This document shows positions 1-32,227 of a DNA stretch of 32,227 bases, piece by piece. Below the pieces are notes generated by a model. The model made no database searches and was not told where the DNA came from. It saw only the letters and a program-made list of their open reading frames with translations. The position numbers and the translations under genes are program-made. The stretch's first letter is position 1, and every line of letters begins with the position of its first letter. Origin of the DNA: Candidatus Micrarchaeaceae archaeon (GTDB lineage: Archaea; Micrarchaeota; Micrarchaeia; Micrarchaeales; Micrarchaeaceae); contig DAIDAE010000010.1 of assembly GCA_027310755.1 (NCBI GenBank), positions 1 to 32,227 of the forward strand, read 5' to 3'.

Positions 1-640
1 TGAGTAGGAAGACAATACCTACTACGGCCGTGGCAAAGAATACGTAGAACGAATCCTGTCTTGAGATTCTTTGTTGCCCGGAAAGCGCAACGACAAAAAG
101 CGCAATTGACCACCCTGCCACCACTGCATCATACAGCAGGGTTAGCGCCCCGCCGGAAAATACAGGGAGCAATAGCAGCCAGATGAACGATACGTATGGT
201 ATCTGACTGTACATGACCGCCGCAAAGGTGTTTGCGAATGGCTGTTTCAGTTTGTTGACCAGGTTTTTCCATACACCGTGCAGCACGAGTGAGTATATAA
301 GCATCAGTAGAGGATACCAGATCCAAAGATAGAACATCGCGCTGTATGCCACCGTTGCGTAGGCGTTGGAGCCCAGGATCATTCCGCCATAGCTGTAGTT
401 ACCTGTGAATAGGTAGTAGATCCCTGAAATAAACTGCATCAGCGAATTCAGTTGCGAGTTTTGTGCCACAGATCCAATGAAGACGAGGCCTACTATAACA
501 TAGACGACAATGGGCAACAACGTTAGTGAGTAATAGAGCTTGAACGAGTCTGCCACTTTCATTGGGCTTTTTGTTGTGCTGCCCGGATGGAATAAGATGT
601 TGTAATATGTTGCAAGCAACCGCGATATGAATGTGCCCAT
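1..640 (-). CDS. Partial multi-spanning membrane protein, Yip1-like
   Basis: An open frame runs on the minus strand from an ATG at 640 to the window edge without a stop, so only the first 213 residues are visible. The protein opens with a short amphipathic stretch (MGTFISRLLATYYNILFHPG) followed by at least five hydrophobic segments, roughly residues 35-58, 70-85, 95-120, 145-170 and 185-213. A purine-rich AGGAGG lies 2 nt before the ATG, closer than usual. The leading cytosolic segment, the spacing of helices and the polar loop before the last helices resemble archaeal Yip1-domain proteins, which are integral membrane proteins of poorly known role. The family assignment rests on overall pattern only. 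The ~75 nt separating it from the glycosyltransferase gene, on the same strand, allow co-transcription. Confidence 0.6.
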   Translation of the reverse strand, partial: MGTFISRLLATYYNILFHPGSTTKSPMKVADSFKLYYSLTLLPIVVYVIVGLVFIGSVAQNSQLNSLMQFISGIYYLFTGNYSYGGMILGSNAYATVAYSAMFYLWIWYPLLMLIYSLVLHGVWKNLVNKLKQPFANTFAAVMYSQIPYVSFIWLLLLPVFSGGALTLLYDAVVAGWSIALFVVALSGQQRISRQDSFYVFFATAVVGIVFLL

Positions 641-716
641 TTCCTCCTGATTCAATTTGCAGGCCAATCTTTAAAAGGCTATTCTAGGACCCTCATAAAG
701 CAGTCCATCGGATTTC

Positions 717-1373
717 TTAGTCGAAAAGGAGCTTGAAATTTAGCAGAAAGAGCTTTAGTCCGTCCACCAGCTTGAATTGCTTTGATACCCCAACACGGAC
801 GTGGTACTTTGTGGGCATTTCAGCTATCTTGTAATGGTTTTTTCTGCATTTTATGTTCATCTCCGATTCTATTCCGAAATGGTTCTCCTTCAGCCCGAGC
901 GACCTGAAGACATCGGTCCTCATCGCCCGCAATCCGGTCTGCGAGTCGTGGATCTTCATGCCATAAAGGATGTTGCCCGTCGCGGTCAGTACGTTATTGC
1001 CGAACTGTATGTACCCTGGCATGGCCTTCTCGCTTATATTGTGCATACGGTTCCCCAGCGCCATATCAGTTCCGTCCTGCACCATTGCAATCATCTTCTT
1101 AAGATCCCCCACTTCATATGTCCCGTCCCCGTCTATGAAGCAGATTATTCCGGTGTTGACGTACTTTGCTGCCTGAATGACTGCATTGCCCTTCCCTGAT
1201 CCCGTCTGCTTGATAAGTCTCAGGTCCCTGTGCCTGAAACCAAACTCCGCCGATCCCTTGTATATGATTATGACCTTGCATCCCTTCAGTCTCGCTATAG
1301 CCTCCCTTGCGACTTGCTCCGCTGCGGGTTCGTCCTTTATAGGTATGATTACGGTCGCATCGCTATAGTCCAT
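717..1373 (-). CDS. Family 2 glycosyltransferase
   Basis: This 218-residue GT-A fold glycosyltransferase resembles dolichol-phosphate mannosyltransferases. The N-terminus has the typical VIIPIKDEP strand. GSGKGNAV (residues 58-65) matches the nucleotide-binding segment seen in DPM1-like enzymes, and DGDGTYE (81-87) supplies the metal-binding DxD. The QTGLRAM motif near residue 146 also fits the family. There is no C-terminal membrane segment, so it is probably a peripheral enzyme using a nucleotide sugar and a polyprenyl-phosphate or protein acceptor; the true substrate cannot be read. Several exported proteins in the window are rich in Asn-X-Ser/Thr, so a link to N-glycosylation is plausible but inferred. 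The ATG at 1373 lies about 25 nt from an AT-rich TATA-like element shared with the divergent gene. Confidence 0.85.
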   Translation of the reverse strand: MDYSDATVIIPIKDEPAAEQVAREAIARLKGCKVIIIYKGSAEFGFRHRDLRLIKQTGSGKGNAVIQAAKYVNTGIICFIDGDGTYEVGDLKKMIAMVQDGTDMALGNRMHNISEKAMPGYIQFGNNVLTATGNILYGMKIHDSQTGLRAMRTDVFRSLGLKENHFGIESEMNIKCRKNHYKIAEMPTKYHVRVGVSKQFKLVDGLKLFLLNFKLLFD

Positions 1374-1395
1374 ATGAGCACTTAACCTTAGGCAG

Positions 1396-1420
1396 ATAAA
1401 TATTAAAGTTAGATATTTAA
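1396..1420. promoter_or_regulatory. Shared AT-rich promoter between divergent genes
   Basis: The short gap between the glycosyltransferase (minus) and thpR (plus) holds overlapping TATA-like elements readable on both strands around ATAAATATTAAAG (1396-1408). The spacing is about 25-30 nt to either ATG, as expected for leaderless or nearly leaderless archaeal transcripts. Confidence 0.45.
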
Positions 1421-1430
1421 TACGGTGTTT

Positions 1431-1988
1431 ATGGAAGAGATCAGGGCATTTGTGTGCCTGGAGCTCCCATCCGATATTAGGGAGAAGATTGCACGCACGT
1501 CAGAGCAGATAAGGTCGGCTTCCATCAAGCCCGTAAAGCCGGATCAGATGCACATAACCCTCTTCTTCTTTGAGAAGGCCAGCCGCGATCAGATTACCGG
1601 CATCGAGCGCGCCATCGGCCGCATAACCCGCTCCCAATTTAACATAGAGGTCGGGGGCGTCGACACATTTAACTATGAAAGGCCCAGCGTCATATTCACG
1701 AAAGTGAATGCGGGCGCAGAGATAGCACACTTATACGGGGAGCTCCTGCCGAGCATGGAAAAGACCGGATTTACAACCAAGGGCAGGCCGTTCAGCCCTC
1801 ACGTCACCATTGCGAGATGCAGGAATCCAGACAAGGAATCAACAGAAAAAATATCAGCATTCCTAAAGGATAACAACGGCACAATATTCGGAAGGTTCAG
1901 GTGCAAGGCAATAGCACTTAAGCAGAGCACGCTCACAGAGGCCGGGCCCATATACAAAACCCTGCTATCTAGCGATCTCGCCCCGTAA
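1431..1988 (+). CDS. thpR: RNA 2',3'-cyclic phosphodiesterase (LigT/ThpR family)
   Basis: This 185-residue member of the 2H phosphoesterase family opens 2',3'-cyclic phosphate ends on RNA, as known for archaeal and bacterial ThpR/LigT. Both signature HxT/SxΦ motifs are visible: HITL at residues 41-44 and HVTI at 124-127, with the expected ~80-residue spacing. The N-terminus RAFVCLELP is typical of the family. ATG 1431 is chosen over the in-frame GTG at 1425 because the TATA-like element lies about 30 nt upstream of it and family members start close to the RAF motif. Length matches the family (about 180-190). It is divergent from the glycosyltransferase and shares its promoter region. Confidence 0.9.
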   Translation: MEEIRAFVCLELPSDIREKIARTSEQIRSASIKPVKPDQMHITLFFFEKASRDQITGIERAIGRITRSQFNIEVGGVDTFNYERPSVIFTKVNAGAEIAHLYGELLPSMEKTGFTTKGRPFSPHVTIARCRNPDKESTEKISAFLKDNNGTIFGRFRCKAIALKQSTLTEAGPIYKTLLSSDLAP

Positions 1989-2050
1989 CGAAACTTTTAT
2001 ATTACATTAGACCTTAAATAATGTGGGCTATTTTTGCTTAGTTGATAATA

Positions 2051-2458
2051 ATGAGCCAGTTTGGAATACAAGTGCACGCCAAGTCGAAGACAAAGAAGTT
2101 CGGCAACGGTAAGAGGAAGATAAAGTTCAGGGACAAGAGGCGCGCGGAGGTAGGCAACTATTTCTCAGCGACGAAGCTGGCCGACGCGAAGAGGACCAGC
2201 AATTCGACCAAGCAGGTCAGGCGCCGTGGCGGTCGATCCACAACGGTTCTCAAGGCTGCCGCATTCGTAAACCTGCTCACAAAGAGCGGGTACAAGAAGG
2301 TCCGCATACTTAATGTCACGGAATCGAGGGACAACAGGAACTTTGCCAGGCAGAACATCATCACAAAGGGAACACTTCTCAATACCGAGCTCGGCAAGGC
2401 GGTGGTAACGAACAGGGCGGGCCGGGAAGGCAGCGTGAATGCGAAATTGGTGGAATAA
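2051..2458 (+). CDS. rps8e: Ribosomal protein S8e
   Basis: The protein (135 residues) is a small-subunit ribosomal protein found only in archaea and eukaryotes. Visible family traits are the basic N-terminus with KRKIKFRDKRRAEVG, the central VRRRGG segment before KAAAFVN, and the conserved C-terminal block ITKGTLLNTELGKAVVTNRAGREG. The usual N-terminal WQGRS segment is altered (SQFGIQVHAKSKTKKFGNG), so this is a divergent copy. An in-frame TTG lies at 2042, but ATG 2051 is preferred. TATA-like TTAAATA (2015-2021) sits about 30 nt upstream. The next gene begins 12 nt downstream, so the two probably share a transcript. Confidence 0.9.
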   Translation: MSQFGIQVHAKSKTKKFGNGKRKIKFRDKRRAEVGNYFSATKLADAKRTSNSTKQVRRRGGRSTTVLKAAAFVNLLTKSGYKKVRILNVTESRDNRNFARQNIITKGTLLNTELGKAVVTNRAGREGSVNAKLVE

Positions 2459-2470
2459 CCAAGTGACCAT

Positions 2471-2932
2471 ATGCCAGCGCGTGTCTATGAGTGCGATGAA
2501 TCTGAAGCAAAGGCACTGAGGAAGCTGCTCACCTACGACCCGTATCTCGACCCTAACTTGATACCAAAGCTTCCGGAGGTCAGCGACAAGGATAGGGCTG
2601 CGATGACTGAGGAGCAGAGGTCCGCGTTGAAGGCAAAGGAGGAAGCGGCAAGCTCGGCATCGAAGAAGCTCAGGGATGACAAATACGCAAACGTGATATT
2701 TGCAAGGCAGGACTGTGACCTCCGCGAGGGCAGGTCCATAGGCATAGAAGACGAAAAAAGTTATCTTTTTATCAAGGCCACGGACGAGTTCCTGGATCTT
2801 GCCGAGGAGAGGTTCAAGAAAGAGTTCAAATCCGTAAAGCGCGCCTCCCCGGATATAGAAAAGAAATTCATAGCGCTGAAGGACGACGAGGAATCCCGCG
2901 CAAATGCCGGCTTTGGCGCCATATTCGGTTGA
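2471..2932 (+). CDS. Unknown conserved-looking acidic/basic helical protein
   Basis: I do not recognise this 153-residue protein. It is soluble, highly charged and probably mostly helical: a long Lys/Glu/Ala-rich stretch at about residues 40-75 is likely coiled coil. A more globular part follows (VIFARQDCDLREGRS, then SYLFIKATDEFLDLAEERF), and the end is Gly/Ala-rich (NAGFGAIFG). The coding sequence is clean, with the same codon habits as its neighbours. A GTGA element lies 5 nt before the ATG. It sits between S8e (12 nt upstream) and argF (9 nt downstream), so all three are probably transcribed together. The ribosomal neighbour makes an RNA or translation role possible, but nothing in the sequence shows it. 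Confidence 0.75.
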   Translation: MPARVYECDESEAKALRKLLTYDPYLDPNLIPKLPEVSDKDRAAMTEEQRSALKAKEEAASSASKKLRDDKYANVIFARQDCDLREGRSIGIEDEKSYLFIKATDEFLDLAEERFKKEFKSVKRASPDIEKKFIALKDDEESRANAGFGAIFG

Positions 2933-2941
2933 GGCATTGCA

Positions 2942-3841
2942 ATGAACTTCCTAAGCTCCGACGATTTTTCACGAAGCGCGTTTGATAGGGTGCTGGAAAT
3001 AGGCCAGGCCATAGACAAGGGCGGCGAAGAGCTTGCCCTAAAGACAAAATCCGTACTTGTCCTATATTTCGAAAAGCCCTCCACCAGGACCAGGCTATCC
3101 TTCGAGGTTGCCATGGCGCAGCTCGGTGGCAGTTCCATATATCTAGATCCGAGCACCACACAGCGCTCCAGGGGAGAAACCCTGGGAGATACCGCAAGGA
3201 TGCTTGGCAGGTACTCAGACTTCATAGCGGCAAGGCTTTACAGCCATAACGATCTCCTCGAAATGGCTCAAAACTCCCAGGTTCCGGTGATAAACGCGCT
3301 CACGGACCTCGAGCACCCCACCCAGGCCCTTGCTGATGTCTATACTATACTTAAGCACAAGAAAAGGTTCAAGGGGCTGAAAATAGCCATAGTGGGCGAT
3401 GTCGCGAACAACACCGCAAATTCGCTCATGCTGACCGCGTCAAAGCTCGGCGCGGAGATATCCCTTGTAGGACCCAAGGAGTACCCTCCAAATCCAAAGT
3501 ATCTCAGCAAGGCCATGGAGTATTCAAAGGTTGTCGTGGGCAACTCGCTCACGGAAGGGCTGGAGGACGCCGACATAATATACACCGATACCTTCGTGAG
3601 CATGGGTCAGGAAGCGGAAGCCGAGAAAAGGAAGAAGGACTTCGCGCCATATCAGGTCAATGGCAAGGTCGTTTCAATGGCCAAGGAGACCGTGATGGTG
3701 ATGCACTGCCTCCCTGCGCACAGGGGAGAGGAAATAACCAACGATGTGATCGATGGGCCAAAGAGCATAGTCTGGGATCAGGCAAAGAACAAGCTGCTCA
3801 TGAACAAGGCGCTCCTCCTTTACATCTCGGAACAGGCCTAA
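2942..3841 (+). CDS. argF: Ornithine carbamoyltransferase
   Basis: A 299-residue transcarbamylase that makes citrulline from ornithine and carbamoyl phosphate, or runs the reverse catabolic reaction. The carbamoyl-phosphate loop STRTR is at residues 47-51 after YFEKP. HPTQALAD (about 126-133) follows the domain linker. The ornithine-specific loop appears as DTFVSMGQE, and HCLPAHRGEE near 255 carries the catalytic cysteine. The SMG motif and HCLP separate it from aspartate carbamoyltransferase. It starts 9 nt after the preceding stop, so it is likely in the S8e transcript. No other arginine-pathway gene is visible in the window, so whether it serves biosynthesis or arginine/citrulline catabolism cannot be decided here. 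Confidence 0.95.
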   Translation: MNFLSSDDFSRSAFDRVLEIGQAIDKGGEELALKTKSVLVLYFEKPSTRTRLSFEVAMAQLGGSSIYLDPSTTQRSRGETLGDTARMLGRYSDFIAARLYSHNDLLEMAQNSQVPVINALTDLEHPTQALADVYTILKHKKRFKGLKIAIVGDVANNTANSLMLTASKLGAEISLVGPKEYPPNPKYLSKAMEYSKVVVGNSLTEGLEDADIIYTDTFVSMGQEAEAEKRKKDFAPYQVNGKVVSMAKETVMVMHCLPAHRGEEITNDVIDGPKSIVWDQAKNKLLMNKALLLYISEQA

Positions 3842-3942
3842 AGCCATATCCACCAAAACCATAAACAAAACAGAATCCATAATATTCCAGTGGCATAAGA
3901 AGGATGTGGTATACAAACATCCATACCGTCGAGTTAAAACCA

Positions 3943-3965
3943 AAACCGAAATAAACCGAAATAAA
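3943..3965 (+). repeat. Tandem 10-bp direct repeat upstream of promoter
   Basis: AAACCGAAAT occurs twice head to tail (3943-3952 and 3953-3962) with a partial third unit (AAA). The 10-bp period is one helical turn. It lies about 20 nt upstream of the TATA element of the membrane HTH gene, a usual place for an activator or repressor site in archaea. Autoregulation by that protein is a guess. Confidence 0.5.
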
Positions 3966-3982
3966 GCTAATCCTCCCAAATC

Positions 3983-3992
3983 ATATATAAAT
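3983..3992 (+). promoter_or_regulatory. TATA element of the HTH-DUF4382 gene
   Basis: ATATATAAAT lies about 35 nt before the ATG at 4023, predicting a transcript start near 4013 and a leader of about 10 nt. The rest of the 3842-4022 gap holds only the tandem repeat just upstream and no gene that I can see. Confidence 0.55.
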
Positions 3993-4022
3993 CTATTATT
4001 TCAAATCACTACTTGTGGGAAT

Positions 4023-5768
4023 ATGCCAAGCGGCACTAAGAGCAAAATCATAGAGCTCCTTAAAGAGAAGGAAATGACGCTTACGGAGCTTTCCGGAACG
4101 CTAAACCTGGCTCCATCTACGATAAACCAGCACATAAAGGAGCTTCTTGCAATCGGAGCCATAAGGCAGATACCCAACGAGTTCATAGTGAAGCAAAAAT
4201 ATTATGAGGTCAATCCTGACTACATGGCAAGGCGTCGAGTCATAGGGCAAAGGGCCCCAGGCTATAACGGTTTATCCAGTCCCTCGTTTAAAATAGCAGC
4301 AGGCATTGTATTGGCAATGGTCATAGTTGGATTGCTCTACGAATTTGGCACTGGAACTTCCCAGCCAGGCTCTGGCCTCGGCGCCCAGGCGCCTTCAAGC
4401 TCGGCTATCTTCAGCATATCTGATGCCCCTACTGTATCTACCATCAAAGCCGTGAATGTGACCATAAACAGCGTAGAGGTTCACAGCACCAGTACAGGAA
4501 AATGGTACACCGTGCTGAATACGCCAAAATCCTTCGACCTGGTAATGCTAAGGAACATATCCGCCGCGCTCGGCGTCGCAAATATTCCAACTGGCAATTA
4601 CGATGAATTTGTGTTAGACGTGTCGAACGTATCTGCGGTGGTGAACAACGCCTCGGTTAGTGTCTTTGTGCCCAGCAGTAAACTGAAGATATTTGGCAAT
4701 TTCAGTGTAGCTGAAAATCCCGGCAACTCCACCTCGTGGATAAATATCGATGTAAACCTTGCCAGATCGCTGCACATGACCGGAAATGGGAGGATAATAT
4801 TGCTTCCTGTCCTAGAGTTGAACGCGTACAACGGAACGAATCTGAGCATAGCCACGAATGGCATAATTACAGTGAAGGCGCATGGTCGTGCGGAGGCTGA
4901 AATCTCCGTAAGCATGGGTGCGGACGGAAACTTCACAAATTCGACAGCGGCCCAGATACAGGCTGGCGAGAACCTGAATGTCTCTTCCGATGGCAAAATA
5001 ATGGTTGTTCCGGGCTCAGAGTCTGCAATAGCCATAAGAGACAGGGAAAAGCTAACTTTCATCACAAATGTATCAAATGCTGAAAGTGTCATCCAGAACC
5101 TATCTTCACAGATAAATACCAGCCGGGCCCTCCGCGGACTTTCTGTTGCGGCGGCGAGGTTGGTCTGCAATTCTGGGGGCAGGCTCGTCGATTGTGAGAC
5201 GTCGGGCGGTGCGACCGTGAATATAACCGCGTCTCCGATAATTAGGCCATGTCCATACATGTGCAAGTTGGGCTCTCCGTGTCCTCCATGCCGGGTGGTT
5301 CCTCCAAATTCAATAAATACGACCAATGCCACTGAAAACACGACCACCAATTCCAGTGTTGTCGTCAATGCGTCAAACCCCAGCAACCTGCCCAAAGAAG
5401 TGAACTCATCATTCGCTTCGTGCCAGGCGTCTTCCCAGTGCATATTGGTGCCAATATACCCTTGCCAAAACTTGCCGCAGCAAAGTGCATGCATAAACAG
5501 CGCCAATTCCATGCAATATTACCAATGGTATAATAGCGTCTATGGCAGTTACGGCATCTATGGCAATACCCTCGTTACTGCAGGTGCGAATGTCACCCGG
5601 GGTGGCATTAGTACTGGAATAGGGGGGGAGAGCGTAACCAATGCGACCGCAAGCGCCGGGAGCACAATGCCTTCTGTCTTCGCCTGCCCGCTTTATCTTA
5701 TTGCCTATCAGTCAAGGGCTTGCGGTTGCAGCAGCAACGACGTATGCACCCTATATTTAAACAGATAA
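4023..5768 (+). CDS. Membrane-anchored winged-helix protein with extracytoplasmic DUF4382 domain
   Basis: This protein (581 residues) appears to join a cytosolic DNA-binding head to an outside domain. Residues 1-70 form an ArsR/MarR-like winged helix (KIIELLKEKEMTLTELSG, then APSTINQHIKELLAIGAI). One membrane helix lies near 89-108. Residues about 127-265 match DUF4382: ISDAPTVSTIKAVNVTINSV, later FVPSSKLKIFG, then LLPVLELN. The distal part is rich in Asn-X-Ser/Thr. The last ~180 residues carry clustered cysteines (PCPYMCK, GSPCPPC, later CGCSSNDVC) likely to form disulfides. ATG 4023 is preferred because a TATA box lies about 35 nt upstream; the same frame extends to 3906 but that extension precedes the promoter. 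The topology suggests a one-component transmembrane regulator. The DNA target and ligand are unknown. Confidence 0.8.
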   Translation: MPSGTKSKIIELLKEKEMTLTELSGTLNLAPSTINQHIKELLAIGAIRQIPNEFIVKQKYYEVNPDYMARRRVIGQRAPGYNGLSSPSFKIAAGIVLAMVIVGLLYEFGTGTSQPGSGLGAQAPSSSAIFSISDAPTVSTIKAVNVTINSVEVHSTSTGKWYTVLNTPKSFDLVMLRNISAALGVANIPTGNYDEFVLDVSNVSAVVNNASVSVFVPSSKLKIFGNFSVAENPGNSTSWINIDVNLARSLHMTGNGRIILLPVLELNAYNGTNLSIATNGIITVKAHGRAEAEISVSMGADGNFTNSTAAQIQAGENLNVSSDGKIMVVPGSESAIAIRDREKLTFITNVSNAESVIQNLSSQINTSRALRGLSVAAARLVCNSGGRLVDCETSGGATVNITASPIIRPCPYMCKLGSPCPPCRVVPPNSINTTNATENTTTNSSVVVNASNPSNLPKEVNSSFASCQASSQCILVPIYPCQNLPQQSACINSANSMQYYQWYNSVYGSYGIYGNTLVTAGANVTRGGISTGIGGESVTNATASAGSTMPSVFACPLYLIAYQSRACGCSSNDVCTLYLNR

Positions 5769-5811
5769 GGCATGCTGCGGCAAACACCATCCTTTTTCCA
5801 TACAAACAGGA

Positions 5812-6750
5812 TTATGGAGGGACGGACGGATACGGGCTGTACCAGATAACATTTACGGCTTCGCCATTATTGCCATTGCCGCTGTAGTCATTCGTATTGC
5901 CATTAAGCTGCCACCACCCTATCAGGTACGGCAGGTCCACTGGCGCCCCTCCTATGCCCTCCACGTATAGATTTTGCACCTCGGCCTGGGTGAAGCTCGT
6001 ATTATAGAGCTGTACATTGGTCATGAAACCATTGAACGGGTATATGTCCCCATTTGTCCATTGATCGGCATCTATCATGAGTGAATTTATAGGTAAGAAT
6101 GTCTTCGGCGCTACGGCCGCTGTGGCGAATACGGACCCGTTAACGTATACGGTGGCAGTTCCGCTGCTTCCGTTATATGTTGCAACCACAAATTGCCAAC
6201 TGTTTCCCACAAAAGAATTATTGAGGTCCGTAGAAGGCCATTTTACATATGATCCATTGATCCATAGCGGTCCGCAAGCCCCGTTATTGCCGCCATAAGC
6301 AAAAAGCTCAAATCCCGTCGCCGGTTCGGGCGGCGGACCAAAAACGCCCTCACAGTGGGCAGCCGTCGGTCCAACGTAATAGAGCCATGTTGAGACAGTG
6401 AAGCTATTTGAATTAAAGTAGATGGGCCCCGGTACGATTATATAGGTTGGGTAGGAAACCCCTCCACCTCCCTTTCCGCCCCCTCCTCCGCCAAACAGCC
6501 CAAGCGCTTCACCAAGGTCTTGAACGCTCTTTGGCGGATAATTGTTGCAAATACCCTCTTCATAAACGAGCCTGTTGCTATAGGCACCGTACGTTCTGAC
6601 AATCTGGCACGATCCTGGGCTTGCCGTATTCGGGGCAAACGAAATCCGCAAGTAGAATAAGACCGCCGTCACTATTGCAATAAGCAGTATCGCCCAGATA
6701 AATGTCGTAAGATACTCAATGGTAGACTGCCCATTCTTTCGAAGCGCCAT
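5812..6750 (-). CDS. Pilin-like surface protein with LamG-type domain
   Basis: A 312-residue exported protein. The N-terminus is a class III (type IV pilin/archaellin) signal: RKNG then QSTIEYL, with Glu at +5 after the predicted cleavage between G7 and Q8, followed by a hydrophobic assembly helix (about 14-34). A glycine-rich linker (87-97) leads to a concanavalin/LamG-like beta-sandwich (about 108-305) of the kind that binds sugars. Typical strand motifs are FTVSTWLYYVGP, WQFVVATYNG and GFMTNVQLYN. The end, LYVEGIGGAP followed by GWWQLNG and DYSGN, is nearly the same as in the protein at 23423-24316, so the two are paralogs. A TATA-like TTATTAATA (about 6771-6784) sits close to the start, implying a very short leader. 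Filament assembly versus simple surface display cannot be told. Confidence 0.82.
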   Translation of the reverse strand: MALRKNGQSTIEYLTTFIWAILLIAIVTAVLFYLRISFAPNTASPGSCQIVRTYGAYSNRLVYEEGICNNYPPKSVQDLGEALGLFGGGGGGKGGGGVSYPTYIIVPGPIYFNSNSFTVSTWLYYVGPTAAHCEGVFGPPPEPATGFELFAYGGNNGACGPLWINGSYVKWPSTDLNNSFVGNSWQFVVATYNGSSGTATVYVNGSVFATAAVAPKTFLPINSLMIDADQWTNGDIYPFNGFMTNVQLYNTSFTQAEVQNLYVEGIGGAPVDLPYLIGWWQLNGNTNDYSGNGNNGEAVNVIWYSPYPSVPP

Positions 6751-6911
6751 GACAAATAATTACAGCGAAATATTAATAACCCCCTCGATTGTAACGTTCC
6801 TGAACGGCAACCCCTTCTCGATCGCAGAGCACTTCAAACTGAAAAAGGTCCACTTTCTCCATGGACCCACACAGACATTAAAATTTAAAAAGTGAGCATC
6901 CATATTAAGGT

Positions 6912-7106
6912 ATGTCAATATCTACAATGGTGTTTTACTTTCTGCTTGTGATAGGCTTCGTGTGCGCCATAATCGGAGGATACCTGCTTGCCATTCTTGC
7001 AATACAAATTGGCCGGGTATTCGCGACCCAGCTTGAAACGGACACAATCCTCCTGCTTCTGGGGGTCCTTCTGATTGGCATAGCCCTCTGGTGGCTCAAG
7101 AAATAA
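6912..7106 (+). CDS. Small two-helix membrane protein
   Basis: This 64-residue protein has two strongly hydrophobic helices (about 5-33 and 42-60) separated by a short polar loop (RVFATQLETD) and ends in WWLKK. I do not recognise a family. TATA-like AATTTAAAAA lies about 25 nt upstream and AAGG immediately before the ATG, giving an almost leaderless transcript. It precedes another tiny membrane protein on the same strand by 62 nt. Confidence 0.6.
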   Translation: MSISTMVFYFLLVIGFVCAIIGGYLLAILAIQIGRVFATQLETDTILLLLGVLLIGIALWWLKK

Positions 7107-7168
7107 AACCAAATTCTGTTTAGAAAGTATTTCATGAAAAGGTTCGGGAAGTAGCCTGTCGCGATCCA

Positions 7169-7432
7169 TTGGAAACGGTTGACAAGATTGCTATCGGGGT
7201 TCTTTGTCTCATACTTATCGCCACCGCCGTAGCTGGAAAACCTAGCGACCGTTACTTCTTCATGGGATCACTCATTTTTTTCCTGATTCTGTATCTGCTA
7301 AATAAAAGATGGGACAGGGAGCGCAAGAGAAAAGCAGAGCTGGAATACGGCTGGAAGGAAGAATCAGCGGAAAAAGCGTATTGGGATGAAATAGGCGGCA
7401 CAGTACCGCCAGAGATGCCCGAGGGAGAGTGA
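7169..7432 (+). CDS. Small membrane protein with charged C-terminal tail
   Basis: An 87-residue frame with two hydrophobic segments (about 6-23 and 28-44) followed by a charged tail (NKRWDRERKRKAELEYGWKE) that should face the cytosol, ending in Pro/Glu-rich sequence. The start is a TTG (7169); no ATG is available upstream in frame, so the start is uncertain. Family not recognised. It is probably transcribed with the tiny membrane gene 62 nt upstream. Confidence 0.5.
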   Translation: METVDKIAIGVLCLILIATAVAGKPSDRYFFMGSLIFFLILYLLNKRWDRERKRKAELEYGWKEESAEKAYWDEIGGTVPPEMPEGE

Positions 7433-7459
7433 ATTTCTGGAGCCTGTCCCACCGCCTAC

Positions 7460-7467
7460 CTTTATAA
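7460..7467 (+). promoter_or_regulatory. TATA element of the MFS gene
   Basis: TTTATAAA lies in an AT-rich stretch after the preceding stop. It predicts a transcript start near 7488-7492, which falls downstream of the TTG at 7477 and so argues for a later start codon of the MFS protein. Confidence 0.5.
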
Positions 7468-7515
7468 ATCTTAAATTTGAAACACAATCTTCAATGCGTT
7501 TACCCAGGCGGTTTC

Positions 7516-8949
7516 CTGAGCGACAACAACAATAAAATACTAGCAGTGCTGGTCATAGCCGTGGTAATGGCATCGGCAGATTCATCGGTAGTGCTGCTCG
7601 CATTCCCCACGCTCACGCAGTCGCTGAATACCAATGTCTCCACGTCGTTGTGGACGATATTGGCTTACATGCTGGTGACCGCTGTACTGACCACCCAGTT
7701 GGGGAAGGTCGGGGATACTTTTGGCAGGGCGAAGATGTTCAACTACGGCTTCGTAGTTTTTACTGCCGCATCTGCGCTTTGCGGCGCGGCCCCAAACATA
7801 ATATCGCTTATAGGGTTTAGGGTAATCCAGGGCATAGGTGCGGCCATGGTCGTTGCAAACTCCGGCGCGATAGTCGCAGATACTTTCCCAAGGGAAAAAC
7901 TCGGCCGGGCATATGGTTTCATGTCGTCCGGATGGGGGATAGGCGCAATCCTCGGCATAGTTCTGGGCGGCGCGCTCACAACGCTTCTTGGGTGGAGATA
8001 CATATTTTACATAAATGTCCCCATCGGGATCATAGCAATGATCCTCGGCTTCAAATATGTGAAGGATAGCAGCATCACGAGCAGGCGCATAGACCTGTTT
8101 GGCATGCTACTGCTCGGTGTCGCCCTGCTGCTCATCTCCTACGATGCGGTAAATGTTGCTGCTGTAGGATTTTCGTGGACAGACGCAGTCCTGATAGCGT
8201 TGGGTGTGGTCATGATAATACTCCTGCTCTGGAGAGAACGGCACACAAAGGACGCGCTTATAGATCTATCCGTATTCAAGAGCAGGGTTCTTGCCTTTTC
8301 CATCCTTGCAGCCTTCTTTGTCTCTTTGGGATACTTCTCCGTTTTCTTCATGATAACTTTGTATCTGCAGGGCATAGTCGGCCTTACGCCGCTGAACGCG
8401 GCCCTGCTTCTTTCCCCCGGCGCAGTCATAGGCTTTTTGCTCTCGCCAATCATGGGCAGGCTCTCGGACAGGATCGGTGCGAGGATAGTGGCTACCATAG
8501 GCATATGCTTCCTTGCCGCAGCGGTGTTGATTTACCTGACAATAAGTCCAAATCCGGCCAATTTCTCATGGGCGACCATAATTCTTGCATCATCCGTTGC
8601 AGGCATTGGCACCGCAATGTTTTTCCCATCGAATAATTCTGCCGTGATGAAAAATGCGGCGCAGGGCGCGTACGGCAGCGTGAACGGCCTTCTCAGGACG
8701 ATGCAAAATGTCGGGGGCCTGACAAGTTTCGCTGTAGTAATTTACATAGCTGCGACGTCAGTACCGCGGAGTATCGCATTTCAGGTGTTTGTGGGGACCA
8801 GCAAGCTCATAGGTGGCATAGACTCTGCATTTGTGGGCGGCATACAAGTTGCATTGCTGTATTCCCTTGTATTGCTGATATTTGCGGCAATACTCTCATT
8901 TGCGAGGGGAAGACGCGCACCGCAGGCCCGTTTGGATGGGCGGCCATAA
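7516..8949 (+). CDS. MFS multidrug-type exporter (DHA2 family, 14 TM)
   Basis: A drug:proton antiporter-2 type major facilitator protein of about 477-490 residues, the usual length for a 14-helix member. Motif A is GKVGDTFGRAKMF in the loop between helices 2 and 3. The antiporter motif C region reads SSGWGIGAILGIVLGGAL. A second motif-A-like loop, GRLSDRIGARI, follows the central helices. It probably exports small lipophilic compounds by proton exchange; the substrate is unknown. Start choice is open: the frame can begin at TTG 7477, but the TATA box at 7460-7467 places the transcript start after it. CTG 7516, giving SDNNNKILAV and preceded by AGGCGG, fits better. The MFS stop is followed about 37 nt on by the convergent RHH gene. 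Confidence 0.88.
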   Translation: MSDNNNKILAVLVIAVVMASADSSVVLLAFPTLTQSLNTNVSTSLWTILAYMLVTAVLTTQLGKVGDTFGRAKMFNYGFVVFTAASALCGAAPNIISLIGFRVIQGIGAAMVVANSGAIVADTFPREKLGRAYGFMSSGWGIGAILGIVLGGALTTLLGWRYIFYINVPIGIIAMILGFKYVKDSSITSRRIDLFGMLLLGVALLLISYDAVNVAAVGFSWTDAVLIALGVVMIILLLWRERHTKDALIDLSVFKSRVLAFSILAAFFVSLGYFSVFFMITLYLQGIVGLTPLNAALLLSPGAVIGFLLSPIMGRLSDRIGARIVATIGICFLAAAVLIYLTISPNPANFSWATIILASSVAGIGTAMFFPSNNSAVMKNAAQGAYGSVNGLLRTMQNVGGLTSFAVVIYIAATSVPRSIAFQVFVGTSKLIGGIDSAFVGGIQVALLYSLVLLIFAAILSFARGRRAPQARLDGRP

Positions 8950-8985
8950 TGCAGAATCCGGGCTTCCTCCCGGCAATATTGCCTA

Positions 8986-9141
8986 TTATTTGCCGCTGTT
9001 GAAGCGTTGTGCAATTTCCTCTGCCGCTTTCCTTAACATATTTGGTATTGTAGAACCTGTGCGTTCTGCCTCCACCCTCAATGCATTCCAAAGCCCTTCC
9101 CCAATCTCGACCGAGACCGTCCTTGTTTCCTCCTTTTTCAT
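8986..9141 (-). CDS. Short ribbon-helix-helix (CopG/Arc-like) regulator
   Basis: This 51-residue protein is too short for common ORF cut-offs but fits the ribbon-helix-helix fold well. A beta strand, TRTVSVEIG (6-14), is followed by helix A, EGLWNALRVEAERTG (15-29), then a turn and helix B, IPNMLRKAAEEIAQRF (32-47). Such proteins bind DNA as dimers through the strand. TGTATATCAC (around 9160) and a GTGA 5 nt before the ATG support initiation at 9141. It converges on the MFS exporter with a gap of about 37 nt, so control of the exporter is possible but not shown. No toxin partner is visible next to it. The upstream gap 9142-9330 otherwise holds only AT-rich promoter-like sequence. Confidence 0.8.
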   Translation of the reverse strand: MKKEETRTVSVEIGEGLWNALRVEAERTGSTIPNMLRKAAEEIAQRFNSGK

Positions 9142-9330
9142 TGAATCACGCTTCCTGTGATATACAGATTGCTTAAATTAATGGCTATTTAATTCTATTC
9201 TGCTGAAAAACTGGGCACAAGGGAAAACTAAGATGTTCCCGGTTTCATATATAAAAACTATCACCAGCGCTTTTTGCATGCGGGCAATCTGTTGGAAATC
9301 GAAGCTATAATACATATCCCTCAATTACAG

Positions 9331-9405
9331 TGCTCCCTTCGGGATTTGAACCCGAGTTACGGGGTTGAAAGCCCCGTGTCCTTGGCCAGGCTAGACGAAG
9401 GGAGC
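9331..9405 (-). tRNA. tRNA-Glu (anticodon TTC)
   Basis: The minus strand folds as a full cloverleaf. The acceptor is GCTCCCT/AGGGAGC with discriminator A. The D arm is GTC/GAC. The anticodon stem is CGGGG/CCCCG with loop CTTTCAA (anticodon TTC), and the T arm is TCGGG-TTCAAAT-CCCGA. There is no intron and CCA is not encoded. A TATA-like element (ATTAATAAGT, about 9431-9440 read on the minus strand) precedes it. Confidence 0.95.
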
Positions 9406-9439
9406 CCGAATAAAATCAGAAGCCACTACTTATTAATCA

Positions 9440-10081
9440 TTACTTTTCTACCGCAAATTCCGGAATCTCTTTTTCGATTATTCTGATTATCTCCTTTCGG
9501 ATTTCTTCCACTGTTTTTGATGCGTCTATGAGATACCATCCGTCGTTTTTGAATTTTTCATGCAATTCATGATAAGCATTCCTCACCGCCTGCTGGAGAT
9601 TTATGTCTGCCTCATGCCTGTCCTCAGGTCTTCCCCTTATCCTCCTCCTCAACGCGGCTTCATCTACAGGCACATCCAAAAGCAGAATCACGTTCGGCAT
9701 GGTGAAAGCCCTCAAATTTGCAATGGTTATCGCATCCACCCCCTTCGCGTCCACGCCAAGTGCCATTGCATAGGCGATACTGGAGGGGAATGAGCGGTCC
9801 ATTATCACATTTGTCCCATCTTTTAACGCCGGCTCTATCCTCTTGGCGAAATGCTGTGACCTGTCAGCTGTAAACAAGAACTGTTGCGTCCTGGGATCCA
9901 GATGCTCGCCCCGCCTTTTAAGATCCTCCTTTATCTGGAGTCCGAGCCCGTCGCCGGTTGGCTCCTCCTCATAATTTGTCGGAAACCCTCTCCTCAAAAG
10001 CTCTTTCTGCAAAAGCAGCGACTGCGTTCGCTTGCCCGCGCCATCAGCCCCGTCTATGACAATAAGTTTTCCTCCGGGCAT
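9440..10081 (-). CDS. tmk: Thymidylate kinase
   Basis: This enzyme (213 residues from the preferred start) phosphorylates dTMP to dTDP. The P-loop IDGADGAGKRTQ is at residues 9-20. The DR motif is in MDRSFPSSIAYA, where the family usually has DRY/DRS. A lid region follows with RRRIRGRPEDRHE. An in-frame ATG exists at 10108, but the TATA-like CTTAAAATAT (10116-10125) is too near it. ATG 10081, preceded by GTGATAGC, gives a protein that begins just before the first strand, as in family members. Length is normal. Together with dCTP deaminase at the other end of the window it suggests the cell retains dTTP synthesis steps. Its 3' end faces tRNA-Glu on the same strand. Confidence 0.92.
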   Translation of the reverse strand: MPGGKLIVIDGADGAGKRTQSLLLQKELLRRGFPTNYEEEPTGDGLGLQIKEDLKRRGEHLDPRTQQFLFTADRSQHFAKRIEPALKDGTNVIMDRSFPSSIAYAMALGVDAKGVDAITIANLRAFTMPNVILLLDVPVDEAALRRRIRGRPEDRHEADINLQQAVRNAYHELHEKFKNDGWYLIDASKTVEEIRKEIIRIIEKEIPEFAVEK

Positions 10082-10170
10082 GCTATCACAGTTAGGGATT
10101 AAGCCCATACTGATATTTTAAGCTTCCCTAACAAAGAACCAGAAAAATAAGATAAATAAAAAATAAAAGT

Positions 10171-10470
10171 TTAGAATCTCTTGCCAGCCAGGTCATTTAC
10201 TTCCGGGCTCGCCCCGCTGTCCGCCGGCTTGTGCGCCTGTCCTATGATTGAAACCAGCACAACGTCGCCCACGTTCTTTATGTTCCTGAACAATACGCTC
10301 TTGTTCTGCAGGAGCCTCTTCGTCTCGTCCCTGTCTGAGTTCTTCCACTCTTCCATCAGGAGCCTGCTCACTTCGCCCCTTTCGAGATCCACTATCGCAT
10401 CACGGACCTCGCCGAGGAATTGACCGCCATCACTGTAGATATCCATGCTGTATATGTCAGAAATCTTCAT
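10171..10470 (-). CDS. PRC-barrel domain protein
   Basis: A single PRC-barrel domain of 99 residues. Diagnostic features are the opening MKISDIYSMDIYSDGG, the G-F-L-G-E-V-R-D-A-I-V-D-L segment at about 16-29 with a following ERGEVSRLLM strand, and a closing hydrophobic strand, VGDVVLVSIIG. Stand-alone archaeal PRC-barrel proteins include cell-division-associated CdpB-type proteins known from haloarchaea and others of unknown role, so a cytosolic adaptor role is plausible but not shown. ATATAAAAAC about 25 nt before the ATG implies a leaderless transcript. It lies upstream of tmk on the same strand with a gap of about 60-90 nt that contains tmk's own promoter. Confidence 0.8.
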   Translation of the reverse strand: MKISDIYSMDIYSDGGQFLGEVRDAIVDLERGEVSRLLMEEWKNSDRDETKRLLQNKSVLFRNIKNVGDVVLVSIIGQAHKPADSGASPEVNDLAGKRF

Positions 10471-10584
10471 GCCTATCGCCTGTTTTTATATCCAAACCTA
10501 AGCTTAAATATCTTGTCCCAAGATCCGCGGTTTTGCGGTTTAGCGGAAGTAAGGCTTTTAAGATGGCAAATACCCTAGCAAACC

Positions 10585-10593
10585 CTTATTAAT
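10585..10593 (+). promoter_or_regulatory. Probable TATA element of the rpoF transcript
   Basis: CTTATTAAT lies about 45-50 nt before the rpoF ATG, predicting a leader near 20 nt with purine-rich AAAAGGTAGTG. The divergent gap 10471-10629 also has a small CCGC/GCGG hairpin (about 10527-10545) but no gene that I can see. Confidence 0.4.
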
Positions 10594-10635
10594 CCACACG
10601 TCGCAATATTATCCGATTATCAAAAGGTAGTGTTT

Positions 10636-10968
10636 ATGATAGGAAAAGGAGTGCAGGGAGGAGAGCAGGCCTCGCTCAACGAGGTACTGGAGATCCTCGA
10701 GCAGAGGAAGAAGGACAAGGAGCTTACGTACGAGCAGCAGCTCGCCTATGAGCATGTCAAGAAGTTCGCAACGGGTACCAAGGCAAACACGGAGAAGCTC
10801 AAGAAGTCGCTTAAGGAGGCGGGCCTCAGCGACAAGGCGGTCCTGAAGGTATTGGACATAATGCCTAAGAACATTATGACACTGAAGCAGATACTGGCAC
10901 ACGAGAACAGGACATTCGAGGATGCGGAGCTGGTGAAGATATTGGCATCGGTAAAAGAGAATGCATAG
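10636..10968 (+). CDS. rpoF: RNA polymerase subunit Rpb4/RpoF
   Basis: This protein (110 residues) matches the archaeal F subunit (eukaryotic Rpb4), which forms the RNA polymerase stalk with subunit E. The helical core is recognisable: SLNEVLEILEQRKKDKELTY, then QLAYEHVKKFATGTK, then the HRDC-like end with LDIMPKNIMTLKQILAHENR and ELVKILASVKENA. A GTG lies six bases upstream in frame at 10630; ATG 10636 is chosen. It is followed 44 nt later by DUF655, the usual archaeal neighbour. In many archaea L21e comes directly before rpoF, but here L21e is downstream on the other strand. Confidence 0.88.
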   Translation: MIGKGVQGGEQASLNEVLEILEQRKKDKELTYEQQLAYEHVKKFATGTKANTEKLKKSLKEAGLSDKAVLKVLDIMPKNIMTLKQILAHENRTFEDAELVKILASVKENA

Positions 10969-11012
10969 TGCTTTTGGATGATCGATGATAAAATAACCAA
11001 AAAGGAATCAAA

Positions 11013-11603
11013 ATGCCTGGAGAGGAGAAAAGAGAGGAATATGCGCTTGTGCTCGACTTCTTATCCACTGGCAAGTCTGGATCTGGGAGAGGAGAGCCTC
11101 TAGCCCAGCTTATTGGAGAGGAATGGTTCACGCTTCTCGAGGCCGTGCCGAAGCCAGGCGCGTCAATGAATCCGGCCGAACGGGTGTACATAGGCAAGGC
11201 GGAGAGGGAAAAGATTTCGCTGATAAAGAGCAGGATCACATACGATGAATTGACGGAGCATGCAAGGTCTGAGCTGCCGTCCATGATCTCGAGGATAGTG
11301 AAGGAGAGGGAACAGCACTTCGTGGACGTCTTCAACAACGCCGGGCCATTGAATATAAGGGAGCACTCCCTGGAACTGCTCCCCGGGATTGGGAAAAAGC
11401 ACATGGATGCGATACTGAAGGCGAGGACGGAGAAAAAGTTCGAGAACTTCAAGGACATAACGGACAGGGTTTCGTTAATGCAGGACCCGGTCAAGCTTCT
11501 CACCGACAGGGTCATAGAGGAGCTTCAGGGCGCGGGAAGGTTCTACATGTTCACAAAGCCATACGTGAAAAGGGAGGAGGGCGGCTACAGGGGAAGGCGC
11601 TGA
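11013..11603 (+). CDS. DUF655 family protein (predicted RNA-binding, HhH)
   Basis: The 196 residues match archaeal DUF655 along their full length. EYALVLDFLSTG is followed by LIGEEWFTLLEAVPK, then ERVYIGKAEREKI. The second half contains HSLELLPGIGKKHMDAIL, a helix-hairpin-helix that contacts nucleic acid, and FENFKDITDRV. The end is basic and glycine-rich (VKREEGGYRGRR). The family is conserved next to rpoF in many archaea and is thought to act in RNA or ribosome metabolism; its exact job is not settled. AGGA sits 6-8 nt before the ATG. The 16S dimethyltransferase gene that often follows is not here; a GIY-YIG-like gene follows instead. Confidence 0.88.
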   Translation: MPGEEKREEYALVLDFLSTGKSGSGRGEPLAQLIGEEWFTLLEAVPKPGASMNPAERVYIGKAEREKISLIKSRITYDELTEHARSELPSMISRIVKEREQHFVDVFNNAGPLNIREHSLELLPGIGKKHMDAILKARTEKKFENFKDITDRVSLMQDPVKLLTDRVIEELQGAGRFYMFTKPYVKREEGGYRGRR

Positions 11604-11663
11604 ATTCCGCTTGTTTTGCAGACGAACAAAAGCCTTATAAAGTTCACTTTTGTAGCGTTTTAT

Positions 11664-12365
11664 ATGGCAGATGACAATGCAAAGAGGGGCGCTCGGCTGA
11701 AGAACGACGCGCTGGTGACATGGAGGATAGAGTCATTTCCGATATCCGTTTCACAGAACAAACTTTATACTGACAGACTGGTTGGCATTCTAGACAGGAG
11801 GATAAGGAGGAATCCGACCATCTATTCGCTTTACAGCAGGGGCCGACTGGTTGAGATAGGGAGCTCCGACCAGGGCATCCAGAGGTTGAGGGGCGTCGTC
11901 CAGGCCAATAAGAAGAAGGCGCGCTTCGACAGGTTCGCGGTTTACACACTGGCAAAGCGCAGGCACGCCAACGACATAGAGGCGCTGGCCAAGCGCATAG
12001 CATTCCCGCAGGATGGCTCCGCAAAGAATTTTGCCAAGGCGCGGAACCTGGGAGAGGTAGTAAGAAGGGACGTCAGGCAGTGGTCAACTGCAGAGACAAG
12101 GAGGATAAACAGGGCGCTGAGGCCCATGGAAAGGAAATATGCCAAGTCTGTGAGAAGGCTAGAGAAACAGGAGGCAAGGCTGAGGAAGTCATACTCAAAG
12201 AGGATAGAGAAGGCCAGGGATGCAATGCGCCAGAAGAAGCTCAGGACAGAGCGCGACAAGAGGATAAATTCCCTTAAAGTCCAGAGGAGAAGGCTGCAGC
12301 CTCTCAGGAACAATATACTCCAGAGGCAAGCGGAACTGCGTACCTTCCAGAACCTGGAGATCTGA
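11664..12365 (+). CDS. Degenerate GIY-YIG-like protein with basic coiled-coil tail
   Basis: This 233-residue protein has two parts. Residues about 54-130 look like a GIY-YIG domain. TIYSLYSRGRLVEIGSS occupies the two strands where family members have GIY and YIG. RLRGVV carries the Arg position, RFAVYTL resembles the WDRFSVY strand, and DIEALAKRIAFPQ includes the helix with the conserved Glu. The GIY and YIG triplets themselves are altered (TIY, EIG), so catalysis is doubtful. Residues 150-233 are very basic and helical, with many Arg/Lys heptads, suggesting a coiled coil or RNA-binding arm. CTTATAAAGT about 25 nt upstream of ATG 11664 indicates a leaderless start; the frame also extends to a TTG at 11616, before that promoter. 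Function unknown. Confidence 0.6.
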   Translation: MADDNAKRGARLKNDALVTWRIESFPISVSQNKLYTDRLVGILDRRIRRNPTIYSLYSRGRLVEIGSSDQGIQRLRGVVQANKKKARFDRFAVYTLAKRRHANDIEALAKRIAFPQDGSAKNFAKARNLGEVVRRDVRQWSTAETRRINRALRPMERKYAKSVRRLEKQEARLRKSYSKRIEKARDAMRQKKLRTERDKRINSLKVQRRRLQPLRNNILQRQAELRTFQNLEI

Positions 12366-12448
12366 TATTCGCCATTTGTTTGGGTTCAGGTCGCACCGCA
12401 CTTCTTCACAGTGCTGTCATTGGTTGGACTCTAGCCGGCCCACATAAA

Positions 12449-12742
12449 TCAGGTGGTCCTTGCCTTTTCCAGGTGTATTATTGGCACAATGAGCGTCCTG
12501 TACGCGCTCATTATCTTTACCTTTACCACAGCCGCGCCCCCCCTTCTCTCCTGTACGATACCTATTCTTCCCCTGTATCTTGGATGGGGAATGTCCCTGA
12601 AGTTGCCCTTGGGCACGATCGCCACTTTGTCCCCCGCCTTAATGTCCTTGATGAAGTCGTTGACCCCCAGTTCGGAAGGCTTGTGATGCCTAGCGAGGTG
12701 CCTTGTCCTTCCTGAGAATAACCCATGCGATCTCTTTGTCAT
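12449..12742 (-). CDS. rpl21e: Ribosomal protein L21e
   Basis: A large-subunit protein (97 residues) specific to archaea and eukaryotes. Recognisable segments are SHGLFSGRTRHLARHHK at the basic N-terminus, IKAGDKVAIVPKGNF, and PHPRYRGRIGIVQERRGGAAVV from the SH3-like barrel. The length is standard. In many archaea this gene opens the L21e-rpoF-DUF655 cluster; here it is inverted and convergent with the GIY-YIG-like gene, 83 nt apart, showing a local rearrangement. GGTATAAATATATT (about 12774-12788 on the minus strand) is its likely TATA region, giving a leader near 10 nt or slightly more. Confidence 0.93.
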   Translation of the reverse strand: MTKRSHGLFSGRTRHLARHHKPSELGVNDFIKDIKAGDKVAIVPKGNFRDIPHPRYRGRIGIVQERRGGAAVVKVKIMSAYRTLIVPIIHLEKARTT

Positions 12743-12826
12743 AGAAACAGCCGTTCTAAAGTATTTCTATTCGAAATATATTTATACCTTCATTACCGGA
12801 CTGGGCAAGGGTGGTTGTTCAAATAA

Positions 12827-12866
12827 GCTTATTGACGAACTAATAATCGTTATTCGTCCAATAAGC
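12827..12866. repeat. Imperfect inverted repeat upstream of a promoter
   Basis: The left arm GCTTATTGACGAACTAAT (12827-12844) is nearly the reverse complement of the right arm GTTATTCGTCCAATAAGC (12849-12866); the arms differ by a single-base gap and a few mismatches. The element ends 5 nt before the TATA box at 12872, the position expected for an operator or activator site of the downstream transcript. It shares ACGAATA with the palindrome at 14451-14479, a weak hint of a common regulator. Confidence 0.55.
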
Positions 12867-12871
12867 GAAAG

Positions 12872-12880
12872 CTATAAATA
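12872..12880 (+). promoter_or_regulatory. Archaeal BRE/TATA promoter of candidate ncRNA
   Basis: CGAAAG (12865-12871 region) followed by CTATAAATA matches the purine-rich BRE plus TATA pattern. A transcript would start near 12898-12902, exactly where a run of three hairpins begins. No protein gene lies downstream on this strand. Confidence 0.5.
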
Positions 12881-12897
12881 CATGATACACTAATATT

Positions 12898-12990
12898 TTG
12901 ACTGCGCGTTTTGCGCGGAATAGGATTACACTTATTCTGTAACAACCCTATTCTCATCCACCCGGGGCGTATGCAACCCATACGCCTCAA
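12898..12990 (+). ncRNA. Candidate structured non-coding RNA (three hairpins)
   Basis: The stretch after the TATA box folds into three successive hairpins without coding capacity. H1 is CTGCGC (12902-12907) with GCGCGG (12913-12918), including one G-T pair. H2 is AATAGG (12919-12924) with CCTATT (12947-12952), continued after an internal loop by TTACA (12926-12930) with TGTAA (12938-12942). H3 is GGCGTATG (12966-12973) with CATACGCC (12979-12986), extendable to about 10 pairs. The motif CAACCC occurs three times (12943, 12974, 12988), mostly in predicted loops or single-stranded parts, and could pair with G-rich sequence. No known RNA class is recognised. The hairpins also form on the other strand, so a 3'-end structure for the minus-strand regulator gene is the main alternative. 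Confidence 0.4.
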
Positions 12991-12994
12991 CCCT

Positions 12995-13537
12995 TTAACC
13001 CCTGAGCGTGAGCTCCTCCGGAATTACTATACTCATGTTCTTGCTGCATGACAGAAGGAGCGCCAATCCGTTTCCAGGATAACAACGAACCAGTTTCTTA
13101 TACATTTTTACCCTCTGTGTCCAAGTCAGCAGCATCGTGTTAATGCGCTTGCCGCTTTTCAAGCGGCTTAAACTGATGGCTTCTGGCTCTACAAAGTTAT
13201 TTCTTGTTAAAAGGCTTGCGGCAGTCTTGGGAATCGAATAGCCCCCAACGTGCAATGCATGCTCATAGAGTTTCTTGGAGCAGATCGCCCTATAGATGTC
13301 ATCAGAATGAACCATGCGGTCTTTCATCCACATCCCAAAATCCGATTTTTTCAACATATGCTCTATTTCATCATCAATCCCTATCAAATCTCCACCACCT
13401 ATCTCGTCCTTGAGTTCGCTAAAACCGACAGGCAGATCCTTTGTTATAAAAATGGACCCGTTCTTTATTGCCCTGAAATTTACAGTCTTTATGAAGTCCT
13501 CCACTCCTATCTCTATTCGTGCCTTCCTGCCACCTGT
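12995..13537 (-). pseudogene. C-terminal part of the Lrp-like regulator, out of frame
   Basis: The minus-strand frame is open from 13537 to a TAA at 12995. Its first residues, TGGRKARIEIGVEDFIKTVN, read as a continuation of the regulator that stops at 13513 in another frame, and the two frames overlap by about 25 nt. No good start codon exists before GTG 13504, and the convincing coding sequence RKARIEIG lies upstream of that GTG. About 180 residues follow, soluble and mixed alpha/beta, with a basic segment near NTMLLTWTQRVKMYKKLVR. I do not recognise a domain here beyond the likely end of the RAM-like unit. It is best read as the C-terminus of one ~485-residue regulator separated by a one-base frameshift. 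Confidence 0.6.
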
Positions 13538-14439
13538 TTAAAATAAGAAAGGCAATGCTCATATCCTGTTTTATAGCTGTCAAACGAGCATATACCAAAA
13601 TAGTCCCAGCTTCCTATCAAAGGCGCAGTCAAATTATATCTGCTCACAATAGAATATCTATCGTCGGATTTTATGGCAAGCCTTGTCTTTGCAGCATCGT
13701 GCTCAAAATTCTTTTTTGGGACGTATTTTAACAGAAATGCAATCGGCGTAATGCCCTTTTGTTTGTCCATCGTCAGAGTGAACCGTTTTATGAGCCCGCT
13801 CTTCTGGAGTTTTTGGAGAGTGTAAGCCACGGTATTGAAGTGCTTGCCTACGGCCCTTGATAGCTCCTGGACCGATGCGCGGCTGTTTTCGTTTAGGGCA
13901 AGGAGCAGTTCCTTCATTCTGTGGTCAATGTCTAATTTTCCTATGAACTCGCTCCTTATGGGAACAAAGCCAAGCTGCTTGTGGATAATTTCAGACGAGT
14001 ACCAATCAACGCCATAGTCTGATAACAGCACAGACATGGTATTGTCCCAATAAGCGTAGTCCTTTCTCGAGGCGGAGATAGCATATATGTATACGATGTT
14101 TGCCCCTTTGACTGAGAAGGCCAGCTGCGGTATGTAGGACTTCTTAAGCAATTTGGCCATATATTCATAGTCGGGCTTTTTCTCAAACTTCAATACGGCG
14201 ATATGCGGTATGGATGCGCCAAGAAGCTCCTCATTAAGCTCCAGGGTATAGCGTACGCCAAGGGACCTCTCTATATTGCCCAATCTTTCTTTGACCGTTC
14301 GCCTGGAAAGCTTAAGCTCGGACGCCAGCTTTGTAAGCGAAGTCCTTGAATTCTCCGATAACATTCTCATTATCCTTCTGGTGGGCACGGAATAGTTATC
14401 ATTGAATGTGCTATGGAACTCATAGTTTATATACGACAT
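13513..14439 (-). CDS. Tandem Lrp/AsnC-like transcription regulator (N-terminal part)
   Basis: A 308-residue protein with two Lrp-like units in series. Unit 1 has a helix-turn-helix (RTSLTKLASELKLSRRTVKE, about 31-50) followed by a RAM-like alpha/beta segment with IPHIAVLKFEKK and ANIVYIYAIS. Unit 2 repeats the plan: RASVQELSRAVGKHFNTVAY, then PIAFLLKYVPKK and GSWDYFGICSF. Lrp-family proteins often sense amino acids and bind palindromic DNA. The protein ends abruptly in YFKQVAGRHE, whereas the -1 frame continues sensibly (entry 12995-13537). It is divergent from a DMT transporter with an 86-nt gap that contains a 29-bp palindrome, the classic layout of a regulator controlling itself and an exporter. 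Confidence 0.78.
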   Translation of the reverse strand: MSYINYEFHSTFNDNYSVPTRRIMRMLSENSRTSLTKLASELKLSRRTVKERLGNIERSLGVRYTLELNEELLGASIPHIAVLKFEKKPDYEYMAKLLKKSYIPQLAFSVKGANIVYIYAISASRKDYAYWDNTMSVLLSDYGVDWYSSEIIHKQLGFVPIRSEFIGKLDIDHRMKELLLALNENSRASVQELSRAVGKHFNTVAYTLQKLQKSGLIKRFTLTMDKQKGITPIAFLLKYVPKKNFEHDAAKTRLAIKSDDRYSIVSRYNLTAPLIGSWDYFGICSFDSYKTGYEHCLSYFKQVAGRHE

Positions 14440-14450
14440 TGAATCCCGTT

Positions 14451-14479
14451 ATAACGAATATTTATCTATAAATAGTTAT
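14451..14479. promoter_or_regulatory. 29-bp palindromic operator overlapping divergent promoters
   Basis: ATAAC-gaa-TATTTAT-ct-ATAAATA-GTTAT is a near-perfect inverted repeat (14451-14479). On the minus strand its centre is the TATA region for the regulator (about 25 nt from ATG 14439). On the plus strand it lies just upstream of TTTAAATT (about 14489-14496), the likely TATA box of the transporter. Binding here would block or recruit at both promoters. Confidence 0.65.
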
Positions 14480-14525
14480 TTTTCAATCTATTTAAATTGC
14501 TTGCATAAAAATGTGAAATGATCGG

Positions 14526-15779
14526 ATGGAGATAAAGAAACTGGCCAATGGTTATCTCGTAATAGGGGTGGTGATAGCTGCACTCTGGCCAGTAATGTTG
14601 AGCCTGGCAAAGAACGTTAATGTGTACGAATTCCTGTTCTTCGAGAACCTGGTAGCGGTTGCGGGTGCGTTATTGCTCATATTTGTAGTCGGGAAGCTCA
14701 AATCGCTCAAAGAGGTAATAAAAGACAGGCGCAATCTGGGGATAATCCTTTTGGTAGCGGCGCTCAGCTACATAATACCGGATTTTGGAATGCTTTATGC
14801 TGAGCACTTTATCAGCGCTTCCCTAGCTTCTATAATATTCAGGGCCTATCCGATCCTAATGCTTTTATTCCTGCCCGTCATACTGAACGAAAGGATTACA
14901 AAATTCCAGTTTTCGGCCCTTGCACTCGGATTCATCGGTCTCTTTATTGCGATTTACCCAACAGCAGGAATAACGTTGTCTGGCAATGCATGGATAGGGA
15001 TCATGCTGGCCCTGGTCGTGGCGCTTGCCACGGCAGCATCGTTCGCAATAATAAAGCGCTATATCCATGAAACCGAGAGCGCGCTGTTCATATACAATCT
15101 GACTGGCTTTGTTGTGTACTCCGCTTTGTTCGTGGCAAATGGAATGCCCCTATATCAAATAAATAGTTCTGGGTGGTCGGCAATACTATTCACTGGAATA
15201 CTGTACAGCGTTGTATCCGCATACGGGCTTTACTACGTGCTCAAGCTCCTGAAAGCGACATATATAACCAATCTGTTTTACTTTGCACCGTTCCTGACCT
15301 TTGTTTTCGCAGACGTCATTCTTGGCAATCCCATAAGCGTCTATTATCTGGCCTCTGCTGGTCTAATTGCCTCTGGAGTCCTGATCCAAAAATTTGACAA
15401 GATCGGGGGGTCCTACGCGTCAAGCAGCAAAAGCCTCCAAACGGTCCAGATATTTGACATGACAGGGGCGTTCGTTTACTCCAGGGAAAGGGACATCACA
15501 GACCTGATAAAACAAGGAGGAAGGATACTGGCAACAAAAGTTGATAAATCCCACACATCTTTGATAAACGAACTGTCAGCGTCGGTAAAGGCGCCCAAGA
15601 TTATGACGAACTTGGAGGTCAGACTTGCTGACGAAATGGGCATGGTTTGCGAGCTTATGGGCAAGAGAGAAGGCGAACTGATTCTGCTGGCAGCTGGAGA
15701 GGAAAAAGAATGTGAAAAAGTTATCGAATCTTTTTACGATAATATAAACAGCTATGATGCAATAAGCTCCAATCAATAA
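14526..15779 (+). CDS. DMT/EamA-type transporter with extra C-terminal cytosolic domain
   Basis: This 417-residue protein has ten predicted helices in residues 1-295, built as two five-helix EamA halves. SLASIIFRAYPILMLLFLPV in the first half and LLKATYITNLFYFAPFLTFV in the second correspond to the conserved helix-4 positions. EamA proteins export amino acids, nucleosides or similar metabolites. Unusually, about 115 further residues follow (TVQIFDMTGAFVYSRERDIT, later EVRLADEMGMVCELMG and GELILLAAGEEKECEKVIES), forming a soluble alpha/beta domain that I cannot name. It may sense ligand or gate transport. GTGA 9 nt before the ATG and a TATA about 35 nt upstream support the start. The divergent Lrp-like regulator probably controls it. 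Confidence 0.82.
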   Translation: MEIKKLANGYLVIGVVIAALWPVMLSLAKNVNVYEFLFFENLVAVAGALLLIFVVGKLKSLKEVIKDRRNLGIILLVAALSYIIPDFGMLYAEHFISASLASIIFRAYPILMLLFLPVILNERITKFQFSALALGFIGLFIAIYPTAGITLSGNAWIGIMLALVVALATAASFAIIKRYIHETESALFIYNLTGFVVYSALFVANGMPLYQINSSGWSAILFTGILYSVVSAYGLYYVLKLLKATYITNLFYFAPFLTFVFADVILGNPISVYYLASAGLIASGVLIQKFDKIGGSYASSSKSLQTVQIFDMTGAFVYSRERDITDLIKQGGRILATKVDKSHTSLINELSASVKAPKIMTNLEVRLADEMGMVCELMGKREGELILLAAGEEKECEKVIESFYDNINSYDAISSNQ

Positions 15780-15878
15780 ACATTAGACCGTGCGTCTGCA
15801 ATCCGGCCCAAGTAAGGAGTTCTTTGGCAGGCTGTCCTGATCAATAGGGAGCTGCGGGAAACCAGTAAATCAACCAAA

Positions 15879-16583
15879 TCAATTAGATTTCTTATCCTCT
15901 TTCTTCTCTTCAGGTCTCAAGTACTCCTCCTTCACGTTGACTGCCTTGATGTTCTTCATATGTGCAAAGACAGAGGCAATCAGGTTCGCCCTTCCTATGA
16001 AGTAGTCTGCGTTCTTGCTCACTTCGTTGTTGTAGAATATATCCACCTTGTCTGTCGCTGCCGTGACCTGGGTCGGCTTCACGCCATAGCTTTTGCTCAG
16101 CGATTCTACCTTTTCATTGTCATTAGCAAGATGCCTGATCACTTTTACCTCATATGTGACATCCTTTCCGGCGTATGGGTGATTTGCATCCACCACTACC
16201 CGTCCGGAGTTCACGCTCTTCACTATTGCGGTAACATTGTCCAGGTTCACCTGCATTCCCGGATACGGATTCATGTCCCTTGCCCTGAATTCAGAGAGCG
16301 GCATCACCCTTACAAGATCCTCGCTCCTGTTTCCAAATGCCTCCTCCGGCTTCAGGTTGAACTTTTTCTCGTCACCAACCTTCAGGTTCCTTAGTTCCCT
16401 GTCCAGGCCCTTTATCACCCCAGCGGAGCCCAAAATCACGAGGACCGGCCCGTATTGCAGCCTCTCGTTGAATACATATGCCTTTTTTGCCTTGTCCGCG
16501 CTGGTGGTGGATATGATGCTACTGTTGGCCGCATCCCACACAGTGTATTCTATCTCTACAAAATCTCCATCTTTGAAAGCCAT
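15879..16583 (-). CDS. FKBP-type peptidyl-prolyl isomerase, cytosolic SlyD-like
   Basis: A peptidyl-prolyl cis-trans isomerase and chaperone of 234 residues. The FKBP half opens with MAFKDGDFVEIEYTVWD and includes VIKGLDRELRNLKVGDEKKF and PEEAFGNRSEDLV. The inserted-flap (IF) domain follows with MQVNLDNVTAIVKSVNSGRV and VDANHPYAGKDVTYEVKVI, as in archaeal SlyD-like proteins. An extra C-terminal domain of about 80 residues, seen in long archaeal FKBPs, ends in a Lys/Glu tail. There is no signal peptide. No close co-directional partner is present; the neighbouring gap 15780-15878 holds nothing I can identify. A second, exported FKBP lies at 29479-30015. Confidence 0.93.
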   Translation of the reverse strand: MAFKDGDFVEIEYTVWDAANSSIISTTSADKAKKAYVFNERLQYGPVLVILGSAGVIKGLDRELRNLKVGDEKKFNLKPEEAFGNRSEDLVRVMPLSEFRARDMNPYPGMQVNLDNVTAIVKSVNSGRVVVDANHPYAGKDVTYEVKVIRHLANDNEKVESLSKSYGVKPTQVTAATDKVDIFYNNEVSKNADYFIGRANLIASVFAHMKNIKAVNVKEEYLRPEEKKEDKKSN

Positions 16584-16667
16584 CCGATTACCTTAAAATC
16601 TAGTGTTCTATATTGGATGCCATAACTATAAAAACTTTTCAAAAGAAGTATATCGTGTAGGAATCTG

Positions 16668-17270
16668 GTGCTCTTTTTGGACGAAAAAAAGAAGAAGTTA
16701 ATATACTTTTTAGGCACGTTGTTCGTAGCCATAGCGTTTGTGAGCTCTTATGCCGCTGTCGGGAGCTTCGCCACGACCAGCACCGTAACAACAACCATAG
16801 CTGCACCATCAAAGACATACTTTGTCTCAGGCTCCGCCAACGGCGTCGTTTCGGGGTATTCATCCTCTGCCGTTCTGGTGTTAAGAAACTCGAATCTCTC
16901 TTCTGCAGCATCCAATGCGCTTGCGGCGCTTGAGGGAAATGGCTCGATAAGCAGCTACCTGAGCATGAACGGCAGCTACCAGGTGCTTCTCTCATCTATG
17001 AATGCCTATTCCCTGCAGCAGGACATAAACAGGCGCCTCAATTCCAGTAACGCGACTTACGTGAATGCCTCCACCGAAATAGTGCTGCCATCCAAGGTGT
17101 ATCTTGCTCTCGGCAGCCAGACCGTTGCGGTGACGCTTCCCCAAAGAAACTACTCCATCAACGTCTATCCCCTGATGCCGCTGAATGCAACCATAAGGTT
17201 CAACCTGAATGCAATCATAGCGGGCAACGGCACCATATACAACAACCAGTTAACTTTGAAGCAGGCGTAA
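16668..17270 (+). CDS. Exported or membrane-anchored Ser/Asn-rich protein, unknown
   Basis: This 200-residue protein starts with a short charged head (DEKKKK) and one hydrophobic helix (about 11-33), followed by an extracytoplasmic region rich in Ser, Thr, Asn and Ala with several Asn-X-Ser/Thr sequons. No cysteine and no recognised domain are seen. Initiation is at GTG 16668; CTATAAAAAC about 40 nt upstream gives a leader of 10-15 nt. The stop codon lies 2 nt before the GluRS start, so both genes are surely on one transcript, an odd pairing. It may be a surface protein that supplies the promoter for gltX; family not recognised. Confidence 0.65.
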   Translation: MLFLDEKKKKLIYFLGTLFVAIAFVSSYAAVGSFATTSTVTTTIAAPSKTYFVSGSANGVVSGYSSSAVLVLRNSNLSSAASNALAALEGNGSISSYLSMNGSYQVLLSSMNAYSLQQDINRRLNSSNATYVNASTEIVLPSKVYLALGSQTVAVTLPQRNYSINVYPLMPLNATIRFNLNAIIAGNGTIYNNQLTLKQA

Positions 17271-17272
17271 GA

Positions 17273-18991
17273 ATGGCAAAAGCGAAGGATCTCGATAAAC
17301 TTATCAGAAAATATGCGCTCAAGAACGCCATAGATTATGGCAAGGCGGATGTAAGCAGTGTTCTTGGCAAGATAATTCCCAGTGCAAAGGGGATGCCCGT
17401 TCCTGAGGTCAGGAAGGAGGTGGAGTCTGTTGTTGCCGCAGTGAACAAGATGGGGAAGAGCGAACTCGAAAGCGAATATTCCCCGTTCGAAAAGGAGTTC
17501 GACGATAAGGCAAGGGACACCGCAAAGAAAACGGCAAAGCCGAATATGGAGCTCGAAGGCGCCACGATCGGAGAATTTGTAACGAGATGGCCCCCGGAGC
17601 CAAGCGGCTATCTTCATGTCGGCCACGCAAAGCCCATTTTCCTGGAAGATGAATTCAGGAAAATATACAAGGGGAAGCTTTTTCTTTATTTCGATGACAC
17701 GAACCCGGAAAAGGAAAAGCAGGAGTACGTGGATGCGGACAAACGGGACCTTGAGTGGCTGGGCATCAAGTTTGACACGGAGTATTATGCAAGCGATAAC
17801 CTAGAGAAGATATACGAATATGCAAAAAAACTGATAAGGGATGGGAATGCATACGTATGTTCCTGCTCTCAAGAGACGATAAAGAGCGCAAGGCTTGCAA
17901 TGGAGGAGTGTGAACATAGGAAGAGGCAGCCAAAAGTTAATCTGGCAGAATTCGAGAAGATGCTTTTAGGAAAATATGATGACGGCGCAGCGGTGTTGCG
18001 CTTCAAGGGAGACATGAAGTCGCAGAACACGGCGATGAGGGACCCGACAATCGCCAGGATAAAAAAGACAAGGCACTACAGGCAGGGCACAAAATACCCC
18101 GTATGGCCCACCTATGACCTTGCAGCGCCGATAATGGACTCGATAAACGGAGTAACCCATGTGCTGAGGAGCAAGGAGTATGAATTGAGGGATGAGCTGG
18201 ACACGACGATCCTGAAAGTGCTCGGACTCCGAATCCCAAGGATACATCCGTTTTCCAGATTCAATATAATCGGCAATACCACACACAAGAGGGAAATACG
18301 CGAATTGGTATCAAAGGGGGTAATAAGCGGATGGGACGATCCCCGCCTGATGACCCTGTCTGCGCTGAGGAGAAGGGGCATAGTACCTGGAGCCATAAGG
18401 GAGCTAGCGCTTAAAACCGGCATCACAAAAGCCGACAGCGCCCTTCCGTTTGAGATGCTGCTTGCCGAGAACAAGAAAATAATAGATGAATTTGCATGGC
18501 ACCTTTATTTTGTCCCGGAACCTGTCAAATTAACCGTAAGGGGCGCAAAAGAGATAAAGGCAAAAATGAAACTGCTGAGATCCGGCAAGTTCGGCAATAG
18601 GGAGTACAGTACAAATGATACATTTTTCATACCGGCGGACGATGCGGCCCGGCTCAAGGACGGCGATGGCATCAGGCTCAAGGATCTAATTGATGTGAAG
18701 GTAGTCTCAAAAACAGGATCCTCGATAACCGTGGAGCCCAGCACGGGGGCCACCGGCAAGATTGTGCAGTGGGTTTCAGATAGGAACTATGTGGAATGCA
18801 GCATCCTCGTCCCCGGGAACCTGCTGGATAAGGGCGGCAACGTAGACCCGGAAAGCCTGAGGACCATCAACGGTTATGCAGAAAGCTATGTGGAAAAACT
18901 TGAGGATCACGAAATAGTGCAGTTTGAAAGGTTTGGATACTGCATATTGGACGATAAGAAGAAAATGCAGTTCATTTTCATATCAAAGTAG
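17273..18991 (+). CDS. gltX: Glutamyl-tRNA synthetase, archaeal type
   Basis: This class I synthetase (572 residues) charges tRNA-Glu and, where GlnRS is absent, usually also tRNA-Gln for transamidation. The archaeal N-terminal extension (about 1-100) precedes the catalytic core. PSGYLHVGHAK has the HIGH motif as HVGH at 115-118, followed by FDDTNPEKE, VWPTYDLAAPI and GVTHVLRSKEY. The KMSKS loop is unusual: the expected LSKRK-like segment reads TTHKRE (residues 336-341). A beta-barrel anticodon domain of the GlnRS-like type closes the protein, fitting the archaeal/eukaryotic branch. It starts 2 nt after an exported-protein gene. tRNA-Glu(TTC) is encoded elsewhere in the window. Confidence 0.95.
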   Translation: MAKAKDLDKLIRKYALKNAIDYGKADVSSVLGKIIPSAKGMPVPEVRKEVESVVAAVNKMGKSELESEYSPFEKEFDDKARDTAKKTAKPNMELEGATIGEFVTRWPPEPSGYLHVGHAKPIFLEDEFRKIYKGKLFLYFDDTNPEKEKQEYVDADKRDLEWLGIKFDTEYYASDNLEKIYEYAKKLIRDGNAYVCSCSQETIKSARLAMEECEHRKRQPKVNLAEFEKMLLGKYDDGAAVLRFKGDMKSQNTAMRDPTIARIKKTRHYRQGTKYPVWPTYDLAAPIMDSINGVTHVLRSKEYELRDELDTTILKVLGLRIPRIHPFSRFNIIGNTTHKREIRELVSKGVISGWDDPRLMTLSALRRRGIVPGAIRELALKTGITKADSALPFEMLLAENKKIIDEFAWHLYFVPEPVKLTVRGAKEIKAKMKLLRSGKFGNREYSTNDTFFIPADDAARLKDGDGIRLKDLIDVKVVSKTGSSITVEPSTGATGKIVQWVSDRNYVECSILVPGNLLDKGGNVDPESLRTINGYAESYVEKLEDHEIVQFERFGYCILDDKKKMQFIFISK

Positions 18992-18997
18992 AGCGGG

Positions 18998-19840
18998 TTA
19001 TACCCTGATCGCCCCCTGTATCTCGTTTGTCAATGCGATTATGTTGTTGCTCTGCAGCTGCTTGCCCAATGCGGTGATCAGGTGCAGCGAGTCCCTTTCC
19101 CTTCCCGTTTTGAAGAGCGCCCACGAAAGGTAATAAAGAGCATTCGCGGAGAAATTATCCCTTTTTAGCAATTCCAGCGCATGGGCCGCCGTTTCAGCAT
19201 ATTTGCCCAACTCCGCATCAAGCACCATCTCGGCATAGTTCGCCATATGGGTGCTGTTATATCCCTTGAGAATCTCCCTTATTTGCCCGGCGTTCCTGAA
19301 CCTCCCCAGTTTTACGGCCGACATGAACCACGTGAATGCGGCGAAATCGTTTGCGCCGGTCGCGCTTCCGATGATTTTTTGACATGTTGAATATGCCCTG
19401 TTGAACATGAGCTTTGCCCTTGAATCGAGCGCGCTTCCGCTCTCCCTGTACTTTGCATTTTCCTCCATGAATCCCCGCCTGTCATACCTTATGGATTCTA
19501 TCTGAAAATTCGAGTATTGCAGGTATATCAGTCCGGAGTTGTACAGCAGCTCTGGAGTGGCGTACCTTGCCACTATCTTGTCGTATTCAACCTGTGCATT
19601 CTGATAATCATTAGCATCCATGTACTCATTCACCTTGTGGAGGGCGGCGACGCGATCTCTGTCGCCAAGTATTATCGAAAGCGCCGTGCCGCTGATTGCA
19701 AGTTCACAATGCGAGCACACCCAACGTTCGCCCATTGCGAGAGTCGGCCTGCCGCAGTAACCGCACATGATCCTCTGCACAGAACTGAGCTGGTTTGCCA
19801 AATTGGCACAGGCACTGATATTCACGCTCGGGAATTTCAT
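18998..19840 (-). CDS. Zinc-ribbon protein with TPR-like helical repeats
   Basis: This 280-residue soluble protein carries a zinc ribbon, CGYC and CSHC (about residues 26-45), followed by about 230 residues of antiparallel helices with TPR-like spacing. Examples are KVNEYMDANDYQNAQVEYDK, PELLYNSGLIYLQYSNFQIE and NALYYLSWALFKTGRERDSL. Such proteins usually act as scaffolds; a partner is not evident. The frame extends to a TTG at 19864, but ATG 19840 (MKFPSVNIS) is the likelier start. The gene follows fibrillarin on the same strand by 33 nt (9 nt from the TTG), so they are probably co-transcribed. It converges on gltX, 6 nt apart. A link to rRNA modification is possible only by context. Confidence 0.65.
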   Translation of the reverse strand: MKFPSVNISACANLANQLSSVQRIMCGYCGRPTLAMGERWVCSHCELAISGTALSIILGDRDRVAALHKVNEYMDANDYQNAQVEYDKIVARYATPELLYNSGLIYLQYSNFQIESIRYDRRGFMEENAKYRESGSALDSRAKLMFNRAYSTCQKIIGSATGANDFAAFTWFMSAVKLGRFRNAGQIREILKGYNSTHMANYAEMVLDAELGKYAETAAHALELLKRDNFSANALYYLSWALFKTGRERDSLHLITALGKQLQSNNIIALTNEIQGAIRV

Positions 19841-19873
19841 TGAAACAACCCTATAACATGGCAAACCACGCCT

Positions 19874-20533
19874 TTATTTCTTTCTGAGCACGACAAAAAG
19901 GTGCGCCGAATCGTATGGCTCAAGCGAGAGGCTTTCCACCAGTTCAAAAGTGTCCTCCAGCTTCGCCAGCTCCTCCCTGTACACGTCCTTCGGCTGCCTT
20001 GATATGTCTATGCTTTGGGATTTTATGGCGAAGTACGCAAATCCCTTCTTTTTCAGGAACTGGCTGTTCCTCTTTAGTATCTCCGCCTGCTCTTTTGCCG
20101 ATACGTCCTGGTATATGACGTCACACGTGTCGATCACGTCCTTGTAGGATTCGGTATCGCGCGCATCGCCAAGTATGGGCAGCATATTCCCCCTTGCGCC
20201 GCACACGTTGACTAGGTCCCTCATGCATCTTTCAGAAAGCTCCACGCAATAGACCCTCCCGTTTTTTCCAACTATGTCGCTCACGTGGCTTGCCGTCGTC
20301 CCTGTAGACGCGCCGAGATACAGTACGCTCCCGCCCTCCTTTATCTCAAAATTCTTCATCCCATTGCTTATCGCGGCCGATAATTTGCTTCTGTACGGGG
20401 TCCACGACCTGTACTCGGCCCCCCTCGCAGGAATAAGCTCCTCATCATACACTTTTTTCCCCTTCGCCAGGTTTTTTGTGGCAATTTTCCCCTCTATCCT
20501 GTAGACGTTCGGGAAAAGCTCGGTTAGGGGCAT
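19874..20533 (-). CDS. flpA: Fibrillarin-like rRNA/tRNA 2'-O-methyltransferase
   Basis: This methyltransferase (219 residues) is the catalytic subunit of archaeal box C/D RNPs, using SAM to methylate ribose 2'-OH sites chosen by guide RNAs. Visible family segments are FPNVYRIEGKIATKNL at the N-terminus, EYRSWTPYRSKLSAAI, the SAM-binding VLYLGASTGTTASHVSDIVG, VYCVELSERCMRDL, and DVIYQDVSAKEQAEI with the conserved catalytic Asp. Length is slightly below the archaeal average of about 225-230. The partner Nop5 and L7Ae genes are not in the window. The zinc-ribbon/TPR gene follows closely downstream. Confidence 0.95.
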   Translation of the reverse strand: MPLTELFPNVYRIEGKIATKNLAKGKKVYDEELIPARGAEYRSWTPYRSKLSAAISNGMKNFEIKEGGSVLYLGASTGTTASHVSDIVGKNGRVYCVELSERCMRDLVNVCGARGNMLPILGDARDTESYKDVIDTCDVIYQDVSAKEQAEILKRNSQFLKKKGFAYFAIKSQSIDISRQPKDVYREELAKLEDTFELVESLSLEPYDSAHLFVVLRKK

Positions 20534-20568
20534 CTTATCACGGTGATAAGTTGGATTCGTTCAATCTT

Positions 20569-20988
20569 TTATATATTTGCGTTGGCATAGCCGAGCAGCC
20601 TTCTCACCGTTTCGCGCATCAACGTTGCGTCCCCCTTTTCCGTGCCCTCGACTTTCGGCATCATTTCGCTCTCTTCTATCCCGGCCACGCTCTCCTCATC
20701 ATCCATGACCTCGTTTTCTATCGTCCTGTACGACGCGCGCACCGGGTCCAGATCCACAAGGATCTCGCTCGGCAGTTTCGTCTTCCCCATCAGGTATCCC
20801 ACAGACGCATTAGCGGGCGGCCCTTTATGCTCGTGCCTGATGAAGAGCGCCCTGAGCGTTTTTTCCATTGCCCTGCGGTACAAAATCGATGCGGTTATGT
20901 ACTCCTTCCTCTTTTGGTACCTTTCCGCCAGCGTGAAATCCCTGCCGGCGTTCCTAACCAGCCCTATTACCTTTTCCACCCTTTTCAT
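20569..20988 (-). CDS. HEPN-like helical protein
   Basis: A 139-residue helical protein. The stretch LAERYQKRKEYITASILYRR followed by AMEKTLRALFIRHEHKGPPA and SVGYLMGKTKLP fits HEPN-type domains, in which paired helices form a dimer and often carry nucleotidyl-associated or RNase activity. The RNase motif (R-x4-6-H in the last helix) is not clear, so activity is unassigned. The tail is acidic (EVMDDEESVAGIEESEMM). No MNT nucleotidyltransferase partner is next to it. ATG 20988 is chosen; the same frame reaches 21078 but that extension has atypical Cys/Trp/Tyr-rich sequence spanning the promoter region. It lies 35 nt upstream of fibrillarin on the same strand and is divergent from the histidine kinase. 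Confidence 0.6.
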   Translation of the reverse strand: MKRVEKVIGLVRNAGRDFTLAERYQKRKEYITASILYRRAMEKTLRALFIRHEHKGPPANASVGYLMGKTKLPSEILVDLDPVRASYRTIENEVMDDEESVAGIEESEMMPKVEGTEKGDATLMRETVRRLLGYANANI

Positions 20989-21042
20989 CCATCCCAACCC
21001 GCATACACATGCACTTACCCATATATACATCGCAACGAAACA

Positions 21043-21056
21043 AGTATAAATCTTAT
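21043..21056. promoter_or_regulatory. Shared TATA region between HEPN-like and histidine kinase genes
   Basis: AGTATAAATC on the plus strand (with purine-rich CGAAACA upstream) reads as GATTTATACT on the minus strand. It is at a distance that allows leaders of about 35-45 nt for both divergent genes. The direction of strongest activity cannot be told. Confidence 0.4.
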
Positions 21057-21112
21057 CAGTGTTTTCATAACCGTTCAAGTGCAGCTAGCTTTCTGTCCAG
21101 CATTTTGCGACC

Positions 21113-23422
21113 ATGGTGGATATGCAGCAACAAGATATCACAATAAGCAGATTCCTTCTTGACGTAATACCAATAGCCGCGAGCTCCATAAGCGAAAGCG
21201 ACATGATTTCAAATTTTACGAAGGCGGTATCCTCCTCCTTTGGCATAGAGAGCGTGAAACTCGGCGACCTGAAGAGCGTCCCAGATTCCAATGCGCTGTA
21301 CGGCTACATAAATAATACCAAAAAGACGTACATAGACAACCAGCTCAGCGAATATTCCGCGTTTCCGGAGCTCATAAATTTCAAAAACAATGGCTTCAGG
21401 AGCTGTGCAGTCATGCCGCTGATAGCAGACGGGAAAGTGGTGTCTGTGCTTGAGATGCTCTCCAAGACGGAGAGCAAGTTCGGCGACGATCTTATAAAAA
21501 ACATAACCCTCGGCGCATCCTTCATAGGCTTTGTGCTGATGTACAAGGGGGAGGTTGGGAGGAGCATAAAACTTGCCACATATTTTGACGCGGCTTTCAA
21601 CAGCCAGAACCCGCAGCTGATAATCTCAGAATCCGGATCGATAATAAAATCCAACAAGGCCGCCGTAAAACAGTTTGAGATGGCGGTGCCGGAGAAAAGG
21701 GACTCGACCGAGTTACTGGGACTTAGCTTTCAGAGGCTGGTAGACCTTTCGCGCGGCGCTTCGATGACGCTGGTGCCAAAAGGAGGTGGCGCGCGTGTCT
21801 TTCAAGTGGTTGTTAACAAGATAAATGACAGGCTTGTGCATCTTGCGGCGAACGACATCACCGACGCATTCATCTACACCACAATAAATGGCATGATACA
21901 GAGGAATAATTCCATCTGCGTCGTGATAACAGACTCCGACTTCAGGATATCCAATGTCTCGTCAAACGCGGAGTATGTCTTTGGATATCCAAAATCCGTA
22001 TTGGCGAACGGCAGCTTCACCGACATGCTAAGCAAGGCGGAGAGAAACCCGCTTGACGACTCCTTCAGGAAGTCCCTTGCAAAGGAATCCGACATCGCAT
22101 CCGGCTCCCTCACCTTTGAACTCAGCAATATCGGCAAGTCCTACATGCATTACACGGCGAAGAGGTTCTTTGACGGCTATCTATTTTTGTTGATGCGCGC
22201 CGACGCAGAGAAATACATCGAGAACATGCGTAACGACCTAAAGGCGTTCATGGAGAGCAGCAGCGACATAGTGCTCGGGATAGACAACCTCGGCTACATA
22301 AGGGACTGCAATTTGCCGGCAGAGACAGTGCTTGGCTTCAAGAAGGAGGACATGCTGGGCAAGGACATCAAATCCCTGTACAAGGACCAGGGCGCCCTAG
22401 ATAAGGATATAAATTATGCAAGGAACGTCGGTAGGGTCGACAACATAATGGTTGACATAATAGGGAAGAACGACGAAATAATCCCAGCGATCCATTTCAT
22501 AAGACCGCTGCATTCGGTCTCGCAAGAGAACGAGGTGGAGTACCTTATCATCCTCAAGGAGCTAAAGTCAAAAAGGGCGCTGGAGGAACAGAGGAACGAT
22601 AACAGGGACCTTTCAAGGCAACTCGACAGCATGAAGAAGGAGGGCAACCTGAAATCACAATTCATTTACAACATCTCGCACGAGCTGAAGTCCCCGCTGA
22701 CAAGCATAAAGGGATACTCCAAGCTCCTTTACGACGGCGAGTTCGGCCCGCTCAACGACGAGCAAAAGGAATACATAAAGACAACGCTCGATGAGGCCGA
22801 CAGGCTTATGCTCATAATCCAGCAGGTCCTCGACGCGGCGAAGCTCGAAGCCGAGAAGATAAAGCTCGACCTCAGGGACGTGGACCTCAAGACGCTGGGG
22901 AACAACGCTAGCATAAAGGCGCTTGAGGAATCCGCAAGGAACAAGGGACTGTACTTCAAGTGGGAGGTTGCGTGGAATGCCCCAGAAAAGATAATCGCGG
23001 ATCCCAACAGGCTGATACAGGTATTTGTGAATCTGATAGGTAATGCGATAAAGTTCACAAGCGCGGGAGGCATAACCGTGAAGATAGAGCCACGTACAAA
23101 AGGGACAATATTGTGCAGCGTGATTGACACCGGAATAGGCATGAAGGACGAGGACAGGAACAAGCTCAAGCGCCGGGGAAAATTCTATGAAATCAAGAAG
23201 GACAGCGCCAACAATCTTGTGCAGCAGCCCGGGGCTGGGACCGGCCTGGGACTTGCGATAACAAAAGACCTTGTCAAGCTGCATGGGGGGAAGCTGGACA
23301 TTACCTCGGCGCCAGGCAAGGGCAGCACTTTCTTCTTTGTGCTTCCGATAAATCCGAGGAAAAGGAGAGACAGGAGTCCGGAGAGTCAGGGAAACAGCTG
23401 GCAAACACCACAAAATCATTGA
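21113..23422 (+). CDS. Soluble multi-PAS sensor histidine kinase
   Basis: This 769-residue kinase has no membrane helix, so it senses a cytosolic signal. A GAF-like domain occupies about residues 10-150. It is followed by PAS-like units near 155-260, 265-370 and 375-500 (the last with VLGIDNLGYIRDCNLPAETV) and a short coiled linker. The HisKA site is NISHELKSPLTSIKGY with phospho-acceptor His523. The ATPase domain has the N box NLIGNAIKFT (Asn644), G1 as DTGIGM (Asp672) and G2 as GTGLGLAI before KLHGG, so the catalytic core is intact. The ATG at 21113 could be replaced by ATG 21122. The likely partner regulator is encoded at 25549. The stop codon directly abuts the stop of the convergent LamG-pilin gene. 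Confidence 0.93.
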   Translation: MVDMQQQDITISRFLLDVIPIAASSISESDMISNFTKAVSSSFGIESVKLGDLKSVPDSNALYGYINNTKKTYIDNQLSEYSAFPELINFKNNGFRSCAVMPLIADGKVVSVLEMLSKTESKFGDDLIKNITLGASFIGFVLMYKGEVGRSIKLATYFDAAFNSQNPQLIISESGSIIKSNKAAVKQFEMAVPEKRDSTELLGLSFQRLVDLSRGASMTLVPKGGGARVFQVVVNKINDRLVHLAANDITDAFIYTTINGMIQRNNSICVVITDSDFRISNVSSNAEYVFGYPKSVLANGSFTDMLSKAERNPLDDSFRKSLAKESDIASGSLTFELSNIGKSYMHYTAKRFFDGYLFLLMRADAEKYIENMRNDLKAFMESSSDIVLGIDNLGYIRDCNLPAETVLGFKKEDMLGKDIKSLYKDQGALDKDINYARNVGRVDNIMVDIIGKNDEIIPAIHFIRPLHSVSQENEVEYLIILKELKSKRALEEQRNDNRDLSRQLDSMKKEGNLKSQFIYNISHELKSPLTSIKGYSKLLYDGEFGPLNDEQKEYIKTTLDEADRLMLIIQQVLDAAKLEAEKIKLDLRDVDLKTLGNNASIKALEESARNKGLYFKWEVAWNAPEKIIADPNRLIQVFVNLIGNAIKFTSAGGITVKIEPRTKGTILCSVIDTGIGMKDEDRNKLKRRGKFYEIKKDSANNLVQQPGAGTGLGLAITKDLVKLHGGKLDITSAPGKGSTFFFVLPINPRKRRDRSPESQGNSWQTPQNH

Positions 23423-24316
23423 TCATGGGGCGGTATATCCGCTTGTCCAGGAACTGCTGAATATTATGTTTGTGGCTTGTCCATTGGCATTGTTACCTGA
23501 ATAATCTTTAGTATCTCCATTTAGGGGCCACCATCCAACCAGGTTCTGTGGCTTGATGGGCGCGCCACCTATACCCTCCATATAGAGAGCATTTACTTCG
23601 GCAGATGAAAGCGAGGTGTTGTAGACCTGGAAATTCGAGATATATCCGGTTATGGTATTTGCATAATCGTCCCAGCCGCCTATGGTTAGGTTCTGGGTAG
23701 CCTGCCGCATACCGTTATTGGTTTGTGTGTTTGCCTGACCATCTATATAGAACGTTACAGTATCCGAGGCATTGTTATATACCGTGGCAACGAATTCCCA
23801 TGTGTTTTCAACTGAGGATATCGATCCTGCAAGATCATTGTAGCATTTGTGCAAAAATGGATTGTTCCAGTTGTCTATCAGGAGGTTGAATGCTCCGCAT
23901 ATGTCTAAATTGCCGCTGCCGCTAATCGGCTGTGCAAAAATCGTTCCGCCCCAAATATTCGGGCCAGTACCATGCGGAACCGTGGTTAGGTCAATCCATA
24001 CGGTTATGCTTCTGCTTGCAGCAGGTGCGGTTGGGAGGTATTGATCGCCAGAGATCAGAACGTATGAAGGTGGTGCCCCGAGACTGGCAACGTATTCCGG
24101 CTCCTGCCCTTGGCATTCCCCTGCAAGCGACACTGTTTGTGTTATTCCTGTTCCTGCTTTAACAACCTGACAATTTCCCGCCTGTGCCTTCGGCGTTCCT
24201 ATCCCGCTGAATACGCCTAATTGGAAAAGAGCACCAAGTACCACTGCAATAATGAGTATCGCCCAGCCGTATGTCATAAGGTATTCCATCGCAGACTGGG
24301 ACTTTTTGTGCACCAT
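23423..24316 (-). CDS. Pilin-like surface protein with LamG-type domain (paralog)
   Basis: A 297-residue exported protein built like the one at 5812-6750. The class III signal KKS then QSAMEYL (Glu at +5) is followed by a hydrophobic helix with YGWAILIIAVVLGALFQLG. A cysteine-containing spacer leads to a LamG/concanavalin-like domain of about 200 residues (ITVWIDLTT, WEFVATVYNN, GYISNFQVYN). It ends in the shared signature YMEGIGGAP, GWWPLNG, DYSGN. Carbohydrate or glycoprotein binding at the cell surface is the family-based expectation. There is no glycine-rich linker here. TTTTTAAAAA-like sequence about 20 nt before the ATG is the probable promoter. It is convergent with the histidine kinase, with zero spacing. 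Confidence 0.85.
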   Translation of the reverse strand: MVHKKSQSAMEYLMTYGWAILIIAVVLGALFQLGVFSGIGTPKAQAGNCQVVKAGTGITQTVSLAGECQGQEPEYVASLGAPPSYVLISGDQYLPTAPAASRSITVWIDLTTVPHGTGPNIWGGTIFAQPISGSGNLDICGAFNLLIDNWNNPFLHKCYNDLAGSISSVENTWEFVATVYNNASDTVTFYIDGQANTQTNNGMRQATQNLTIGGWDDYANTITGYISNFQVYNTSLSSAEVNALYMEGIGGAPIKPQNLVGWWPLNGDTKDYSGNNANGQATNIIFSSSWTSGYTAP

Positions 24317-24390
24317 GCTATGCCCTACTGGTTTTTAAAAAACTAAATAGTTTACCATGCTGCATCGCCGTTTGGGATGTGCCATTGCGC

Positions 24391-25401
24391 CTATGCGACC
24401 AATATGCCGCACGCCCCCAGCCCCTTCGCGGTCACATAGCCGCTGCTCAGCTTCGCATCCGTCTGGCCGTAGAAGGCACCTTCAAATGTTACATTGGCTA
24501 TGAGGCCAGAGGTCACATTGATCGTTATTACCATTGCCGCCCCGGTTGTCAGGGTGCTGTGCGAAAACGTCTTGTACGTGGCATAGTATGTGTGCACGCT
24601 GCTGTTTGTTATGTTGATCGCCGCGGAGTACGGCGTTACCATGCTGACGTTGGAATAAGCGGAAGGTCCCGAGGGCGCGAAATGGTTGTAGGCCGTGAAC
24701 GTCAGGTTGTAGCTCGGCGCAGTGCAGTTTACCGTGTCCTTGTATAGCACGGTATAGTTATTCATCAGGCTGAAATATTCCGAGGATGCGAGTATGCTCT
24801 GGGCTTTCAAGTAACCTCCAGCCTGTCCAGGTATCGATGTCGTGGCTGAGGTCGTTATCGTAGATGTGACCCCTATCGAAGTTGTTGGCACCGTTGTCAC
24901 GTTTACATTGCCGCCAACGGCCACCGGGGTCAGGGTCGAACCTGCAACCGTTATCCTTGAAGCCGTGGGGTTAAGCACTATGGTGCTGGGTATGGGTGTT
25001 ATCTGCACATCCGCGCTCTTGGATCCCGTGGAGAGGAGCTTGAGCTGCATGTTGGCGTATCTTCCCATCGTGCCGTTAAAGTTTGTCGTGTTATCCATGT
25101 ACATTGTCACGTAAAAGGTCGGGTTCTGGAACGCCGGGACCCTTGTAATCGAGAGCTGGGCGGACGACGGGGTCGAATCCACTACGCTCGCTGCATATTC
25201 ACTTCCGGAAAGCGTGAACAGCGCCGTGGCGTTTGTGAAAGTCACGTTTGTCGACGAGTTCACCTGGATGATAGAAAACGCTCCCACAGCCCACGTGGCT
25301 ATGGCGTACAGGAAGAGGAGAACCACTACTGCCTCCACCAGCCTCAAGGTAAGCTTGTTCCCGTGTTTTCCTGGCCTCCTCGGCCTGAAATCTGCCATCA
25401 A
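24391..25401 (-). CDS. Large membrane-anchored, Asn/Ser/Thr-rich surface protein
   Basis: This 336-residue protein has a basic cytosolic head (RPRRPGKHGNK), a single hydrophobic helix (about 20-42) and a long outside part dense in Asn-X-Ser/Thr sequons, so it is probably heavily glycosylated if N-glycosylation operates. A Thr/Ser-rich stretch near residues 165-195 (TTVPTTSIGVTSTITTS) looks like a stalk. Two cysteines late in the sequence could form a disulfide. No domain is recognised; it could be an S-layer-like or adhesin component. It is divergent from the response regulator gene (148 nt between starts) and lies upstream of the LamG-pilin gene on the same strand, about 75 nt away. Confidence 0.65.
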   Translation of the reverse strand: MMADFRPRRPGKHGNKLTLRLVEAVVVLLFLYAIATWAVGAFSIIQVNSSTNVTFTNATALFTLSGSEYAASVVDSTPSSAQLSITRVPAFQNPTFYVTMYMDNTTNFNGTMGRYANMQLKLLSTGSKSADVQITPIPSTIVLNPTASRITVAGSTLTPVAVGGNVNVTTVPTTSIGVTSTITTSATTSIPGQAGGYLKAQSILASSEYFSLMNNYTVLYKDTVNCTAPSYNLTFTAYNHFAPSGPSAYSNVSMVTPYSAAINITNSSVHTYYATYKTFSHSTLTTGAAMVITINVTSGLIANVTFEGAFYGQTDAKLSSGYVTAKGLGACGILVA

Positions 25402-25548
25402 ATCAGTAGCTCTGTACGATTAGCTATGCGAAAAGAAGGCTTATAAAGATTTATCTACCCTCCGGGATTCATCTTGTGTAACTTCTCCTTACTGGAAAAA
25501 TAAGAAAGGGATATTAATACTTTATGCGATTCAGTACCGGTGACGACT

Positions 25549-26751
25549 ATGGCGGACGACAGCGCCGGTTTACAGAACGACCTTATGGAAATGATGAATG
25601 ACAGGCAGCAGATTTCTTACGAGGAGCTTAGCGAGTTGGCCATGAGCCGCGGCATACCGGAGGACAGGCTGAAAGGCGCGCTTTCCGATCTCGAGATGAA
25701 TAAGGCGATAGCTTCGAGAAGCAGCGGCGGGATTCTCACCTATTACATACTGCAGGGTCCCGGCGAGATAAGGAAGGTACTCATTGTGGAGGACGACAAG
25801 AACATAAACAGGTTGATGAGCCTCTCGATAGGGAAGGGATTTGAGATAGGGCAGATATATGACGGAGGCGAGGCGATAGCCGCGGTGCGGGAAAAGAAAC
25901 CGGATCTCGTGATATTGGACCTGATGCTTCCGCACAAGGACGGGCTGGACATCTGCAATACTATAAAGGCCGATCCGCAGCTCAGCGGCACGATAGTCAT
26001 ACTGGTGAGCGCCATGGATCCGACGAGCAACAGGTTCAAGGGCATAAAATACGGCGCTGACTATTATATAAAGAAACCTTTTGACCCGAGCGAACTGAAG
26101 AACCTCGTAACGCTTTTCCTCAGGAAGAAGGGCAAGCGCTTCGATGCGCTGGTCGATCTGCCAGACGAGGAGAGGATATCAGCGCAGATAGAAAGCTCGA
26201 TAAAGCAGGGCGAGAGCTATAAGATAGGCACGCTCAGGATAGACAATCTTGGCACTTACGCAAGAAAATTCGGGGAGCGCGCCGCGGTTGTCCTGCTCAG
26301 GCTGATATCCCAGTTATTGCAGGACGACATAAAATCAAACAACGCATTCGTCGGGTTCCTGAACAGCGACGAATTCGTGGTTGCTGGAACCAAGGAGAAC
26401 GTGGACGCGCTGGTAAAGAAGGTCCAGGACGAATTCGCAGCTGTGCTCCATTTCATCCTGCAGGATGCGGGATATAAGCAGCTCGATGTGGACATGGAGT
26501 CGCTCTTTGAATCCGAGGAGGTCCCGAAACTTTCCCTTGTGTTCAAGGAGTCTGACAAGCAGATACTGAAGCAGAGAAGGAACCAGGTCCTGAAGAGCAA
26601 GGGCGCGGCAAACAACAATGAGATAGGCGCCTACACGTACGACGAGCTCCTGGAGATATTCGGCAAGAAAGACCTTGATATTAAGATAACCAGGGACTCC
26701 ACCGGCGTGCGCGTCAACGTCGGCAAGGGAGGGGACGAAGAGAAAGACTAA
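25549..26751 (+). CDS. Response regulator with winged helix and degenerate GGDEF-like domain
   Basis: This 400-residue protein has three parts. Residues 1-70 are a small winged-helix-like domain (QISYEELSELAMSRGIPEDR). Residues 75-190 are a receiver with the acidic pair in VLIVEDDKN, phospho-acceptor Asp124 in LVILDLMLP, Ser in LVSAMD and Lys in YIKKPFDP, all intact. Residues about 211-305 resemble a GGDEF fold: LRIDNLGTYARKFGERAAVV, then GFLNSDEFVVAGT, where the signature reads NSDEF (272-276). The two glycines that bind GTP are replaced, so cyclase activity is unlikely and a binding or interaction role is more plausible. GGTGA 5 nt before ATG 25549 is a good ribosome binding site; GTG 25540 is also in frame. 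It probably pairs with the kinase at 21113-23422. Confidence 0.88.
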   Translation: MADDSAGLQNDLMEMMNDRQQISYEELSELAMSRGIPEDRLKGALSDLEMNKAIASRSSGGILTYYILQGPGEIRKVLIVEDDKNINRLMSLSIGKGFEIGQIYDGGEAIAAVREKKPDLVILDLMLPHKDGLDICNTIKADPQLSGTIVILVSAMDPTSNRFKGIKYGADYYIKKPFDPSELKNLVTLFLRKKGKRFDALVDLPDEERISAQIESSIKQGESYKIGTLRIDNLGTYARKFGERAAVVLLRLISQLLQDDIKSNNAFVGFLNSDEFVVAGTKENVDALVKKVQDEFAAVLHFILQDAGYKQLDVDMESLFESEEVPKLSLVFKESDKQILKQRRNQVLKSKGAANNNEIGAYTYDELLEIFGKKDLDIKITRDSTGVRVNVGKGGDEEKD

Positions 26752-26786
26752 ATTGCTTGGCCTGGCATTAATGTTGGAATGGTTAG

Positions 26787-27338
26787 ATGCTGACTGGCAA
26801 AAAACACAAGCAGCAGGCTGCTGTCGACTTCCTAGTATCATACGGCGTGGCCATACTCCTCGTCGCTATATCTATTTATGTAGTGGGCAGACTGGGCATC
26901 TTCGGCAACAGCCTCGCCCAGCCCACCTGCTCCACCGCGGCATCGTTCTCCTGCGGCGCGTTTGTATTCAATGCCAACGGCCTCCTCACCCTCACCTTGA
27001 CCCAGGCGCTGAGCAGCTCCGTCAATGTCATAGGCATGGCGTGCTCGAGCGGGATAAACGTGACTGGCGATGCCCCTGCATACGGCAATGTCAGGATATT
27101 GAGTTATTCCTCGGCGCCATCCTTCTATCCAAATGCCCAGCTCCAGAACGGGTTGGTGATGTATGGTGACCAATCCGAGACCCTGCAGATAAACTGCTAT
27201 GGCTCAGGTGGAATATCTGCCCAAAATCTCGGGCAGCCGTACTCGGGCTATGTATGGCTGAACTACACCAGTACTGGCCTGCCCGCAACATACTACACTA
27301 TAGAAAGGGCGGTGCAGTTCACGGCAAGGTCCTCCTGA
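26787..27338 (+). CDS. Pilin-like exported protein
   Basis: This 183-residue protein begins with a class III-like signal: basic GKKHKQ, then QAAVDFLVSYG, with Asp rather than Glu at +5, and a hydrophobic helix (VAILLVAISIYVVGRLGIFG). The mature part is beta-rich, with four cysteines (PTCSTAASFSC, MACSSG, INCYG) and few sequons. No LamG domain is present. It starts 35 nt after the response regulator and is probably on the same transcript, followed 42 nt later by a secreted protein gene. This places a pilin-like subunit directly under the regulator's promoter. Whether processing by a PibD-type peptidase tolerates Asp at +5 is unknown. Confidence 0.75.
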   Translation: MLTGKKHKQQAAVDFLVSYGVAILLVAISIYVVGRLGIFGNSLAQPTCSTAASFSCGAFVFNANGLLTLTLTQALSSSVNVIGMACSSGINVTGDAPAYGNVRILSYSSAPSFYPNAQLQNGLVMYGDQSETLQINCYGSGGISAQNLGQPYSGYVWLNYTSTGLPATYYTIERAVQFTARSS

Positions 27339-27380
27339 CCGGCCACACTGATAGATAATGTATAAAAAACCTAATTGCCT

Positions 27381-28232
27381 ATGGTAATCGTGATCTGCCT
27401 GAGGAATACCCTTCTGTTCATGGCTGCGTTTGCGCTCATGGTCTCTACAGCAGCGGCAAGCTCGGTTACCATACTTGAGCCTTTCAATGCAACGGTGACC
27501 CAGGGCGGCAGCGTTCTTTTGGGAAAAGTCGGACCAGGCCAGACATTTTACATCACCATATCCGCAACCACCACAAATGCCACTGGCGTAACCTTCTCAA
27601 GAGGATGGAACAAGCTTGTGGCCACTGGCGTGCCCCAGGGGTGGATAGTCGAGAACTCATCGCTTAACGGTGCGGACCTTTCCGTGAAGATAGACCCTTC
27701 CCCAAATGCGCAGAACGGCACCTATACCTTCAATCTCACTGCAATAAACCTGGGCAATTACTCTCACCTCGGAGCGGTGCAGTTCCAGGCGCTGATAAAT
27801 GTGACTCCCGATGTGTTCAACCTCCAGATAAGCCCCACCAACATAAGCACCGGCCCAGGCCAGCCGGCAAGCATATACGTCACGATAAACAACACCGGGG
27901 TCTCCGACAGCCCGTTCATGATAGCGATGGCCGGCCTCCCGGCGTGGAACGCCACCAGGCCGGTAATAGCGCTGCACCACACCACCGAGACTTTTGCATA
28001 CCCTGTGTATGAGAATGAGCCAGGTACGTACAGGGCGCAGCTGAATGTAAGCTCCGGATCCAGCCCGCTGGTGTACAAGAGGAGCAATGTCACCTTGGTT
28101 ATCCAGGAGTCCCTGATCAACGATTACAGGGCGGTCGGCCAGGGGGCGGTGGCATTTCCCATAATATATCAGCCGGTCTACGCTGTAATGTACTTGATAA
28201 GCAAGCTTCTTGCGCTGGCCGGCATACGCTAA
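27381..28232 (+). CDS. Secreted beta-sandwich protein with C-terminal membrane anchor
   Basis: This protein (about 283 residues) has a Sec-type signal peptide (TLLFMAAFALMVSTAAASS), two Ig-like or CARDB/NEW3-like beta-sandwich units (about 30-135 and 140-245; for example PASIYVTINNTGVSDSPFMI in the second) and a hydrophobic C-terminal segment (AVMYLISKLLALAGI). Many Asn-X-Ser/Thr sites are present. Such modules occur in archaeal surface proteins and bind or space other domains. The start is uncertain: TATA GTATAAAAA (about 27359-27367) gives a leaderless start near GTG 27390, while ATG 27381 and TTG 27375 are also in frame. It lies 42 nt after the pilin-like gene. Confidence 0.7.
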   Translation: MVIVICLRNTLLFMAAFALMVSTAAASSVTILEPFNATVTQGGSVLLGKVGPGQTFYITISATTTNATGVTFSRGWNKLVATGVPQGWIVENSSLNGADLSVKIDPSPNAQNGTYTFNLTAINLGNYSHLGAVQFQALINVTPDVFNLQISPTNISTGPGQPASIYVTINNTGVSDSPFMIAMAGLPAWNATRPVIALHHTTETFAYPVYENEPGTYRAQLNVSSGSSPLVYKRSNVTLVIQESLINDYRAVGQGAVAFPIIYQPVYAVMYLISKLLALAGIR

Positions 28233-28301
28233 TGGGCGGCTGATGGCCATGATATTGGCATGGGCATAGGCGTCGGTATCTGGTAAACCTGTTGTGATCT
28301 T

Positions 28302-28997
28302 ATGAAGAAAGCGGATGGCCAAAAAAACAGCAAGGGCACAAAGAGGACGGTCTATCCGGTGCGGCTCAAGCGCCTGGATGACCTTGCGCTGAACGCAACC
28401 TCCTTCGACGGGGTCAGGCCCATATACGCATTCAGGGAGGGAGACCACTACACCCTGTTCTCCCAGAGCATCAAGATCGGCGACCCGCAGATGACCCTCT
28501 ATGTAAATGAGAGCAAAATAGGCAAATACATAATCTTCAGGCCGCATACGATGACGGAGAAAGGCACATGCGGGTTTACCGATACGTCTGTGATTAGGAA
28601 TCCGCAACCGAACACGCATCTTTTCCCTATAATAGAGTTTGAAAAGGCCCCGCATGAAGTGAAGCAAGGGAAGTTGAAAATAAACCAAGTTGGGATAGTC
28701 GACTTCGACAAGCTGCTCAAGGGCGTAATGATGCAGCACGCCGAAGGCGGCGTGGGGAAAGTCTTTGCCTTCAAATACGGTGGCGACGCATACATCTCAA
28801 CTTTCCACATCCTCGATTCCGACGATATAAAGACATTCAGCTATGCAAAGGTGAAGCTCGAGAAGGACTATAGCTTTTTCAGGTATAACTACACGGAGGA
28901 CAGGATAGAGCCCACCGACACCTTTGGCGAATCTTCTTATTTGTATGTGAGAATAATATATCTCGCAGAGGCATTTCCTTTTTTCAAGCCCGAATAG
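28302..28997 (+). CDS. Unknown soluble protein whose end overlaps tRNA-Asn
   Basis: I do not recognise this 231-residue protein. It opens with a Lys-rich tail (MKKADGQKNSKGTKR) and then shows a mixed alpha/beta globular sequence with many aromatic residues (for example DYSFFRYNYTED and SYLYVRIIYLAEAFPFF). There is no signal peptide or membrane segment, in contrast to its upstream neighbours. The last codons, CCC GAA TAG, lie within the first ten bases of tRNA-Asn, so the two genes overlap by 10 nt on the same strand. A TATA-like AATATATC (about 28953-28960) inside the coding sequence is placed to start the tRNA. A role cannot be assigned. Confidence 0.7.
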   Translation: MKKADGQKNSKGTKRTVYPVRLKRLDDLALNATSFDGVRPIYAFREGDHYTLFSQSIKIGDPQMTLYVNESKIGKYIIFRPHTMTEKGTCGFTDTSVIRNPQPNTHLFPIIEFEKAPHEVKQGKLKINQVGIVDFDKLLKGVMMQHAEGGVGKVFAFKYGGDAYISTFHILDSDDIKTFSYAKVKLEKDYSFFRYNYTEDRIEPTDTFGESSYLYVRIIYLAEAFPFFKPE

Positions 28998-29059
28998 CTC
29001 AGTGGTAGAGCGACTGGCTGTTAACCAGTAGGTCGCAGGTTCAATCCCTGCTTCGGGCG
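28988..29059 (+). tRNA. tRNA-Asn (anticodon GTT)
   Basis: Complete cloverleaf. The acceptor is GCCCGAA/TTCGGGC with discriminator G. The D arm is GCTC/GAGC. The anticodon stem is ACTGG/CCAGT with loop CTGTTAA (anticodon GTT), and the T arm is GCAGG-TTCAATC-CCTGC. There is no intron and CCA is not encoded. Its first ten bases also encode the end of the preceding protein. Confidence 0.96.
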
Positions 29060-29105
29060 CTTCAAAATTTCGACGAGAACCGCAGGTTCGAAGCTATTCG
29101 GGCGC
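29034..29105 (+). repeat. tRNA-Asn 3' end and degenerate direct copy (att-like)
   Basis: CGCAGGTTC and TTCGGGCGC, the two ends of the tRNA 3' third (29034-29042 and 29052-29060), recur in the same order at 29081-29089 and 29097-29105. The intervening 9 nt are replaced by 7 different bases. Duplicated tRNA 3' ends are typical integration scars, but the copy is imperfect and lies only 47 nt away. No integrase is visible in the window. Confidence 0.4.
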
Positions 29106-29305
29106 CAAGCTCCAAGTTAGCAAAAAACAGAGAAATCAGGTTCGAATTCAGAGAGCTTTTAGAGTGTTTAGAGCAAGTTGCAAAAACGCTGCCTCAGTCG
29201 AAGCTTGACGAAGGCGATATGTGGCCTGTTACGTTTGCACTGAAGAAGTTGACCGCTGCAGAAGAAGCAAAGGTTGCAGCACTTGTAAAGAAAGCGGTAG
29301 GTTAA
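29060..29305 (+). pseudogene. 5'-truncated gene remnant after tRNA-Asn
   Basis: A frame open from the tRNA 3' end to TAA 29303-29305 encodes about 81 residues of clearly protein-like sequence ([20 protein letters not shown], then [20 protein letters not shown]) but has no start codon before an ATG near its end. Upstream the frame runs back into the tRNA. The codons (GCA, GTT, CTT, GAA) differ from the ATA/AGG-rich neighbours. It looks like the C-terminal part of a small soluble helical protein whose front was lost, possibly on insertion at the tRNA. The family is not recognised. A start on a non-standard codon is the alternative. Confidence 0.45.
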
Positions 29306-29337
29306 ATTCGTTTCCTCTGAAATCGTCTGTTAGGGGC

Positions 29338-29409
29338 GCGCCTGTGGCGCATCCTTGCATTGGGTGATGCTTGACAAGCGAGATCCCACGCAAGGTCGAT
29401 GAAGTTCAT
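29338..29409 (+). promoter_or_regulatory. Structured element before the exported FKBP gene
   Basis: Two adjacent hairpins: GCGCC (29338-29342) with GGCGC (29346-29350), and a longer one in three steps: CCTTGC (29353-29358) with GCAAGG (29390-29395), TGGG (29361-29364) with CCCA (29385-29388), and GCTT (29369-29372) with AAGC (29376-29379). The internal loop TGAT/GAGAT could form tandem G-A pairs. TGAAGTTCAT follows (29400-29409) and is the exact reverse complement of the FKBP start region 29479-29488. It could be a small RNA or a leader element. The gap 29306-29478 otherwise holds only the FKBP TATA (TTTATAAT, about 29427-29434). Confidence 0.35.
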
Positions 29410-29478
29410 AAGTAGCCAGAAAGGTTTATAATGTTGTATTCCTCCATTACAGTTGCTAATAAGCAAAGGTAGCACTCC

Positions 29479-30015
29479 ATGAACTTCAAAAAGATAAGCA
29501 GGCCAGCGCTCATATTGATTGTGGTGGTCTTGGTTGCCGGTGGCGCATATCTGGCAGTCAGCGGGTCGTTAGCCCCCACGGCCCAATCCGGCGATACTGT
29601 CAGCGTGTACTATACTGGATCCTATACAAATGGGACGGTATTCAACACGAATGTGGGGCAGACACCGTTCAATTTCACCGTAGGCGCGAACCAGGTAATC
29701 CCGGGCTTCGCCCAGGCCGTAATCGGGATGAAAATCAATCAGACGAAGAACGTCACGATCCCAGTGAATGAGGCTTACGGTCCTGTAAATCCGAAGCTCA
29801 TACTCGAAATCCCCACCAACGATATAAACGGCACGGTAACCGGGGGGGAGACGCTCCATGGCGTCCTCGGCGGCCAGCCCGCCACCGGCATCGTGATGTA
29901 TATCAATCCGGCAAACGCCACGGCCAAGGTCAATTTCAACAGCCCCCTGGCTGGCCATATATTGGTATTCAAGATAACTGTCGTGAGCATACAGGGCCCC
30001 GGCAGCTCCAAATAA
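29479..30015 (+). CDS. Exported, membrane-anchored FKBP-type peptidyl-prolyl isomerase
   Basis: This 178-residue protein has one N-terminal hydrophobic helix (PALILIVVVLVAGGAYLAVS) that anchors it outside the membrane, then an FKBP domain: GDTVSVYYTGSYTNGTVFNT, FTVGANQVIPGFAQAVIGMK and VTIPVNEAYGPVNP. An inserted-flap region follows with GVLGGQPATGIVMYINPANA and ends in a final strand, HILVFKITVVSIQ. The catalytic-pocket aromatic residues are largely present. No lipobox cysteine is seen. It probably helps fold the many secreted surface proteins of the cell. TATA at about 29427-29434 predicts a leader near 25 nt with AGGTAG about 8 nt before the ATG. Confidence 0.92.
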   Translation: MNFKKISRPALILIVVVLVAGGAYLAVSGSLAPTAQSGDTVSVYYTGSYTNGTVFNTNVGQTPFNFTVGANQVIPGFAQAVIGMKINQTKNVTIPVNEAYGPVNPKLILEIPTNDINGTVTGGETLHGVLGGQPATGIVMYINPANATAKVNFNSPLAGHILVFKITVVSIQGPGSSK

Positions 30016-30112
30016 GAAAATCAGCTGGCATGCCCGTGCAGGTGATCCGCGACAGGTCCGGCTGACGCACAGGCTAACCCATTGCGAAGATCTGTTGGGA
30101 TGGACAAATGGC

Positions 30113-30256
30113 CTATTTGCCGCCGATTCTGAACATCTTTGTGCCGCAGTTTGGGCAGGCACCGGTCATGGCCGTCTTTCCATTCTTCATGGTAACCTCC
30201 TTCGCGCCCTTCATTTCCCTTTTTGCCTTGCACTTAACGCAATACGCTTCTACCAT
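30113..30256 (-). CDS. Tiny zinc-ribbon protein (DUF5679-like)
   Basis: This 47-residue protein is below usual ORF cut-offs but unmistakable in pattern. MVEAYCVKCKAKREM gives the first C-x2-C knuckle, VTMKNGKTAMTG the connecting strands, and ACPNCGTKMFRIG the second. The whole length matches the small DUF5679 zinc-ribbon family known in archaea and some bacteria; its function is not established. TTTTTAAATAG (about 30288-30298 on the minus strand) is its likely TATA, giving a leader of 10-15 nt. It is convergent with the exported FKBP gene, with about 100 nt of featureless sequence between. Confidence 0.88.
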   Translation of the reverse strand: MVEAYCVKCKAKREMKGAKEVTMKNGKTAMTGACPNCGTKMFRIGGK

Positions 30257-30425
30257 AGTATTACCGATTCATAATAACTACTACTATTTAAAAATGTATC
30301 GTCAAGGACGGGCCCGCCGGCCAGGGAACACGTCAACTGCCAGGCTATCTCATGCTGCGCCACACATGTGCTACCATTTAGAATAGCGTTCAATTTAAAA
30401 AGGTGCATTGAGCTCAGGTAAGCAT

Positions 30426-31301
30426 ATGTTGGACTACGGCACCGGCATACTTCTTGCGTTCCTCGTGCTCGTCACATACAGCATAGGCGATACATTCGCA
30501 AAGAAGATAGTGCTCAGATTCGGCTATGCCAGGGCCGCGGCGCTCGTGTCTGGAGTCAGCCTGGCTCCGTTTGTCATCCTGTCTTTCTTCATCCACGGCC
30601 AGGCTATAACTGTATATTCCGCCGTGCTTTCCGCAATCTCCGGGATATTCTACGGCATAGGGTTTGTTTTCCTGTACAAGTCCCTGGCCACGGAGCAGAC
30701 CACCAACACCATGTCGCTTTCCGAGTTCTTCAAGGCAGTGCTGGTGCTCTCCGGCGTCTTCCTTTTCGGGAACGCCCTAAATGGCACGCAGTCTACTGGA
30801 ATAATCCTAATTTTTGCCGGTTCGCTGCTCATAATAACTACGGAAAAATTAAGGATAAACAAAAAACTGCTCTACGCGCTCTTCGGTTTCCTGTGCTGGG
30901 CCGCACTGTGGATAATGTTGGGCTATGCCATAGGCGTTTCCGGCAGCTACATACCGGAGGGCATGATCGCCACGCTCTTCGCCCTCGCATCCTCAGCCGC
31001 ATATGCATTCATGACCAGGAGCGCCACGCTCAGCAGGTCGCCTTCCCCAAAAGTCATAAACGGCTACATAGCTGCGGTAGGCATTTCCGTAGGGATAGGC
31101 AGCCTCATATTCACTTTCCTAGTATTCTCTAAGTTGCTTTCCGTTGGGAGCGCGGTGATAGCCCTCACGCCAATAGTGGTCGCCTTGGCGTCCAGGAGAA
31201 TATACCTGGACAAGCTGACTACGGCCCAATTGCTCGGCCTTGCGATAATGGTGATTGGCGCCCTGGCACTGGGGCTGGCGCAGTACCTTCCAGCCATATA
31301 A
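30426..31301 (+). CDS. DMT/EamA-type permease
   Basis: A 291-residue protein with ten predicted helices in two EamA halves. The first half has ILLAFLVLVTYSIGDTFAKK and GIFYGIGFVFLYKSLATEQT; the second has LLYALFGFLCWAALWIMLGY and VIALTPIVVALASRRIYLDK with the short final helix. Drug/metabolite transporters move small metabolites across the cytoplasmic membrane; the substrate is unknown. In contrast to the DMT protein at 14526-15779 there is no extra C-terminal domain. ATG 30426 is preferred over TTG 30408 because TTTAAAAAGG (about 30391-30400) fits a leaderless start there. The gap 30257-30425 contains no other gene that I can support. Confidence 0.85.
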   Translation: MLDYGTGILLAFLVLVTYSIGDTFAKKIVLRFGYARAAALVSGVSLAPFVILSFFIHGQAITVYSAVLSAISGIFYGIGFVFLYKSLATEQTTNTMSLSEFFKAVLVLSGVFLFGNALNGTQSTGIILIFAGSLLIITTEKLRINKKLLYALFGFLCWAALWIMLGYAIGVSGSYIPEGMIATLFALASSAAYAFMTRSATLSRSPSPKVINGYIAAVGISVGIGSLIFTFLVFSKLLSVGSAVIALTPIVVALASRRIYLDKLTTAQLLGLAIMVIGALALGLAQYLPAI

Positions 31302-31358
31302 ATGGCGTGTAGCAAGAAATGTATTAAATCTATCTAGTCATATTTAACGGGGATTATC

Positions 31359-31895
31359 ATGATACTTTCGGACTTCGACCTAAAGGCTGCGATAAACGGG
31401 AAAAGGCTTGTTATAGAACCCTTCGTGGACGAATTGATAAGAGAGAACGGCGTTGACCTGAGGCTGGATAACGAAGTTGGAAGGCACGTGAATAAGAAAG
31501 ACGGATTTATAATGGACCCGTCAAACGAAGAGCACATAGCAAGCAGCTTTGTAATAGAGAAGGGTCTCAAGGAGATGGTACTTGATGCAAGGGAGCAGGT
31601 GCTCCTCACCACTTACGAGAACCTCGAGCTTCCCGACGACCTCATGGGATTCGTCGAATTGAGGAGCTCGTGGGCCAGGCACGGCCTTTCCGTCCCGCCC
31701 ACCATAATAGATGCGGGCTTTGCCGGAAACATAACCTTGGAGGTGATAAACAACTGTCCCTACAAGATAAAACTGCTTCCAATGCAGAGGTTTGCGCATA
31801 TCATATTCGCAAAGACGAGCAGCAAGGTGATGAGCGCTTACTCCGGGCAGTACAAGGGCCAGAAAGGGGTGCGGCTCCCAAAAGTGCTTAAATAA
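31359..31895 (+). CDS. dcd: dCTP deaminase (dUTPase superfamily)
   Basis: An enzyme of 178 residues that deaminates dCTP to dUTP, or as the bifunctional form goes directly to dUMP, the precursor of dTMP. The trimeric dUTPase-fold motifs are clear: MILSDFDLKAAINGKRLVIE at the start, VDLRLDNEVG, then the signature RSSWARHGLSVPPTIIDAGF with the catalytic Glu in GNITLEVINNC. The C-terminal arm is YSGQYKGQKGVRLPK, which closes over the nucleotide. Length is typical. With thymidylate kinase at 9440-10081 it supports retained thymidylate synthesis. It is convergent with the PadR gene, 5 nt apart. Confidence 0.93.
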   Translation: MILSDFDLKAAINGKRLVIEPFVDELIRENGVDLRLDNEVGRHVNKKDGFIMDPSNEEHIASSFVIEKGLKEMVLDAREQVLLTTYENLELPDDLMGFVELRSSWARHGLSVPPTIIDAGFAGNITLEVINNCPYKIKLLPMQRFAHIIFAKTSSKVMSAYSGQYKGQKGVRLPKVLK

Positions 31896-31900
31896 AAGTA

Positions 31901-32197
31901 TCAGCCTTCTATCATGTCCCCAAAGGATCTTACAAAATAAGCCATCGCGCTCTTCAGGGATCGCCTGCCATCCGGAGTTATTGAATACACAATAATTTTT
32001 CCATTTCTCCTGCCGTCTATAAGTTCCCTTTCCTTCATCTCCTTCAAGGCCGGATAGATCGTGCCGGCCTTTGGCTTGTCCCCGCGCCGTTTCTCCATTT
32101 CCTCGGCTATCTGTTCACCGTGCATCGGCCTTTTGGAGAGCAGCCACAGTATCTGGAATGTGAGCATACCCCTCATATCGCATCCATAAGACTTCAT
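31901..32197 (-). CDS. PadR-family transcription regulator
   Basis: A compact winged-helix protein of 98 residues. The PadR hallmark is visible: LTFQILWLLSKRPMHGEQIA, then KAGTIYPALKEMKERELIDG, with the wing in KIIVYSITPDGRRSL. The long C-terminal dimer helix of larger PadR proteins is reduced to about 20 residues. Such regulators usually repress nearby transporter or detoxification genes; the target would be beyond the window or itself. CCTATATTA (about 32207-32215 on the minus strand) is a likely promoter element. It is convergent with dcd. Confidence 0.88.
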   Translation of the reverse strand: MKSYGCDMRGMLTFQILWLLSKRPMHGEQIAEEMEKRRGDKPKAGTIYPALKEMKERELIDGRRNGKIIVYSITPDGRRSLKSAMAYFVRSFGDMIEG

Positions 32198-32227
32198 GAC
32201 GCCACAATAATATAGGACATACTATAT

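Follow-up and report, generated by a model that had tools for sequence, protein, structure and literature searches.

The window analysed here, a stretch of 32,227 nucleotides from a Candidatus Micrarchaeaceae archaeon (GCA_027310755.1, contig DAIDAE010000010.1), contains a response regulator gene and, 2.1 kb upstream of it, the gene for a histidine kinase (Table 1). Both belong to a recurrent gene order of gltX, a TPR protein gene, fibrillarin, kinase, p3, regulator, a pilin-like gene, p5 and p6, and gltX and fibrillarin of the window match archaeal-type families. A LamG-like secreted protein is encoded at positions 23423-24316 on the minus strand; its N-terminus, QSAMEYLMTYGWAILII, is one that we take to resemble signals of class III (type IV pilin-like). 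LamG-type relatives occur at varying places in other loci.

Table 1. Features of the regulator locus, in window coordinates. Regulator residues follow the 403-aa numbering.
Feature	Position	Strand	Remarks
Partner histidine kinase, 769 aa	21113..23422	+	GAF-PAS-PAS-HisKA-HATPase_c; GAF and first PAS below cut-off
Kinase phospho-acceptor His523	22679-22681	+	H-box His conserved at least 95% in 63-row kinase alignment
p3, Ser/Thr-rich single-TM protein	24391..25401	-	Divergent, between kinase and regulator
21-bp palindrome, predicted regulator operator	25504..25524		15.3 bits
GGTGA, likely Shine-Dalgarno for ATG 25549	25539..25543	+	
Response regulator ORF	25549..26751	+	400 aa from ATG; wHTH, receiver, degenerate GGDEF, C-terminal helix and hairpin
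Predicted winged helix, residues 11-72	25570..25755	+	Model secondary structure, PDB profile match
Receiver domain, residues 78-196	25771..26127	+	Response_reg; VIA Z 21.7 to VicR receiver 8fk2
Phospho-acceptor Asp127 (Asp124 from ATG)	25918..25920	+	Conserved 100/100
Degenerate GGDEF fold, residues 202-340	26143..26559	+	
NSDEF where GG[DE]EF is expected	26362..26376	+	
C-terminal helix and beta-hairpin, residues 362-397	26623..26730	+	Conserved; no family assigned
Pilin-like single-TM protein	26787..27338	+	Directly downstream of regulator; possible operon
p5, secreted or membrane protein	27375..28232	+	Conserved downstream neighbour
p6, no predicted membrane helix or family	28302..28997	+	Conserved downstream neighbour

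Regulator residues are numbered throughout from GTG 25540, from which the same frame is open to its end (25540-26751, plus strand, 403 aa); numbers counted from the ATG are lower by 3. GTG 25540 was ruled out as a start codon because in some relatives (L040 and L041 among those listed) its spacing to the ATG cannot be divided by three, and because GGTGA stands ahead of the ATG. The initial annotation had begun the gene at ATG 25549, and this is the better choice for the same reasons, with GGTGA resembling a ribosome-binding site and the GTG out of frame in some relatives. GGTGA or GGCGA precedes the regulator ATG in most relatives listed.

Pfam, the family alignment and structure models all bear out the layout first proposed for the protein, namely a winged helix, an intact receiver with Asp124 and a degenerate GGDEF domain. 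Judged on sequence, the identity of the receiver is certain: Response_reg (Pfam) matches residues 80-190 with an E-value of 5.5e-24, and the response-regulator residue set (acidic pair, phospho-acceptor Asp, Thr/Ser, Lys) is present in full. In the family alignment (n=100), D85, D127, S157 and K179 are each found in 100 of 100 sequences and D86 in 99; D127 is the former Asp124. An N-terminal winged helix is predicted, for the window protein mainly on structural grounds and with weak support from the family. The secondary structure of the model in this region is H6-22, H27-36, H41-53, E57-62 and E65-70, and profile A3 matches the HTH regulator Rv0081 (E 8.7e-4) and CodY in the PDB. MarR_2 is above cut-off in one of eight sister proteins, and a Pfam scan of the window protein's own winged helix gave no match.

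The kinase has no predicted membrane helix, its hydrophobic segments all staying below the membrane threshold. Response_reg at E<=0.001 is found exactly once per genome in 31 of 31 genomes, and is the regulator gene wherever coordinates were compared. HisKA above cut-off is likewise found once per genome (31/31), in a count confined to the HisKA family proper. Of 108 loci, which were not deduplicated and some of which have short flanks, 83 contain the kinase in the flanking sequence that was fetched. Since it lies beside the regulator, in divergent orientation, in all eight sister-family loci, the pair predates the split between the order and its sister families; the two sister kinases inspected share the GAF-PAS-HisKA-HATPase_c arrangement. 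We infer from single-copy pairing alone that kinase and regulator are cognate partners in phosphotransfer, and together they are probably the only classical two-component system in these tiny archaea. The possibility of an orphan response regulator was dropped, given a HisKA kinase in 31/31 genomes. The initial annotation mentions neither this kinase nor the palindrome described below.

The pseudo-GGDEF domain

Matched against PF00990, the window protein gave 18.6 bits over residues 202-340 (E 0.0017), below the cut-off of 23.8, and another scan gave 20.6 bits, likewise below 23.8. This regulator's GGDEF is above the Pfam cut-off in 3 of 31 genomes. When 60 family members were scanned singly, 49 matched PF00990 at E<=1, the best of them at 2.3e-05; any other Pfam family was found in at most 3 of those 60. 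Among the sister proteins, GGDEF was seen at E<=0.1 in 1 of 8 (Pfam). In a PDB search with a family profile covering residues 200-403, the first two ranks went to GGDEF structures, with weak E-values (6eib 0.0051, DosC 0.1).

The 50 matches listed for a full-length model against the PDB were all to receivers, and the GGDEF domain was therefore modelled separately. The domain-only AlphaFold2 model, built with 60 sequences, reached a pLDDT of 79.6 and a pTM of 0.76 and has the topology beta-alpha-alpha-beta-beta-alpha-beta-alpha. Its best Foldseek match in the PDB is 4zvf, the GGDEF domain of DosC (E 2.5e-4, probability 1.00), and VIA-align gave a Z-score of 10.4 over 136 residues at 4.0 Å. The resemblance to GGDEF is weak in the window protein alone, yet sequences and models taken together indicate that it is not chance. 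On fold and on sequence similarity the domain belongs with the GGDEF fold, with the Pfam cut-off missed by the window protein. The initial annotation had named a profile search and structure prediction as checks, and a non-GGDEF fold as the adverse outcome; the search recovered GGDEF in the family members and in the PDB profile, and prediction returned the GGDEF fold.

Catalytic and inhibitory-site residues have been lost in most of the 100 relatives aligned. NSDEF stands in place of GGDEF, as first read from the sequence, and the motif columns of the alignment (n=100) hold N in 82, S in 59, D in 70 or E in 16, E in 40 or D in 38, and F in 100. The metal-binding and guanine-contact positions were assigned by residue roles that we take over from PleD. 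The column of the first metal-binding Asp holds R in 44 or K in 40 (n=100), that of the guanine-contact Asn holds A in 86 (n=100), and that of the guanine-contact Asp holds G/A. The RxxD inhibitory site is common among diguanylate cyclases, if not universal; in the alignment of 100 no RxxD I-site lies ahead of the motif, where positions 266-269 are variable and read S-N-N-A in the window protein. The domain thus does not carry the features of a diguanylate cyclase (motif, metal Asp, guanine-contact Asn/Asp and RxxD). The motif of eight relatives from the sister families is nearer to canonical, of GxGEF type (e.g. GEGEF, GGGEF, GNGEF, GDGEF).

Within the GGDEF fold R254, S257, Q258, Q261, G272, F273 and F279 are invariant, and in the C-terminal helix and hairpin Y367, E369, I383 and R385 are invariant in A1. 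Long conservation of the fold after loss of catalysis suggests that it is retained for a non-catalytic job. Residue losses and fold matches together support the original picture of a non-catalytic GGDEF domain in one protein with a receiver and a domain predicted to bind DNA. PleD (REC-REC-GGDEF, PDB 2v0n) likewise combines receiver and GGDEF, and the domain matches its fold with a Z-score of 9.0. PleD is a diguanylate cyclase with an A-site and an I-site, both of which are lost in the regulator, and to our knowledge it has no DNA-binding domain. The GGDEF domain of FimX (PDB 3hva) is also of non-canonical GGDEF fold (Z 9.4) and is used non-catalytically. In contrast to FimX, the regulator has no EAL or PilZ partner above cut-off in the genomes searched and its domain is fused to a DNA-binding response regulator.

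A palindrome upstream of the regulator

A motif search at width 22 in the upstream regions of 60 non-redundant loci returned one common motif, g.AAAG.ATAATATtCTTTttg, which scored 391 as against 80-88 in four shuffled sets. The matrix correlates with its own reverse complement at 0.94, and its columns reach up to 1.6 bits compared with 0-0.2 across the 40 columns upstream. Before the regulator, the symmetric 21-mer scores at least 12 bits in 62 of 78 loci and at least 16 bits in 41 of 78. Only two other sites in the 1.09 Mb of locus sequence fetched reach 16 bits or more. At a threshold of at least 14 bits the palindrome was found before none of the HK (0/53), pil (0/53), TPR (0/28) or gltX (0/20) genes. 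Before p3 it is present at 12 bits or more in 39 of 55 cases, which are not independent, the intergenic region being shared with the regulator. Plain counts of inverted and direct repeats upstream gave little signal, and the palindrome was not found in the eight sister loci, where the best score was 9.5 bits.

The site in the A_DKE regulator promoter scores 21.4 bits. In a 400-kb sample of genome G042 the best site has 16.5 bits, and sites of at least 12 bits number 25 compared with 6-14 in shuffles. Its frequency before the regulator and its rarity elsewhere make it likely that the palindrome serves as an autoregulatory operator. Two palindrome-like sites in G042, L191:15567 (16.2 bits) and L186:18643 (14.3 bits), precede surface-protein-like genes and are weak candidates for further targets.

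Distribution and alternative readings

Of 100 related Micrarchaeota genomes, 95 carry the regulator; among those of better quality the figure is 47 of 49. At E<=1e-25 the family profile matches 158 of the 301 genomes of the phylum, corresponding to the order and sister families of the class. The named matches listed are Micrarchaeota genomes, a few of them labelled Marsarchaeota, and include the complete chromosome of Ca. Micrarchaeum sp. A_DKE (NZ_CP060530.1, L058). Bacterial contamination of archaeal bins, or recent transfer from bacteria, might account for the receiver and kinase scoring highest against bacterial families and for the presence of GGDEF, chiefly a bacterial domain. We regard this as extremely improbable in view of the spread over 95 of 100 genomes, the gene order fixed with archaeal-type gltX and fibrillarin, the regulator on a complete chromosome and the relatives in sister families. 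Contamination in particular is ruled out by the spread, the archaeal neighbours and the complete chromosome, which for us establish the regulator as genuine. The domains may be of bacterial origin, acquired in ancient times.

GGDEF domains had initially been called rare in archaea, a statement that fails for this phylum: other GGDEF proteins, all above cut-off, are found at E<=1e-6 in 106 of 301 Micrarchaeota genomes. Many of these separate proteins (L148-L154, L157-L178) are about 200-300 aa long, and most have an intact GG[DE]EF together with RxxD; in 19 of 20 such loci examined, a GGDEF-type motif was found by pattern, in most cases preceded by RxxD. Two separate GGDEF genes lie near archaeal-type genes, one close to RLI/ABCE1 on a contig of 274 kb and one, on a contig of 50 kb, near ribosomal protein S15, which carries the S13/S15 N-terminal domain. 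Aligned by hhalign with one canonical Micrarchaeota GGDEF protein, the domain profile gave a weak match (probability 7.8, E 0.0044), which leaves a local origin of the domain as no more than a possibility. In the genus of the window the regulator is present in all 14 genomes, and a further GGDEF protein at E<=1e-6 in none of them; the regulator therefore does not depend on having a canonical GGDEF enzyme beside it in the cell. Above cut-off, EAL was found in none of 31 genomes, PilZ in none of 60, and a c-di-AMP synthase domain in one of 31; no DAC match at E<=0.01 was found in 29 of 31. On the EAL and PilZ results, c-di-GMP control by way of known parts was dropped. One genome (G018:C6) has two c-di-AMP synthase (DAC) matches (L155, L156); the ORFs that hold them are 214 and 222 aa long.

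Three further readings concern the domain and the palindrome. It is very unlikely that the domain has some other palm-like fold, for instance as a relative of class III cyclases, and does not descend from GGDEF. The adenylyl cyclase Rv1900c is one of the 50 Foldseek matches listed, and parts of the C-terminal half are less well modelled; the other 49, which contain GGDEF, agree with the Pfam matches of the members and with the PDB profile. The pseudo-GGDEF domain might instead sense a ligand, a nucleotide or cyclic dinucleotide held in a remodelled site, in which case the regulator would integrate a kinase signal with a small molecule. The retained fold with its seven invariant residues would fit such a role, as would the canonical-looking GGDEF proteins, which were counted in 53 genomes belonging to the order, out of the 301 searched. 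We nevertheless consider it unlikely: the RxxD I-site is missing, the metal Asp has become Arg/Lys and the Asn Ala, the 14 genomes of the genus keep the regulator with no other GGDEF protein at the above threshold, and EAL, PilZ and c-di-AMP synthase are as scarce as described.

Somewhat unlikely, in our judgement, is a palindrome that works as an unusually conserved, perhaps bidirectional, core promoter, with the regulator acting elsewhere or through protein contacts, which are thought to be the mode of most archaeal response regulators. The centre of the palindrome lies about 25 bp ahead of GGTGA, the position of a TATA box, its left arm and core are BRE-TATA-like, and p3 is divergent. However, p3 has a TATA-like site of its own at about 25434, the symmetric right arm CTTT is unexpected for a TATA box, and the element is absent at 14 bits or more before HK, pil, TPR and gltX.

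Proposed mechanism and known relatives

The domain order, the fold, the residue losses, the single-copy pairing with a kinase and the conserved palindrome are established by computation. The reading we prefer on this basis, at a probability of about 0.7, is that of a genuine archaeal regulator: a kinase-phosphorylated, self-regulating transcription factor with the pseudo-GGDEF domain as a structural or interaction module. A soluble GAF/PAS kinase would sense an intracellular cue and phosphorylate Asp127. Phosphorylation would alter receiver pairing and, through it, the grip of two N-terminal winged helices on the palindrome. With its place at the TATA position in the promoter of the regulator gene itself, the palindrome would close an autoregulatory loop, whichever its direction, and nearby surface-protein genes may also be under control of the regulator. 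The pseudo-GGDEF domain could act as a dimer stabiliser or docking face, the likely face being the helix with the invariant R254, S257, Q258 and Q261. A broader proposal, to which we give slightly less than even odds, is that the Micrarchaeales rely on one ancient self-regulating two-component switch, with a GGDEF fold repurposed for dimerisation or docking and a 20-21 bp palindromic operator of its own.

If this is true, a three-layer regulator (wHTH, receiver and pseudo-enzyme) would be a core gene of host-dependent archaea. The regulator also shows an enzyme fold, GGDEF, that was retained at core-gene level after its catalysis was lost. In the same phylum canonical-looking GGDEF proteins are common, yet EAL and PilZ do not exceed the cut-off in the 31 and 60 genomes, respectively. 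The host dependence of DPANN archaea is poorly understood, and a lineage with a single kinase, a single regulator and a single predicted operator offers about the simplest DPANN signalling circuit to test.

A search of the literature for Micrarchaeota with GGDEF, or Micrarchaeum with response regulator, found only Galperin et al. 2018 (PMC5847659). The relevant passages of that census describe, for two genomes of Ca. Micrarchaeum acidiphilum, a WspR-like REC whose GGDEF is inactivated, leave undecided whether it is genuine or contamination, and list the lone complete Micrarchaeota genome with one kinase and one HTH-containing regulator. Going by this description, the Ca. Micrarchaeum acidiphilum protein very probably belongs to the same family as the regulator, and the doubt of 2018 can be answered in favour of a genuine protein. 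Like WspR-like REC-GGDEF proteins, the regulator has a receiver followed by a GGDEF fold; unlike them, it has lost the catalytic motif and has an added N-terminal wHTH and a conserved C-terminal hairpin. The same passages give neither a partner nor a DNA-site analysis for the Ca. Micrarchaeum REC-GGDEF. LtrR of Methanococcoides burtonii (PMC4823666), as outlined there, resembles the regulator in domain order, with an N-terminal HTH before the receiver, and in having a kinase gene beside it. In that outline LtrR consists of HTH and receiver only, whereas the regulator adds the GGDEF-like domain and C-terminal hairpin. LtrK, the kinase of LtrR, has an extracellular CHASE domain whereas the kinase here is a soluble GAF/PAS protein. 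The order wHTH-receiver-GGDEF, put forward at the outset as unusual, stands as an order; its novelty is reduced, with wHTH-REC known in archaea from LtrR-like proteins (PMC5847659, PMC4823666) and REC with inactivated GGDEF in print since 2018.

The pertinent sections of a 2021 paper (PMC8646023) give over 300 archaeal GGDEF matches by BLAST, many of them from Asgard and DPANN lineages, and report that c-di-GMP was absent from two model archaea. The term 'two-component' is absent from the excerpted text of a 2022 co-culture paper (PMC8975820). Proteins of this kind are thus already on record. What is added here, and did not turn up in the literature searches, comprises the partner statistics, the residue losses, the motifs of the sister families and the palindrome.

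Two homologues of the regulator (G031:C6 and G053:C8) contain one in-frame TGA each, and G031 has an intact second copy on another contig.
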